A program made the position numbers and the translations under genes. Under the pieces are notes generated by a model. That model had not been told where the DNA came from and searched no databases. It worked only from the letters and a program-made list of their open reading frames with translations. This document shows positions 1 to 59,188 of a stretch of 59,188 nucleotides of DNA, in pieces. Source of the stretch: an uncultured SAR86 cluster bacterium (GTDB lineage Bacteria > Pseudomonadota > Gammaproteobacteria > Magnimaribacterales > D2472); the NCBI GenBank assembly GCA_902559345.1, contig CACEHH010000007.1, forward strand, positions 1 to 59,188, read 5' to 3'. Position 1 is the stretch's first letter, and each line of letters begins with the position of its first letter.

Positions 1-1
1 C

Positions 2-325
2 GAATGGGTAAATGAATATATGCCTTCAGAAAAATTAACTCATTCAAATGGTGCTATTATTCAAGGTGGTTTTGTAACAGGTATGATAGATGCTTGTATG
101 TCTCAATTCATAATGTTTGAATCTAATGGAAAATCCTTACCTCTAACTTTAGACATTGATGTTAAATTTCTTAAATCTTGTTCACCAAATATAAAAACAA
201 CAGCAATTGGTAAAATCATAAAAAAAGGTAAATCTGTTGCTTTTACAACCGGTGAGCTATACCAAGATGGAAATCTTGTCGCTGTTGCATCCGCAACTAA
301 CAAAATAATTCACATACAAGATTAA
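2..325 (+). CDS. PaaI-like hotdog-fold thioesterase, 5' end cut by window
   Basis: Hotdog-fold acyl-CoA thioesterase of the PaaI/YbgC-like superfamily, expected to hydrolyse acyl- or aryl-CoA esters in the cytoplasm. The frame is open back to base 2, so the true start lies outside the window and the ATG at 20 is internal. Visible are the G-G-F-V-T-G-M-I-D-A helix, typical of the long central hotdog helix, then the strand pair around T-L-D-I-D-V-K-F-L and a final V-A-S-A-T strand. The substrate cannot be read from the sequence. It runs in the same direction as the hydrolase genes that follow, with a 56-bp gap. Family is likely; specificity is unknown. Confidence 0.75.
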   Translation, partial: EWVNEYMPSEKLTHSNGAIIQGGFVTGMIDACMSQFIMFESNGKSLPLTLDIDVKFLKSCSPNIKTTAIGKIIKKGKSVAFTTGELYQDGNLVAVASATNKIIHIQD

Positions 326-348
326 TTTTTAATAACTTCATTAAAAAT
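325..348 (+). terminator. AT-only hairpin after the thioesterase gene
   Basis: Nine-base perfect inverted repeat (325-333 with 340-348, six-base loop) directly after the thioesterase stop codon. The stem is entirely A/T and no T-run follows, so it is a weak terminator candidate at best. Confidence 0.2.
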
Positions 349-381
349 GGATGTCCTGTCTGTTTTTGATATAATTTTTAT

Positions 382-954
382 ATGGCTGAAGATAGAGCAA
401 AATTTACTCAAATGAAGGATGGAGATGCTGAAGATTACTCCATTATTGCTGCAAGTAATGCGGAAGATTACGATCATCTAGCTGATAAAGTTCTTGATCA
501 TTTAAGGATGCTTGAACACGATTATGGAGGTTTTCAAGTGACCAGGCTTACCCATTGCCTTCAAACAGCTACAAGGGCATACAGGGATGGTAAGGACTCT
601 GAGTATGTTGTGTGTGCTCTGATACATGATATTGGAGACAATCTTGCTCCTGCTAACCATGCTGAGCTGGCAGCAACCATATTAGAACCTTTTGTTTCTG
701 AAGAAAATTATTGGATTGTTAAACATCATGGAATATTTCAAGGATATTATTTCTTTGAGTTTCTTGGATTAGATAAAAATATGCGTGATAAATATTCTGA
801 TAGTCCATATTTTGAAAGCTGCAGAGAGTTTTGTGAAAAATATGACCAGAATAGTTTTGATCCTGATTACGATACTTTAGATTTGGAATTCTTTATTCCA
901 ATGGTTAAAGAACTGTTTCAAAAACCTAAGAAGTCTATATATCTGCAATCATAA
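382..954 (+). CDS. HD-domain protein, PhnZ/TmpB-like (predicted di-iron oxygenase or phosphohydrolase)
   Basis: 190-residue HD-superfamily protein. Metal-ligand candidates are His58 (T-H-C-L-Q-T-A), His82-Asp83 (L-I-H-D-I-G-D), His93 (N-H-A-E-L-A-A) and His115/116, with a C-terminal Asp-rich segment F-D-P-D-Y-D at 159-164 that could give the last ligand. This order resembles the mixed-valence di-iron oxygenases PhnZ and TmpB, which cleave organophosphonates. In those enzymes a Tyr and a Glu three residues later cap the active site; here the matching stretch is Tyr48-Gly-Gly-Phe51, so the Glu seems absent and the substrate may differ. No phosphonate genes are adjacent. The stop codon abuts the ATG of the next gene, so the two are probably co-translated. 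Confidence 0.7.
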   Translation: MAEDRAKFTQMKDGDAEDYSIIAASNAEDYDHLADKVLDHLRMLEHDYGGFQVTRLTHCLQTATRAYRDGKDSEYVVCALIHDIGDNLAPANHAELAATILEPFVSEENYWIVKHHGIFQGYYFFEFLGLDKNMRDKYSDSPYFESCREFCEKYDQNSFDPDYDTLDLEFFIPMVKELFQKPKKSIYLQS

Positions 955-2049
955 ATGACAGATAAAAATACATTTAAGCTTCTTGAGCTTATTAAACCAG
1001 AGGTTGATTTTGATTTATCAAAGGCTCCACCTGAACCTGATTATTCAAATATTGCCAGTTGGGCTGCATTACCAGATATTGATGGCCAACAATTTTACGT
1101 ACCTGATACATCATTTGCTGTAAATAAAAAAAATAATGATATTGATGTTTTTTATATACATCCTACTGGCTTTTACGAAAAAGATTGGAATTCTGATATG
1201 GATAAAAAGAAATCTGCATATGAGAGAACTGAAATTATGCTAGGCAATCAAGCCTCTGCATTCAATGAATCATGTAATATATATGCCCCAGAGTACAGGC
1301 AGGCAACTTACTATTCTTTTTTTGATGTAAATAACAACGGAAGAAATGCATTAGATCTTGCATACTCAGATATTGAATCTGCTTTTAGCTTCTTTATTGA
1401 GAATTTAAATAAAGATAAGCCATTTATAATAGCTGCTCACAGTCAAGGAGCATTACACGCCCATAGGCTTATAAATAAAATGGTTGATAATACTGATCTC
1501 AAGAATAGGTTGGTGTGCGCCTATGTAATTGGATATATTATTCCTGAAAAATATTATGAAGACCTTTTTCCAAATACAATTAAATCATCAAGCTTTAATG
1601 ATACAGGTTGTATCATTTCCTGGTCTTCAGTTGTAGAAGGTTTTAAAAGAAATAGAGAGAAAACCCTTTTTTGGAAACCCGAAGGTTGGAGCGTGGAATT
1701 GATGAGTCAAAGAATTGTTTCTACCAATCCTTTTTCATGGACTAATGATGATGGTTGGTATGCAGATGATAAAAATAAATCAATAATAAATAAAGCTCAG
1801 AATTATGACTTTACAGACAGACTTAGTCCTGAACATACAGGAGCTAAAAAATCTATTGGTTTAACAAGAATTCAAGGTTTTGATTGTTCGTTAAATAATG
1901 AATCAGGATTATTAGAAGCTAGAGGAGCATTAATAGATAGTATCAAAAAAATGAAATACTTTAACGGCGATCTACACCCCTTTGATATCATGCTTTTTTG
2001 GGGTACATTAAGGCAAAATATTAAAGATAGAATAAATGCATATATATAA
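955..2049 (+). CDS. DUF3089 alpha/beta-hydrolase-fold protein
   Basis: 364-residue protein of the DUF3089 family, which has an alpha/beta-hydrolase fold and no established reaction. The nucleophile elbow is H-S-Q-G at 162-165 (Ser163), preceded by the hydrophobic strand K-P-F-I-I-A-A. The family hallmark V-F-Y-I-H-P-T lies at 65-71. No signal peptide is visible, so it is probably cytoplasmic. The ATG follows the previous stop without a gap, and the 3' end overlaps the next gene by 14 bp, placing it in the middle of a tightly coupled hydrolase operon. Family assignment is good; substrate is unknown. Confidence 0.8.
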   Translation: MTDKNTFKLLELIKPEVDFDLSKAPPEPDYSNIASWAALPDIDGQQFYVPDTSFAVNKKNNDIDVFYIHPTGFYEKDWNSDMDKKKSAYERTEIMLGNQASAFNESCNIYAPEYRQATYYSFFDVNNNGRNALDLAYSDIESAFSFFIENLNKDKPFIIAAHSQGALHAHRLINKMVDNTDLKNRLVCAYVIGYIIPEKYYEDLFPNTIKSSSFNDTGCIISWSSVVEGFKRNREKTLFWKPEGWSVELMSQRIVSTNPFSWTNDDGWYADDKNKSIINKAQNYDFTDRLSPEHTGAKKSIGLTRIQGFDCSLNNESGLLEARGALIDSIKKMKYFNGDLHPFDIMLFWGTLRQNIKDRINAYI

Positions 2050-3016
2050 AACAATTGCCTTATTATTAATTATGTTTACAAACTCTAATTTACATTCATA
2101 CGAAGAAGGGGTTGCAAAAAATAATGATATTGAAATTTATTATCGTGATTATGGTCCAGTAGATGCTGAGCCAATTTTACTAGTTCAAGGCTTAGGTGGA
2201 CAGTTAATAAATTGGCCTCCACATTTAATTGAATTTCTTATTGAAAATAATTTTAGGCCTATTGTATTTGATAATAGAGATACAGGTCTTTCTTCAAGAA
2301 TTAATAGTGATGCATTCTCAAAAGATAAAATAGATAATACAATTGTCAGAAACTACATAAGGTATTATCTTAGACTACCAATTAAATCAGAATACATCAT
2401 TGATGATATGGCAACTGATGCCATTACAGTTTTGGATGCATTAGATGTAGATACTGCTCATGTTATAGGTATTTCAATGGGTGGAATGATTGCCCAAATA
2501 CTTGTTGCTAATTATCCAGAAAGAGTTAAAACTTTTACACTAATTGCCTCAACAGCTTCAACACCCTCACCATTTAATGGACCAACAAGAAAAGTAAGAA
2601 AACTATTAATGAATAGAACAAAAAATCCAAATGCCACTCTTGATGAAAGAGTAGAAAGAAGTAGAAAGATTTTTAAAGAAATTGGTTACGAAGGTATAGA
2701 TTTAAACACTCATGAGTTTTATGAAAATGTTAAAATTTCTGTGGACAGAGGCGGTGTAGATGATACCGGTTTTGGAAGACAAATAACATCAATCTTAGGG
2801 TCGCCTAATCGTCTAGATAAAGTCAAAACTATTTCTGCTCCTACTTTGATAATTCACGGAAAACAAGACCCATTAATAAAAGTTAAAAATGCTTATAAAG
2901 CTCATAAGCTTATTAAAAATAGCACATTGAAAATAATACCTGATATGAGGCATTTAATTGAACCTCCAGTATTCGATCAATTCAAAGAAGATCTATTAAT
3001 ACATCTTAATAAATAA
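2036..3016 (+). CDS. Exported alpha/beta hydrolase
   Basis: 326-residue alpha/beta hydrolase with an N-terminal hydrophobic signal-like segment (residues 5-20), so it is likely periplasmic. The catalytic triad is readable: Ser147 in G-I-S-M-G-G, Asp278 in H-G-K-Q-D-P, and His306 in D-M-R-H-L-I. The oxyanion-hole region is V-Q-G-L-G-G (50-55). It resembles esterases and lactonases of the carboxylesterase/3-oxoadipate-enol-lactonase type, but the substrate is undefined. It starts inside the DUF3089 gene (14-bp overlap) and is followed 6 bp later by a sugar-type symporter, which suggests a hydrolyse-and-import role (inference). Confidence 0.8.
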   Translation: MHIYKTIALLLIMFTNSNLHSYEEGVAKNNDIEIYYRDYGPVDAEPILLVQGLGGQLINWPPHLIEFLIENNFRPIVFDNRDTGLSSRINSDAFSKDKIDNTIVRNYIRYYLRLPIKSEYIIDDMATDAITVLDALDVDTAHVIGISMGGMIAQILVANYPERVKTFTLIASTASTPSPFNGPTRKVRKLLMNRTKNPNATLDERVERSRKIFKEIGYEGIDLNTHEFYENVKISVDRGGVDDTGFGRQITSILGSPNRLDKVKTISAPTLIIHGKQDPLIKVKNAYKAHKLIKNSTLKIIPDMRHLIEPPVFDQFKEDLLIHLNK

Positions 3017-3022
3017 TTCATA

Positions 3023-4483
3023 ATGCTAACTAATAAGTTTAAAATAAATTATTCTATTGGCGCTGTTGCTAATGGAATAAAGACAGATACTTTTACATTT
3101 TTTCTACTTTTTTTTTACAGTAGCGTTATTGGCTTAGAACCAGGCTTAGCTGGATTGGCAATATTAATTGCTTTATGCGTTGATGCTGTTACAGACCCCT
3201 TAATGGGAACTATTTCTGATAGAACAAACACCAAATATGGTAGACGTCATCCATATATGATGATTTCGTTCATACCTATGTCATTGGGTTACATTCTGTT
3301 ATTTGCTCCAAGGCAAGATTGGGATATGTCTCAAAATGATTTATTTATTTGGATGACTTTATTTACAGTCCTAACGAGACTAGGAATGACACTTTTTGAT
3401 ATACCTCATAGAGCATTTGGAGGTGAAGTAACTAAAAACTATGAAGAGAGAACATTGCTAATGTCTTGGCGTGAAATGATAGGGTGGGTTGCTGGTCTTA
3501 GTAATGCATTTCTTGCATATGGTATTTTCTTTGCCGCAACTCCAGAGTATCCAAAAGGGCAGTTAAATCCTGATGCATGGTTCCCATTTGCTTTAACAGG
3601 CGCAGCATTCATGATCATTACTGTGCTTTACTCTTCATTTTCAACAAAAGAGGAAATTAAAGGCTTATCTAAATGGAGTGGGACCATATCACTTAATGAA
3701 ATATTTAACGAATTAAAAATAGCTATTACAAATAAAGCTTTCTTAATTTTTTTCTTTGGAAATTTATTTTTATCTTTGGCATGGGGTTTGGCTAATACTT
3801 TAACTTTATTTGTAAATACATATTTTTGGAACCTTGAAGCTGGACAAATAAAATACTTTTTACCTTTATATCTTATAGCTACTTTATTAGCTTTTTTTAT
3901 AGCACCAAGAATTATAAAAAAATTTGAAAAAAGAACAATTGTTTTAACTTCAATAGCAGGTGTTGGTATATTGTCTCCAGTAGCATTTATTATGTATAAC
4001 TTAGGATTAACACCTGATCCAGAAAGTTATTTATATATGCCATTCATCAAAGTAGGGTTTGAAGGCTACGTCCCTTATTTTTATCCAGTTATTTACCCAA
4101 TTTCACATTTAGTATTTTTTATTGGTAGTATTCTTATTATCTTAATTACTTTCAACATTGTTGGTATTATGATTAGAGATTCTATGGTGGGAGACATAGC
4201 AGATGAAGTTGAACTACAAAGCGGCAAAAGGCAAGAAGGGATTCTATTTGCAACAGTAGGTTTTATGCAGAAATTGAATGCTGGCTTAGGCTCATTTTTT
4301 GCTGGAATAGTTCTTACTTTTATAGGTTTTAGCAAAGACAATCCATCAATTGAGCAAGGCTACACACTGGCCCTAGTTCAGGGACCCGGAACAACTTTAT
4401 TAATGATTGTACCTTTTATAATTTTTCTAGGTTACTCTTTATCCTCATCTAGACATAAAGAAATAATCAATAGCCTTAAATAA
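3023..4483 (+). CDS. GPH-family (MelB-like) sugar:cation symporter
   Basis: 486-residue integral membrane protein with about 12 hydrophobic segments. The glycoside-pentoside-hexuronide:cation symporter signature D-A-V-T-D-P-L-M-G appears near residues 54-62, followed by the cytoplasmic loop S-D-R-T-N-T-K-Y-G-R-R-H-P. A second family feature is G-D-I-A-D-E-V-E-L-Q-S-G-K-R near the third quarter. Members import glycosides or uronates with Na+ or H+ at the inner membrane. It closes the hydrolase operon and converges on the DUF349 gene with an 8-bp 3' overlap. The actual substrate cannot be told. Confidence 0.85.
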   Translation: MLTNKFKINYSIGAVANGIKTDTFTFFLLFFYSSVIGLEPGLAGLAILIALCVDAVTDPLMGTISDRTNTKYGRRHPYMMISFIPMSLGYILLFAPRQDWDMSQNDLFIWMTLFTVLTRLGMTLFDIPHRAFGGEVTKNYEERTLLMSWREMIGWVAGLSNAFLAYGIFFAATPEYPKGQLNPDAWFPFALTGAAFMIITVLYSSFSTKEEIKGLSKWSGTISLNEIFNELKIAITNKAFLIFFFGNLFLSLAWGLANTLTLFVNTYFWNLEAGQIKYFLPLYLIATLLAFFIAPRIIKKFEKRTIVLTSIAGVGILSPVAFIMYNLGLTPDPESYLYMPFIKVGFEGYVPYFYPVIYPISHLVFFIGSILIILITFNIVGIMIRDSMVGDIADEVELQSGKRQEGILFATVGFMQKLNAGLGSFFAGIVLTFIGFSKDNPSIEQGYTLALVQGPGTTLLMIVPFIIFLGYSLSSSRHKEIINSLK

Positions 4484-5900
4484 GAACTTCAAAGCATTTA
4501 GTCATTCGATTCCATAATTTTTTATGCTCAGGCCCAGCATCCGAAGATGAAAAATTATTAATGTAATGACAGATTAATGAATCAATATTATTTAAATCTT
4601 TTTTATCAGCTTTATTAAATTTATCTTGTAGGAGTTCAAGTTGAATAGTATTTCGTAGGTTTTGATATTTCTTTAATGAATCAACCTTCGCTAATATTTC
4701 AAGTTTCAAGCAAGAATATATTAATTCATCTAGATTTGATTTATTGTTTTTGTATGAGTCTTCAATCGGTCCTTTGAATACATTTTGAACATTCTCAAGG
4801 GAATCTTTATTAATAAGAACGTCATATATATTTTTATATTTAGAAAGTTTTTCATCATTTATTTTTTTTAACTGAGCTAGCTTTTTAGTTTTTATTAGAT
4901 TTTTAATTTGTTTTATTTCTTTTGTATTTGAAATATTTTTGAAGTTTTTTAGTTCATTTTCAACTTCATTGACTGATTTAATATCAGAATCTAATTCACT
5001 CATTAATTTTAATACTATTTCGATTTCGTCTTTTATTGCCTGTTTCTTTTCAATAAAAAACCTGTCAGCATCTTTATTAAACTTAGACCATAATTTATTG
5101 TCATTTTTTCTTCCAGATGGTCCAATTTTTTGCCACTGACTTTTTAAATCTTTAAATTTATTTATACATATTTGATTATCTTCATCATTTATTTCATTAA
5201 CCTTTCCTATTAAAAGCTCCTTTTTTTCTTTATTAATATTTTCCTGTTTTAAGATCTGATCATTTATAGGTTTCCTAGCCTCAAAGTATAATTTCTTAAG
5301 CCTATTTAAATCCTTATCTAAAACTGGTGCAAAACTTTGCCATTTTTGGAACATTTTATGTAGGTATCTACTGAGATCTTTAATTGAAGACCAGTTATCA
5401 TTATTATTAATAACATAATTATTTATCTCATCAATAATTTTATCTCTTTCTATTGCGTTATTGATTTTGATTTGCTTTATTTCATCAAAATATTCTTTAC
5501 ATGATTCCCATGCTTTATTAGTTAATTCATTAAATTTTAACCATTGAGATTTTGAAGCAGATTTGCTTGAGATATCCAATAATTGCCACTGTCCTTGAAT
5601 ATCATTTATTGCATGAGCATGTTTTCTTGGATCTTTTAATGGTTGTTCTATTAATTTATTAACCATTGATATCAATTCATCTCTTTTAGGATTAGTCGCA
5701 AATGATGATATATCATCAAAATAACGGGATTTATTGATTGCTGCGTTTAGTTTGTGTCTTAACTTATTAGGAATATTTTTAAAATTTTTAGATTTATTTA
5801 ATACATATCTAACTTTCTTTTGAGCATTTTTTATAGAACCGTCCAAAAATAACTTTTCAGCTATTTCTAACTCTTTAAATAAATCTTTACTAGTTTCCAC
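4476..5900 (-). CDS. DUF349-domain protein, Lys/Asn-rich and helical
   Basis: 474-residue, highly charged, probably coiled-coil protein with repeated DUF349-type helical units. Each unit carries a W-Q or K-W core: Q-G-Q-W-Q-L-L near residue 104, M-F-Q-K-W-Q-S-F near 189, and L-K-S-Q-W-Q-K-I-G-P near 253. No signal peptide or membrane segment is seen, so it is probably cytoplasmic. The family has no settled biochemical role. It reads away from trpS with only 33 bp between the two start codons. Confidence 0.75.
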   Translation of the reverse strand: METSKDLFKELEIAEKLFLDGSIKNAQKKVRYVLNKSKNFKNIPNKLRHKLNAAINKSRYFDDISSFATNPKRDELISMVNKLIEQPLKDPRKHAHAINDIQGQWQLLDISSKSASKSQWLKFNELTNKAWESCKEYFDEIKQIKINNAIERDKIIDEINNYVINNNDNWSSIKDLSRYLHKMFQKWQSFAPVLDKDLNRLKKLYFEARKPINDQILKQENINKEKKELLIGKVNEINDEDNQICINKFKDLKSQWQKIGPSGRKNDNKLWSKFNKDADRFFIEKKQAIKDEIEIVLKLMSELDSDIKSVNEVENELKNFKNISNTKEIKQIKNLIKTKKLAQLKKINDEKLSKYKNIYDVLINKDSLENVQNVFKGPIEDSYKNNKSNLDELIYSCLKLEILAKVDSLKKYQNLRNTIQLELLQDKFNKADKKDLNNIDSLICHYINNFSSSDAGPEHKKLWNRMTKCFEVLI

Positions 5901-5933
5901 AATATTTATATATGAAGTTTATAATTATACTAA
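5901..5933 (+). promoter_or_regulatory. 33-bp divergent spacer; trpS -10 element
   Basis: The whole gap between the DUF349 start and the trpS start is 33 bp. It holds a perfect TATAAT at 5920-5925, eight bases before the trpS ATG, with no Shine-Dalgarno and only weak -35 candidates. This spacing would put the transcript start at or within about two bases of the ATG (inference). Confidence 0.45.
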
Positions 5934-6926
5934 ATGAAAAAGCGAATTCTAACAGGAATTACAACTACAGGCACACCTCACATAGGAAATTATATAGGTG
6001 CGATAAGACCTGCTTTAGAAATGCCTAAAGATAAGGATGAATCTTTCTTCTTTCTTGCTGACTATCATTCGCTAATCAAAAACAAAGACTCTGATGATAT
6101 TAAGCAATCAGTTGAGGATATAGCTCTTGCTTGGCTTTCATGTGGATTAGATCCACAAAAATCATATTTTTACAGACAATCAGATGTTCCTGAAATTTTG
6201 GAACTTAGTTGGATTTTAAATTGTGTTACTGCTAAAGGTTTAATGAATAGAGCACATGCTTACAAAGCTGCTACAGCATTAAATACAAATGATCCTGATA
6301 AGGGTATAAATATGGGATTATTTTCATATCCTATTTTAATGGCTGCAGATATTTTAATGTTTGACTCAACACATGTACCTGTAGGATCAGATCAAATACA
6401 ACATCTTGAAATGACTAGAGATATTGCAGCTAGATTTAATCATTTATATAAACCATTATTAACTATTCCCGAACCTATAATCGAAGATAAAGAAAAAGTA
6501 GTTCTAGGTTTAGATGGAAGAAAAATGAGTAAGTCATATGGAAATGTTATACCTCTATTAGATGATGAAAAAAAATTAAAAAAATCAATAATGAAAATAG
6601 TAACTAATTCACTTGAACCTGGCGAACCTAAAGATTCAAATGATTGTACAGTTTTTGATCTGTATAAAAACTTTACTGATAAAGAAAAAATTACTGAATT
6701 TCAAAACCATTATGATGAAGGTATTTCTTGGGGTGATGCAAAGGAAATTCTATTTAATGTTATTAATGAAGAGCTGATGCCAATTAGAGCTAAATATAAT
6801 GAACTGGTAAAAGATAAAGATTATATAAACGATGTTTTAAGGGACGGCTCTAATAAAGCTAGAGTTATTGCAAAACAAAAAATAAATGAAATTAGAGAAG
6901 TTATTGGCATAACAAATATATCTTAA
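5934..6926 (+). CDS. trpS: Tryptophanyl-tRNA synthetase
   Basis: 330-residue class I aminoacyl-tRNA synthetase charging tRNA-Trp with tryptophan and ATP in the cytoplasm. The N-terminus reads G-T-P-H-I-G-N-Y, with the HIGH-type motif at 16-19, and the second signature K-M-S-K-S is at 197-201. The tryptophan-pocket region M-A-A-D-I-L-M-F-D is at 136-144. Length is normal for bacterial TrpRS. The stop overlaps the start of the MFS gene (TAATG), so the two are probably translated from one message. Confidence 0.97.
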   Translation: MKKRILTGITTTGTPHIGNYIGAIRPALEMPKDKDESFFFLADYHSLIKNKDSDDIKQSVEDIALAWLSCGLDPQKSYFYRQSDVPEILELSWILNCVTAKGLMNRAHAYKAATALNTNDPDKGINMGLFSYPILMAADILMFDSTHVPVGSDQIQHLEMTRDIAARFNHLYKPLLTIPEPIIEDKEKVVLGLDGRKMSKSYGNVIPLLDDEKKLKKSIMKIVTNSLEPGEPKDSNDCTVFDLYKNFTDKEKITEFQNHYDEGISWGDAKEILFNVINEELMPIRAKYNELVKDKDYINDVLRDGSNKARVIAKQKINEIREVIGITNIS

Positions 6927-8116
6927 TGTCTATTTCAGGTTCCTCATGGTTAAAATTTGGCCTTTTTACAGTTGGTTTGGGTCAATCATTTGTTTTTGTT
7001 TTAGTCCCACCTCTCGCAAGAGATCTCGGTCTTACAGTCATTCAAACTTCTTCAATATTTGCAATATCAGCAGTTGCATGGGCTTTAACTAGTGCTTTTT
7101 GGGGGAGGGCTAGCGACAAGTACGGTAGAAGAAATATTGCAATTTTGGGTTTACTTGGATATTCAATTTCGTTAATTGCTTTAATAACACCACTCTTTTT
7201 AGTAGAAAGAAACATCCTGCATGTTGCATATTTATTTCCAGCACTAGTTCTTGGTAGGCTTATAAATGGTCTTGTAGGTTCTGCTACTAGACCAGCATCA
7301 TTTGCATATGTAGCTGACACATCAACAAAAGAAAAAAGAACAGTAAAATTTGCTCGTCTCGAATCAAGCTTTTTATTAGGAACAGTTGCTGGACCATTAT
7401 TAGGCGGCTTTTTATTTTTAATTACTAATGAGACACCTTTTTATGTATTTTCTTTTTTTGCTTTAATTGCAGCAATTGGTATTTATAGAGAACTAGATAA
7501 TACCAACATCAAAAAAGAAAATAATATAAAAGAAGTTAAGATAAATTGGTATTCTAAAACGATCCTTCCTTTTTTAATTTATGCAGCAATTTTAAGTTTA
7601 TGCCAAGCATCCTTATTACAATCTATAGGTTTTTATATAACAGATTTATTTAACGATTTTGAAAACTTACCAACTTTAATAAGTATGACATTTGCGCTCC
7701 TTTCAATTTCAACTATTGTTAGCCAATATATATTTACTGATGCTTTTCCAATGAAAAATTTTAACCTTTTATTATTTGGAACCTCATTATTAATATTTTC
7801 ATATTCAACAATGGCATTTTTTCAATCCATTTCAGTCTATTATTTATCAATTATTGTTTTAGGTTTTGGGTTTGGAATGACAAGACCAGCACTAGCTTCT
7901 TCTTTATCTTTAGCTCAAACCCCTGAGAATCAAGGTTCAGCAGCAGGATATCTTGGTTCAGTGATACCAATTGGCCATATGACAACACCATTTATAGCAA
8001 TGCCGATATATGCAATTAATCCAGCATACTTGTATTATTTTAGTTCAATCTTATGTATAGGATTGGTATTATTTATAATAATACATCCAACAATAAAAAA
8101 ATCGAGCTTGATATGA
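6926..8116 (+). CDS. MFS transporter (drug:H+ antiporter-like)
   Basis: 396-residue membrane protein with about 12 transmembrane segments. The major-facilitator motif A is present after helix 2 as G-R-A-S-D-K-Y-G-R-R-N, and a helix-5-like G-P-L-L-G-G segment lies near residue 157, both typical of TetA/Bcr-like efflux proteins. Its substrate is unknown. It overlaps trpS by one base and its stop overlaps the hemH start (ATGA), so it sits in a trpS-MFS-hemH run. Confidence 0.8.
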   Translation: MSISGSSWLKFGLFTVGLGQSFVFVLVPPLARDLGLTVIQTSSIFAISAVAWALTSAFWGRASDKYGRRNIAILGLLGYSISLIALITPLFLVERNILHVAYLFPALVLGRLINGLVGSATRPASFAYVADTSTKEKRTVKFARLESSFLLGTVAGPLLGGFLFLITNETPFYVFSFFALIAAIGIYRELDNTNIKKENNIKEVKINWYSKTILPFLIYAAILSLCQASLLQSIGFYITDLFNDFENLPTLISMTFALLSISTIVSQYIFTDAFPMKNFNLLLFGTSLLIFSYSTMAFFQSISVYYLSIIVLGFGFGMTRPALASSLSLAQTPENQGSAAGYLGSVIPIGHMTTPFIAMPIYAINPAYLYYFSSILCIGLVLFIIIHPTIKKSSLI

Positions 8117-9111
8117 AGAAGGCATTATTAATAGTTAATTTAGGAACACCTGATAAGCCAACTTATTTGAGCGTTTTTAAATATTTAAGGCAATTTTTAA
8201 TGGATGGGAGAGTTATTAATATAAATCCTATACTGAGATTTTTCCTAGTTAATTTTATTATTTGTCCAACTAGATCATTTTCTTCGACTAAAGTTTACAA
8301 AGAAGTATGGGATTCTGATACAGGATCGCCACTTTTACACAATACAAAAAAATTAACTGAAAAATTATCTAATAAATTAAATAATTATGATGTTCATTTT
8401 GCAATGAGATACCAAAATCCATCTATAGAAAATACTCTTGAGAAGATATTAAAAAGGAATCCAGATGAGATTATTGTTCTTCCGCTCTTTCCACATTATG
8501 CTTCTGCTACAACAGGTTCTGTTTATGAAGAAATATCAAGAATAGTCTCAAATAAATGGGTGGTTCCCAACATAAGATTTATAAATCAATTTTATGATAA
8601 TGAAAAATTCATAGATGCTTGGATAGACAAAGCTTCTAAATTTAATATCAACTCTTATGACAAAATTGTATTTAGCTATCACGGTATTCCTAATAGTCAC
8701 GTTGATAATGTTTATCCAGATAGTGTTTGCAATGATCATAATTGTGAGTCACAAATAACTGAAGATAATAAGTTTTGTTATAAAGCAACAACGTATCAAA
8801 CAACAAAAATCCTTGCTAAAAGATTAAATATTGATCCTAATAATTATCTTGTAACATACCAATCAAGGCTTACAAATAAATGGTTGACTCCATTTACTGA
8901 CAAAGCCCTAGAGTCATTAGCTAAAAACGGAAATAAAAATGTCTTAGTTTTCTCTCCAGCATTTACTGCTGATTGTTTAGAAACAATTATAGAAATTGGG
9001 GATGAGTATAAAGAGTTATTTAAAAAAGCAGGCGGCAATAATCTAGATTATGTAGATTCATTAAATTATTCAGATTCATGGGCTAATGCTATTATTGACA
9101 TAATTAAATAG
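8113..9111 (+). CDS. hemH: Ferrochelatase
   Basis: 332-residue ferrochelatase, which inserts Fe2+ into protoporphyrin IX in the last step of heme synthesis, at the cytoplasmic membrane face. The start is set at the ATG at 8113 because the protein then opens with K-K-A-L-L-I-V-N-L-G-T-P, the family N-terminus; an ATG 60 bp upstream adds an unrelated tail. Catalytic His190 lies in F-S-Y-H-G-I-P, and Glu290 in D-C-L-E-T. Residues 206-222 hold three extra cysteines (Cys206, 211, 222) in an inserted loop, with Cys288 near the active-site Glu; a metal or Fe-S role is possible but unproven. Confidence 0.95.
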   Translation: MKKALLIVNLGTPDKPTYLSVFKYLRQFLMDGRVININPILRFFLVNFIICPTRSFSSTKVYKEVWDSDTGSPLLHNTKKLTEKLSNKLNNYDVHFAMRYQNPSIENTLEKILKRNPDEIIVLPLFPHYASATTGSVYEEISRIVSNKWVVPNIRFINQFYDNEKFIDAWIDKASKFNINSYDKIVFSYHGIPNSHVDNVYPDSVCNDHNCESQITEDNKFCYKATTYQTTKILAKRLNIDPNNYLVTYQSRLTNKWLTPFTDKALESLAKNGNKNVLVFSPAFTADCLETIIEIGDEYKELFKKAGGNNLDYVDSLNYSDSWANAIIDIIK

Positions 9112-9121
9112 GAATACGTAA

Positions 9122-9994
9122 ATGTTTAAAAATGATTTATTAAAAGATAAAAGAATTTTAATTACAGGTGGTGGAACAGGCCTTGGAAAAGAAATGGCTA
9201 AACATTTTGCTGCACATGGTGCTGATTTATATATATGCGGAAGACGAGAGAATGTATTAGAAGATACAGCTAATGAAATCATGGAAAATCATAACGTTAA
9301 TGTTAATTATCAAACTTTAGATATAAGAGCATCAAAAGATGTTGATGATTATATTAAATCGATATTTGATGATAAACCATTAGATGGTCTTGTTAATAAT
9401 GCAGCTGGTAATTTTATCTCTCCAACTAAAGATTTATCTCATAAAGGATTTGATGCAATTGCTAACATCGTATTTCATGGAACGTTTTATATAACCCACT
9501 CAGTTGGAAAAAGGTGGATAGAGAATAAACACAAAGGATCTATTATTAGTATATTAGCTACTTGGGTTTGGACAGGATCTCCTTATGTAGTTCCATCTGC
9601 AATGTCGAAATCAGGAATTCATGCAATGACACAATCTCTCGCAGCAGAGTGGGGTAAATATGGTATTAAGGTTAATGGTATTGCTCCTGGACCTTTCCCA
9701 ACAAAAGGAGCATGGGATAGACTTAATCCTGGAGATAGCAAGGACGGGATGTCTACATCCTCTGTTCCGTTAGGAAGAGTTGGCGATATGAGTGAACTTC
9801 AAAATTTAGCTACTTTTTTAATGGCAGATGGGTGTGATTATCTAACAGGACAAACAATAGGGCTTGATGGGGCTCAATATTTAACAGGTGGCGGTACATT
9901 TTCACAATTAGATAAACTTTCTGACGAAGATTGGGAAAATATGAGAAAATTAATTAGAGATGCTAATAATAAAGATAAGGCAAATAGAAGTTAA
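9122..9994 (+). CDS. SDR oxidoreductase, 2,4-dienoyl-CoA reductase (DECR) type
   Basis: 290-residue short-chain dehydrogenase. The Rossmann motif T-G-G-G-T-G-L-G is at 15-22 and N-N-A-A-G at 92-96. Where most SDRs have Y-x-x-x-K, this one has Pro158-Ser-Ala-Met-Ser-Lys163, so the usual Tyr is Ser. The same P-S-A-x-x-K pattern is characteristic of mitochondrial and peroxisomal 2,4-dienoyl-CoA reductases, and the G-P-F-P-T-K-G-A-W segment also fits. The probable role is NADPH reduction of dienoyl-CoA during unsaturated fatty acid degradation. It is followed 14 bp later by an aldehyde dehydrogenase. Confidence 0.8.
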   Translation: MFKNDLLKDKRILITGGGTGLGKEMAKHFAAHGADLYICGRRENVLEDTANEIMENHNVNVNYQTLDIRASKDVDDYIKSIFDDKPLDGLVNNAAGNFISPTKDLSHKGFDAIANIVFHGTFYITHSVGKRWIENKHKGSIISILATWVWTGSPYVVPSAMSKSGIHAMTQSLAAEWGKYGIKVNGIAPGPFPTKGAWDRLNPGDSKDGMSTSSVPLGRVGDMSELQNLATFLMADGCDYLTGQTIGLDGAQYLTGGGTFSQLDKLSDEDWENMRKLIRDANNKDKANRS

Positions 9995-10008
9995 TTAGGG
10001 GTAATAAT

Positions 10009-11436
10009 ATGCATAGTTATGATGAAATGAATAAAGTTCTACAAGACCAGAAAAGTTTTTTTATAAAAAATGGTGCACCGTCTATTGATTTAAGAATTGA
10101 TAGATTGCAAAGACTTAAAAGTTTAATAATGGATAATCGTTATGATTTTGTAGACTCTTTAAATGCTGACTTTGGAAATAGATCAAAAAATGCCTCAATG
10201 CTTTCTGACGTTTATGGAATTGTTCCTGCAATAAATCAAGCTATTAAGAATGTAAAAAAATGGAGCAAAGCTGAAAAAAAATCTTCAAATTTTCCTTTTG
10301 GACTTTTAGGAGCAAAATCATATGTAAAATATGAACCCCTTGGAACTGTTGGAATGATTTCGCCATGGAACTTTCCAGTTAACTTAACGTTTGTTCCTCT
10401 TGTATCTATTTTTGCAGCAGGAAATCAGGTTATGCACAAACCAAGTGAACATACTCCTATAACTGCATCATTATTAAAAGATTTATGTGATAAAGCTTAT
10501 GATGAAAATGAATTTGCAACTTTTCTTGGTGGTCCTGATGTTGGTGAATCATTCACTAAATTACACTTTGATCATCTTCTATATACAGGCGGTGGATCTG
10601 TGGCTAAACATGTAATGAATGCTGCTTCACAAAATCTAGTTCCCTGTACATTAGAACTTGGAGGTAAATCGCCAGTAGTTATTGGTAAATCTGCTGATCT
10701 TAAAACATCAGCTAAAAGAATAATGTTTGGCAAAACTCTTAATGCAGGTCAAATTTGTTTAGCGCCTGATTATGTAGTTGTTCATAAAGATCAAAAAGAT
10801 GAATTTATCAAAGAATCTAAAGATGCTGTAACTGAATATTTTCCTGATTTAAAAAATAATGATGATTACACTTCTATTATTAATGAGAGACATTATGAAA
10901 GACTTCAAGATTTATTAACTGATGCGGTTGAAAAGGGCGCTCAGATTGATGAAATAAACCCTTCTAATGAAGACTTTTCTCAACAAGAATTTTATAAAAT
11001 CCCACCTACAATAGTTAGCAATACATCTGATGACATGAAGATAATGCAAGAGGAAATTTTCGGACCATTACTGCCAGTGGTTGAATATAGTGAACTTGAT
11101 GAAGCTACTAAACTAATAAATTCAAAAGATAGACCTCTAGGTCTATATTATTTTGGCAATGATAAATCTGAAGAAGAAATGGTTTTAGGTAATACTTCGT
11201 CTGGCGGGGTTACAGTTAATAATGTTATAAGTCACCTTCAACAAGACGATCTATCATTTGGCGGAGTAGGTCCATCTGGAATGGGAAGATATAAATCATT
11301 TGATGGATTTAAAAACTTTTCTAATCCACGAGCCTACTATAAGGAAGTTGGCTCTAGATTTGATAAATTTTTCGACCCTGTGAGACCTCCTTACAAAGGT
11401 GATATTGAAAAAATATTAAAAAAATTATTTAAATAG
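10009..11436 (+). CDS. Coniferyl-aldehyde-dehydrogenase-like ALDH
   Basis: 475-residue NAD(P)-dependent aldehyde dehydrogenase, oxidising an aldehyde to its acid. Landmarks are S-P-W-N-F-P at 118-123, the general-base Glu216 in L-E-L-G-G-K-S-P, and the nucleophile Cys250 in N-A-G-Q-I-C-L-A-P-D-Y. The late motif E-I-F-G-P-L-L-P-V is also present. The N-A-G-Q-x-C-x-A-P-D-Y context and overall length match the class-3/coniferyl-aldehyde group rather than betaine-type enzymes. The gene has a clear Shine-Dalgarno (AGGGG) upstream. With the preceding SDR it may handle lipid- or aromatic-derived aldehydes (inference). Confidence 0.85.
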   Translation: MHSYDEMNKVLQDQKSFFIKNGAPSIDLRIDRLQRLKSLIMDNRYDFVDSLNADFGNRSKNASMLSDVYGIVPAINQAIKNVKKWSKAEKKSSNFPFGLLGAKSYVKYEPLGTVGMISPWNFPVNLTFVPLVSIFAAGNQVMHKPSEHTPITASLLKDLCDKAYDENEFATFLGGPDVGESFTKLHFDHLLYTGGGSVAKHVMNAASQNLVPCTLELGGKSPVVIGKSADLKTSAKRIMFGKTLNAGQICLAPDYVVVHKDQKDEFIKESKDAVTEYFPDLKNNDDYTSIINERHYERLQDLLTDAVEKGAQIDEINPSNEDFSQQEFYKIPPTIVSNTSDDMKIMQEEIFGPLLPVVEYSELDEATKLINSKDRPLGLYYFGNDKSEEEMVLGNTSSGGVTVNNVISHLQQDDLSFGGVGPSGMGRYKSFDGFKNFSNPRAYYKEVGSRFDKFFDPVRPPYKGDIEKILKKLFK

Positions 11437-11440
11437 TTTT

Positions 11441-12673
11441 GTGTCGTCTGTATCTCTGAAATTAGGTTATAAATACCTTAGATCTAATAAAGGAGGTATG
11501 TTCTCTTTTACTACTTCACTTGCAATTATCGGATTATTGATTGGAATATCTAGCCTAATAGTTGTTACTTCAGTAATGAATGGCTTTGAAAAGGAGCTTG
11601 AAAATAGAATATTAGGTGTAATACCGCACTCTGTAATTGAATCAAGTGATCAAATTGATAATTATCCTCAACTAGTTGAAAGGTTAAAAAATCACCCAGA
11701 TATAATAGATGCTTCAGCTTATATAAATATTCAAGGTCTTATTTCTTCTCAGTACAGTAGCAAAGGAGTAAGTGTAATTGGCATTGATATAAACAATGAA
11801 AAAAATATGTCTATTATTCCTGATTATATGCTTATTGGAGATATAAATAATTTACAAGAAAACAATTCAATAATCATCGGTTCATTGTTAGCTGCGAATC
11901 TAGGTGTGTATACAGGAGATGTAATTAACGTCACAACATCAGATATTAAAACTTCTATTATTGGCTCTTACCCATTATCAGTGAACCTTAAAATTGTTGG
12001 TATTTTTGAGTTAAAAACGGAAATAGATCAATATATGACCCTAATTTCCCATGATACTGCACAAAAATTAAAAAATATTTCACCAACCGAAACATTATCA
12101 ATTAGATTAAAAACTAACAATCTTTTCAATGCTGATTATATAACTGAAGATGCTATAAATAATTTAAACATAGAAGAAGTTTCTTATTCATCATGGAAAG
12201 ATTCTCATGGAACTCTTTTTGAAGCTATTAAATTTGAAAAATTATTAATTAGTTTAATGTTATTTTTAATTGTTGCAGTAGCTTCAATTTTAGTTCTATC
12301 AACTGTCATAATGACAGTAAAATCAAAAGAAAGAGAAGTTGGCATTCTATTAACTCTTGGCGCAAGCTCTAAGCAAATAATACTAATATTTTTTGCACAA
12401 GGATTAATCGTTAGCTTTATAGGTATTGTTTTAGGTATTTTCGTGGGTTTTTTATTAACATTAAATCTCAATAATATTGTTAGTGCAGTTGAAAATATAT
12501 TAGAAAGGAATCTCTTAGAGGCTTATTTTATAAACTACTTTCCTTATCATATTGATTACTATCAAGTATTTATAATATGTTTAATATCATTCATTATTAG
12601 CTTGATATCATCTTTAATACCATCTTTAAGAGCTATTAAATTAAACCCAGTACAAATTCTTAGGCATGAATAA
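11441..12673 (+). CDS. lolC: Lipoprotein-releasing ABC permease, LolC/LolE family
   Basis: 410-residue inner-membrane permease of the Lol system, which extracts lipoproteins from the inner membrane for transfer to the outer membrane. One hydrophobic segment (about 22-45) is followed by a large periplasmic domain and three C-terminal helices (about 270-400), the LolC/E layout. The N-terminal K-Y-L-R-S-N and V-M-N-G-F-E-K-E-L motifs are characteristic. The start is a GTG at 11441. Only one permease gene is present here, so it may act as a LolF-type homodimer unless a second copy exists elsewhere. It overlaps lolD by 8 bp. Confidence 0.9.
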   Translation: MSSVSLKLGYKYLRSNKGGMFSFTTSLAIIGLLIGISSLIVVTSVMNGFEKELENRILGVIPHSVIESSDQIDNYPQLVERLKNHPDIIDASAYINIQGLISSQYSSKGVSVIGIDINNEKNMSIIPDYMLIGDINNLQENNSIIIGSLLAANLGVYTGDVINVTTSDIKTSIIGSYPLSVNLKIVGIFELKTEIDQYMTLISHDTAQKLKNISPTETLSIRLKTNNLFNADYITEDAINNLNIEEVSYSSWKDSHGTLFEAIKFEKLLISLMLFLIVAVASILVLSTVIMTVKSKEREVGILLTLGASSKQIILIFFAQGLIVSFIGIVLGIFVGFLLTLNLNNIVSAVENILERNLLEAYFINYFPYHIDYYQVFIICLISFIISLISSLIPSLRAIKLNPVQILRHE

Positions 12674-13334
12674 ATTATATTGTAATAAGATTTCTAAATC
12701 ATTTGTTATCAATAAAGATAAATTAAATGTTCTTTCAAATATAACTTTGGAGATATCAGAATCTGAAAAAATTGCAATATCTGGTAAATCAGGTGCCGGT
12801 AAATCAACATTGCTTCATATAATGGCAGGCCTAGATAATCCTACCGCAGGCCATATTTCTTTTAATGATAAAAATTTTTCTAAGCTTAGTCGTAATGCAT
12901 TGAGTAAAATAAGGTTGTTAAATTTTGGATTTGTTTATCAGTTTCATCATTTACTTGAAGATTTAACAATTGAAGAAAATATTTCTTTACCTGCATTTCT
13001 AAATAACTCATTTAATAAAGAAAAAAAACACCAAATAGATCTTCTTATGAAAGAATTAAATATTTACGATCGTAAAAAACATCTACCTTGGAAACTATCT
13101 GGTGGAGAAAAACAAAGAGCTGCAATCGCTCGAGCTTTAACAAACAAACCTAAATTTTTATTCCTTGATGAACCAACTGGCAACTTAGATGATGAGAATG
13201 CTCTAATTATTCAGAATATTTTAATAAAACTATCTGATGAATACGGTATTGCTTTAATCACAGCTACTCATGATAATGAATTTATTAAGGTATTTAATAA
13301 AGTATATAAACTTAAAGATGGAAAATTGTCATAG
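12666..13334 (+). CDS. lolD: Lipoprotein-releasing ABC ATPase LolD
   Basis: 222-residue ATPase partner of the Lol permease. Walker A is G-K-S-G-A-G-K-S-T at 40-48, the ABC signature L-S-G-G-E-K-Q-R at 144-151, and Walker B F-L-F-L-D-E-P-T with Asp168-Glu169. The MacB/LolD-type Q-loop region F-V-Y-Q-F-H-H-L-L is at 89-97. It sits between the permease and exbB with an 8-bp overlap and a 4-bp gap, so it is part of the envelope operon. Confidence 0.93.
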   Translation: MNKLYCNKISKSFVINKDKLNVLSNITLEISESEKIAISGKSGAGKSTLLHIMAGLDNPTAGHISFNDKNFSKLSRNALSKIRLLNFGFVYQFHHLLEDLTIEENISLPAFLNNSFNKEKKHQIDLLMKELNIYDRKKHLPWKLSGGEKQRAAIARALTNKPKFLFLDEPTGNLDDENALIIQNILIKLSDEYGIALITATHDNEFIKVFNKVYKLKDGKLS

Positions 13335-13338
13335 ATAA

Positions 13339-13938
13339 ATGAATGAATTTATAACAGCTGGCGGACCCTTTATGTGGCCATTATTGGCATGCAGCATTCT
13401 AATAATAAGTATTTCAATAGAAAAATTATGGTTTCTTCAAAACAGGTTAGTCTCTCCAAAAGGACTATCAAACCAAATAATGAATTTATTAAATAATGAT
13501 TTATTATCTAACAAACAAGCAGCAGAAATATCAAATCTCTCATCTTTAGGGTTTTTACTAATTAATTGCATAAAATATAAAAATCTTCCTAGAGAAAATC
13601 TTGAATCAAAAATAGAAGAAAAAGCAATTGAGGTTAAATATTTTTTAGAAAGACGATTATCAATGTTAGGAACAATTGCAACTATTAGTCCATTATTAGG
13701 CTTATTAGGTACAGTTGTTGGTATGATCACAGCCTTTACTGGCTTAACTGAAACATCTGGTGCAAATCCTGATTTACTAGCTTCTGGAATATCACAAGCG
13801 CTAATAACTACAGCCTTTGGGTTATTAATTGCTGTTCCTGGACTTGTCTTACATAAATATTTTGAACAAAAAATAAATTATTTACTAATAAGTCTTCAAA
13901 AGGAAGTTTCTGGATTTATTGATGTTATTAACAAATGA
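13339..13938 (+). CDS. exbB: ExbB/TolQ-family proton channel subunit
   Basis: 199-residue MotA/TolQ/ExbB protein with three predicted membrane helices (about 12-30, 111-133, 150-172). The conserved [10 protein letters not shown] region is at 120-129. Together with ExbD it converts proton-motive force into work on TonB- or Tol-type partners. No tonB or tolA is in the window. Position before msbA-lpxK-kdsB is the common gammaproteobacterial arrangement. It overlaps exbD by 4 bp. Confidence 0.88.
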
Positions 13939-14339
13939 AATTTATAAAAGAAAACAAATCATCTTTCTCTATTGAGATTACGCCATTAATTGATATTGTT
14001 TTCTTGCTTGTAATATTTTTTGTCGTAACTTCGAAAGTTGGTGATTCGCAATTTCTTTCTCTTGATTTACCTAAAACTGAATCATTTCAATATGAAGTTG
14101 TCCAATCATCTAATGAGATTGTAATTACAAATAATGGCAATATATATGTTAATAATGATGTATTTAATATTAATAATATAAATGATTTAGAACAAGCAAT
14201 TTTTGAGCTAGATAACAATGGAACTTCTATGATATTAAGCGCTGAATCAGATAGTCTTCATCTATGGGTAATAACAATGATGGATATATTAAATAAATAC
14301 GGTTTTAATGAAGTACAAATAAGAACAATTGAAAAATGA
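13935..14339 (+). CDS. exbD: ExbD/TolR-family subunit
   Basis: 134-residue biopolymer-transport protein with one membrane helix (about 17-34) that holds the proton-carrying Asp20 in [10 protein letters not shown], followed by a small periplasmic domain. It pairs with the ExbB homologue upstream (4-bp overlap) and overlaps the msbA-lpxK start by 4 bp. Confidence 0.9.
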
Positions 14340-17095
14340 AAAAAGGAACTTTAAGAAGGCTTTTAAGTTATACATATAGATATAAATGGTCATTTTTTAT
14401 AAGTGTTATTGGTTTTATTAGCTTTGCGTTTGCTGATATTGCAGCTGTTGAATGGATTAGAAGGATTATTGGATTTATTAATTCTGATGAAGAAAATTTT
14501 AGCTCTATATTAGCTCTATCACTAATATTTATTGCGCTAGGAAGAGGAATAGGATTTTTTATCGGTAACTATTTTATGTCAAGAGTGGGTTTTGGAATAG
14601 TCCATGATCTTAGAGAAGAATTGTTCCACAAACTTCATGATCTACCAAAATCATATTTTGATTCTAATCAGTCTGGCCAGTTGATAAATAGAATAACTTT
14701 TACAACAACTCAGGTTTCTGGAGCTGCTTCTAATGCTGTAAAAACATTAATTAGAGAAGGATTCTTATTAATAGGTTTATTTACATACTTAATGATACTT
14801 AACTTTAAATTAACCTTACTTCTTATTGGCACAGCTCCACTTATTGCTCTCATAGTTTATGTTGCTGGTAAAAGATTAAAGAAATTAGCTACAAAGATTC
14901 AAACAGCTATGGGTGATGTTACACATATTGCATCTGAAGCTGTAGATGGTCATGTTGAAATAAAAAGTTTTAATGCGCAAGATTATGAGAATTCAAGATT
15001 TTTTGTAGCTAATAAATCTAACAGAAACCAAAATTTAAAATTAGAAGCTACAGGCAATTTGGCAACACCCATAATACAGGTATTAGTATCAATCTCTTTA
15101 TCAATAGTTGCTTATTTTGCACTTGGAGCAAAACTAGGTATTTCTCTTGATGCAGAAACTTTTGTGGCATTTTTTACCGCAGCAGGATTAATGGCTAAAC
15201 CAATAAGACAATTATCTAGTATAAATATGATTATTCAAAAAGGCCTTGCAGCAGCCAATGAAATATTTGATCAATTAGATGAAGAAATTGAGAAAGATAA
15301 TGGAGAAAATAATAATCCTATAGAAGGTTATATTAAATTTAATGATATTAATTTTTCATATGAAATAGGATCACAAGTATTATCTAATATAAGTTTTTCG
15401 ATTGATAAAAATGAAACAGTTGCGATTGTAGGTAAATCAGGCTCAGGAAAGTCTACAATAGCAAACCTTATACCCAGATTTTATAATTATACTTCTGGTG
15501 ATATTTTAATTGATGATGTTCCAATATCAGAATATTCTCTTACTCATTTAAGATCATCCATATCTATAGTTAATCAATCACCTTCATTATTTAACGATAC
15601 TATTGCTAAAAACATAGCGTATGGAGATGACTCAATTGACGTAGATAAAGTAAAAGAATCAGCCAAGCTATCAGGTTGTGAAGAATTTATAAATAACCTA
15701 CCTGAAGGTTATGAATCAGAGATAGGTGATGACGGTGTTTTATTGTCTGGTGGTCAAAGACAAAGACTCGCCATAGCCAGAGCTTTTTATAAAGATTCGC
15801 CGATAATTATATTAGACGAAGCAACATCATCTCTAGATACAGAGTCAGAACTAATAGTTCAAGAAGCTTTAGAAAAGTTAATTAATAATAGAACAACTAT
15901 AGTTATAGCACATAGACTCTCTACAATTGAAAACGCTTCAAAGATTATTGTTTTAGACAATGGTCAAATCGTTGAATCCGGAACTCATAATGAATTAATT
16001 GAAAATAAATCTGTTTACCATTCTTTATATAAGAATAAATTTGAAGATTCTCCAAAAGCATCAGTACCAAAAGCCCAATCAACACAATTATATATGCCAG
16101 AATATGAAGATGAACAATCAACAAGTTTTGTTGTTGATAGTTGGTACAAAAAAAGTTTGTGGTTATACCTGCTTTATCCATTCTCGTTATTGTTTTCCTT
16201 CTTAACTACTAGAAGAAGGAAAAAGTTTACTAAAAATAAAATTGAATCATATACACCCGATATCCCAATTATTGTTGTTGGAAATCTAACTATAGGCGGA
16301 ACTGGTAAAACACCTTTAGTTAAACATATAGCTATGGAATTATTGAATAAAGGATATAAGCCTGGGATTGTTAGTAGAGGATATGGAGGTAAATTTAAAG
16401 AAACACTCAAAGTTGATAGCAATACTCCAGTAAAAAAAACAGGAGATGAAGCTCAAATTCTTGCAAAATTAAATTTACCATTTTATATCGATAAAAATCG
16501 AGTTAGAGCTGTGAAAACCCTTATTAATAACCATGATTGTAATGTAATAATTTCTGATGATGGATTACAACATTATAAAATGGGGCGCGCTATAGAAATA
16601 GCTGTCATAGATGGTAAACGTAGATTTGGAAATAATTTAACTTTTCCAGCAGGACCATTAAGAGAATCTAAAAAGAGATTAAAAACAGTAGATTTTATTG
16701 TAAATAATAGTGGGCCAACTGAAGAAGGTGAATTTTTGATGAATATTAGCCCATCTAAATTTATTCATTTAAAATCAGGCAAATCTTATAATATCGATAA
16801 TTGGCCAATGCATAAACAAATTCATGCAGTAGCTGGCCTTGGTAATCCTGGTAGATTTTTTGATTTACTTAATAAATTGGGTTTTGAAATCATAAGACAT
16901 CCTTATCCAGATCATCATAAATTTACTTCAAGTGATTTATTTTACTTAGATCATCTTCCAATAATGATGACTGAAAAAGATGCATCAAAATGCATAGATT
17001 TTGATAATAATAAAATATGGTACTTAACAATAGATGCAGATGTTAATAATAGATTTATAGATAAACTTGATGAAAAACTAAAATCAATAAAATAA
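14336..17095 (+). CDS. msbA-lpxK: MsbA-LpxK fusion: lipid A flippase plus tetraacyldisaccharide 4'-kinase
   Basis: One uninterrupted 919-codon frame. Residues 1 to about 570 are an MsbA-type ABC exporter: a membrane domain with several helices, Walker A G-K-S-G-S-G-K-S-T at 366-374, signature L-S-G-G-Q-R-Q-R near 470, and Walker B I-I-L-D-E-A-T-S near 492. From about 594 an LpxK domain begins with its usual N-terminal hydrophobic anchor (W-L-Y-L-L-Y-P-F), P-loop G-N-L-T-I-G-G-T-G-K-T-P at 649-660, and V-S-R-G-Y-G-G soon after. The linker (about 570-594) has no stop; its only Met (587) lacks a Shine-Dalgarno. LpxK phosphorylates the lipid A precursor and MsbA flips core-lipid A, so the fusion joins consecutive steps. 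These are normally separate adjacent genes. Confidence 0.92.
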   Translation: MKKGTLRRLLSYTYRYKWSFFISVIGFISFAFADIAAVEWIRRIIGFINSDEENFSSILALSLIFIALGRGIGFFIGNYFMSRVGFGIVHDLREELFHKLHDLPKSYFDSNQSGQLINRITFTTTQVSGAASNAVKTLIREGFLLIGLFTYLMILNFKLTLLLIGTAPLIALIVYVAGKRLKKLATKIQTAMGDVTHIASEAVDGHVEIKSFNAQDYENSRFFVANKSNRNQNLKLEATGNLATPIIQVLVSISLSIVAYFALGAKLGISLDAETFVAFFTAAGLMAKPIRQLSSINMIIQKGLAAANEIFDQLDEEIEKDNGENNNPIEGYIKFNDINFSYEIGSQVLSNISFSIDKNETVAIVGKSGSGKSTIANLIPRFYNYTSGDILIDDVPISEYSLTHLRSSISIVNQSPSLFNDTIAKNIAYGDDSIDVDKVKESAKLSGCEEFINNLPEGYESEIGDDGVLLSGGQRQRLAIARAFYKDSPIIILDEATSSLDTESELIVQEALEKLINNRTTIVIAHRLSTIENASKIIVLDNGQIVESGTHNELIENKSVYHSLYKNKFEDSPKASVPKAQSTQLYMPEYEDEQSTSFVVDSWYKKSLWLYLLYPFSLLFSFLTTRRRKKFTKNKIESYTPDIPIIVVGNLTIGGTGKTPLVKHIAMELLNKGYKPGIVSRGYGGKFKETLKVDSNTPVKKTGDEAQILAKLNLPFYIDKNRVRAVKTLINNHDCNVIISDDGLQHYKMGRAIEIAVIDGKRRFGNNLTFPAGPLRESKKRLKTVDFIVNNSGPTEEGEFLMNISPSKFIHLKSGKSYNIDNWPMHKQIHAVAGLGNPGRFFDLLNKLGFEIIRHPYPDHHKFTSSDLFYLDHLPIMMTEKDASKCIDFDNNKIWYLTIDADVNNRFIDKLDEKLKSIK

Positions 17096-17096
17096 T

Positions 17097-17819
17097 ATGA
17101 ATAAAAATTTTTGTATTATCATACCGTCTCGCATTGGTTCAACACGTCTTCAAAACAAACCTCTTATTAACTTAGGCGGACAAAGCTTAATACAAAGAGT
17201 TTATAAAAATGCTTCACAAATTTGCTCAGATTCATATATAGCAACAGATTCAGATCTTATAAAAGATAATTTAAAAAATATAACCCAAAATGTAATTATG
17301 ACTTCTGAGGATCATATATCAGGCACAGATAGAATATGTGAAGCTGCAAATACACTACAAATCGAAGACAATACATTAATTTTAAATTTACAAGGCGATG
17401 AGCCTTTTATACCTAAAGATTTATTACTAAAAGTAATAGATGACTTTTTTTCTTCTACATGCGATGTAATTACCGTGTCTAGTGACCTTATATCAGATGA
17501 TGATTTAAATAATCCAAACTGTGTTTTAGTTGAAGTTGATAAAGATAGTTATGCAACCAAATTCTCAAGATTAGAAAAAATTAATAACCCAAAAAGACAT
17601 ATTGGTATTTATGGATATTCATTTAAGACTTTGAAAAAATTAGTTAGTCTAAAGCCTACTCAGAATGAACTAAAATATAAATTAGAACAACTTAGATTTA
17701 TCGAAAATGGTTTTTCTATATATGTTTCAAATTATGATAAAGAAATTCCAAGCGGGATCGATACGCCTGAAGATGTAAAGAATGCAAATATTTATTTATT
17801 AAATAATGAAAATTCTTGA
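17097..17819 (+). CDS. kdsB: CMP-Kdo synthetase
   Basis: 240-residue 3-deoxy-manno-octulosonate cytidylyltransferase, activating Kdo with CTP for addition to lipid A. The nucleotide-binding N-terminus reads I-I-P-S-R-I-G-S-T-R-L at 8-18, and the D-G-D-E-P-F-type signature is L-Q-G-D-E-P-F-I near residue 100. S-G-T-D-R-I near 78 and G-I-Y-G-Y near 165 are also conserved. It starts one base after the msbA-lpxK stop and overlaps murB by 14 bp. Confidence 0.95.
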   Translation: MNKNFCIIIPSRIGSTRLQNKPLINLGGQSLIQRVYKNASQICSDSYIATDSDLIKDNLKNITQNVIMTSEDHISGTDRICEAANTLQIEDNTLILNLQGDEPFIPKDLLLKVIDDFFSSTCDVITVSSDLISDDDLNNPNCVLVEVDKDSYATKFSRLEKINNPKRHIGIYGYSFKTLKKLVSLKPTQNELKYKLEQLRFIENGFSIYVSNYDKEIPSGIDTPEDVKNANIYLLNNENS

Positions 17820-18804
17820 AAATCACATAATCATAAATTCATTAAAGATTAAATCAGTTTCAAGTTATTACATAGAGATAGATAACTTAACATGTTTCAA
17901 TAAATTGCATGATTTTATAAACATAAAAGATCTTCCAGTAATTATTTTAGGTGAGGGAACAAATATAGTCCCTCCAAATTTATTTAATGGTATTGCGGTT
18001 AAACCATCTTTTACACAAATTGATTTTAAAGATAATTTTGTTGAGGTTGGAGCTTCTGTTAACTGGAATTTTTTTGTTAATCATATGATTAATAAAAATA
18101 TAAATGGATTTGAGAATTTATCACTTATCCCAGGTTCAGTAGGTGCTGCCCCCATACAAAATATTGGGGCCTATGGTCAAGAGGTATCAAACTTAATAGA
18201 GGAAGTTCATTGTTATGATTATAAAAAAAATATTTTTATAAAATTAACTAATGAGCAATGTAACTTTTCATATAGAGATTCATTATTAAAAAATACTAAT
18301 TTAATAATTTACAAAGTAGTATTTAGAATAAATAATTCTAATAAATTAAATCTAAACTATCATTCAATTCAATCTTATATCGATGATAATAAGATTGATA
18401 AAGATAGCCTTAATCAAAAGCTTTTATCAAAAATAATATGTAAAATTAGAAATAAAAATTTACCTGATCCTAATATTATTCCCAATGCGGGTAGTTTTTT
18501 TAAAAACCCAATTTTAAAAGAAAATGATATTAAAATAGACAACCTATCAATCAATGATTTGGTAATCTGGAAATTAGATAATACATATTCAAAAATAGGA
18601 GCAGCTAGGTTGATTGATCTTATAAAAAATAAATTAAATATTAATGAAAATGTATTTATCTATGACAAACATTCACTTGTATTAATAACTAATTCAAAAG
18701 CCTCTCAGAATGATATTCTAGATTTTGCAAGTCAGATTCAAGATATTGTTTTTGACACTTTCAACATAACTTTAGAAATAGAACCTACTGTAATAATTAA
18801 TTAG
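17806..18804 (+). CDS. murB: UDP-N-acetylenolpyruvoylglucosamine reductase
   Basis: 332-residue type I MurB, the FAD- and NADPH-dependent enzyme that makes UDP-MurNAc for peptidoglycan. FAD-binding stretches are L-G-E-G-T-N at 48-53 and I-P-G-S-V-G-A-A-P-I-Q-N-I-G-A-Y-G at 108-124. Catalytic residues match E. coli MurB: Arg157 in S-Y-R-D-S, Ser230 in N-A-G-S-F-F-K-N-P, and Glu326 in I-E-P-T-V. It begins inside kdsB (14-bp overlap), an arrangement common in gammaproteobacteria, here without the intervening ptpA. Confidence 0.95.
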   Translation: MKILENHIIINSLKIKSVSSYYIEIDNLTCFNKLHDFINIKDLPVIILGEGTNIVPPNLFNGIAVKPSFTQIDFKDNFVEVGASVNWNFFVNHMINKNINGFENLSLIPGSVGAAPIQNIGAYGQEVSNLIEEVHCYDYKKNIFIKLTNEQCNFSYRDSLLKNTNLIIYKVVFRINNSNKLNLNYHSIQSYIDDNKIDKDSLNQKLLSKIICKIRNKNLPDPNIIPNAGSFFKNPILKENDIKIDNLSINDLVIWKLDNTYSKIGAARLIDLIKNKLNINENVFIYDKHSLVLITNSKASQNDILDFASQIQDIVFDTFNITLEIEPTVIIN

Positions 18805-18806
18805 AT

Positions 18807-19415
18807 ATGTTTTTTGGATCAGCATTATTACATTTAATTGCTCTAACAAGCCCAGGACCAGATACTGCAATAGTTGTAAGACAAGTATCTTTATATGGAA
18901 GAGCTGAGGGCTTCAAGGCATCATTAGGAATAGGTATAGGTATTTATATACATTGTATGTTAGCAGTTAATGGTATTTCACTTTTTATACTAGAAGATAA
19001 ATTATATAAACTTATTATCAGCATGTTTGGAAGTATTTATATATTATACCTAGGGATTAGTATGTATTTTAGCAAAGAGAACTCATTAACAAATACTAAT
19101 CAAACCATTAAAAATAAAAACAGTATTTTAATAGGACTAATTACTAATATTTTCAATGTTAAGGCTTTTTTATTTTTTATTTCTATTTTTAGTATGTTAA
19201 TGGATTCATTAGATAATATTTTTTATTATATATTTCCAATCTATTTTGCAATTACATCTTACCTTTGGTTTAGTTTTTTGAGTTACATTATGACAGCATC
19301 AGAAAACAAAACATTTAATATTTATTCAAATAAATATATTCCAACATTTATGGCTTTTGTATTATGTTTAATTGGGTTAATTATATTTTCTAAATCAATA
19401 TATGAGTATTTCTAA
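18807..19415 (+). CDS. LysE/RhtB-family amino acid exporter
   Basis: 202-residue membrane protein with about six hydrophobic segments. The family hallmark near the N-terminus is T-S-P-G-P-D-T-A at 14-21, followed by R-Q-V-S-L-Y-G-R-A-E-G-F. RhtB/LysE proteins export amino acids or homoserine lactones across the inner membrane; the substrate here is unknown. It follows murB by 2 bp and overlaps the DUF1285 gene by 14 bp. Confidence 0.82.
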   Translation: MFFGSALLHLIALTSPGPDTAIVVRQVSLYGRAEGFKASLGIGIGIYIHCMLAVNGISLFILEDKLYKLIISMFGSIYILYLGISMYFSKENSLTNTNQTIKNKNSILIGLITNIFNVKAFLFFISIFSMLMDSLDNIFYYIFPIYFAITSYLWFSFLSYIMTASENKTFNIYSNKYIPTFMAFVLCLIGLIIFSKSIYEYF

Positions 19416-19932
19416 GATTAAAAATGATCTAGAGGGTCATGATAACTTTCCTCCAGTTGATAAATGGAATCCAGATTTATGTGTTGGACAAGAATTTTTT
19501 ATAGACAGGGAAGGCAATTGGTTTTATAACAATTCACCAATCAAAAATTTAAAACTTATAAATCTATTTTCTACAGTTTTAAAGAAAGAATCTAATGATT
19601 ATTTTCTAGTAACTCCAGTAGAAAAAGTTCTAGTTAAAGTTGAAATAGCGCCATACGTAATTATTGATTTTAAAATGACTAATGACTCTATAATGTTAAT
19701 TACAAATATGAATTACAAGTTTGTTTTGAATAAAGATAATTCAACAAGATTGATTGAATATCAAAATTCAATCATTCCAATAGTAAAAGTAAGGAATAAT
19801 ATTGAAGGTTTTTTTAATAGAAATACATACTATAAATTAGTTGATTTAGCTCTAGATAAAAATTTTATTGAAAATCATATTTTATATATTCCAAGTAAGA
19901 ATTTAAATCATCCAATAGGTAAAATTGCATAA
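19402..19932 (+). CDS. DUF1285 protein
   Basis: 176-residue protein of the DUF1285 family, of unknown function. Recognisable features are the opening P-P-V-D-K-W-N-P at 17-24, I-D-R-E-G-N-W-F-Y near 34-42, and Y-F-L-V-T-P-V-E-K near 66-74. No signal peptide or membrane segment is seen. It starts inside the LysE gene and overlaps the next small gene by 8 bp, so all three are probably translationally coupled. Confidence 0.8.
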
Positions 19933-20071
19933 AAAAAAATATTTACAAAATAAAATATGTCCTATTTGCAATAAAGCATTCTCTTGGAGGAAGAAATGGA
20001 AAAAAGATTGGGATAACGTAATTTATTGTAGTGAAAAATGTAGAAGATCTAAGAATTTAAAGTCTGATTAA
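19925..20071 (+). CDS. DUF2256 small zinc-ribbon-like protein
   Basis: 48-residue protein starting at TTG 19925; no in-frame ATG exists, the frame is closed by a TAG at 19916, and the resulting N-terminus M-H-K-K is the one usual for DUF2256. Four cysteines (two C-P-I-C type, then C-S-E-K-C-R-R) flank the conserved [11 protein letters not shown] core, a probable zinc-binding mini-protein. It overlaps the end of the DUF1285 gene by 8 bp, and its 3' end overlaps the DUF885 gene on the other strand by 23 bp. Function is unknown. Confidence 0.85.
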
Positions 20072-21842
20072 TCCATTCGTCAATATAATACTCTAGCAAG
20101 TCTAAAGGCAAAGATCCTCTTTTCAACACTTCATCATGAAAGTCTTTTATATCATATTTATCACCAAGTTCTTTCTCAGCTCTTTCTCGAAGTTCTAAAA
20201 TCTTTAGTTGACCAATTTTATATGCAAGAGCTTGGCCTGGCCATGCAATATACCTATCGACTTCATTTTCTATATCTAATATAGATTTAGCTGAATTCTC
20301 TACAAATAAATTAATGGCATCTTCTCTAGACCAATCTTTGTAATGCATGCCGGTATCAACAACCAATCTTATTGCTCGCCACATATCGTAAGTAAGTTGC
20401 CCAAATTTGTCGTATGGATCATCATAAAGATTTATATATTCACCTAGTTCCTCACTATACAAACCCCATCCTTCAACAAATGCAGTTATTCCTTGATATT
20501 TTCTAAATGTAGGCACATTTTCTAATTCTTGGGCAATTGATATTTGAAAATGATGACCAGGAACAGCTTCATGGACTGTTAGGACAGGAATTTCATATTT
20601 AGGTCTTGAGTCAGGCTTATAGAGATTTGCATAAAAGTAACCCGGCCTTCCTGGGCTAGGGCTATTGTAATATGCTGTTGTTGTGAATGGAGCTGACTCA
20701 GAAGGTATAGGTATAACACCATAGGGCGCTCTTGGAAAAACGTTAAATAATTTAGGCAATAATGGATCGATTGTTTTTGACATAATTAAATATGCATCAA
20801 AAAGATCGTCTGGATTATCATAATAAAATCTTGGACTAGTTCTTAAATAATTAAGAAATGAATTAAAATCTCCATCCCAATTGACCAATTCAATAATTTC
20901 TTCCATTTCGGATCTAATACGTTCAATTTCTTTAAGTCCAATATCATGAATTTCGTCAGGTGTAAGATCTGTCGTAGTATAGTGCTTAGCTAATTCCTCA
21001 TAGTATCGTTTGCCATTAGGTATATCTTTTATACCAATCGAATCTCTTGAGTTAACTAAATAATCATCTTTTAAGAAATTATTAAGCTCTTCATAAGCTG
21101 GATTAATCTCATTATTGATTAAAGTTTTTGCTTTATTTATTAAATCCTCTTTTTCTGTTGGTGTTAATAAGTTTTCATCTGCTTCTAAGAAAACTTTTAA
21201 ATATGGATTTGATTCAATATCAGAATTAATGATTGCATCTATTTGAGCGACAACACCACGAGTCACTAATTTTGGTTGTGTATACCCATTTTTTAATCCC
21301 TGTTTATTAATATCTAAGAAAGTTAATATATTTTCTGAAAACTGTTCTAATCTACTTAACCAATCGTAGTAGTCTTTTTTAGATTGATATACCAAACGAT
21401 TCCCTGTTTCGTAAAAGCTTTGGATACCACCTCGTTGATTTAATCTGAGATAATAAATAGGGAACTGGCTAAGATTAAGATCACTTTCAATATCAAATTT
21501 TTTAAGATTATAGTTAAGCTTGTTATCTTCGCTTAATTTATCCGGGTTAATATCATTAAGCTTAATTAGTGATTCTAAATCTAGATTTCTATCTTTATTA
21601 AATTGATCAATCGTTATTGGGTTTAGCTTGTCATTAAATCTTTTATCTCCAGTGTAAGATGCAAAAAGAGGGTTGTTTATTAGAGTTTCTTCCCAATCAG
21701 ATTCTAAATATTTAATAAATTTCTTATTTTCATCAACTTGAACAACTATATCTTTTTTAATTATTTCATCAGATTCTTCAAGTGAAGTACAAGAATTTAA
21801 TAATAGTACGAATAGAGCTGTTACAAGAGTATATTTATTCAT
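20049..21842 (-). CDS. DUF885 lipoprotein, putative metallopeptidase
   Basis: 597-residue exported lipoprotein. The signal peptide ends with L-L-L-N-S-C, giving a lipobox Cys at residue 18. The DUF885 zinc-site motif H-E-A-V-P-G-H-H (an HExxxGH-type site) lies in the second half, followed by [16 protein letters not shown]885 proteins are regarded as M32/thermolysin-like peptidases, but few are characterised. It starts one base after the ETF-QO stop, so it shares a transcript with that gene although no functional link is obvious. Confidence 0.85.
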
Positions 21843-23464
21843 TACATATTTGGATAATTAGGTCCGCCAGGTCCCTCAGGACTTACCCAATTTATATTTT
21901 GTGATGGGTCTTTAATATCGCACGTCTTGCAATGAACGCAGTTTTGCGCATTGATAACAAATTTATTTTCACCATCCTTTTTTACAACCTCATATACACC
22001 AGCAGGACAATATCTCTGTGCAGGTTCATCATACATTGGGAGATTTACGGCGATAGGTATTGAAGCATCCTTTAATTGTAAATGACAAGGTTGATCTTCT
22101 TCATGATTTGTATTGGATAAATACACAGAAGAAAGCTTATCAAATGAATAGGTTCCATCAGGTTTTGGATATTCTATTTTTGGCATATCATCAGCTTTCT
22201 TTAAACATGCGTAATCTGGAGTAGGGTGATTCATAGTAAAGGGCAGCCTGCCTCTAAATATGAACTGATCTATTACATTAATTGCTGCGCCAAATAAAGC
22301 GCCAAACTTATGGAATATTGGACCAAAGTTTCTTGATTTATAAAGTTCGTCATAAATCCAAGATTTTTTTATTTTGGAATCAAAATCAGTACTGAGATTA
22401 TTATTTAATACATCAAAAGCATGCTCTCCTGCTAGTTGACCTGATTTCATTGCGGTATGTGATCCTTTAATTTTAGAAAAAACTAAAGTTCCAGCATTAC
22501 ATCCAATTAAAAGACCGCCAGGAAATTCCATCTTTGGTAAAGACTGAAGTCCACCTTTTATTAATGCTCTTGCACCATACGACAATCTTTCACCACCAAC
22601 TAGATATTTTTTTATTGAAGGATGAGTTTTCCATCTTTGAAATTCATCAAAAGGACTAAGATGAGGATTTTTATAATCTAATGGAATAACAAATCCAATA
22701 TATGCTTCATTATTTTCACCATGATAAAAATAAGAACCAGCGGCAATATCTGGAGTAGGCCAACCATTTGTATGTATTACTAATCCTTCTTCATGTAATT
22801 TTGGATCAATTTTCCATACTTCTTTAAAGCCTATTCCATAATGTTGAGGATCTTTATCATCAGACAAATTAAATTTATTAATCACTTGTTTACCCAAATG
22901 ACCTCTGCAACCTTCACCAAGTATAGTTAATTTTGCCCTAATATTTATGCCTGGTTCATTTGCGTCTTTCAATTCACCACTTTCTGATATTCCCATGTCA
23001 CCAGTTTGAACACCTACAACTTTATCATCTTCCATTAAAAGTTTGCTTGCTGGAAATCCAGGAAATATCTCAACTCCTAAACTTTCTGCATGCTCACCAA
23101 GCCATCTGCAGAGATTTCCTAAACTTATGACATAATTTCCATGATTATTCATTGCTGGCATAACAAAAGGCGGAACCGGAATACCAATATTCTTTAGTAA
23201 ATAAAAGATTTTATCCTTTTTAACAGGTACATTAAGAGGAGCATTTAATTCTTTCCAATTTGGAATTAATTCATCTAAAGCATTTGGTTGAAAAACATTA
23301 CCAGAAAGGATGTGCGCGCCAATTTCTGAACCCTTTTCAAGCAAACATATAGAGTAATTTGTATTGTTTTTATTATTGAGTTGTGCAAATTTTATAGCTG
23401 TAGCTAGGCCTGAAGGTCCGCCACCTACAATTACAACGTCATACTCCATAGTTTCTCTGTGCAT
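21842..23464 (-). CDS. Electron transfer flavoprotein-ubiquinone oxidoreductase
   Basis: 540-residue ETF-QO, which passes electrons from reduced ETF to ubiquinone at the inner membrane. The FAD-binding N-terminus is D-V-V-I-V-G-G-G-P-S-G-L at 9-20. The C-terminal [4Fe-4S] ligands are Cys486 (C-P-A-G-V-Y) and Cys509, Cys512 and Cys515 (C-V-H-C-K-T-C), followed by the terminal P-E-G-P-G-G-P-N-Y. The start is kept at M-H-R-E-T because homologues share that short leader. It is divergent from etfBA with 89 bp between starts, grouping the whole acyl-CoA dehydrogenase electron route. Confidence 0.95.
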   Translation of the reverse strand: MHRETMEYDVVIVGGGPSGLATAIKFAQLNNKNNTNYSICLLEKGSEIGAHILSGNVFQPNALDELIPNWKELNAPLNVPVKKDKIFYLLKNIGIPVPPFVMPAMNNHGNYVISLGNLCRWLGEHAESLGVEIFPGFPASKLLMEDDKVVGVQTGDMGISESGELKDANEPGINIRAKLTILGEGCRGHLGKQVINKFNLSDDKDPQHYGIGFKEVWKIDPKLHEEGLVIHTNGWPTPDIAAGSYFYHGENNEAYIGFVIPLDYKNPHLSPFDEFQRWKTHPSIKKYLVGGERLSYGARALIKGGLQSLPKMEFPGGLLIGCNAGTLVFSKIKGSHTAMKSGQLAGEHAFDVLNNNLSTDFDSKIKKSWIYDELYKSRNFGPIFHKFGALFGAAINVIDQFIFRGRLPFTMNHPTPDYACLKKADDMPKIEYPKPDGTYSFDKLSSVYLSNTNHEEDQPCHLQLKDASIPIAVNLPMYDEPAQRYCPAGVYEVVKKDGENKFVINAQNCVHCKTCDIKDPSQNINWVSPEGPGGPNYPNM

Positions 23465-23553
23465 AAGATCCTTTTAATAATAGTGTAATTATTTAGTCAA
23501 ATACTTTACAATTATAGCCTCTTATAAGTGTCAATTATATATATATTGTAGTT
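23465..23553. promoter_or_regulatory. Divergent promoter region, ETF-QO / etfBA
   Basis: 89-bp AT-rich spacer between two start codons that face apart. On the plus strand a -10-like TATATT lies at 23542-23547, six bases before the etfB ATG, with no Shine-Dalgarno and no convincing -35. No clear palindromic operator is visible. Confidence 0.35.
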
Positions 23554-24306
23554 ATGAAAATTTTAGTACCAATAAAACGAGTTGTGGACTATAACGTTAA
23601 GGTAAGGCCACTTTCAGATAATTCAAACGTTGATTTAAATAATGTAAAAATGGCTGTTAACCCATTTTGTGAAATAGCATTAGAAGAGGCAGTTAGACTT
23701 AAAGAATCTGGCAAGGCTTCAGAAATAATAGCTGTTTCAGTTGGTAAATCTGAATCACAAGAACAATTACGAACAGCTTTGGCTCTTGGGGCTGACAGAG
23801 CAACATTAATTGAAACCGATTCATTATTAGAGCCTTTAGCTATAGCAAAGGTTTTACAAAAAGTAGTTAATGATGAAAAGCCTGACTTAATTATCTTAGG
23901 AAAACAGGCAATTGATGGTGATAATAATCAAACAGGTCAGATGTTAGCAGCCCTTCTTGATTATCCCCAAGCTACAAATGCATCTGAAGTACTTTTAGAT
24001 GAAACATCAGTCAAAGTTACAAGAGAGATTGATGGCGGTCTTCAAACATTGGAGTTAACTATTCCAGCTATCATTACAACAGATTTAAGACTAAATGAAC
24101 CCAGATATGCATCATTACCAAATATTATGAAAGCTAAAAAGAAAGAGCTTAACGTTATATCAGCAACAGAAATGGGAATTGATATAGGCTCACGAACTGA
24201 ATTACTTTCTGTCGAACTACCGCCATCAAGAGAAGCTGGAATTATAGTTGAAAGCGTTGATGAATTAGTAGATAAATTAAAAAATGAAGCAAAGGTGATT
24301 CAATGA
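23554..24306 (+). CDS. etfB: Electron transfer flavoprotein beta subunit
   Basis: 250-residue ETF beta subunit, soluble partner of acyl-CoA dehydrogenases. It has the family start [12 protein letters not shown], then [15 protein letters not shown] near 37-51, and L-G-K-Q-A-I-D-G-D near 113-121. It overlaps etfA by 4 bp (ATGA) and lies opposite ETF-QO. Confidence 0.96.
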
Positions 24307-25232
24307 GTATATTGGTAATAGCTGAACATGATAATGTGAGCTTAAAAGGCTCTACTTTAAATACAATTACTGCAGCAAATTCTCTTTCTGGAGATGTAAC
24401 AGTCTTTATTGCTGGTTCTAATATTTCTGATGTTGTTTCAGAAGCACAGTCTCTTGATGGTGTAGCTAAAATATTTAAATGTGATAGCGAAACATATGCA
24501 AATTCAATTGCTGAAGATTTATCTTCTTTAATTTTATCTAATTGTAATGGTTATACCCATATTCTTGCTCCTGCAACAACTTTTGGTAAAAACCTTATGC
24601 CGAGGATATCTGCTAAGCTAGATTCTCAACAAGTTTCTGACATTATATCTGTTGAATCTGATGATACATTTAAGAGACCAATATATGCTGGAAGTTGTAT
24701 TGCAACAGTTAAGTCTAATGATACTGTTAAAGTAATTACAGTTAGATCAACAGCCTTTGATGCAGTTAGTAAAAATAATAGCGGGGTAGAGGTCATCAAT
24801 ATCTCTCCAGAAGAATCATCAGGAATAAGTAAGTTTGTAGGTGAAGAACTTGCTCAAAGCGATAGGCCTGAACTTACTGCTGCAAACATTGTTATATCAG
24901 GTGGACGTGGGATGCAATCAGGCGATAATTTCCATTTATTAGATTCAATTGCTGACAAACTTGGCGCTGCTGTTGGAGCTTCAAGGGCGGCAGTAGATGC
25001 TGGCTTTGTTCCAAATGATTACCAAGTTGGACAAACAGGTAAGATTGTTGCACCAGACTTATATATTGCTGTAGGTATATCTGGGGCAATTCAACATCTT
25101 GCTGGAATGAAGGACTCAAAAGTTATTGTTGCAATAAATAAAGATGAAGATGCCCCAATTTTCCAAGTAGCAGATTATGGACTTGTCGCAGACTTATTTT
25201 CAGCTTTACCTGAACTAGATTCAGCACTTTAA
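24303..25232 (+). CDS. etfA: Electron transfer flavoprotein alpha subunit
   Basis: 309-residue ETF alpha subunit. The C-terminal FAD-binding half holds S-G-G-R-G-M at 199-204, [11 protein letters not shown] and [14 protein letters not shown], then G-I-S-G-A-I-Q-H and N-K-D-E-D-A-P-I-F, all ETF-alpha hallmarks. Together with EtfB it carries electrons from beta-oxidation and amino acid catabolism to ETF-QO. The next gene follows after 7 bp. Confidence 0.96.
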
Positions 25233-25239
25233 ATATAAA

Positions 25240-26214
25240 TTGAAAAATATCTTTGTTAAAGAAAACGCTTTTAAGATAACACTTTCTGTAAGTATCTTAT
25301 TTTTAATTATTTTTACTGTTCTTAACTATTTTCAATTACTTCAGTCTGTAACTGAAGATAATTTATCTATCATTGGTGAGGCTTCAAGGTGGTGTGAAAG
25401 AGTAAGTGACGGTATTTTTAGAGAGCCTATTAATACATTAACTAATCTAGGTTTTATGGTGGCTGGTCTTTATATCTTATACAAATTAACCAATGAAACC
25501 TCGTTTAATGAATTCTCAGGACTAAATAAAATAACTATTCTTTATGGCGTTGCTGTGGTGTATTTAGGACCTGGTTCTATGATGATGCACGCTACTAATA
25601 CTGAATGGGGTGGCTGGGCAGATAATCTTAGTATGGTTATGTACATAATAATTCCATGGTTATATAACTGTTACAAAATGTCTGATGGTAACCAAAATAC
25701 ATTTATCAAAGCGTATATAGCTATTGTAATTATTTATTCCATATTAAGAGGTAACTTTGGTAATGGAATGGGAATTGGTTTAGATCTTTTTGGTGTTTCA
25801 ATAGGCCTATGGGTTATCAGTGAATTTTTGTATAGATTTTGGTCACCATCTATGAGATTTTTATCAGGTTTTATAGGTTTTTTGGTCTTAATGTTATTTG
25901 GTACTATGCCAAATGAAGTATTTCTGAATATTAGTGACTATTGGTGGATCATTTTCTTTTGGTTACCAGGCTTATTAGCATCAAAAAAACCAGCTGGTGT
26001 GAGAACTTACAGATGGTATTTTGCTGGTATGGTAGCTTATTTGGCAGCTTTTTATATTTGGTTACAGGGTAATGCAACTATAAATCCAGATATCCTAACT
26101 AATGGTGTATGTAACCCAGATTCTTTAATTCAAGCACATGGAATTTGGCACTTACTTACAGCTATATCTACAATATTTTTCTTCTACCATTATAGATCTG
26201 AAAAATTAGTTTAG
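25240..26214 (+). CDS. Ceramidase-like CREST-superfamily membrane hydrolase
   Basis: 324-residue membrane protein with seven or more hydrophobic segments. The CREST (alkaline ceramidase/PAQR/Per1) motifs are in order: W-C-E-R at 51-54, E-P-I-N-T-L-T-N at 62-69, G-P-G-S-M-M-M-H at 110-117 (Ser113, His117), W-A-D-N at 126-129, and A-H-G-I-W-H at 299-304. His117, His300 and His304 would be the zinc ligands. Such enzymes cleave amide bonds of lipids in the membrane; the bacterial substrate is unknown. The start is a TTG with no Shine-Dalgarno, 7 bp after etfA. The gene end overlaps the GST gene on the other strand. Confidence 0.8.
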   Translation: MKNIFVKENAFKITLSVSILFLIIFTVLNYFQLLQSVTEDNLSIIGEASRWCERVSDGIFREPINTLTNLGFMVAGLYILYKLTNETSFNEFSGLNKITILYGVAVVYLGPGSMMMHATNTEWGGWADNLSMVMYIIIPWLYNCYKMSDGNQNTFIKAYIAIVIIYSILRGNFGNGMGIGLDLFGVSIGLWVISEFLYRFWSPSMRFLSGFIGFLVLMLFGTMPNEVFLNISDYWWIIFFWLPGLLASKKPAGVRTYRWYFAGMVAYLAAFYIWLQGNATINPDILTNGVCNPDSLIQAHGIWHLLTAISTIFFFYHYRSEKLV

Positions 26215-27315
26215 AATATTCTCGCAACCACTACCAGCTATTAAATCTAAAGTAGATTTTTTATCCTCATTTGATAATTTATTAAATTCATCTTTAATCC
26301 AATTAAGACACTTTACTTGATATGGGAATGTTTTCTGTTTCCAAATAGAACCATCTATTGATGTTTCCCAAACATCGTCACCTTTTTCATAAGCTTTTGC
26401 ATTTGCAATCAGACAGGGAATATAAACTTTACCTACTTCCTTAAATAATTCGATTAGAGATAGTGGAATCTGATTTATATCAATCCACCCATAATCGTTA
26501 TTTTCAAAGTAATTTAACTTATTCTCATTATTAATATCCTCACCGTTCACACCAAAAAATTCACCAATTCCTCCACTGTCATGCAATCCCGATAAATCTG
26601 ACATAACATTCACCCACGAGACAGTTCTTGGTGATTTTTTATATGCAATATTTCGAGGTGTAGGATCAAATCCTACTAGTTGAGTAAGTTGACCATATAA
26701 ACCAAAATCGGATGACGATGGTCGTTGCCCAAACATAAAAGGTAAATCTTTAAGGTGTTTTTCCATTAACAATAAATAGCGTTTATAGCTTTGATCAATA
26801 AGCTTTGCTGTATCATCATTTGATCCAACAACCCATAATCTATTAATTTGCCTATCTGCAATAATGTTAGCAAATTGGTTCATTGATTTATCATCTATAT
26901 TTATTTTGTGTTGAAGAACAAGCATTTTTTTTGCATTTTCAGCATCTTCATTAAAATACCACCTATAGTGAAACATATATTTTGTTGTCCATTCGTCAGC
27001 AAAATCTTCTAATAAATAATTAAGAAAACTTAGTATAGGTGAGGGCGGTATTACAGATTTCTTTTTATATATTTCTTCAAGATATCTTATTATTGGAGTT
27101 GTATCTGTCTTACAATTATTTGAACCATCATTATTTTTAAATACCATAGTTGGCAATAAAATTGGATTTGGAGGCTCAATATCAAGAAAAGATAAATTCT
27201 GAAGTACATCTCCCCATGACACTGAGTAAGGAATATTTCTATATCTTAGAAGAGATAAGATTTTTTGAGTATAAGGAGATCCCACATTCCCAAATACCTT
27301 TATAGAATCTGACAT
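26206..27315 (-). CDS. Long GST-like protein
   Basis: 369-residue protein with an N-terminal thioredoxin-like GST domain. N-V-G-S-P-Y-T-Q-K at 10-18 includes the likely glutathione-contact Ser, and L-P-T-M-V holds the cis-Pro. A long helical region follows with Y-R-W-Y-F, F-G-Q-R-P-S-S-S-D-F-G-L-Y-G-Q-L and a W-rich C-terminal part. It is about 150 residues longer than a standard GST, so it is a divergent branch. It is the last gene of an eight-gene minus-strand operon that has two further GSTs just upstream. Catalysis is not assured. Confidence 0.72.
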   Translation of the reverse strand: MSDSIKVFGNVGSPYTQKILSLLRYRNIPYSVSWGDVLQNLSFLDIEPPNPILLPTMVFKNNDGSNNCKTDTTPIIRYLEEIYKKKSVIPPSPILSFLNYLLEDFADEWTTKYMFHYRWYFNEDAENAKKMLVLQHKINIDDKSMNQFANIIADRQINRLWVVGSNDDTAKLIDQSYKRYLLLMEKHLKDLPFMFGQRPSSSDFGLYGQLTQLVGFDPTPRNIAYKKSPRTVSWVNVMSDLSGLHDSGGIGEFFGVNGEDINNENKLNYFENNDYGWIDINQIPLSLIELFKEVGKVYIPCLIANAKAYEKGDDVWETSIDGSIWKQKTFPYQVKCLNWIKDEFNKLSNEDKKSTLDLIAGSGCENILN

Positions 27316-27321
27316 TAGATT

Positions 27322-27957
27322 CTATCCAATTGGATTTCCTGTTTCTTCACCAAGTTTAATGGCTTTTTGAAATGGTTCTCTTGATTCAATATTAGATACA
27401 TATTTTTTTATATTAGTCATATCTTCATTTACACAACCTAATCTATTTGCCATATAACAGGAATGACCTAACATACAATCAGCAGCTGAAAACTCACCAA
27501 TCAAGTAATTCTTTCCTTCTAAGAAATCGTTAACTGGAGTTAAAGATTTTGAAAGTAGCTTTTTTGCTTGATTTAAAACCGTTTCATCTCTTCTATCAGG
27601 AGGAAGTAGTACTGTTTGAACTACAATTTGATTCATTGGAGGCATCACCATACCCTCACAGAAGTGAAACCATTGGAGATAATATGGATATTCTTTGGAA
27701 TCTATATTAGGTTTTAATCTTCCTTCACCATATTTATCAAGTATGTATTGAATAATTGCACCTGATTCAAAAATTGAAATATCTCCATCTTCTATAACAG
27801 GGACTCTTCCTAATGCGTGTCTAGACCTATGTTCTGGTGATTTAAGACCTTCTTTTGTAAAGGGTAGAACTTCCAAGTCGTATTGTATATTCAATTCCTC
27901 TAAGAGCCATGCTACTCGTCCTGCTCTTGTTCCTGGTGTTAAATACAGTTTTATCAT
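27322..27957 (-). CDS. Glutathione S-transferase
   Basis: 211-residue canonical GST. The N-terminal thioredoxin fold holds T-P-G-T-R-A-G-R-V at 7-15, L-G-R-V-P-V-I with the cis-Pro near 54, and F-E-S-G-A-I-I-Q-Y for the gamma-glutamyl contact near 64-72. The helical C-terminal domain carries F-S-A-A-D-C-M-L-G, the N-capping box. It is expected to conjugate or reduce electrophiles with glutathione in the cytoplasm. It lies 6 bp before the long GST and 9 bp after the next GST. Confidence 0.87.
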   Translation of the reverse strand: MIKLYLTPGTRAGRVAWLLEELNIQYDLEVLPFTKEGLKSPEHRSRHALGRVPVIEDGDISIFESGAIIQYILDKYGEGRLKPNIDSKEYPYYLQWFHFCEGMVMPPMNQIVVQTVLLPPDRRDETVLNQAKKLLSKSLTPVNDFLEGKNYLIGEFSAADCMLGHSCYMANRLGCVNEDMTNIKKYVSNIESREPFQKAIKLGEETGNPIG

Positions 27958-27966
27958 AGTAACTCC

Positions 27967-28653
27967 TTATTTTTTTACCATTTTTTGTGCATTTTTAATA
28001 AATTCTTTTGTTTTTTCCTCATCATCTATATCTTTATCAATTTTTATCTCAATTGGTACTTTTATTCCTTTAAGCATTCCAGGCTGATCATACATAGCAT
28101 TTTTCCATCTTTCTAGATGTTCTAATCCATCAGTTGAAACCCCTGACCATTTATGTGTTCTTACCCAACACCAATTTGCAATATCAGCAATTGAATATTC
28201 TCCTGCTAACCATTCATTATCTTTTAAATGTAAATTAAGTACTTCAAATAATCGTCTTGATTCGTTTTGATATCTATCAATAGCTGGTTGAATTTTTTCA
28301 GGAAAGTATCTAAAAAAAACATTAGCCTGTCCCATCATTGGACCAATCCCACCCATTTGGAACATAAGCCATTCTAAAACCTTTGCTCTTTTTTCAGGAT
28401 TTGTTGAAATTAAATTATTTGCCTTATCGGCTAAATAAATCATTATTGCTCCTGATTCAAATATAGATAAATTGTTTGATGTATCCACTATAGCTGGTAT
28501 TCTTCCATTGGGACTGATTTTTAAAAAATCAGGATTCTTTTGCTCACCCTCAGAAAGATTTACAAGTATAGCCTTATAATCCATTTCTAATGCTTCAAGT
28601 GTGCAAGAAACCTTATGACCATTAGGAGTAGGCGCTGTATATAAATCAATCAT
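27967..28653 (-). CDS. Glutathione S-transferase (YfcG/YghU-like)
   Basis: 228-residue GST of the nu/YfcG-like group. Landmarks are T-P-N-G-H-K-V-S at 9-16, S-P-N-G-R-I-P-A-I near 47-55 with the cis-Pro, F-E-S-G-A-I-M-I-Y near 65-73, and the C-domain S-I-A-D-I-A-N-W. The T-P-N-G-H-K start resembles disulfide-bond reductases of this group. It is 2 bp downstream of the dehalogenase-like gene, so translation is probably coupled. Confidence 0.87.
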   Translation of the reverse strand: MIDLYTAPTPNGHKVSCTLEALEMDYKAILVNLSEGEQKNPDFLKISPNGRIPAIVDTSNNLSIFESGAIMIYLADKANNLISTNPEKRAKVLEWLMFQMGGIGPMMGQANVFFRYFPEKIQPAIDRYQNESRRLFEVLNLHLKDNEWLAGEYSIADIANWCWVRTHKWSGVSTDGLEHLERWKNAMYDQPGMLKGIKVPIEIKIDKDIDDEEKTKEFIKNAQKMVKK

Positions 28654-28655
28654 AT

Positions 28656-29720
28656 TTAATCCTCTATAAAATCAATTAATACTTTAGATAATTCTTTTGA
28701 TTTAGTCCATTGAAAAAAATGACCGCCACCAATATTTTTAGCTTTTATTGCATTTGGAACCATATTTAGTACATCTTTTTCCATGTCATTAGTGACAGGG
28801 TCATTACCTGCAAAAACTGAGAGAAAAGGCTTATCAGTTTTATTAAAAAACTCTCTTGCCTTTTTTTGAGCATCTAAAGATTTATCTGGGATTATCGGGA
28901 CATGACTCGGCATAGCTCTGCATGCCATTTTATATTTTGGTGATGGAAAGGGCGCTTCATACGCTTTCATTAAATCACTCATATAAGGTGATATTTTTGA
29001 TAAGCCTAATTTATGAAATATATAATGATTTCTAATTTCATTTTTTGACCTTCTTTCCATCATAGATGAATTTAATAAACCAACTGGAAGATTCTTAGTA
29101 TCCCAACAAAATTTCTGCCAATACATAAATTTTAATGCAGGATGATTTTTACCAGAGTCCATTTTACTTACTTCTTTTGACATGGTTAGTGGAGTAAGTT
29201 TAATTGTTGATTTTCTAAATTCATTCACTTCATCAATAATAGCTTTTTGAGTCTTTGGCATATAAGGCAATCCAGTGTTTCCTATAGCTATTTTTATGAA
29301 TCTATCAGGATTATCAACAATCACTCTCAGCCCAATTAATCCTCCCCAATCTTGGCCAAAAAATATTAAATTATTTAAATCATTTTTAATAATCCATTGA
29401 TTCATCCAATCTACTTGATTCTGATAACTATAATTTTCGCGTGATGCTGGTTTATCTGATTTACCATAACCAACTAGATCAGGCGCAATAACTCTTATAC
29501 CCGACTCATTTAAAATAGGAATCATTTTTGAATATAAATAACTCCAAACCGGTTGACCATGCATTGCTAATAAAATCGGACCATCAGATGGACCTTCGTC
29601 AATATGATGAATTCTTATTTCACTTCCATCTTGAGCAAAAATATTTGTATATAATGGATCGAATGGATAACCTTTAATGTTTCTGAAATATTTATCAGGA
29701 GTTCTCAGTACCTTCATCAA
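28656..29720 (-). CDS. Haloalkane-dehalogenase-like alpha/beta hydrolase
   Basis: 354-residue alpha/beta hydrolase resembling family I haloalkane dehalogenases, which release halide from haloalkanes through an Asp nucleophile. Seen here: H-G-Q-P-V-W at 54-59, nucleophile Asp124 followed by Trp125 in G-Q-D-W-G-G, likely acid Asp307 in F-A-G-N-D-P-V-T, and His334 in G-G-G-H-F-F. The cap segment A-Y-E-A-P-F-P near 253-259 also matches. A second halide-binding Trp cannot be assigned by eye, so epoxide or ester hydrolysis by an Asp-type relative is possible. It overlaps the upstream isomerase gene by 4 bp. Confidence 0.75.
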   Translation of the reverse strand: MMKVLRTPDKYFRNIKGYPFDPLYTNIFAQDGSEIRIHHIDEGPSDGPILLAMHGQPVWSYLYSKMIPILNESGIRVIAPDLVGYGKSDKPASRENYSYQNQVDWMNQWIIKNDLNNLIFFGQDWGGLIGLRVIVDNPDRFIKIAIGNTGLPYMPKTQKAIIDEVNEFRKSTIKLTPLTMSKEVSKMDSGKNHPALKFMYWQKFCWDTKNLPVGLLNSSMMERRSKNEIRNHYIFHKLGLSKISPYMSDLMKAYEAPFPSPKYKMACRAMPSHVPIIPDKSLDAQKKAREFFNKTDKPFLSVFAGNDPVTNDMEKDVLNMVPNAIKAKNIGGGHFFQWTKSKELSKVLIDFIED

Positions 29721-30361
29721 AAATTTTTAATTAGTCCATCGCTCATTAATTCATTAATCAACTCATCAAAGGGATCATCTTGCCCAAAATAATATTTTCC
29801 TTTATAAACATTCAGAGGAACTCCGTGATGTCCAGCTTCTTTTTGATCTAATTGATTCATTTCAATCTCTTCAATTAAAGTTTTTTCATTTAAATTAATA
29901 GATTCCCTAACTTCATCTAAATCTTCACCAAATTCTGCTAATAAAGGTTTTAATAATTCATCATTATTCCAATTTTTTACACTCCATATTAATTTAGATA
30001 ATTCATAAGCAAATTCTATACCTTTACCTCTATTGCACATAAGTTGACCCATATGACATATATTAAAAATATATGGTTGATCATTAGAAATCTTACCAGT
30101 AATAATATTTTGTTTTATTGGATCTGGTTTTATTGGTAAGTTCATAGGCATATTCAGTTTTTTTGACTTTCTCTTAATATCCATTAATAACGAAGTAAAA
30201 TAGAATAAATTCCTATCTTTGAAGAATTCAGGCAATCTAATAGCAATTGGATAAACAATTTTAAAATTTATATCAACTTTATATTCATTCTTTAGTTTAA
30301 GCATTCTTGGAAGAATTAAATATGAGTATGGACTTCTATATGAAAAGTAAAAATCAATCAT
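29717..30361 (-). CDS. DsbA-fold 2-hydroxychromene-2-carboxylate-isomerase-like protein
   Basis: 214-residue kappa-class GST/DsbA-fold protein. The opening D-F-Y-F-S-Y-R-S-P-Y-S-Y at 3-14 holds the family S-P-Y motif (Ser10), and the late H-G-V-P-L-N-V-Y-K-G-K-Y-Y-F-G-Q-D segment holds the cis-Pro loop. HCCA isomerases use glutathione to isomerise a naphthalene-pathway intermediate, and relatives act on other substrates. The operon's GSTs fit a glutathione-dependent pathway. It overlaps both neighbours by 4 bp. Confidence 0.75.
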   Translation of the reverse strand: MIDFYFSYRSPYSYLILPRMLKLKNEYKVDINFKIVYPIAIRLPEFFKDRNLFYFTSLLMDIKRKSKKLNMPMNLPIKPDPIKQNIITGKISNDQPYIFNICHMGQLMCNRGKGIEFAYELSKLIWSVKNWNNDELLKPLLAEFGEDLDEVRESINLNEKTLIEEIEMNQLDQKEAGHHGVPLNVYKGKYYFGQDDPFDELINELMSDGLIKNF

Positions 30362-30819
30362 TTTGTATTTCCTTTTTTTAATGATAAATAAAACATTAAT
30401 ATCATATACATAAGTATTGGTATATTACCAATAACACCAGGAGGCGTATTTATATAATATTCTTCGGTTAGAGGATGAAATAAACCTGAAATTAATCTAA
30501 AACAATGATCTAAAAGACAGATCATATATATGAAGGGTATGAGATTTTTATATTTAATAAATAAAATTACTAAAATTAATGTTAATGATACTTGTGTTGC
30601 CCCCCAAAGTGATGCAAATAAGTAAACTAAGTTATTGGGATCTATATTACCAACAATTTCAAGTTCTTTAATTGATGCAATGCCAACAAGGCCTGAATTT
30701 TCAGATAAAAAATGGACAAGAGATCTAAATATATATATTGCAAAGATTGGATAAAGGCCATAAATTGCTATCTTTGAACCTTGGTATTCATGATTTAATT
30801 TATTGGGTAATAATGTCAT
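30358..30819 (-). CDS. Unknown four-helix membrane protein
   Basis: 153-residue protein with about four predicted membrane segments (near 18-36, 63-85, 92-110, 130-147). I do not recognise the family. A charged polar patch D-H-C-F-R near 104-108 and H-P-L-T-E-E-Y-Y near 114-121 sit between helices and could hold conserved residues. Start and stop overlap both neighbours (1 bp with the MBL gene, 4 bp with the isomerase gene), so it is a true operon member and may be a membrane partner or transporter for this pathway. Confidence 0.7.
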   Translation of the reverse strand: MTLLPNKLNHEYQGSKIAIYGLYPIFAIYIFRSLVHFLSENSGLVGIASIKELEIVGNIDPNNLVYLFASLWGATQVSLTLILVILFIKYKNLIPFIYMICLLDHCFRLISGLFHPLTEEYYINTPPGVIGNIPILMYMILMFYLSLKKGNTK

Positions 30820-31871
30820 TAATTTATTTGATCAATAATAATGTCATTAGTTTCAACTGGCATAACAACTCTTGTTCCATCATCAGAAAGAGTATAGTCT
30901 TCAAACTTACCTTCAAGAGGTCTAAAAAATACCTTCTCCATTACAGTATTTTGAGGTGTTGGTATGGAATGATATATGAGTAAATGTTTTACATTTGCAT
31001 CTCTAGCAATTTCACCAGCTTCCTCTATGGTTGTGTGGTAATCTTGAATATCAAATAATATTTTATCTAATTGAGGCATTGTATTAACTTTTCTCATTCT
31101 CTCAACAATATCTATTGATATAGCTGAATGAATTAATAGGTCTACATCTTGTGAATATTTTTCGACACTTCCATCATGGATAGTATCACCACTTATAACA
31201 ACTGTTCTTCCTTTATATGATACTTTAAAACCATAAGCAGAATTTACAGGATGATGGTCAACAACAAAAGGTAGTATTTCAAGTCCAGGTGTGTCGTTAG
31301 CTATTAATTCATTATCTATTATCTCAATTGGATTAAATCCAGCTACATTAATTGGTAGTATATCTTCTCCATGATGCTCATTTCTATACTGATAATCTGC
31401 TGAGTAAGCTAGCTCAAAACCTTTTGTTACAAGATTTATTCCTTCTGGACCATAAACTTTTAATGGTGAGTTCCTTCCTTGAATCCATGATTGAAGATGA
31501 GCATCAGGCAAGTCTGCCATATGATCCGAATGCATATGGGTAATTAAAACCGCTTTTACATTTGTCCATGGAACCTGGTATTGTTGAAGATTATTAGCAC
31601 TTCCATTACCCATATCAAATATATAAATATCATCACCGGCTTCAATTAAAATACATGCTTCTGCTCGTCCTGGAGATGGAAGAGGCGACCTTGAACCGCA
31701 AACAACAATTTTTAAGCTATCTTGTTTATCTAAAAATTGATCGGTGTTATTAACAATATTTTGTAAACCTGTATTCAAAAGTCTATCTTGGACAGCATGC
31801 GAATTTAAACCTAATAGGCCAATAAGATAAATCGCAATAACAGAACTTAATATTATTAATAATTTTTTCAT
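30819..31871 (-). CDS. Metallo-beta-lactamase-fold hydrolase with N-terminal membrane anchor
   Basis: 350-residue MBL-fold protein. A hydrophobic N-terminal segment (3-21) suggests a signal anchor and a periplasmic enzyme domain. Metal ligands are H-M-H-S-D-H at 112-117 (His112, His114, Asp116, His117), then an H-H-P-V segment and G-D-T-I-H-D with the bridging Asp, and a late H-S-I. The opening C-G-S-R-S-P-L-P-S-P-G-R-A-E-A resembles the tRNase Z/arylsulfatase-like MBL group. It is expected to hydrolyse an ester or similar bond; the substrate is unknown. It belongs to the eight-gene operon. Confidence 0.82.
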   Translation of the reverse strand: MKKLLIILSSVIAIYLIGLLGLNSHAVQDRLLNTGLQNIVNNTDQFLDKQDSLKIVVCGSRSPLPSPGRAEACILIEAGDDIYIFDMGNGSANNLQQYQVPWTNVKAVLITHMHSDHMADLPDAHLQSWIQGRNSPLKVYGPEGINLVTKGFELAYSADYQYRNEHHGEDILPINVAGFNPIEIIDNELIANDTPGLEILPFVVDHHPVNSAYGFKVSYKGRTVVISGDTIHDGSVEKYSQDVDLLIHSAISIDIVERMRKVNTMPQLDKILFDIQDYHTTIEEAGEIARDANVKHLLIYHSIPTPQNTVMEKVFFRPLEGKFEDYTLSDDGTRVVMPVETNDIIIDQIN

Positions 31872-31881
31872 AACAATTTAA

Positions 31882-32283
31882 TTAAATAGTTTCTATATTT
31901 AACTGTCCCTCTAACCCAGCATCTCTATGAACATGAATCTTTTGATATTCTGGATCCATTGTCATATCTAACATTGCCTTTCTACTTGGGTATTTTGCTA
32001 TTGCAATAGAATCCCATAAATTTTCAACTTCGCCCAACATCAGTCTACTTACTTTACCTGCAAACAAGAATTCTCCACCATATTTTTCTACCAAATTTAC
32101 TACCTCAACTGCATATAAACCATATGCCTCTTCACCAGTAAGATTTGTATCTCGACCATCTTCATATATTGCCTTATCCTTATATTTAAGTAAATTCACC
32201 ATTGATATTGGACCAAGATCAGGATTTTGCATAAACCCATTAATTTGATCTTCATTGGGTGTAATTTTGTTTTTAACTTTCAT
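31882..32283 (-). CDS. DUF1330-like dimeric alpha/beta-barrel protein
   Basis: 133-residue protein resembling DUF1330 (ferredoxin-like alpha/beta barrel). Motifs include M-V-N-L-L-K-Y-K, G-E-E-A-Y-G-L-Y, and I-A-I-A-K-Y-P-S-R-K-A-M-L-D-M. Families of this fold include small enzymes and dimeric binding proteins; no reaction is set for DUF1330. It is the first gene of the eight-gene minus-strand operon and so should be transcribed from the 32284-32401 spacer. Confidence 0.75.
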   Translation of the reverse strand: MKVKNKITPNEDQINGFMQNPDLGPISMVNLLKYKDKAIYEDGRDTNLTGEEAYGLYAVEVVNLVEKYGGEFLFAGKVSRLMLGEVENLWDSIAIAKYPSRKAMLDMTMDPEYQKIHVHRDAGLEGQLNIETI

Positions 32284-32401
32284 AAGTTATTATCCTTAAA
32301 TTTATAATATTTTTTAAACAGTTCATTGATTGATTTATTAAAATTTAAATTGTCCATATCTTGAAACTTTAATCTGATATTCTTTAATATACAATATTCT
32401 T
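32284..32401. promoter_or_regulatory. Divergent promoter region for the two operons at 26.2-34.9 kb
   Basis: 118-bp spacer between the DUF1330 start (-) and the flavin oxidoreductase start (+). On the plus strand TTGAAA at 32361-32366 and TAATAT at 32385-32390 are 18 bp apart, a reasonable sigma-70 pair, with the -10 ending 11 bases before the ATG and no Shine-Dalgarno. The minus-strand promoter is not obvious. Confidence 0.4.
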
Positions 32402-33325
32402 ATGAATAGAGTAATTAAACATACTGGATCAAAGTACCCGATTATTCAGGCTCCAATGGGATGGATAGCAAGAAGTCAACTTGCCTCATCTGTTTCTAAT
32501 GCTGGTGGCATGGGTATTATAGAAACTTCATCTGGCGAAATTGATAACTGTAAAAATGAAATTAAATTAATGTCAGAATTAACTGACAAACCCTTTGGAG
32601 TAAATCTGCCATTACTTTTTCTTAAAGATGATTCAATGGTCAAATTTTGTGTTGATGCTGGTGTTAAATTTGTTACAACATCAGCTGGTGACCCAACAAA
32701 ATATATTAAAGTATTAAAAGACGCAGGTATTACTGTATATCATGCTGTTCCTAGTCTAGAGGGAGCTCTAAAAGCAGCCAATGCAGGCGTTGATGGATTG
32801 GTAGTAGAGGGAACTGAAGGAGGTGGATTCAAAAGTCCTATAGAAGTTGGCCTATTAGTGCTAATACAATCTATTAAGCAAAATACTGATTTACCAATGA
32901 TTGCTGCTGGTGGGATTGTAGATGGCGCTGGAATGGCATCTGTATTTGCAGCTGGGGCTGAAGGAATTCAAATGGGCACCAGATTTGTATCAAGCTCTGA
33001 GAGCCCAGTTCATGCAAACTTTAAAAACAAAATTATTGAATCTGGTATTGATGGAACAGTTATACTTAATAAAACATCAAAACCAGTGATTAGAGCATTA
33101 AAATCTAATTTAACTAAAGATATAGACAATAAGGGTTATATGGATATGACTGCTATGATGAATATTAAAGATCTTTATTTTGATGGAGATATGGAAGCTG
33201 CACCAGCTCTTTCAGGCCAATCAACTGGACTCATAAATCAAATAAAACCAGTTAAAGAAATAATTTCTGAAATTATTAATGAATTCAATAAAACTTGCAA
33301 AAAAATGGGTAATACAAGGTTTTAA
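32402..33325 (+). CDS. Nitronate-monooxygenase-like flavin oxidoreductase
   Basis: 307-residue FMN-binding TIM-barrel protein of the NMO/2-nitropropane dioxygenase family. N-terminal Y-P-I-I-Q-A-P-M-G at 13-21, A-G-G-M-G-I-I at 35-41, and the phosphate-binding A-A-G-G-I-V-D-G-A-G and Q-M-G-T-R-F are clear. The stretch matching the catalytic-His motif of class I NMOs (E-A-G-G-H) reads E-G-T-E-G-G-G-F here, so that His is missing and true nitronate oxidation is doubtful. It heads a three-gene operon with an aminotransferase and a sulfotransferase-like gene. Confidence 0.8.
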   Translation: MNRVIKHTGSKYPIIQAPMGWIARSQLASSVSNAGGMGIIETSSGEIDNCKNEIKLMSELTDKPFGVNLPLLFLKDDSMVKFCVDAGVKFVTTSAGDPTKYIKVLKDAGITVYHAVPSLEGALKAANAGVDGLVVEGTEGGGFKSPIEVGLLVLIQSIKQNTDLPMIAAGGIVDGAGMASVFAAGAEGIQMGTRFVSSSESPVHANFKNKIIESGIDGTVILNKTSKPVIRALKSNLTKDIDNKGYMDMTAMMNIKDLYFDGDMEAAPALSGQSTGLINQIKPVKEIISEIINEFNKTCKKMGNTRF

Positions 33326-33328
33326 TAC

Positions 33329-34216
33329 ATGCCAGTTAATAAGAATATAGACAAAAGAAATGAAAATATAAAAATTTATATTAATGGTTCATTTTTCAAT
33401 AGAGAAGATGCAAAAATATCAGTTTTTGATAGTGGCTTTCTTTTAGGCGATGGTATTTGGGAGGGTATAAGGTTAGTAAATAATGAATGGATGTTTCTAG
33501 ACGAGCACTTAGATAGATTATTTGAAGGATGTAAGGCGATTGATATTAATATCAATCTTTCAAAACAAGATATAAAGAATGCAATAATTAAAACTCAAGA
33601 AGAAAATAATATGAATAACTCTGCCCATGCAAGATTAATGATAACAAGGGGCAACAAAATAAAACCCTTTCAACAACCATCACTATCGGATGGAATTAAC
33701 TTTGTAATTATAATGGAGCACTCTGATGCAGATTCTATTAAGCAAGGAATTAATTTGATTACAGTTCCTCAGGTAAGGGGATTACCAATGTCTCAGGATC
33801 CTAAACTTAATAGTCATTCAAAACTTAATTGTATACTTGCTTGTATACAAGCAAATAAAGCAGGTGGCGATGAAGCATTAATGCTTGATCCCTATGGATT
33901 TGTTAATACTACAAATTCTTGTAATTTTTTTATTGTAAAAAACAATGAGGTCTGGACTAGTACGGGTGATTACTGCATGAATGGTATTACTAGATTAAAA
34001 GTTATTGAGTTATGTAAAGATAATAATATATCTGTATTTGAAAAAAATTTTTCACTTGTAGATGTTTACTCTTCACAAGAAGCTTTTATAACTGGCACCT
34101 TAGGATCATTAACACAAGTTTTAAGTATTGATGGTCGTTCAATTGGTGATTCTAACTATGGTTGGCCAATATCAGAAAAACTAAGAGAGTTATATAAAAA
34201 CCTTTTAAATGTCTAA
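33329..34216 (+). CDS. Class IV (fold type IV) aminotransferase
   Basis: 295-residue PLP enzyme of the BCAT/D-amino acid aminotransferase/ADC-lyase fold. The N-terminal F-D-S-G-F-L-L-G-D-G-I-W-E-G at 33-46 is the class IV hallmark. The PLP Lys is probably Lys165 in N-S-H-S-K-L-N (Lys159 is the alternative), and the later T-N-S-C-N-F-F and C-M-N-G-I-T-R bind the PLP phosphate and carboxylate. The N-S-H-S-K-L-N signature is not that of standard IlvE, so the substrate is open. It overlaps the following gene by 8 bp, suggesting coupled synthesis of the two proteins. Confidence 0.82.
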   Translation: MPVNKNIDKRNENIKIYINGSFFNREDAKISVFDSGFLLGDGIWEGIRLVNNEWMFLDEHLDRLFEGCKAIDININLSKQDIKNAIIKTQEENNMNNSAHARLMITRGNKIKPFQQPSLSDGINFVIIMEHSDADSIKQGINLITVPQVRGLPMSQDPKLNSHSKLNCILACIQANKAGGDEALMLDPYGFVNTTNSCNFFIVKNNEVWTSTGDYCMNGITRLKVIELCKDNNISVFEKNFSLVDVYSSQEAFITGTLGSLTQVLSIDGRSIGDSNYGWPISEKLRELYKNLLNV

Positions 34217-34928
34217 TAACATTATTATTTCAATGTGGTCTGGTCCTAGAAATCTTTCTACAGCATTAATGAGAAGTTTTGGGAATCGTTCAGATGTTAC
34301 AAATGTTCTTGATGAACCATTTTACGCATCTTACTTAGTTTCGACAAATAAAGATCATCCTATGAAGAAAGAAGTGATACAAAGCCAACTAACTAATATT
34401 GATGATGTAAAAAAGAATTGCCAAGTTGCAAACAAAGGAGTTACTTATCAGAAACATATGACCCACCATATTATTGATAAAGATTATTCTTGGATGAATG
34501 AGTTAATAAATTGTTTTTTAATAAGAAACCCAAAAATGGTAGTTCATAGTTTTATGAAATCATGGAACGATGGTGGATTTGAAGATATAGGTTTTCAACA
34601 ACAATATGACATTTACAAATACGTTCAAGAAAATATTAATGATAAACCTATAATCATTGATGCCTCAAAATTAAGAAATGATCCTAAAAGAGTTTTATCT
34701 AAATTCTGTGAAATTGTTGGATTAGAGTGGGATGAAAAAATGCTTTCATGGTCTACTGGATTAAAAGACTATGATGGTGTTTGGGCAAAACATTGGTATC
34801 CATCAGTATTGAATTCGACTTCATTTAAACCTGAAAGTAAGAAACAAATCAATTTATCTGATAACGAAAAAACTATAGTAGACAGGGCGATGCCCATTTA
34901 TGAAGAGCTATATAAAGATTCTATTTAA
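34209..34928 (+). CDS. P-loop sulfotransferase-like protein
   Basis: 239-residue protein with an N-terminal P-loop-like S-G-P-R-N-L-S-T-A-L at 10-19, which resembles the 5'-phosphosulfate-binding loop of PAPS sulfotransferases. The later F-L-I-R-N-P-K-M-V-V-H-S resembles the 3'-phosphate loop with Arg and Ser. It overlaps the aminotransferase gene by 8 bp, and from memory plants carry proteins that fuse a P-loop domain of this kind to a class IV aminotransferase, which would support a shared pathway. The acceptor is unknown. It converges on the DUF1295 gene with a 4-bp overlap. Confidence 0.72.
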   Translation: MSNNIIISMWSGPRNLSTALMRSFGNRSDVTNVLDEPFYASYLVSTNKDHPMKKEVIQSQLTNIDDVKKNCQVANKGVTYQKHMTHHIIDKDYSWMNELINCFLIRNPKMVVHSFMKSWNDGGFEDIGFQQQYDIYKYVQENINDKPIIIDASKLRNDPKRVLSKFCEIVGLEWDEKMLSWSTGLKDYDGVWAKHWYPSVLNSTSFKPESKKQINLSDNEKTIVDRAMPIYEELYKDSI

Positions 34929-35815
34929 CTTTTAGGTGGTAATAAAAATAATTGCGAAGTTTTCTGCATATAATCTTTATAGTCGGAACGATTTTTTAAA
35001 CTTCTATTATCCATCATAGGGCATGATATAAAGATAAATAATGCTAACATTGTTGTAGGGCATAGTATTGTCCATATTGGCATTAACCCTGATGATAAAC
35101 CCATAAAATATATCCCATACCAAAACAATACCTCACCAAGATAATTAGGATGTCGTGAGTATCTCCATAATTTATATCTCATTGTTTTGCCTTTGTTTAC
35201 AGGATTATTTCTGAATTCTCTCATTTGTTCATCGGCAACTGTTTCTAAAATTACAGAAAGGAATGTAAATAATGATGCTAAATATAAAAAGGGCATTACA
35301 ACAGAATCATTAACTTGATTTACCAGATAGATAAGTGGAAACAATCCAAAGTTTACAATCAATGTCGGAATTAAATGTATTCCAAAAAAATTATTTATCT
35401 CTGCTTGAATTTTATTTGTATTTTTAAGATCTATATATCTAAAATCTTCGTGACTAAATCCTTCCCAGCTTATAATCCAATTTCTTGTTAACCTTAATGC
35501 CCAAAAACAAATTGGAATTAAAACTAATAATTTAATCTCTAATGTTTCCATACCCATGGAAAGAATTATTACAATTGGTACTGGAGCTACTGACCAAAAT
35601 GGATCATATAAGCTAGAATTTTTTAATATAACACTAAATAAATAGATAATTATTGTAGCGATTATATGTGCAATAAGAATCAATAACCAAAAATGAATCT
35701 CACCTTTTTGTACAAGATCTATTAATTTTTCAGGTATTAATAAGTATGACAACCCAAAGGCAAAAGCATATATTAATACACACAATACTTGGCTAATTAA
35801 TTTGTTTTTAATCAT
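34925..35815 (-). CDS. DUF1295 (steroid-5-alpha-reductase-like) membrane protein
   Basis: 296-residue membrane protein with about seven hydrophobic segments. The C-terminal signature L-W-R-Y-S-R-H-P-N-Y-L-G-E at 218-230 is the DUF1295/isoprenylcysteine-methyltransferase-like/5-alpha-reductase motif. The family acts on lipids or steroids with NADPH, or as methyltransferases; which applies here cannot be told. It stands alone on the minus strand, with a 151-bp divergent spacer to the cupin gene. Confidence 0.8.
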   Translation of the reverse strand: MIKNKLISQVLCVLIYAFAFGLSYLLIPEKLIDLVQKGEIHFWLLILIAHIIATIIIYLFSVILKNSSLYDPFWSVAPVPIVIILSMGMETLEIKLLVLIPICFWALRLTRNWIISWEGFSHEDFRYIDLKNTNKIQAEINNFFGIHLIPTLIVNFGLFPLIYLVNQVNDSVVMPFLYLASLFTFLSVILETVADEQMREFRNNPVNKGKTMRYKLWRYSRHPNYLGEVLFWYGIYFMGLSSGLMPIWTILCPTTMLALFIFISCPMMDNRSLKNRSDYKDYMQKTSQLFLLPPKS

Positions 35816-35930
35816 AGAATAATTGAGTAATCTAATTTCATTATATTCTTATTTTTTTTTATTTAAATAAATTTAAGGATGATTTTAATATATGTAAATT
35901 ATTTATATACGTATTTAAAGCAAAAACCTT

Positions 35931-35966
35931 TCTATATGATAATCTTATTACTAACAGGAGATAATT
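35931..35966 (+). promoter_or_regulatory. Promoter -10 and Shine-Dalgarno of the cupin gene
   Basis: A -10-like TATGAT lies at 35935-35940, and a strong AGGAG at 35956-35960 sits six bases before the ATG at 35967. The -35 is weak. This gene has a leader with a clear ribosome site, unlike trpS or infA in this window. Confidence 0.45.
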
Positions 35967-36386
35967 ATGAAAAATAAATTTATATTAAGTATAGGATTAT
36001 TATTAATAACATTGAGTTTTAATATTAATGCGGATGACCATAAAAATGATACAAATTCATTTCCAGGTCTAGTTTCTACAGAAGTATTTGAACTTGGAAA
36101 TGGTATGGATATGCATGTAGAACGAAGAAAAACATGTAATCAAGGTACAGTTGCTAAACATTTTCATCCAGCAGCTGGAACTCTTGTATATGTCTTAGAT
36201 GGAAAATCTCAATCTAAGTCTTCTGGAAAATGGAAAACATATAGTAATGGAGATTATTGGTTTGAAAGATCTGATTGGGTTCATGGAGGTGAAACTGATG
36301 CTCCAGACTTAGGAGATGTTTGTTCAGATATTTTAGTTATAAGAGTATCTGAAAGCGGTAAAGAACATACTGTATTTATTAAATAA
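35967..36386 (+). CDS. Exported cupin-domain protein
   Basis: 139-residue protein with a cleavable signal peptide (hydrophobic 5-20, then N-I-N-A-D-D). The mature part is a single cupin: A-K-H-F-H-P-A-A-G-T-L-V-Y-V-L-D-G at 65-81 provides two metal-ligand His and a beta-strand, and W-V-H-G-G-E later supplies the third His. Substrate and activity are unknown; periplasmic location is inferred from the signal. It has its own Shine-Dalgarno and a strong terminator, so it is a single-gene transcript and may be well expressed. Confidence 0.8.
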   Translation: MKNKFILSIGLLLITLSFNINADDHKNDTNSFPGLVSTEVFELGNGMDMHVERRKTCNQGTVAKHFHPAAGTLVYVLDGKSQSKSSGKWKTYSNGDYWFERSDWVHGGETDAPDLGDVCSDILVIRVSESGKEHTVFIK

Positions 36387-36401
36387 ATATATGTGACTTA
36401 T

Positions 36402-36428
36402 AAAACCCATCATCATGATGGGTTTTTT
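36402..36428 (+). terminator. Rho-independent terminator after the cupin gene
   Basis: Eleven-base perfect stem (36402-36412 with 416-426), three-base loop, with a GGG/CCC core, merging into a T-run to 36428. It lies 16 bp after the cupin stop and is the best terminator in the window. Confidence 0.88.
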
Positions 36429-36500
36429 ATTTAAAATATTTAATTTTGGTTTATTAGAAAATATTTTTATGATGAAAATATATTATATATAATTAAATTT

Positions 36501-38006
36501 ATGAAACTTTTATTTATTTTATTTTTAATAACTACATTTATATCATCAAATATCATTATTGCTGATGAAGATTCGGAAAACTGCAGTATAAAAAACGTAC
36601 CAACTGAAGAAAGGGTTTTTTCTAATAACTTTTCTGGTGTTTTTAATGGAAAAAGACTTGAATATACTGCAAGTCTTAAAGAAAAAATTCTTTATGAGAA
36701 AGACAATCCAAGTGAACCAATGGCATCTTTTTTTTATACAGAGTATATAGTTGATTCTGATAAAAATAGACCAGTAATATTTAGTTTTAATGGCGGACCT
36801 GGTTCGGCATCATTATGGCTTCATATGGGTGTTTTAGGACCAAAAGTTATTAAGGTACCCAGTGATGCATCAGATGATGGATCTGCTCCATATAAAATCG
36901 TAGATAATAAACTATCTCCACTAAGTGATGCAGATCTTGTTTTTATTGATCCAATAGGTACTGGTTATAGTAGGGCGATTGGATGTCATGATTCAGAAGA
37001 ATTCTGGGGAGTAAGTGAAGATCCTAAAATCATTGCTGAGTTTATAAGAAGATGGATTAATGATAATAAACGTTGGAATTCACCAAGATATATACTAGGA
37101 GAGAGTTATGGTGGCATTAGAGGTCCATTATTAGTATCAGAATTAAGATCAGGGTCTATTACTCCAATCGAAGTAAATGGGTTATTAATGGTTGCTCCAG
37201 CATCTGATTATCAGTATTTAGTTTTTCATCCTGGCAACAATAGCCCGCATTATGGATTCTTACCCTCATATGCAGCAACAGCTTATTACCATGGAAAAAT
37301 TGAAACTGATAAATCACTTCAAGAGTTTTATGAAGATTCAAAAAAGTTTAGTTTAGAGGTGTATGGACCAGCTTTATTAAAAGGAACAAGAATATCGGAA
37401 GATGAAAAGAACTCTGTTATGAAACAATATTCTGAATTTACAGGTTTAAGCCTAAGATTTGTAGAAGATTTTGATATGAGGGTTGATCCTTCAAGTTTTA
37501 GAAAAGAGTTATTAAGAGATGAAGGTTATTCAGTAGGCAGATTAGATTCAAGATATAAAAATTCTGACTATATGGCAGGTGGTCAATATCCTGATACTGA
37601 TGTATCAAGTGAAGGTTTTATGTCAGCTTATGTTTCAGCTATTCACACATGGTTTAGTGAAATTGGTGTTGAAATGAAAATGTTATACCAAAGTGGTGAT
37701 TATGATGTTTATTCAAGTTGGAAACATCCTCAAGAATGGAAAGGTAATGATTTTGGATATGTAAATACAGTCCCAGATATTGCTAGAGCTCAAAGATATA
37801 ATAAAGATTTTAAAGTTTATGTTTCATGTGGGCTCTATGATTTAGCAACTCCTTGTTTTACGGCTGAAAACTTTATGTATGACAACACAGTTGATATGAG
37901 TAGGGTGGTTTTTTCAGAGTTTGAAGCAGGTCATATGATGTATAACCATCAACCATCCTTTGATAGATTTCTTGAAGAAATTAGGAAATTCATAATTGAT
38001 AACTAA
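36501..38006 (+). CDS. Exported S10-family serine carboxypeptidase
   Basis: 501-residue secreted peptidase S10. A signal peptide covers about residues 1-21. The oxyanion motif N-G-G-P-G-S is at 97-102; the triad is Ser202 in G-E-S-Y-G-G, Asp447 in L-Y-D-L-A-T-P, and His478 in A-G-H-M-M-Y. S10 enzymes remove C-terminal residues from peptides at acidic pH. It is probably periplasmic. The last 11 bp overlap the first duplicated lipoprotein gene, and a copy of its final codons survives downstream at 38861-38893, marking a tandem duplication. Confidence 0.92.
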   Translation: MKLLFILFLITTFISSNIIIADEDSENCSIKNVPTEERVFSNNFSGVFNGKRLEYTASLKEKILYEKDNPSEPMASFFYTEYIVDSDKNRPVIFSFNGGPGSASLWLHMGVLGPKVIKVPSDASDDGSAPYKIVDNKLSPLSDADLVFIDPIGTGYSRAIGCHDSEEFWGVSEDPKIIAEFIRRWINDNKRWNSPRYILGESYGGIRGPLLVSELRSGSITPIEVNGLLMVAPASDYQYLVFHPGNNSPHYGFLPSYAATAYYHGKIETDKSLQEFYEDSKKFSLEVYGPALLKGTRISEDEKNSVMKQYSEFTGLSLRFVEDFDMRVDPSSFRKELLRDEGYSVGRLDSRYKNSDYMAGGQYPDTDVSSEGFMSAYVSAIHTWFSEIGVEMKMLYQSGDYDVYSSWKHPQEWKGNDFGYVNTVPDIARAQRYNKDFKVYVSCGLYDLATPCFTAENFMYDNTVDMSRVVFSEFEAGHMMYNHQPSFDRFLEEIRKFIIDN

Positions 38007-38170
38007 AGATAAAATTATAAAAAATCTATTTGCTATATTAATTCTTATGGTAATAACTAGTTGTGGCCCCTCAGAAAACGATCTAAAAGAATTAGATAAA
38101 TATAACAATGCTGTAATAAGTTACTTGGATAAATATAAACCAGAACTATATATAAGCGAAATTAATTACG
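37974..38170 (+). repeat. Direct repeat copy 1 (197 bp)
   Basis: This block recurs at 38861-39057 with one mismatch (A at 37987, G at 38874). It begins inside the S10 gene, 33 bases before the end of its stop codon, and covers the Shine-Dalgarno, TTG start, signal peptide and first mature residues of the lipoprotein gene. Beyond it the copies diverge sharply. Confidence 0.95.
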
Positions 38171-38850
38171 ACCTGTGTGGTCGAAACTACGACAGCTGTA
38201 ATCAAGGCGAGTTATATTACATTGGAATTATGCACTCAGAAACTAAATCACTTGTTGGTTTTGAAAGAATAATTATAATTGAATTTGAGAATCTTCCAGG
38301 CATAACTCTTCAATCAAGACCTTCATATAGTGCGCGTAATAGATGGGGTGATGGTGCTCCTTTTTCCTTTAATAGGCGATCACCTGAAGATATATATAAA
38401 GATTTAAAATATCGTGTGGACAACGATATTGACCGTTTAAGTGGTTCGCCTGCTTATGAGGATTATAATTCTAGGGTATTACAAACAGATATAAGTCTTC
38501 CTTCTAGAGGGGATTATCAGCTTGATAGAACCGATTTAGATAAAATTATAGATTTGCACCACGAGGGTAATTTAAAAATAAAAAAAATTACACTTCAACT
38601 AACAGGTAATGCCTCTTTTGACTTGCTTGATACTAATATTCCACCATCTGAAAGGAGAAAATTAAATCCTACTTATTATGAAACAAATTTACCTTTAACT
38701 TTTTCTGAAAAATATGAATGGATCTTATATCCTAGCCCTCATTGTTCGAGGCTTGATGAAATACATAAATATATTATGAAGAATGCAAATGCCAGAGGCC
38801 TCTACTACAAGTTTGATCATTTTTATCCATCTCCTGGATGTAATAAATGA
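37996..38850 (+). CDS. Unknown lipoprotein, tandem copy A
   Basis: 284-residue predicted lipoprotein starting at TTG 37996, with AGGAA eight bases upstream at 37983-37987. The signal peptide ends V-I-T-S-C-G (lipobox Cys at residue 23). I do not recognise the domain. The mature part has a Cys-containing loop (C-G-R-N-Y-D-S-C), L-V-G-F-E-R, a charged D-L-D-K-I-I-D-L segment, and a conserved C-terminal E-K-Y-E-W-I-L-Y-P-S-P-H-C-S-R. The start lies within the end of the S10 gene, so translation may be coupled to that peptidase. It is the paralogue of the next gene. Confidence 0.82.
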   Translation: MITKDKIIKNLFAILILMVITSCGPSENDLKELDKYNNAVISYLDKYKPELYISEINYDLCGRNYDSCNQGELYYIGIMHSETKSLVGFERIIIIEFENLPGITLQSRPSYSARNRWGDGAPFSFNRRSPEDIYKDLKYRVDNDIDRLSGSPAYEDYNSRVLQTDISLPSRGDYQLDRTDLDKIIDLHHEGNLKIKKITLQLTGNASFDLLDTNIPPSERRKLNPTYYETNLPLTFSEKYEWILYPSPHCSRLDEIHKYIMKNANARGLYYKFDHFYPSPGCNK

Positions 38851-38860
38851 TTGATATTAA

Positions 38861-39057
38861 GAAGAAATTAGGAGATTCATAATTGATAACTAAAGATAAA
38901 ATTATAAAAAATCTATTTGCTATATTAATTCTTATGGTAATAACTAGTTGTGGCCCCTCAGAAAACGATCTAAAAGAATTAGATAAATATAACAATGCTG
39001 TAATAAGTTACTTGGATAAATATAAACCAGAACTATATATAAGCGAAATTAATTACG
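38861..39057 (+). repeat. Direct repeat copy 2 (197 bp) with remnant of the S10 gene end
   Basis: Second copy of the block at 37974-38170. In the S10 frame, 38861-38893 still reads E-E-I-R-R-F-I-I-D-N-stop, matching the C-terminus of the peptidase with one K-to-R change. The single mismatch turns AGGAA into AGGAG, a stronger Shine-Dalgarno for copy B. Confidence 0.95.
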
Positions 39058-39800
39058 GTCTCTGTGATGGAGGCTACGAAGAATCAATTCATGGTCGTAT
39101 CAACTGTAATTCAGGCGAGTTATCTACTATTATAATTAAACACTTAGAAAGTAAATCACTTGTTGGTTTTGAAAGAATACTTTTAATCGAATTTGAGAAT
39201 CTCCCAGGCATAATTATTCAATCAAAACCTTTTTATAGTAATAAATATTATGCATGGGGTGAACATTCACCTGAAGATATTTATGAACATTTTAAATATT
39301 ATGTGGACAACGATCTTGAGCTATTAAGTGGTTGGTACAATTATATAGGCGGTTTTAAGAAATATAATTCTACGATCATAACTGAAGTTATAAGACTTAC
39401 TTCTGAGGGATGGGATTATGAGCTTGATAGAAACGATTTAGATAAAATTATAGATTTGCACTACGAGGGTAATTTAAAAATTAAAAAAATTAGACTTCAA
39501 CTAACAGGCAATATCAACTTTGACAATCTTGATATTAATATTCCACCACCTGAAAGGAGAAAATTAAATCCTAGTTATTATGATACAAATTTTCCTTTAA
39601 CTTTTTCTGAAAAATATGAATGGATTTTATATCCTAATCCTCATTGTTCGAGGCTTGATGAAATACATAAATATATTAAGAGAAATGCAGATGCCTGTTA
39701 CTATCGCAATACCTGCTCACAGGGCCTCTACATGTTTGATTATTTATATCCAACACCAACAAGAGTTAACACTAATCCTTTACCACCTGGTTGTAAGTAA
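38883..39800 (+). CDS. Unknown lipoprotein, tandem copy B
   Basis: 305-residue lipoprotein starting at TTG 38883 with AGGAG at 38870-38874. Its first 58 residues are identical to copy A, including the V-I-T-S-C lipobox; the rest is related but diverged, with a longer variable middle and an added C-terminal tail with extra cysteines (C-Y-Y-R-N-T-C and the final P-G-C-K). The shared C-terminal core is E-K-Y-E-W-I-L-Y-P-N-P-H-C-S-R. It ends 14 bp before the convergent M14 peptidase gene. Function is unknown; the pair may be partners or inhibitors of the S10 enzyme (inference). Confidence 0.82.
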   Translation: MITKDKIIKNLFAILILMVITSCGPSENDLKELDKYNNAVISYLDKYKPELYISEINYGLCDGGYEESIHGRINCNSGELSTIIIKHLESKSLVGFERILLIEFENLPGIIIQSKPFYSNKYYAWGEHSPEDIYEHFKYYVDNDLELLSGWYNYIGGFKKYNSTIITEVIRLTSEGWDYELDRNDLDKIIDLHYEGNLKIKKIRLQLTGNINFDNLDINIPPPERRKLNPSYYDTNFPLTFSEKYEWILYPNPHCSRLDEIHKYIKRNADACYYRNTCSQGLYMFDYLYPTPTRVNTNPLPPGCK

Positions 39801-39814
39801 TTAGATGTACAAAA

Positions 39815-42670
39815 TCAAGGATTAATCTTTGATCTTGTCCCTAATCCTGGGCCATAAACAATAGCATTTAACCATAATCTATTAGTTCCAAGTGTTGATC
39901 CTCTAAAATTAGGCTCACCTGAAAATAATATGACCTGACCATCTCCAATTCTTTCTCTCGTTAAATAAGCAGAATTAGCGATCCTTTGGGAAGCCTCCGG
40001 CCAGACTAATCCACTCATTCTTACATTAAGATCATTGCCTGCAGGTAAGCTAGACCAATTTATAACTCTTGGTTCTTCAATTTCATTATTAGGAATCATT
40101 TGACCTATTCTTACAGGTGCATCAACATAACTTCTTGCCATAAGGATAGGGAGGTTGCTATATAAAACAGGTATAGTATTTGGTGTCCCAAATGTTAACC
40201 AATGCTCATTGTCAATTCTTCCTGCAACTATTGATCCTGATGGCATAAAAATTGATTGCCATTTATCTCTAGATTTAAGCTCATTTTCAGATAAAGTGTC
40301 TTGTAACTGTTCCCAAGGATAAGATATATCAAAATCTACAATATTGTTATTTGTTTTATCTTTATCAACATTTTCATATTGAGAGTATATTTCTCTCAAT
40401 AAATCAAAATTATACTTTTCACTTTCATCAAAAGTATTTTGAAGCTGTTTAACGCTACCTATTCCATATTCTGAAGTTAAAAATCTAGTACTTCTATTAT
40501 GAGCAATTAGTGTTCCGCCTTGTGAGACCCATTCAAAAAGTGTATCTACTGTGTAATCATCTATCGCTCGACCGCTAGGTATGATAATGGTGTTATATCT
40601 TCTTAAATCACCATAACTAGCTAAAGATGCATTTATCATGCTATGTCTTATTCCTAAATGATGATCCAACGACCACCAACTTACTCCAACATCGTATGAA
40701 TTAAACCCTTCATGACTTAACATGGCAATCTGAGGTTTTTCTAACAATCTAAAATGTCTACCACCCCAATCAGGAAGTTCTTCTTGACCAAATCCTGACT
40801 CAATCGACACTACAGATATATTTAATTCATCTGAAACTGTTTTTACTAAATTTTGTAAATTTGTAATATCTGGATTATCCATTTTAAGAACAGCAACACT
40901 ACCTCTAGGTAATATATGATCAGATAGGGTGGATTCTTTATCAATTATTCTTACTTCTATATTTTGTTCCATTAAACGAGCTGCAAAAGCTACTGAATTA
41001 TCATCCGTTCCATTAGTAGCCCAAATAACAGCATCTTTAGTAATTTCACTAGTAACTGCTGATGGCTTCCATGTCTCTAGGTTTGAATCTACATGCTTAT
41101 CAACTGTAACTGCATCTAAACCATACATCATAGTAAAGTTAAAAGCTGTCGTATCGTACATTACCGATGAACCACTTTTTAAACTTTTTTGTCTTTCTTC
41201 AACTAAAACATCCGTATCTATATCAGCATCAAACTCTAATATTGCTGCAATGAGTGGAGCCTCTGGTTGTCTATTTGGAATAATCATACTTCCAGCAGGA
41301 ATTGTATAATTTGTAACGAGCTGACCAGATTGTAAAGTTACATTCTCTATTTTAATATCTTTAGTATTTTGAAAAAGCTCTATATCTTGAGCTTTTAATT
41401 TATCTGCTAAAGTATTTAATCTAGTATTATTATCTGTTGGTAAAACTACAAAGGTTTGATTGGCATATTCACTATCTTTTGAGACATTGTATTTTCTTCC
41501 ATCCCAATAGTCTTTATACATTTCTTTTGAATTTTTAAGTAATGTTTCAAGATTAACTAATGTACTAATATATTGATGATGAACTGATTCTTTATATGAT
41601 TGAATAGTACCTTCTGGTCTTCTAACACCGTCTTCAGCCATTCTAGATTGTTCATAGAGTATTCCTAAAGTACCTCTAAATTGTACATAAAAAGAATAAC
41701 CAGGGTAGAGGTCTTCATGCCATTCACCAGTATAAAAACGCCAATTTCTTTCATCAAAAGCATTGCCTTGATCTTGAGCAAATACATTACCCCATTTAAT
41801 TAAATCGGTATCAATATTTTTATTAATAGGTTCTCTTGGGGGGCCTGTCATAAACGTATCTTGGGGCCCCATCTCATGTCCATCAACAAGTATTTGAGGT
41901 CTCCATTCATTGATTAACTTTACTCTTCCTTTAGTTTCAGGTTGAGTTAGATAAAACCAATCTCTATTTAAATCAAAATAATAATGATTAGTCCTACCGT
42001 ATGGCCAGTCTCCAGTATGAAGCAAGGATTGGTCATCATAATTTGGAGCTGTACCTCTATATTGTTCAAGAGATTTTACAAATCTTGCACGTCCATCAGG
42101 ATTCATTAGCGGATCTACAATAATTACCATATTGTCTAACATATTTAAAACATCATCATCTATGCTTGCAATTAAATGGTAAATAGCTGCCAAAGCTCCA
42201 TCAGCTCCAGATGTTTCATTGCCATGAATTGAATATGCCATCCAAGCTACTGCTGGTAAGTTATCAATAATTGACCTAGCTTTTCTATCATTTGTAGTTC
42301 TGGCATCTGATAGTGCAGACAAGTTATTTTTAATTTCGTCTAAATTATTAATATTTTCAGGTGAGGATATAAATACTGCATGAAGCGGTCTATTTTCATG
42401 AGTTCTTGCATATTCAACAACTTTAATCCTCTCTGATTGAGTTGACCATGTCTTAAGCGCATTTGTTATTTGCCAGGGTGCAGCAACTCGTTCTCCAATA
42501 CCAAATCCTAAAAACTCATCAGGATGCGTTATATCATCCATATAAGTTCCATCTAAAATAGGTGTTTGATACAAATCTTTCGAATAAGACGTTGGATTCA
42601 TCAAATCATATGAAAGAATGGTATTGGTAGAAGATATTATAAAGAGGAGTGTAATTAATTTAGTTTTCAT
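39815..42670 (-). CDS. Exported M14-family metallo-carboxypeptidase
   Basis: 951-residue secreted zinc carboxypeptidase. Signal peptide about 1-20. The zinc motif H-G-N-E (His149, Glu152) lies in Y-S-I-H-G-N-E-T-S-G, the substrate-binding M-N-P-D-G-R-A-R is at 189-196, and the third zinc ligand is probably His265 in V-D-G-H-E-M-G-P. A long C-terminal region beyond about 450 holds further beta-rich and alpha/beta segments, as in the large bacterial M14 proteins. It would trim peptides outside the inner membrane. It is a single gene, divergent from the ABM gene. Confidence 0.88.
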   Translation of the reverse strand: MKTKLITLLFIISSTNTILSYDLMNPTSYSKDLYQTPILDGTYMDDITHPDEFLGFGIGERVAAPWQITNALKTWSTQSERIKVVEYARTHENRPLHAVFISSPENINNLDEIKNNLSALSDARTTNDRKARSIIDNLPAVAWMAYSIHGNETSGADGALAAIYHLIASIDDDVLNMLDNMVIIVDPLMNPDGRARFVKSLEQYRGTAPNYDDQSLLHTGDWPYGRTNHYYFDLNRDWFYLTQPETKGRVKLINEWRPQILVDGHEMGPQDTFMTGPPREPINKNIDTDLIKWGNVFAQDQGNAFDERNWRFYTGEWHEDLYPGYSFYVQFRGTLGILYEQSRMAEDGVRRPEGTIQSYKESVHHQYISTLVNLETLLKNSKEMYKDYWDGRKYNVSKDSEYANQTFVVLPTDNNTRLNTLADKLKAQDIELFQNTKDIKIENVTLQSGQLVTNYTIPAGSMIIPNRQPEAPLIAAILEFDADIDTDVLVEERQKSLKSGSSVMYDTTAFNFTMMYGLDAVTVDKHVDSNLETWKPSAVTSEITKDAVIWATNGTDDNSVAFAARLMEQNIEVRIIDKESTLSDHILPRGSVAVLKMDNPDITNLQNLVKTVSDELNISVVSIESGFGQEELPDWGGRHFRLLEKPQIAMLSHEGFNSYDVGVSWWSLDHHLGIRHSMINASLASYGDLRRYNTIIIPSGRAIDDYTVDTLFEWVSQGGTLIAHNRSTRFLTSEYGIGSVKQLQNTFDESEKYNFDLLREIYSQYENVDKDKTNNNIVDFDISYPWEQLQDTLSENELKSRDKWQSIFMPSGSIVAGRIDNEHWLTFGTPNTIPVLYSNLPILMARSYVDAPVRIGQMIPNNEIEEPRVINWSSLPAGNDLNVRMSGLVWPEASQRIANSAYLTRERIGDGQVILFSGEPNFRGSTLGTNRLWLNAIVYGPGLGTRSKINP

Positions 42671-42756
42671 AAGTTTATAGTAATTGAAATAATAAAAATC
42701 TGCATTAAATTTTATAAATGATGAGTATAAGTTTATTATTATATTTGTTTATAAAT

Positions 42757-42766
42757 AGGAGTAAGC
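42757..42766 (+). promoter_or_regulatory. Shine-Dalgarno of the ABM gene
   Basis: AGGAG at 42757-42761, five bases before the ATG at 42767. The rest of the 96-bp spacer from the M14 start is AT-rich without a clear operator. Confidence 0.6.
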
Positions 42767-43072
42767 ATGAAAAATTTAGTAATTGTATCTTTTCCAGCAA
42801 AAGAGGGGATGTTAGATGATCTTAAAGATACTCTAAAGGTTGCTTTACCAGATACAAGATCATTTGATGGATGTATATCAGTTGATACATACATAGAAGA
42901 TTCTACCAACACAGTTCATCTCATTGAGGATTGGGAATCATTAGATCATCAATCAAAATACCTCAATTGGAGGATTGAAACTGGTCTTTTAGAAGTATTA
43001 GAGCCATTATTAGAAGGAGGGGCAGCAGGCCTTAAGGCTATAATATGCGGTCCTAAACACGACACTATTTAA
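42767..43072 (+). CDS. ABM-domain (YgiN-like) monooxygenase
   Basis: 101-residue antibiotic-biosynthesis-monooxygenase-fold protein (ferredoxin-like, dimeric). Typical features are K-E-G-M-L-D-D-L-K-D-T-L at 12-23, the P-D-T-R-S-F-D-G-C segment, and L-I-E-D-W-E-S-L-D-H-Q-S-K-Y near 52-65. Members act as quinol monooxygenases or on polyketides; the substrate is unknown. It is a single gene with its own ribosome site, converging on the M64 gene. Confidence 0.85.
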   Translation: MKNLVIVSFPAKEGMLDDLKDTLKVALPDTRSFDGCISVDTYIEDSTNTVHLIEDWESLDHQSKYLNWRIETGLLEVLEPLLEGGAAGLKAIICGPKHDTI

Positions 43073-43095
43073 TATCATAATAATATACTAGTTCG

Positions 43096-43111
43096 CATAA
43101 TATATATTATG
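43096..43111. other. 16-bp perfect palindrome in a convergent spacer
   Basis: A perfect AT-rich palindrome with one C/G pair at its ends, midway in the 54-bp gap between the ABM (+) and M64 (-) gene ends. It could be a weak bidirectional terminator; no T-run follows. Confidence 0.2.
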
Positions 43112-43126
43112 TTAAATAATATAAGA

Positions 43127-45778
43127 TTACTTTAGTTTAGTAATTGATATAGCTTCAAATGTATTATTAATTGAACGTTTGCTATAAGTAATAAAATATG
43201 GATTTAATTCTTGTGGATAAGCTATTTTGTAACCTTTTATTGGTATATCAATATTAAAAATATTAGCATCCTCATAACCTATATGCTGTATTCTTGCTTC
43301 AAATGGATTTCCAAGACCTAAGTTATATATAGGATTCATATCTTTATCATGGAATGTAATCATATATTTGTCCTTAAAGTTAACTCTATTATTTTTTATA
43401 TATTCTTTTTTTACTTCTTTAATTTTAATATTTTTAACATCTATAGCGTCATTAGATAGATTTAAACTAATAATTTTTTCTATAGCTCCAGCTTGTGGTT
43501 TGATGTCAAAAAGGTTTTTTTGTTTATTATTATTTGAAAATGATCCGCTTACAGATGCTGGTTCATAATTTTTCCAATTAATCTTGTAACCGTAACCTAA
43601 AGCACAACATTGTTCTGCATATAAATAATTATCAATATTAGACAAATCTACTGTGTCATCAGTATCTTTAACTACAGAGTCATGTGGAGGGTTTCTGTGC
43701 CAATACCATGTTCCAACATATGGATAATTTGGATTATTATTTGGGTTTGTATTTGGGTCTGGATCGTAATAAGACCACATATTAAATATACCTTCATATA
43801 AATCTCTTGGATTTAATGGATCATTTGGCGCAATTAAATTACCTGATAAATCATGTACCTGCCATGAATATGTAGTCATTGCATTATCAGCTGGTCTATT
43901 AAAGGTTACTTCTAATTGATTTTCCAGATCTGTTTGTTCAATTCCATCTATATACCATGATAATTTAAGTTTATTGGTATCAAATATCCCATTTACATCA
44001 AATGTTATATATTCTCCCAATGATTCAGGGTTATTTATATCAACATCATCAGTAATATCAGATTTAATAATAAAATCATCAAAACCATTAAATTGATTTG
44101 TAATTGAACCAATGGCAAAACCTTCAACATTTATTTTTCCGTAATCAAGAAAACAGCACCACATAACACTTATCCACTTAGGTCTATATGTGTCTACCTC
44201 ATCATAATAAGTTCCTTGGAATAACCCTATTTTACCCCTACAACTATCATCATCATTTATACCTGGGAAATTTGGATCATAGTCTGGATGATCTTCATCA
44301 TATGTATTCATATAACATTCACAATCCTCATATTCAAAGTCATCGCGATAATAAATACTACCATCAGCATAGTTATAGCAAACGTCATAATCAACACCCG
44401 GTACATTTGCCATATCTTCAATAAAATGTTTCCACTTAACTACTGATGGATCTGAAACTGCAGTTGTGTTTACACTGAATTCGGCATACCACGTTGGAAA
44501 CGAGCGTTCGCCACGAGAATCATATTCATCACCCATAAATCCATGAGAGTGGCCTAATTCATGTTGAACAATTTCAGCAGATCTTGATGAAATAGGTTGT
44601 ATATTAACTGCTCCTTGAGCAACACCTCTTCCAGATAATGTTGTTAAAAAAGAAACCGTATCCCAGTCCCCTACTACATCACCAATTTTAGATCTGTCTA
44701 CATTTCCAATACAATATATCCTGGCATCCCATGAAGCGTAACAACCTGTTTCAATGTTAAAAATGGATGCACCAGTTATATCTACTTCTTCAAGGACAAG
44801 AACATTAAAATAATCATCAAATACCTCACTGGCATCTGAGTTTTTTAAATTATTTACAGACTCAAGAAGTCTTAAATGAAATTCATCTCTTTGATCTATA
44901 CCATTTATTTGATCGCCAATAAAAATATAATTAGTTCTGGCAGTTGTAGTTGGATTTCCAATTAAGTAGTAAAGATATTGTTGACTTGTTTCACAATTGT
45001 TACCATCATCATCACAGTTATAGTTGACAGATCTTATATCTTTATTTGATATATAGTAGCCTTCTATTTCTCCTTCACATGTTGAATCTTCCAAATCATT
45101 TGCACATAGAGACATTGAAAATAATCCAGCCTCTTGTACAGCATCTAAATTAAATATTAGACTTTGATTTTCAATAACTACATCATTTTCTGTTGTTTGA
45201 GTTATATCTAAAGTTGCACTAACAGTCTCGTTTTGCAGCTGTCCATAAAAAGATAGTTCACTTATATCATTATCAACATCTGTAATTTCAACACTAACTG
45301 TAAGGGTTTCATCAAATAAAAGACTTAAATCTGTATAGACACCCAAATCATCATTTATTTGAAGTACTGGGGGGTCATTTACTGGCCTTATAGTTATTGA
45401 AATAGGTAATGATCTTATTAATGTTTCACCAGTTAAGACATTATTATCATCAACTCGTGATGCAGTGATTCTTATTGAAAAATTATCTATACCAAAATAA
45501 TCTTGGTTAGGTTGATAAGTATAAGACCCTGAGGTAGTTAAGTTAGATTCTCCATTAGTTGTTGAATTTATAATTTCATAAGTAATTTGTGATTTATAGT
45601 TTGTTGAGGCAATAAAAGTTGAAGTATGAGTATTATCTTCATCAATAGTTATTAATGAGTTAGTAGGTAATGTTAGAGAAAATGGCGGAGAACCCCCTCC
45701 CCCGCATGCACTTAAAAATAAAATAACAGAAAGAATATAAGTAGATTTTTTTGTCAACATAGAATTTATTATATACAT
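43127..45778 (-). CDS. M64-like metallopeptidase lipoprotein with N-terminal cadherin/Ig-like repeats
   Basis: 883-residue exported lipoprotein. The lipobox is L-S-A-C (Cys25 from this start, Cys19 if translation begins at the internal ATG at 45760, equally plausible). A Gly run follows, then Ig/cadherin-like repeats (about 45-240) with N-D-P-P-V-L. The peptidase site [14 protein letters not shown] at 406-419 matches the M64 HExxHxxxxxxDEY pattern (His406, Glu407, His410, Asp417). After it come a Cys/Asp-rich insert (about 465-520) and C-terminal beta domains. M64 includes IgA-cleaving and other secreted peptidases. It is a single gene, divergent from infA. Confidence 0.85.
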
Positions 45779-45798
45779 ATTTTTAAATCATATTTAAA

Positions 45799-45835
45799 TT
45801 ACAATCATGAATTTTTTAGTTTAAAATGCACATCT
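45799..45835 (+). promoter_or_regulatory. infA promoter, predicted near-leaderless
   Basis: TTACAA at 45799-45804 and TAAAAT at 45822-45827, 17 bp apart, form a good sigma-70 pair. The -10 ends eight bases before the infA ATG and no Shine-Dalgarno is present, so the transcript would begin within a few bases of the start codon (inference). Confidence 0.5.
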
Positions 45836-46054
45836 ATGTCAAAAGAAGATCAATTAGAATTTGAAGGAGAGGTTATTGAAACTCTACCCAACACCAAATT
45901 CAAAGTAAGACTTGAAAATGGTCACACCATTACAGCACATATATCTGGCAAGATGAGAAAACACTATATTCGTATTTTAACTGGAGACAAAGTTAAAGTT
46001 GAAATGACTCCTTATGATTTAACTGTTGGAAGAATTACTTTTAGAGGAAGATAG
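45836..46054 (+). CDS. infA: Translation initiation factor IF-1
   Basis: 72-residue IF-1, the S1-fold (OB) factor that occupies the ribosomal A site during initiation. The full family sequence is visible: [15 protein letters not shown] at 10-24, [10 protein letters not shown] near 38-47, and the terminal [11 protein letters not shown]. It is convergent with clpA, with 2 bp between stops; infA close to clpA is common in gammaproteobacteria. Confidence 0.98.
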
Positions 46055-46056
46055 AT

Positions 46057-48303
46057 TTAAACTTTAACTTTTGTTTTTCCCTCTTTAAAGCTTAACTCTC
46101 CATTATTTATATCTACTTTAATAACACCACCACTTTTTAAATTTCCAAATAAAAGTTTATCTACTAAAGGTTTTTTAATATTTTGTGAGATAAATCTTTC
46201 CATAGGTCTTGCACCCATTTCTTTGTCGTAGCCATTATCAGCAATCCAGTTTATAACTTTCTTTGATACAACTATTTCAACATTTCTTTTATCTAATTGC
46301 GCTTGTAGCTTCGTTAAGAATTTATCGACAATTGATAATATTATTGATTTATCTAGATAATTAAATTGAATTGTTTCATCTAACCTATTTCTAAATTCGG
46401 GAGAAAAAAGTTTATTAAGGGAGTTCATCGCATCAGATTCATTTGATGTTTCTGAGAATCCAATATTTCTTTTACTTAACAACTCAGCACCTATATTAGT
46501 TGTCATTATTAATATTACATTTCTAAAATCAGACTTCCTACCATTATTATCAGTAAGAATTCCAGCATCCATCACTTGTAATAATATGTTAAATATATCT
46601 GGATGTGCTTTTTCAATTTCATCAAGCAACAGCACACAATGAGGAGATTTAACTATTGCTTCAGTTAAAAGACCTCCTTGATCAAATCCTACATATCCTG
46701 GAGGAGCTCCGATCAATCTTGAGACTGTATGCCTTTCCATATATTCACTCATATCAAATCTTACTAAATCAATTCCTAGTATCTCCGACAATTGTTTAGA
46801 TATTTCAGTCTTTCCTACACCAGTTGGACCAGTAAATAAAAATGATCCTATTGTTTTATTTTCATCTCTTAACCCAACTCTAGATAATTTAATTGCATTA
46901 GAGAGTGTTTCCACTGCCCTATCTTGACCAAAAATGACTCTCTTAAGGTTTGATTCAATATTTTTAAGATTCTTTTTATCATTTGAGCTAATTGATTGTT
47001 CAGGAATTTTTGTAATTTTTGAAATAGTCATTTCAATATCAGTTTTTAAAACTTTAATTAATTTATTGTTCTTTCTATTAATATTTAATAATGCACCTGT
47101 CTCATCAATTACATCGATTGCTTTATCGGGAAGAAATCTGTCGTTAATATATTTAGATGAAAGCTCAATAGCAGACTTTATAGATTCTGTAGTATATTTC
47201 ACATCATGATAATCTTCATATATATCTTTAATACCGTTTAATATTTCTTCACATTCATCAAATGATGGTTCGATGATATCAATTTTCTGAAACCTTCTAG
47301 ATAATGCTTGGTTTTGATTAAAGATTCCTCGATACTCTTGAAATGTTGTAGAGCCAATGCATCTAATTTGACCCTTTCCTAATGCGGGTTTTAAAAGATT
47401 AGATACATCAAGAGATCCACCAGATGCTGACCCTGCTCCTATTATTGTGTGTATCTCATCTATAAAAAGTATTGGATTATTTTCCTTTGAAAGAAAATTT
47501 AGAACATTTTTTAGCCTTTTTTCAAAATCTCCTCTATATTTAGTTCCAGCAATAAGAGCTGCTATATCTAAAGAATAAACAACATTATCTTGAATTATTT
47601 CGGGAACTTGTTTATTCGAAATTAAATATGCTAACCCTTCTGCAATAGCTGTTTTACCTACACCTGATTCACCAACTAAAAGCGGATTATTTTTATTTCT
47701 TCTTGATAATATTTGTATTAATCTTTCAATTTCTTTTTTCCTTCCTATGACCCTATCAATTTTGTTTTCGGAAACTAGATTATTTAAATTAATTAGAAAA
47801 TCATTTTCTTTAGTTTTTATTGATTCATCGGTTGTTAAATTTTCATCAACTTCTTCATTGGTAGATGTTTTTTTATTCTTTTTAGCACCATGTGAAAGAT
47901 AAGTAACTACATCAAGTCTTGTTAAGTTGAATTTATTTAATAAGAAAACTGAATGGGATTCCTTTTCAGAAAAGATTGCTACTAATATGTTAATTGGTTT
48001 TACAACACCTTTTCCAGAAGATTGGATATGAAAAACTGATCTTTGTAATACTCTTTGAAAACCTAATGTTGGTTGAACAGGTTTTTGTTGATCAATTTTA
48101 TTTACAATATTATTTTTAAGGTGCTCATTGAGATCATTATTTAAGTTATCTATATTTATATTCTCAGATTTAAAAAATTCTTTAACATCAAAATCATTAA
48201 GAATCATAAGCAATAAATGTTCAACAGTAATATATTGAATATTAGCTTCATGAGCTTTATCAAATAAGCTAGCTATAGATAATTCTAATTCTTTACTAAA
48301 CAT
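46057..48303 (-). CDS. clpA: ClpA, ATPase subunit of the ClpAP protease
   Basis: 748-residue AAA+ unfoldase that feeds substrates to ClpP. An N-domain (1-140) is followed by two ATPase modules with Walker A G-E-S-G-V-G-K-T at 211-218 and G-P-T-G-V-G-K-T at 492-499. The F-I-D-E-I-H Walker B is near 280-285, and the second L-L-D-E-I-E-K-A follows later. The absence of a ClpB-type middle coiled-coil and the adjacent clpS identify it as ClpA. It starts 1 bp after clpS ends. Confidence 0.96.
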   Translation of the reverse strand: MFSKELELSIASLFDKAHEANIQYITVEHLLLMILNDFDVKEFFKSENINIDNLNNDLNEHLKNNIVNKIDQQKPVQPTLGFQRVLQRSVFHIQSSGKGVVKPINILVAIFSEKESHSVFLLNKFNLTRLDVVTYLSHGAKKNKKTSTNEEVDENLTTDESIKTKENDFLINLNNLVSENKIDRVIGRKKEIERLIQILSRRNKNNPLLVGESGVGKTAIAEGLAYLISNKQVPEIIQDNVVYSLDIAALIAGTKYRGDFEKRLKNVLNFLSKENNPILFIDEIHTIIGAGSASGGSLDVSNLLKPALGKGQIRCIGSTTFQEYRGIFNQNQALSRRFQKIDIIEPSFDECEEILNGIKDIYEDYHDVKYTTESIKSAIELSSKYINDRFLPDKAIDVIDETGALLNINRKNNKLIKVLKTDIEMTISKITKIPEQSISSNDKKNLKNIESNLKRVIFGQDRAVETLSNAIKLSRVGLRDENKTIGSFLFTGPTGVGKTEISKQLSEILGIDLVRFDMSEYMERHTVSRLIGAPPGYVGFDQGGLLTEAIVKSPHCVLLLDEIEKAHPDIFNILLQVMDAGILTDNNGRKSDFRNVILIMTTNIGAELLSKRNIGFSETSNESDAMNSLNKLFSPEFRNRLDETIQFNYLDKSIILSIVDKFLTKLQAQLDKRNVEIVVSKKVINWIADNGYDKEMGARPMERFISQNIKKPLVDKLLFGNLKSGGVIKVDINNGELSFKEGKTKVKV

Positions 48304-48304
48304 A

Positions 48305-48649
48305 CTAATCTGTTAATGGTTCAATTTCACTTAATAATGGATGTCCATGATCTTTGGACATAGTATTAACCTCGTAAGACATCATTTCAGCAATCTCTTT
48401 TGAGAATATACCACAAACACCTTTACCTTTTGTATGAACGGTCATCATTATTTCTGTTGATTTTTGATGGTTGTGTCCAAAAACTGTCTGAAGAACAAAA
48501 ACTACAAATTCCATTGGTGTAAAATCATCATTTAAAAGTATAACTTGATATGACGGAGGTTTTTTAACTTCAGGATCTTTTTCTAAAACTGTAGTGCCAA
48601 GATCATTAGATGTTTTATCGTTAATATTATCTTGCGATAATTTTTTCAT
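48305..48649 (-). CDS. clpS: ClpS adaptor (N-end rule)
   Basis: 114-residue adaptor that presents N-degron proteins to ClpAP. The core has Y-Q-V-I-L-L-N-D-D-F-T-P-M-E-F at 34-48, whose acidic and hydrophobic residues bind the N-degron, and M-M-T-V-H-T-K-G-K-G-V-C-G for the ClpA interface. It overlaps icd by one base at its start and precedes clpA directly. Confidence 0.96.
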   Translation of the reverse strand: MKKLSQDNINDKTSNDLGTTVLEKDPEVKKPPSYQVILLNDDFTPMEFVVFVLQTVFGHNHQKSTEIMMTVHTKGKGVCGIFSKEIAEMMSYEVNTMSKDHGHPLLSEIEPLTD

Positions 48650-49902
48650 TACATCCTTTTTATCATTTCTTTAGCAAATCCTGAAGATGAAACCTTATCG
48701 GCATCATTCATCATTCTCGCAAAATCATAAGTTACTTTTTTTGCACTTATTGTTCTGTCCATAGACTTCATTAATATGTCTGCAGCTTCAACCCAGCCCA
48801 TATGTCTTAACATCATTTCAGCAGATAGTATTAAACTCCCTGGATTTACTTGATCTTTACCTGCATATTTAGGAGCAGTTCCGTGTGTTGCTTCAAATAC
48901 TGCATAATCATCTGATATATTGGCTCCTGGAGCTATTCCTATTCCTCCAACCATTGCTGCTAATGCGTCTGATATATAATCTCCATTAAGATTCATAGTT
49001 GCAATAACATCATAATCAGTTGGTCTTAAAAGAATTTGTTGAAGAAAGGCATCACAAATTACATCCTTTATGACAATTTTTCTTCCATTATTAGGATTTA
49101 TTATTTCTTGCCATGGTCCTTCATCGATTTCTATGCCGCCATAATCTCTTTTAGCTATTTCATATCCCCAATCACGAAATGCCCCTTCTGTAAATTTCAT
49201 TATGTTTCCTTTATGCACTAAAGTTACAGATGATCGATTATTATCAATAGCATAATCAATGGCTTTCTTTATTAATCTAGTTGTTCCTTCTTCTGATATA
49301 GGCTTAATACCTATACCTACATTATCTTCAAATCTTATCTTAGTAACTCCAAAATCTTTCTTGAGCACTTTAACAAGTTTATTTGATTCTTTGCTATTAC
49401 CCTCAAATTCAACACCACAATAAATATCTTCAGAATTTTCTCTAAAAATTATCATGTCAACATCTTGAGGTCTTTTAACAGGCGAAGGAACGCCATCAAA
49501 ATATCTTATAGGTCTTAAACACACATACAAATCTAACATTTGTCTTAAAGAAACATTCAAAGATCTTATTCCTCCACCAACAGGCGTAGTTAGAGGGCCT
49601 TTTATGCTAACAACAAATTCCTTTAACGCTTCAATAGTTTCATCAGGCAGCCACGTATCTTTATCGTATTTTTTTGTTGCTTTCTCTCCACAATATACTT
49701 CCATCCATTGAATCTTTTTTTTATCATTGTACGCAACTTTAACAGCTTCATTAACAACATCTATCATTGGAGGTGTTATATCAACGCCAATTCCATCACC
49801 TTCGATAAAGGGAATTATGGGATTATCTGGAATAACTAGCTTTCCATCTTTATAGGTTATTTTCTCGCCCTTTTTGGGTATTTTAATTTTCTTATAACTC
49901 AT
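48649..49902 (-). CDS. icd: Isocitrate dehydrogenase (NADP+)
   Basis: 417-residue NADP-dependent isocitrate dehydrogenase of the TCA cycle. The substrate/phosphorylation loop [10 protein letters not shown] at 109-118 places Ser114 where E. coli Icd has its regulated Ser113. The C-terminal [11 protein letters not shown] holds the Lys-Tyr pair that selects NADP. With aceA 2.7 kb away, flux at the isocitrate branch may be set by phosphorylation if AceK exists elsewhere (inference). It reads into clpS-clpA. Confidence 0.96.
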
Positions 49903-49994
49903 TGAATGATAAAGCCTCGTTCCATATAAGTTTGCAGTTAAAACCGGTGATAATTATACTCCTAAAATATTAATAATAGTACGTATTTAAAAAG

Positions 49995-51080
49995 ATGGAT
50001 AATTCAAAAATAAAAGTTGTCGTCGGTATGTCTGGTGGCGTAGATTCATCTGTTTCAGCATATTTATTAAAAGAACAAGGTTATCAAGTAGTAGGTTTAT
50101 TCATGTTAAATTGGCAAAGTGAGCCAGGAGAAAACTGTACCTCTGAAATTGATTTTGCTGACGCTTCAGAAGTATGTGATAAATTGAATATTCCATTACA
50201 TAAAGCTAACTTTTCTGACGATTATTGGAACAAAGTCTTTGAAGAATTCTTAAATGAACATAAAGCAGGTAGAACCCCAAATCCAGATATCTTATGTAAT
50301 AGAGAGATAAAATTTAAATCTTTTTTAAATTATGCCTTAACTATAGGGGCTGATTATATAGCTACTGGTCACTACGCTTCTATTAAAAAAATTAATAATG
50401 AGTCATATCTATATAGAGCAAAAGATTTTAATAAAGATCAGACATACTTCTTGCATGAAGTTAACTCATCTGAATTTAATAAATGTATTTTCCCACTTGA
50501 AAATTTATTTAAATCTGAAGTTAGAAAAATTGCTTCTGATATTGGATTATCTATATCAAATAAAAAAGATTCAGTTGGAATTTGTTTTGTAGGCGAAAAA
50601 AATATGAAAGATTTTATAGGAAGATTTATTAATCTTTCTAAAGGCCCTATTTATGATGAAAATAATAATTTAATTGGTAAACATAATGGAGCAACTCTTT
50701 ATACTAAAGGCCAAAGACAGGGTTTAAATATAGGAGGTATCAAAGGTAGAGAAGATCTGCCATGGTATGTTTTTGATAAAGATATAACAAAAAATTCAAT
50801 TTACGTATGCCAAGGTAGAGATAATAAGCTGCTTTATAGCAAAGGACTAGAATGTAATACTATATCTTGGATAAACAATGAACAAATTGACTATCCTTTA
50901 GAATGTTTATTACAAGTAAGGCATCAACATAAGCCTGTTGAGTGTAAGATACAATTTGCAAAGAAACATTATATTGTTAACTTTAAAAAAGAAATAAGAG
51001 CCGTTGCACCAGGCCAGTCCGCTGTTTTTTATCGAGACAATATGTGTTTGGGTGGAGGCGTGATATCTAAAGCTTTTTAA
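49995..51080 (+). CDS. mnmA: tRNA-specific 2-thiouridylase
   Basis: 361-residue enzyme that adds sulfur to U34 of tRNA-Lys, -Glu and -Gln. The ATP pyrophosphatase loop S-G-G-V-D-S-S is at 13-19. Catalytic cysteines are Cys101 in D-I-L-C-N-R-E and Cys197 in V-G-I-C-F-V-G-E. The G-R-T-P-N-P-D segment at 92-98 is also diagnostic. It is divergent from icd (92-bp spacer) and followed by purB; E. coli has hflD between them, here absent. Confidence 0.96.
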   Translation: MDNSKIKVVVGMSGGVDSSVSAYLLKEQGYQVVGLFMLNWQSEPGENCTSEIDFADASEVCDKLNIPLHKANFSDDYWNKVFEEFLNEHKAGRTPNPDILCNREIKFKSFLNYALTIGADYIATGHYASIKKINNESYLYRAKDFNKDQTYFLHEVNSSEFNKCIFPLENLFKSEVRKIASDIGLSISNKKDSVGICFVGEKNMKDFIGRFINLSKGPIYDENNNLIGKHNGATLYTKGQRQGLNIGGIKGREDLPWYVFDKDITKNSIYVCQGRDNKLLYSKGLECNTISWINNEQIDYPLECLLQVRHQHKPVECKIQFAKKHYIVNFKKEIRAVAPGQSAVFYRDNMCLGGGVISKAF

Positions 51081-51116
51081 TGTAAAAAATTTTATAATAC
51101 GACATTGGATGAAATC

Positions 51117-52457
51117 ATGAAATATGAACATAACAATATCTCACCTCTAGACAGTAGATATGCTAATAAAATATTAGATACAAGAGATTGTTTTTCAGAA
51201 TATACGCTAATCAAAGAAAGATTTAATATTGAAATTGATTGGTTAATATACCTATGCAGTAATAAAAATTTTCCAAAAATTAGTAAAAAATCTATTAAAA
51301 AACTATATGAGTTCAAATCTAGCTTTAGTGATAAAGAAGTTCTAAAAATAAAAAGAATTGAAAATAAAACAAATCATGACGTTAAAGCTGTAGAGTACTT
51401 CATTAAAGATTATTGTTTAAAAGATAGAACATTATCTAAATATGTAAACCTTATTCACTTTGGGTTAACTAGTGAGGATATAAATTCTTTAGCATATGCA
51501 GTAATTATTAAAAATGGAATAAATATTCATTTACAAAAAATACTATTTTTAAACAAAAAAATTAAAAATTACTCAAAAAAATGGAAAAATATACCTTTCC
51601 TATCAAGAACTCATGGGCAAGCTGCATCACCTTCTACGCTAGGAAAAGAAATGAAAGTATTTAGTTCAAGAATTGATAGAGAGATATCACTACTTAAATC
51701 TATAACCCCACTAGCGAAATTTAGTGGAGCAACTGGAAATTACCACACATTTAATTTAGTAGATAATAAAGTTAATTGGCCAGTTTTTAATAAAAGATTT
51801 ATAAATTCATTCGGTGTTATCCAAAATCAATTCACAACACAGATTGAACCACATGACTGGATATCTGAAACTGCTCAGGCAATTACAAGAGTTAATAATA
51901 TTTTAATAGACTTAAGTCAAGATATGTGGATATACATATCAAATGAAATATTTGCTTTAAAAGTAAACGTTGATGAAGTTGGGTCATCAACAATGCCTCA
52001 TAAAGTTAATCCTATTGATTTTGAAAATGCAGAAGGTAACTTTGGAATTTCAAATTCAATGAATGAATTCTTTGTTAATAAATTAACAAAATCGAGAATG
52101 CAAAGAGACCTATCGGACAGTACAGTTCTAAGAAATATTGGGCTTTCATTTGGTTATTCACAACTTGCTATAAGCTCTATATCAAAAGGTTTGGATAAAG
52201 TTAAACCTAACAAAGAAGTTATTTTAAATGAATTAAATAATAATTGGGAAGTCCTTACAGAAGCAGTTCAAACAATTATGCGATATGAAGGCATAGATAA
52301 CGCCTATGAACAACTTAAATCTTTATCTAGAGGAAATAAGTTAAATAAAGAATCATATTTAAAATTTGTTTCAGATCTACCAATTTCAGACAAATCTAAA
52401 GAGAAGTTACTTAAATTAACTCCTTCAAAATATATAGGCTTGGCTAATAAGCTCTAA
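51117..52457 (+). CDS. purB: Adenylosuccinate lyase
   Basis: 446-residue fumarase-superfamily lyase acting twice in purine synthesis, on SAICAR and adenylosuccinate. The start is the ATG at 51117, since the protein then aligns with the family opening N-I-S-P-L-D-S-R-Y; a TTG 12 bp upstream is in frame but less likely. The signature loop S-S-T-M-P-H-K-V-N-P-I-D-F-E-N-A-E-G-N contains the catalytic Ser region, and R-T-H-G-Q-A-A-S-P-S-T-L-G holds the His. A TATAAT lies at 51093-51098. A terminator follows the gene. Confidence 0.95.
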   Translation: MKYEHNNISPLDSRYANKILDTRDCFSEYTLIKERFNIEIDWLIYLCSNKNFPKISKKSIKKLYEFKSSFSDKEVLKIKRIENKTNHDVKAVEYFIKDYCLKDRTLSKYVNLIHFGLTSEDINSLAYAVIIKNGINIHLQKILFLNKKIKNYSKKWKNIPFLSRTHGQAASPSTLGKEMKVFSSRIDREISLLKSITPLAKFSGATGNYHTFNLVDNKVNWPVFNKRFINSFGVIQNQFTTQIEPHDWISETAQAITRVNNILIDLSQDMWIYISNEIFALKVNVDEVGSSTMPHKVNPIDFENAEGNFGISNSMNEFFVNKLTKSRMQRDLSDSTVLRNIGLSFGYSQLAISSISKGLDKVKPNKEVILNELNNNWEVLTEAVQTIMRYEGIDNAYEQLKSLSRGNKLNKESYLKFVSDLPISDKSKEKLLKLTPSKYIGLANKL

Positions 52458-52468
52458 ACATACGAATA

Positions 52469-52514
52469 TATGTAGTATAACTACATAATAAAACCTTTAA
52501 CTAAGGGTTTTTTT
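52469..52514 (+). terminator. Double hairpin terminator after purB
   Basis: First hairpin: 7-bp stem 52469-52475 with 52481-52487. Second: 8-bp stem (one G-T pair) 52491-52498 with 52503-52510 and a four-base loop, followed by T's to 52514. The second is a standard Rho-independent terminator. Confidence 0.78.
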
Positions 52515-52520
52515 AAGTTA

Positions 52521-52573
52521 TTGACATATTAAAATAATTATTATTTACTCCACTACATACTAGGGGAATAATT
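52521..52573 (+). promoter_or_regulatory. aceA promoter and ribosome site
   Basis: A consensus TTGACA at 52521-52526 lies upstream of aceA; the -10 is unclear among the A/T-rich bases at 52541-52549. AGGGG at 52562-52566 is a good Shine-Dalgarno seven bases before the ATG at 52574. Isolated placement after a terminator suggests aceA is controlled on its own. Confidence 0.45.
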
Positions 52574-54154
52574 ATGTCAAAATTTAATAAAGCTTTAGAG
52601 TCAACTAAATTAATACCAGATATGGAATCAAAAAAATGGAATTCTATTAACGCAGAATATGTAGCTAGAATGAGATATCAAAATCAGTTTAAAACTGGTA
52701 TCGATATTGCTAAATATACCGCAGATATAATGAGGAATGATATGGATGATTACGATAAGGATCCATCTGCATATACACAATCATTAGGATGTTGGCATGG
52801 ATTTATTGGACAACAGAAACTCATATCTATAAAAAAACATTTTGGAACAAATAAAAAGAAATATTTATATCTATCAGGGTGGATGATTGCAGCTCTACGA
52901 TCTGAATTCGGACCCCTGCCAGATCAATCAATGCATGAAAAAACTGCTGTTGCAAGTTTAATAAACGAACTTTATACATTCTTAAAACAAGCTGATGCTA
53001 GAGAGTTAGGTGGACTCTTTAGAGAATTAGACAAAGCTAATGCAGATGATAAGTCAAAAATTCAAAATAAAATTGATAATTTTGAAACACATATAGTGCC
53101 TATAATTGCTGATATTGATGCCGGGTTTGGTAATGAAGAAGCAACATATTTAATGGCTAAACAAATGATAGAGGCTGGCGCATGTGCTATTCAAATAGAA
53201 AACCAGGTTTCTGATGAAAAACAATGTGGTCATCAGGATGGTAAAGTTACAGTTCCTCACGCAGATTTTTTAGCAAAAATTAATGCTGTTAGGTATGCTT
53301 TTCTCGAATTAGGAGTTGATAATGGAATAATAGTTGCTCGAACTGATTCTTTGGGTGCTGGATTAACAAAACAAATTGCTATTACTAATTCTGAAGGAGA
53401 CTTAGGAGATAAATATAATTCATTTTTAGATGTCGAAGAAATTACTGAAGAGAATATGAAACATGGTGATGTAATGATTAGCCAAAACGGTAAAATTGTC
53501 AGACCAAAAAGATTACCCTCAAACTTGTATCAGTTTAGAAAAGATACAGGTGAAGAAAGATGTATTCTTGATTCAATTACAAGTCTTCAAAATGGAGCCG
53601 ATTTAATTTGGATTGAAACTGAGAAACCGCATATCGGTCAAATAGGCGCAATGATGAAGGAGATTCGTAAAGAAATACCTAATGCTAAATTAGTTTACAA
53701 CAACAGTCCTTCATTTAATTGGACTCTAAATTTTAGACAACAAGTTTTTGATTTTATGTCTAAAAATGGAGATGACGTTTCTAATTACAATAGAGATGAC
53801 TTAATGAATGAAAAATATGATGACACAGAGCTCGGAAAAGAAGCAGATAATAAAATAAAAACATTTCAAGCTGATGCTGCTAAGGAAGCAGGCATATTTC
53901 ATCATCTAATAACGTTACCTACATATCATACGACCGCCCTTTCTACTGATAATCTAGCTAAAGAATATTTTGGTTCTGAAGGAATGTTGGGTTATGTAGC
54001 AAATGTACAAAGAAAAGAGATTCGTGAAGGTATAGCATGTGTTAAACATCAAAATATGTCTGGTTCAGATATGGGAGATGATCATAAAGAATATTTTGCT
54101 GGAGAGGCTGCTCTTAAGGCTGCTGGCGAAGATAATACGATGAATCAGTTCTAG
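52574..54154 (+). CDS. aceA: Isocitrate lyase (long form)
   Basis: 526-residue isocitrate lyase, cleaving isocitrate to glyoxylate and succinate in the glyoxylate shunt. The catalytic K-Q-C-G-H-Q-D-G is at 216-223 with Cys218. The substrate/Mg regions D-I-D-A-G-F-G-N at 180-187 and Y-N-N-S-P-S-F-N-W are intact. The length and inserted segments match the Pseudomonas-type long form rather than the 434-residue E. coli enzyme. No malate synthase is in the window. Its stop overlaps the nqrM end by 4 bp on the opposite strand. Confidence 0.96.
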   Translation: MSKFNKALESTKLIPDMESKKWNSINAEYVARMRYQNQFKTGIDIAKYTADIMRNDMDDYDKDPSAYTQSLGCWHGFIGQQKLISIKKHFGTNKKKYLYLSGWMIAALRSEFGPLPDQSMHEKTAVASLINELYTFLKQADARELGGLFRELDKANADDKSKIQNKIDNFETHIVPIIADIDAGFGNEEATYLMAKQMIEAGACAIQIENQVSDEKQCGHQDGKVTVPHADFLAKINAVRYAFLELGVDNGIIVARTDSLGAGLTKQIAITNSEGDLGDKYNSFLDVEEITEENMKHGDVMISQNGKIVRPKRLPSNLYQFRKDTGEERCILDSITSLQNGADLIWIETEKPHIGQIGAMMKEIRKEIPNAKLVYNNSPSFNWTLNFRQQVFDFMSKNGDDVSNYNRDDLMNEKYDDTELGKEADNKIKTFQADAAKEAGIFHHLITLPTYHTTALSTDNLAKEYFGSEGMLGYVANVQRKEIREGIACVKHQNMSGSDMGDDHKEYFAGEAALKAAGEDNTMNQF

Positions 54155-54327
54155 TTATTGCAAATATCAGAATTAGTTTTACCACATATTTGGCATTCTG
54201 CTCCATCATCTAGATTTGCTAGACCTCCACAAGATCCTTTTATAGGTTTGTTTCTTGCTAATAATCCGATAGATAAGCCTACAAATGATATAGATACAAT
54301 TAAAAATGCAATTAACAATTCATTCAT
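54151..54327 (-). CDS. nqrM: NqrM, small Na+-NQR maturation protein
   Basis: 58-residue membrane protein. One N-terminal transmembrane helix (about 4-23) is followed by a cysteine-rich tail: K-G-S-C-G-G-L (Cys33), C-Q-I-C (Cys45, Cys48) and a last Cys56. This is the pattern of NqrM (DUF539), needed to deliver iron to the NqrD/NqrE cysteines. The start overlaps the apbE stop (ATGA), and it ends the nqr operon, as in Vibrio. The window edge hides only the upstream part of the operon. Confidence 0.92.
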   Translation of the reverse strand: MNELLIAFLIVSISFVGLSIGLLARNKPIKGSCGGLANLDDGAECQICGKTNSDICNN

Positions 54328-55313
54328 AATGATAAATCATACCATTTATTAGAATAAATAAATTCTATCTCATTATTTCGTTCAATTATTAGCATAACAG
54401 CAATACCATTTTTATTTGCTATTTCTATAGCCATTTCTGATCCCATTGCGTTAAATGATGTTGCGTAAGCATCTGCATAAGTTGCTGATGACTCATGAAC
54501 AACAGTTACTGAAAGTATATTATTATTTATAGACTTTAAAGTTTTAGGATTAATGGTATGAGTAACTTTCTTACCATCTATATCAAAATTATAGTTTCTA
54601 TATTCACCTGAAGTAGCAATAGCTAAAAAATTAGTATTAATATTTTTGATTAAAATAATAGGTTTATTATTAATATAATTTGGGTCTTGAATACCTACTG
54701 TCCATGGATCTCCATTATTAAGACCATTTACAATTACTTCACCTCCAATATCAATCAGATGATTTGATAAATTGTTGTTTATTAAATAATTATGCAGTTC
54801 TTGTACTGCATAACCTTTTGCTATTGATGATAAATCAAACCAATTATTACTATTTCTAATAAGAGAATAATTATTTTCATCTAAATCAAATGTAGAAACT
54901 TTTTTTTGAATTAAATTTTTATTAAATGTAGGAGAAAATCCAAGTTCGCCTGATATTTTACCAAGCATAATGTTATAAAAACCATTAGAGTTAATCTCAA
55001 CTTCTTTTGCGACCTTTAAAATATTGAATAAATCTTTAGATATAAATTGGTATTCCTTAAAAGTATTGTTTATTTTAGCAATTTCGGAATCAATCTTATA
55101 ATTTGACGCAACATAATCGATTCTATTTATAATAGATTCAATATTATCTTTATGATGATCTCCTATATATTCGCTTGACGTAATAGACCAAGTTGTTCCA
55201 TAGGCATCACCATTAATTACATATAAAGAATTAGAATTATGCAAATAAGCAATTATTAATAAAATAACTCCTGCCAATAGAGCTATAATTTTTGAAAAAA
55301 AATATCGTGTCAC
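54324..55313 (-). CDS. apbE: FAD:protein FMN transferase ApbE
   Basis: 329-residue flavin transferase that attaches FMN to Thr residues of NqrB and NqrC. An N-terminal hydrophobic anchor (8-25) without a clear lipobox puts the enzyme in the periplasm. Diagnostic parts are A-Y-G-T-T-W-S-I near 37-44, D-I-G-G-E-V-I-V-N-G in the FAD site, H-T-I-N-P-K-T, and S-A-T-Y-A-D-A-Y-A-T-S for the Mg/FAD site. It sits 11 bp after nqrF and overlaps nqrM, consistent with its acceptors. Confidence 0.93.
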   Translation of the reverse strand: MTRYFFSKIIALLAGVILLIIAYLHNSNSLYVINGDAYGTTWSITSSEYIGDHHKDNIESIINRIDYVASNYKIDSEIAKINNTFKEYQFISKDLFNILKVAKEVEINSNGFYNIMLGKISGELGFSPTFNKNLIQKKVSTFDLDENNYSLIRNSNNWFDLSSIAKGYAVQELHNYLINNNLSNHLIDIGGEVIVNGLNNGDPWTVGIQDPNYINNKPIILIKNINTNFLAIATSGEYRNYNFDIDGKKVTHTINPKTLKSINNNILSVTVVHESSATYADAYATSFNAMGSEMAIEIANKNGIAVMLIIERNNEIEFIYSNKWYDLSL

Positions 55314-55324
55314 AATATGACTAT

Positions 55325-56551
55325 TTAACCACCAAAGTCATCTAAAGCAATATTTTCGGGTTCAACACCCAAATTTAATAACATATCTATCACAGCTTTA
55401 TTCATCATAGGTGGGCCACACATATAATATTCGGAATCTTCTGGCGCTTCATGGGATTTAAGATAATTTTCATATAAAACATTATGAATAAAGCCAGTAT
55501 CTCCATCCCAATCATCTTCAGGTAAAGGATCTGATAAAGCAACATGCCATTCAAAATTGTCGTATTTTTCAGCTAATTTATTAAAATCATCAACATAAAA
55601 CATTTCTTTTAAACTTCTTGCACCATACCAAAATGTTATCTTTCTGTTTGTATTAATTCTTAATAATTGATCAAAAATATGTGATCGCATTGGCGCCATA
55701 CCTGCCCCACCTCCGACAAAAACCATTTCCGCATCAGTTTCTTTTGCAAAAAACTCTCCAAAAGGTCCAAAAACTTTTACCTTATCACCAGGTTTAAGAC
55801 CAAAAGTCCAAGATGACATTAATCCGGGTGGAACATCTTGTCCTGGTGGTGGTGAGGCAATTCTTATATTAAATTTAATTATCCCCTTTTCTTCAGGATA
55901 ATTTGCCATAGAGTATGCTCTTATAACTGGTTCATATGTTGAAGATTTATTATCCCAAATATTAAATCTATCCCAATCCTCATGATATTCTTTTTCTATA
56001 TCAAAATCTTTATAATCTATTTCATAAGCTGGTGCTTCTAATTGGACATAACCACCAGCTCTAAAGTCTACATTTTCACCTTCTGGTAATTTTAAAACTA
56101 ACTCTTTGATGAACGTTGCAACATTCTCATTTGATATAACTTCACACTCCCATTCCTTAACACCGAATACATCTTCTGGGACATTAATTTTTAAATTATT
56201 TTTAACAGGAACTTGGCATGACAACCTCCAACCTTGTTTTTGTTCAGTCGAATTAAAATGTGATTCCTCTGCAGCAAGTATCGATCCTCCACCTTCTAAA
56301 ACTTGACACTTACATTGGCTACAGGTTCCACCACCTCCGCAAGCAGATGCAAGAAATATATTATTATCTGCTAACGTTTGTAATAATTTAGAACCAGCAG
56401 GTACAAGTATAGGGTTGTCTGTATCTCCATTTATTTCAATAGATACATTACCAGTTGAAACTAATTTTGATCTTGCAAAAACTATAACTAAAACTAAAAG
56501 TAATATGATTCCGCTAAATGATACAACGCCAAGAATTAAATCAATACTCAT
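55325..56551 (-). CDS. nqrF: Na+-NQR subunit F (NADH dehydrogenase)
   Basis: 408-residue entry subunit that oxidises NADH. The start is the ATG at 56551, giving the family opening M-S-I-D-L-I-L; a longer frame from 56587 would run into nqrE. One N-terminal helix (about 5-26) is followed by a [2Fe-2S] domain with Cys71, Cys77, Cys80 and Cys112 ([10 protein letters not shown]). Then come the FAD motif R-A-Y-S-M-A-N-Y and the NAD part [12 protein letters not shown], ending in D-D-F-G-G. Confidence 0.97.
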
Positions 56552-56552
56552 T

Positions 56553-57164
56553 TTAAAGTGATATTCCTCCAAATGACATAAAACCAAAGCTCATTAGTCC
56601 AACGATAATAAACGTTGTACCCAAACCTTTTAATCCGTCAGGGATGTCAGAATATTTTAATTTTTCTCTTATACCGGCCAAAACAACGATTGCTAAAGCC
56701 CATCCAAAGCCTGCACCGAAGCCATATACAACACTTTCTCCAAACATAAGATCTTTTTCAACCATAAATAATGAAGCTCCTAATATTGCACAATTGACAG
56801 TTATTAAAGGTAAAAATTGACCTAAAGCATTGTATAAAGCTGGTACATATTTATCTAAAAACATCTCTAATATTTGTACGCTAGCTGCTATTACGCCTAT
56901 GTAACTGATCAATTCAACAAACTCTAAGTTTGTACCTTCAAGCCCTGCCCAAGAAAGTGCATCTTCTCTTAATATATAGTTATAGATTAAATTATTTAAA
57001 GGGACTGTTATTAAACAAACAACTATAACTGCTATTCCCAATCCAAAAGCAGCATCAATTTTTTTTGAGATAGCAATAAATGTACACATTCCAAGAAAAA
57101 GCGAGAGAGCAATATTTTCAATAAATACAGTTGTAATGAAGATATTAAGATAGTGTTCAAGCAT
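56553..57164 (-). CDS. nqrE: Na+-NQR subunit E
   Basis: 203-residue membrane subunit with six helices. Cys27 and Cys125 (V-N-C-A-I-L-G) correspond to the cysteines that, with those of NqrD, hold the intramembrane iron centre. The opening [16 protein letters not shown] is diagnostic. It ends one base before the nqrF start and overlaps nqrD by 8 bp. Confidence 0.97.
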
Positions 57165-57834
57165 TTAAATCTCTTTTTGTTAAATTGGGCGCTGTTGAAT
57201 GAATAGAAACGTCATAGTCATCTTCTTCAAGTTGAGCAGGTTTAAATGACCTTATAAGCCAAATAAATAAACCTATGATAATAAATGAACTTGGTGGTAA
57301 TAATAATAGATTGTTACCCATATACCATTCAGGCATTACATCGATACCAAATAGAGTTCCTGCGCCAAAAAGCTCTCTTATAAATGCTACACCAATTAGA
57401 ATTAAACTATAACCAATACCATTACCAAGACCATCAAAAAAGCTTAATAATGGTTTTTCTTTCATAGCAAAAGCTTCAGCTCTACCCATGACGATACAAT
57501 TTGTTATTATTAAGCCAACAAATACCGATAGTCTTTTGCTTGTTTCATAATCATATGCTTTTAATAATTCATCAACAACTATCACCAAAGAAGCAATAAT
57601 AGTCATTTGAACAATAATTCTAATACTTGATGGAATATAGTTTCTAATAAGAGATATAAATAAATTTGAAAATGAAATTACACTTATAACAGCAACACAC
57701 ATAACCAAAGTTACGGTTAAATTATTTGTTACAGCCAAAGCAGAACAGATACCAAGAATTTGAAGAGTTATTGGGTTTTCATCAATAAGGGGCTTTAAAA
57801 TAACTTCTTGATATCTTTTAAGATTCATAATCAA
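57157..57834 (-). CDS. nqrD: Na+-NQR subunit D
   Basis: 225-residue six-helix membrane subunit, inverted-topology partner of NqrE. Cys30 in L-G-I-C-S-A-L-A-V and Cys113 in [10 protein letters not shown] are the iron-centre cysteines. It may start at the second Met (residue 3). It overlaps nqrC by 17 bp and nqrE by 8 bp, so translation is coupled throughout the operon. Confidence 0.97.
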
Positions 57835-58594
57835 GCTCCTCTAATAATTTTCCATATCCAGAATTTCCAAACCAATATGAAATCATATTAGTAACTCCTC
57901 TTCCGGTTATTGTGGCTCCTGACAAGCCATCAATTTTGTATAATTTAGAAGGATCATCATTAGATACTTTCCCTTTAATTACTGACAATGTTACCTCATC
58001 ACCTTGGTAAATCTTTTTTCCGATCCATGATTTTCTCCAATCTTCATTATCAACTTCAGCACCTAAACCAGGTGTTTCTTTGTGTTCATAATAAGTAATT
58101 CCTGAAACTGTATTGAAATCTCCTTCAATTGCAATATATCCAAATAATGTACCCCATAAACCATAGCCTCTTATTGGTAATATTAATTTATCTATATTTC
58201 CTTTATCGTCTCTTAGAATAAATATTTTTCCTACGTTTTCTCTATTTTTTATTATTGCTATATCATCGGATTGAGGAACTTTTGATGATAGGTTTTTGTC
58301 CTTAGTGGCTATTATTGGATCATAATCATCAATTTTAAAATTTTTATATTCATCCATTAACTGGCCTGTATCAAAATCAACAAATTTTTGCTCTAGCTTG
58401 GAAAATTGTTCTGCAATAGTTTGATCAGTTTCAATTTTTATATCAGCAACCTCAAGAACCTTTATTCTTCTATCATTAAGTTTATTCTCATTTTGTAAGT
58501 CTCTAAGACTTACAGCTGATATTGAAACAATTAATGAGCATACCAAACACACACTAAATGCAACCCCAATTGTTTTTAATACAGATTCATTCAT
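57818..58594 (-). CDS. nqrC: Na+-NQR subunit C (covalent FMN)
   Basis: 258-residue subunit with an N-terminal helix (about 8-26) and a periplasmic domain. The flavinylation motif is S-G-A-T-I-T at 225-230, with Thr228 the expected FMN-linked residue, attached by ApbE. The [11 protein letters not shown] and T-P-G-L-G-A-E segments are family-typical. It overlaps nqrB by 8 bp. Confidence 0.97.
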
Positions 58595-59188
58595 TAGTTA
58601 ATGCTTTTCTTTTTTTAATATTTGACATAACAACCATATGATCAATAACTGGAGCTAATAAATTTGCAAATAGTATAGCTAACATCATACCTTCAGGGAA
58701 TGCTGGATTTATGACTCGAATAAGTATTACAGTAATACCAATAACTATTCCATAAATCCATCTTCCTTTATTAGTTCCTGAGCCAGATACTGGTTCAGTT
58801 GCCATAAAAACAAGACCAAATGCAAAACTTCCAATTACAGCATGCCACCACCAGGGTATATAGAACATAGGATTAGTATCTGACCCAATAAAGTTTAAGA
58901 TTGATGACATCAATATCATACCTATTAATGTACCGAGTATTATTCTATAAGAAGCAACTTTGGTAGCTAATAAAATTATTAAACCAATTAATATTGCAAT
59001 TATAGAGGTTTCTCCTACTGAGCCAGGTATATTTCCAATAAATGCATCCATCCATGAAAATGAATTTGTTATTCCTGGTAATCCATTTTCTGCAGCCATT
59101 CCTAATGCAGTTGCTCCACTATAGCCTTCTGGAACGATATTATAATCAGATATACCAGCAATCCATACCTTATCACCAGATATCTGAG
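58587..59188 (-). CDS. nqrB: Na+-NQR subunit B, C-terminal half (cut by window edge)
   Basis: The frame stays open to the right edge of the window, so the start and N-terminal helices lie beyond it; the ATG at 59099 is internal. The visible part begins just before G-Y-S-G-A-T-A-L-G, the S-G-A-T site whose Thr carries covalent FMN, and continues through four or five membrane helices with W-W-W-H-A-V-I-G-S and A-T-E-P-V-S. NqrB forms the main Na+ path and ubiquinone site. nqrA is expected further upstream, outside the window. Confidence 0.96.

Follow-up and report, generated by a model that had tools for sequence, protein, structure and literature searches.

A tandem lipoprotein gene pair in a SAR86 bacterium with a near-identical 5′ block and diverged bodies

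In an uncultured SAR86 cluster bacterium, two adjacent lipoprotein genes, here called A and B, share a 197-nt block at their 5′ ends that is identical save for one base, and they differ at synonymous and nonsynonymous sites beyond it. The window, meaning the whole stretch of 59,188 nt that was analysed, contains both genes between two convergent peptidase genes, and the features concerned are given in Table 1. On balance, the history we favour is one in which an orphan gene was tandemly duplicated in a changeable slot, the two bodies diverged, and a later exchange made the 5′ block identical again. A and B constitute a new orphan family; the process, in which tandem paralogues recombine through blocks of homology, is already known, and the locus is a fairly ordinary, tidy case of tandem bacterial gene evolution. 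It would offer a small, clear case in which recombination reset one part of a duplicated gene, here in the streamlined SAR86 lineage, and it adds a fast-evolving lipoprotein pair for which no relatives were found, together with a gene slot that turns over between close species.

Table 1. Features of the S10–M14 region, with positions in the window
Feature	Coordinates	Strand	Basis
Serine carboxypeptidase, family S10, signal-like N-terminus (by eye)	36501..38006	+	Pfam PF00450, E 1.5e-16
197-nt block, copy 1 (S10 codons 492-501 and stop, then start, signal peptide and lipobox, to codon 58 of lipoprotein A)	37974..38170	+	One mismatch to copy 2
Lipoprotein A (284 aa), whose TTG start overlaps the S10 stop; by eye, a signal peptide and the lipobox ITSC with Cys23	37996..38850	+	ORF; no Pfam/NCBIfam family up to E 1
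Diverged body of A	38171..38847	+	217 aligned codons, 81% identical to B at the nt level; dS 0.25, dN 0.21
197-nt block, copy 2	38861..39057	+	Aligned with copy 1
S10 C-terminal remnant (codons 492-501) and stop, away from its own gene; carries the AGGAG site ahead of B	38861..38893	+	Sequence comparison
Lipoprotein B (305 aa), also with a TTG start; five cysteines (23, 61, 75, 255, 304) align with those of A and two (272, 278) are extra	38883..39800	+	ORF, cysteine positions, alignment
Diverged body of B	39058..39797	+	Same comparison as body of A
Zinc carboxypeptidase, family M14, convergent; bounds the variable slot on the right	39815..42670	-	Pfam PF00246, E 8.6e-16

A preliminary description of this DNA had reported a 197-bp match with one mismatch, which direct alignment bears out: at an offset of 887, the two copies differ solely at 37987/38874, with A in the S10 gene and G ahead of copy B, and mismatches restart at 38171, just past the right end of the block. 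The block does start inside the S10 gene, as described, and B is preceded by a vestigial S10 C-terminus of ten codons with its stop, a remnant that is noncoding there and 21/22 identical as far as the start codon. The single difference turns AGGAA into AGGAG 8 nt 5′ of the TTG, the base change that had been noted; since no upstream gene overlaps the start of B, it is plausible that this one base strengthens the ribosome site of that gene. To the left of the block, the next 13 nt are 8/13 alike (p 0.015), with p values of 0.05–0.12 over 15–30 nt. As the left end of the block also coincides with the point where clear S10 homology stops, it does not fix the original junction. In 387,245 bases, comprising the window and 24 SAR86 stretches, each scanned by itself with the low-complexity filter on, this was the sole direct repeat of at least 60 nt whose two copies begin within 6 kb of each other.

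The translated N-terminus, MITKDKIIKNLFAILILMVITSC in both copies, displays by eye the positive charge, the hydrophobic stretch and the lipobox ending in Cys that are expected of a lipoprotein. The start of A overlaps the 3′ end of S10 by 11 nt, and a gap of 32 nt separates A from B. Immediately 5′ of the TTG, an in-frame TAA occurs in both genes, so that no longer frame is possible. Both look maintained, with no stop in either frame where about six would be expected under neutral drift (P 0.0025). The eight gaps of the A/B alignment are all whole codons; given that this alignment was built on proteins, the open frames alone count as independent evidence. A scan of 36300–40000 detected 13 promoter-like sites, rarer than in shuffled sequences (22.4), one of them at each lipoprotein start (37996 and 38883; 9/12 matches), and three terminator-like sites where 1.3 were expected, namely a clear hairpin upstream of S10 (36402–36426) and two sites within A. 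The same scan found neither kind of site in the 32-nt gap.

A codon alignment of A and B (275 aligned pairs) shows a step at the right end of the block. Codons 1–58 contain no synonymous and no nonsynonymous differences over 33.7 synonymous sites, whereas dS is 0.249 and dN 0.210 from codon 59 to the end. Past the block dS remains about level and dN does not, with values of 0.280 and 0.328, respectively, in alignment columns 59–175 and of 0.223 and 0.124 from column 176 onward. Synonymous differences number 0 at the 33.7 sites of the block versus 27.5 at the 130 sites beyond (Fisher p 0.0014), a test whose boundaries were picked after seeing the data, a choice for which a scan test allows. When differing codons were shuffled over the 275 aligned codons, a difference-free run of 58 codons was obtained in 0 of 20,000 trials. 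With the synonymous differences alone shuffled, such a run appeared at the start in 10/20,000 (0.0005) and anywhere in 296/20,000, the latter frequency (0.015) making this a test of modest strength.

The divergence beyond the block is uneven. Sliding identity drops right after the block, as had been claimed, but later recovers: from 65% at columns 151–175 it rises to 92–95% at columns 226–275 and then declines to 75%, and a 287-nt stretch near the 3′ end (38507–38793 against 39409–39695) is again 91% identical, so that the strong divergence attributed to the genes applies chiefly to the middle and to the extreme 3′ end. The post-block body changes fast, with a dN/dS of 0.85 (95% 0.57–1.32), compared with 0.041–0.107 for S10 (six comparisons) and M14 (five) against near relatives; G067, whose M14 is more distant, was left out of the M14 comparisons. 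The ratio is 1.13 (0.70–1.95) in the first half of the body and 0.54 (0.28–1.14) in the second. The fast change agrees in part with the earlier proposal of rapid selection on the mature domain; positive selection is possible, with a ratio that is not significantly above 1 and does not prove it. A plain duplication without recombination, in which the leader and signal peptide were held by purifying selection while the mature part diversified or was relaxed, would draw on the obvious functions of the signal peptide and start region and on the uneven dN along the body (0.33, then 0.12). We consider it unlikely, given that the synonymous sites of the block are unchanged too, as measured by the shuffled runs, that the noncoding S10 remnant ahead of B is nearly identical as well, and that the identity stops at codon 58, which lies 35 codons past the lipobox Cys.

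Because the synonymous sites step too, recombination, whether gene conversion or allele exchange, is a better fit than selection acting only on the protein, which supports the partial conversion or recombination put forward in the preliminary description. The ancestral state would have been a lipoprotein gene without known relatives, located in the slot between the two convergent peptidase genes. A tandem duplication, with a unit that began roughly 10 codons before the end of S10 and ran past the end of the gene, would have produced two bodies that drifted apart while only weakly constrained. Subsequently, a homologous exchange, either gene conversion between the copies or recombination with an allele from another cell, would have restored the identity of the S10 tail, the start, the signal peptide and the first 58 codons. 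We infer both the order of these events, duplication before conversion, and the direction of the exchange. Recombination is the best reading with either donor of the 5′ block, the sister copy or another cell, between which one pair does not discriminate. Given the single mismatch inside the block, either some time has passed since the exchange or its tract began at 38875. A third copy of A or B was found neither in the organism's own assembly (two matches; a draft, 71.67% complete) nor in the other collections searched, and no strain of the same species was found among the 107 family genomes, which come from a collection with one genome per species, or among the genome contigs.

A second way of obtaining the pair by recombination is that single-copy A and B came from two strains, or sister species, with a recently shared 5′ part, and that unequal exchange built the order S10–A–[S10 tail]–B–M14, the identity step being already present between the alleles. 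The body dS of 0.25 falls near the bottom of the sister-species range (M14 0.19–0.67, S10 0.38–0.98), and for one relative, G061, the dS of S10 and M14 is strongly unequal (0.98 versus 0.27), itself a hint of regional recombination. This origin nevertheless demands two lineages each carrying an otherwise unseen gene, and relatives with a single-copy A or B were not found in the family, order or class genomes; we regard it as possible, but of clearly lower probability. The dS values to G078 are 0.41 for S10 and 0.19 for M14, and those to G066 are reversed (0.40 and 0.65), as if the two genes had been swapped one by one between SAR86 species.

The pair might also have arisen in the assembly, from a mixture of strains or an amplification chimera. 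Short reads cope poorly with a perfect repeat of 183 nt, the draft assembly consists of 34 contigs at the completeness given above, and many relatives bear AG- or AH- record names, which we take to denote single-cell genomes. An artefact is nonetheless very improbable: the window contains no N, A and B, whose aligned bodies disagree at 123 of 651 bases, must therefore be two real sequences, and the join of the end of A to the S10 tail is unique, a structure that mere collapse of a repeat would not be expected to make.

Searches for homologues returned no credible relatives of A or B in 107 family, 203 order and 369 class genomes, sets that overlap. With B as the query, the family genomes yielded, besides the genome's own proteins, only two matches (E 6.1e-4 and 9.6e-4), both within query residues 6–92 and located in long lipoproteins that by eye resemble enzymes of the metallo-beta-lactamase fold; these were rejected. 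A profile of A and B recovered only the genome's own proteins from the class genomes. In the order genomes (E <= 0.1) it reached eight further genomes at E 0.0016–0.064, six of the matches within profile positions 6–94 and two with internal stops, which were taken as chance or signal-peptide likeness. No relative was found among the 39 stretches that B matched in genome contigs, by a method that reaches close relatives only, in viral contigs (searched with B, with the profile and with a 29-base pattern), in phages searched with B, in plasmids searched with A, or in PDB sequences searched with the profile. Neither Pfam nor NCBIfam contains a family matching A or B up to E 1, and six PHROGs matches of A and B (E 0.003 at best; four within residues 2–89; all of unknown function) were set aside. 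A low-confidence predicted model of B with A as second row reached a pLDDT of 53.6 and a pTM of 0.57, and one of A alone 35.9 and 0.29. Foldseek returned nothing at E <= 0.001, and the best VIA-align Z of 4.9 fell among mixed, unrelated rows, a level that may reflect shared arrangement only; no fold is claimed. Literature searches on SAR86 carboxypeptidases, recombination and tandem duplication, and on lipoprotein gene conversion, conserved signal peptides, Lpl and Mycoplasma, gave nothing on the A/B locus among the matches listed.

Known systems offer parallels in pattern. The variable surface lipoproteins of Mycoplasma (Vpma) have a constant 5′ part, and share with A and B a constant 5′ leader joined to differing mature parts; they differ in that Vpma families switch expression by site-specific recombination; no switching site or recombinase was noticed at the A/B locus. 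Adjacent paralogues with a near-identical block and a variable remainder, the arrangement seen in A and B, also characterize Lpl, TipC and EsaG. NCBIfam and Pfam, which should include Lpl models, gave no match to A or B up to E 1. Neighbouring Lpl lipoproteins of the Staphylococcus aureus vSa-alpha island are described as recombining via a highly similar central block of ~130 nt (PMC9484751). The likeness lies in tandem lipoprotein paralogues with a near-identical nucleotide block, here of 197 nt; the Lpl block is central, with a number of copies that differs from strain to strain, whereas A and B have a 5′ block and are two copies in one genome. The same account describes streptococcal TipC, with a predicted lipoprotein signal peptide and conserved blocks near its start and end, and TsaI, with a single 5′ block over ~75 residues and little evidence of recombination (PMC9484751). 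TipC and the staphylococcal immunity paralogues EsaG and TsaI resemble A and B in being tandem, with conserved blocks and a variable part; recombination there was inferred from many paralogues and strains, and here from one pair in a Gram-negative organism. The single 5′ block of TsaI, so like that of A and B and yet accompanied by little sign of recombination, calls for caution (PMC9484751). The closest known parallels in pattern are the Lpl and TipC paralogues, in which recombination runs through blocks of identity (PMC9484751), and the A/B pair may work in a similar way.

As regards function, we tentatively propose that A and B are exported, lipid-anchored and probably disulfide-bearing, with fast-changing loops whose binding partner would itself be changing (for instance a phage, the toxin of a rival or a secreted peptidase) and a constant 5′ part that would mainly serve export and anchoring. 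The Gly after the Cys, which by the Lol rule presumably directs a lipoprotein to the outer membrane, suggests placement there. A role as orphan immunity genes is possible; the five neighbouring genes that were scanned (S10, M14, cupin-like, ABM and M64) include nothing toxin-like. A far more speculative idea, to which we assign very little probability, is a two-step cassette in which the body joined to the S10 stop is translated and coupled while the one following the second block is kept in reserve, so that recombination of block with block would drop the A body and place B directly after S10; this would permit a one-step swap of a surface lipoprotein in a bacterium whose genome is very small. 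Should strains show exchange of bodies through the block, this would point to a surface protein exposed to shifting biological pressures in one of the abundant bacteria of the ocean.

A linked role with S10 had been suggested from the start of the pair inside that gene, and comparison with relatives speaks against it. S10 was matched in 17 of the 34 genus genomes, or 16 relatives once the genome itself is set aside, none of which has an A/B match, so that adjacency to S10 is not conserved. In 13 of the 16, S10 and M14 are convergent with both ends in view, those excluded being G080 and G079, where M14 is divergent and upstream of S10, and G075, where the stretch fetched has no M14 match. The slot, which spans 38006–39815 in the window, is empty in six of the 13 (G073, G076, G078, G083, G054 and G086; 5–79 nt between matched ends) and occupied by other genes, with five different contents, in the remaining seven: a 169-aa protein without a Pfam match (G066), DUF1993 (G061), an ABM-family gene (G067, G064), the latter plus a 130-aa protein without a Pfam match (G068, G063), or a cupin-like gene (G058). 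ABM and cupin-like genes also adjoin the A/B pair in the window, which indicates that the turnover is partly local shuffling. Apart from the pair, the region is nearly collinear, with 50 of 56 window ORFs matched in G066 and 51 of 56 in G073 (E <= 1e-8; ORFs of at least 90 aa, four overlapping ones of 60 dropped); the unmatched ORFs are A, B and the first four (G066) or three (G073) of the window, which fall outside the stretches fetched. G061 and G076, in which the order is broken outside the core, were not counted. This near-complete collinearity points to a recent acquisition by this species or else to loss from the relatives seen, acquisition being the simpler of the two.

Three predicted peptidases, namely S10, M14 and an M64 peptidase with an Ig-like domain (43127–45778), lie within 36501–45778 together with the small ABM-family gene, and all four genes are matched in 4/4 near relatives compared. 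With three peptidases nearby, a peptidase-related role for A and B stays open, although the turnover of the slot argues against dependence on them. The closest named relatives of S10 are SAR86 cluster records, the weaker ones bearing Marinimicrobia and Bacteroidetes names. Four S10 relatives with 59–79% identity (L053, L054, L057 and L062) stand under Marinimicrobia/Neomarinimicrobiota record names, and these are possibly misnamed SAR86 records or instances of transfer.
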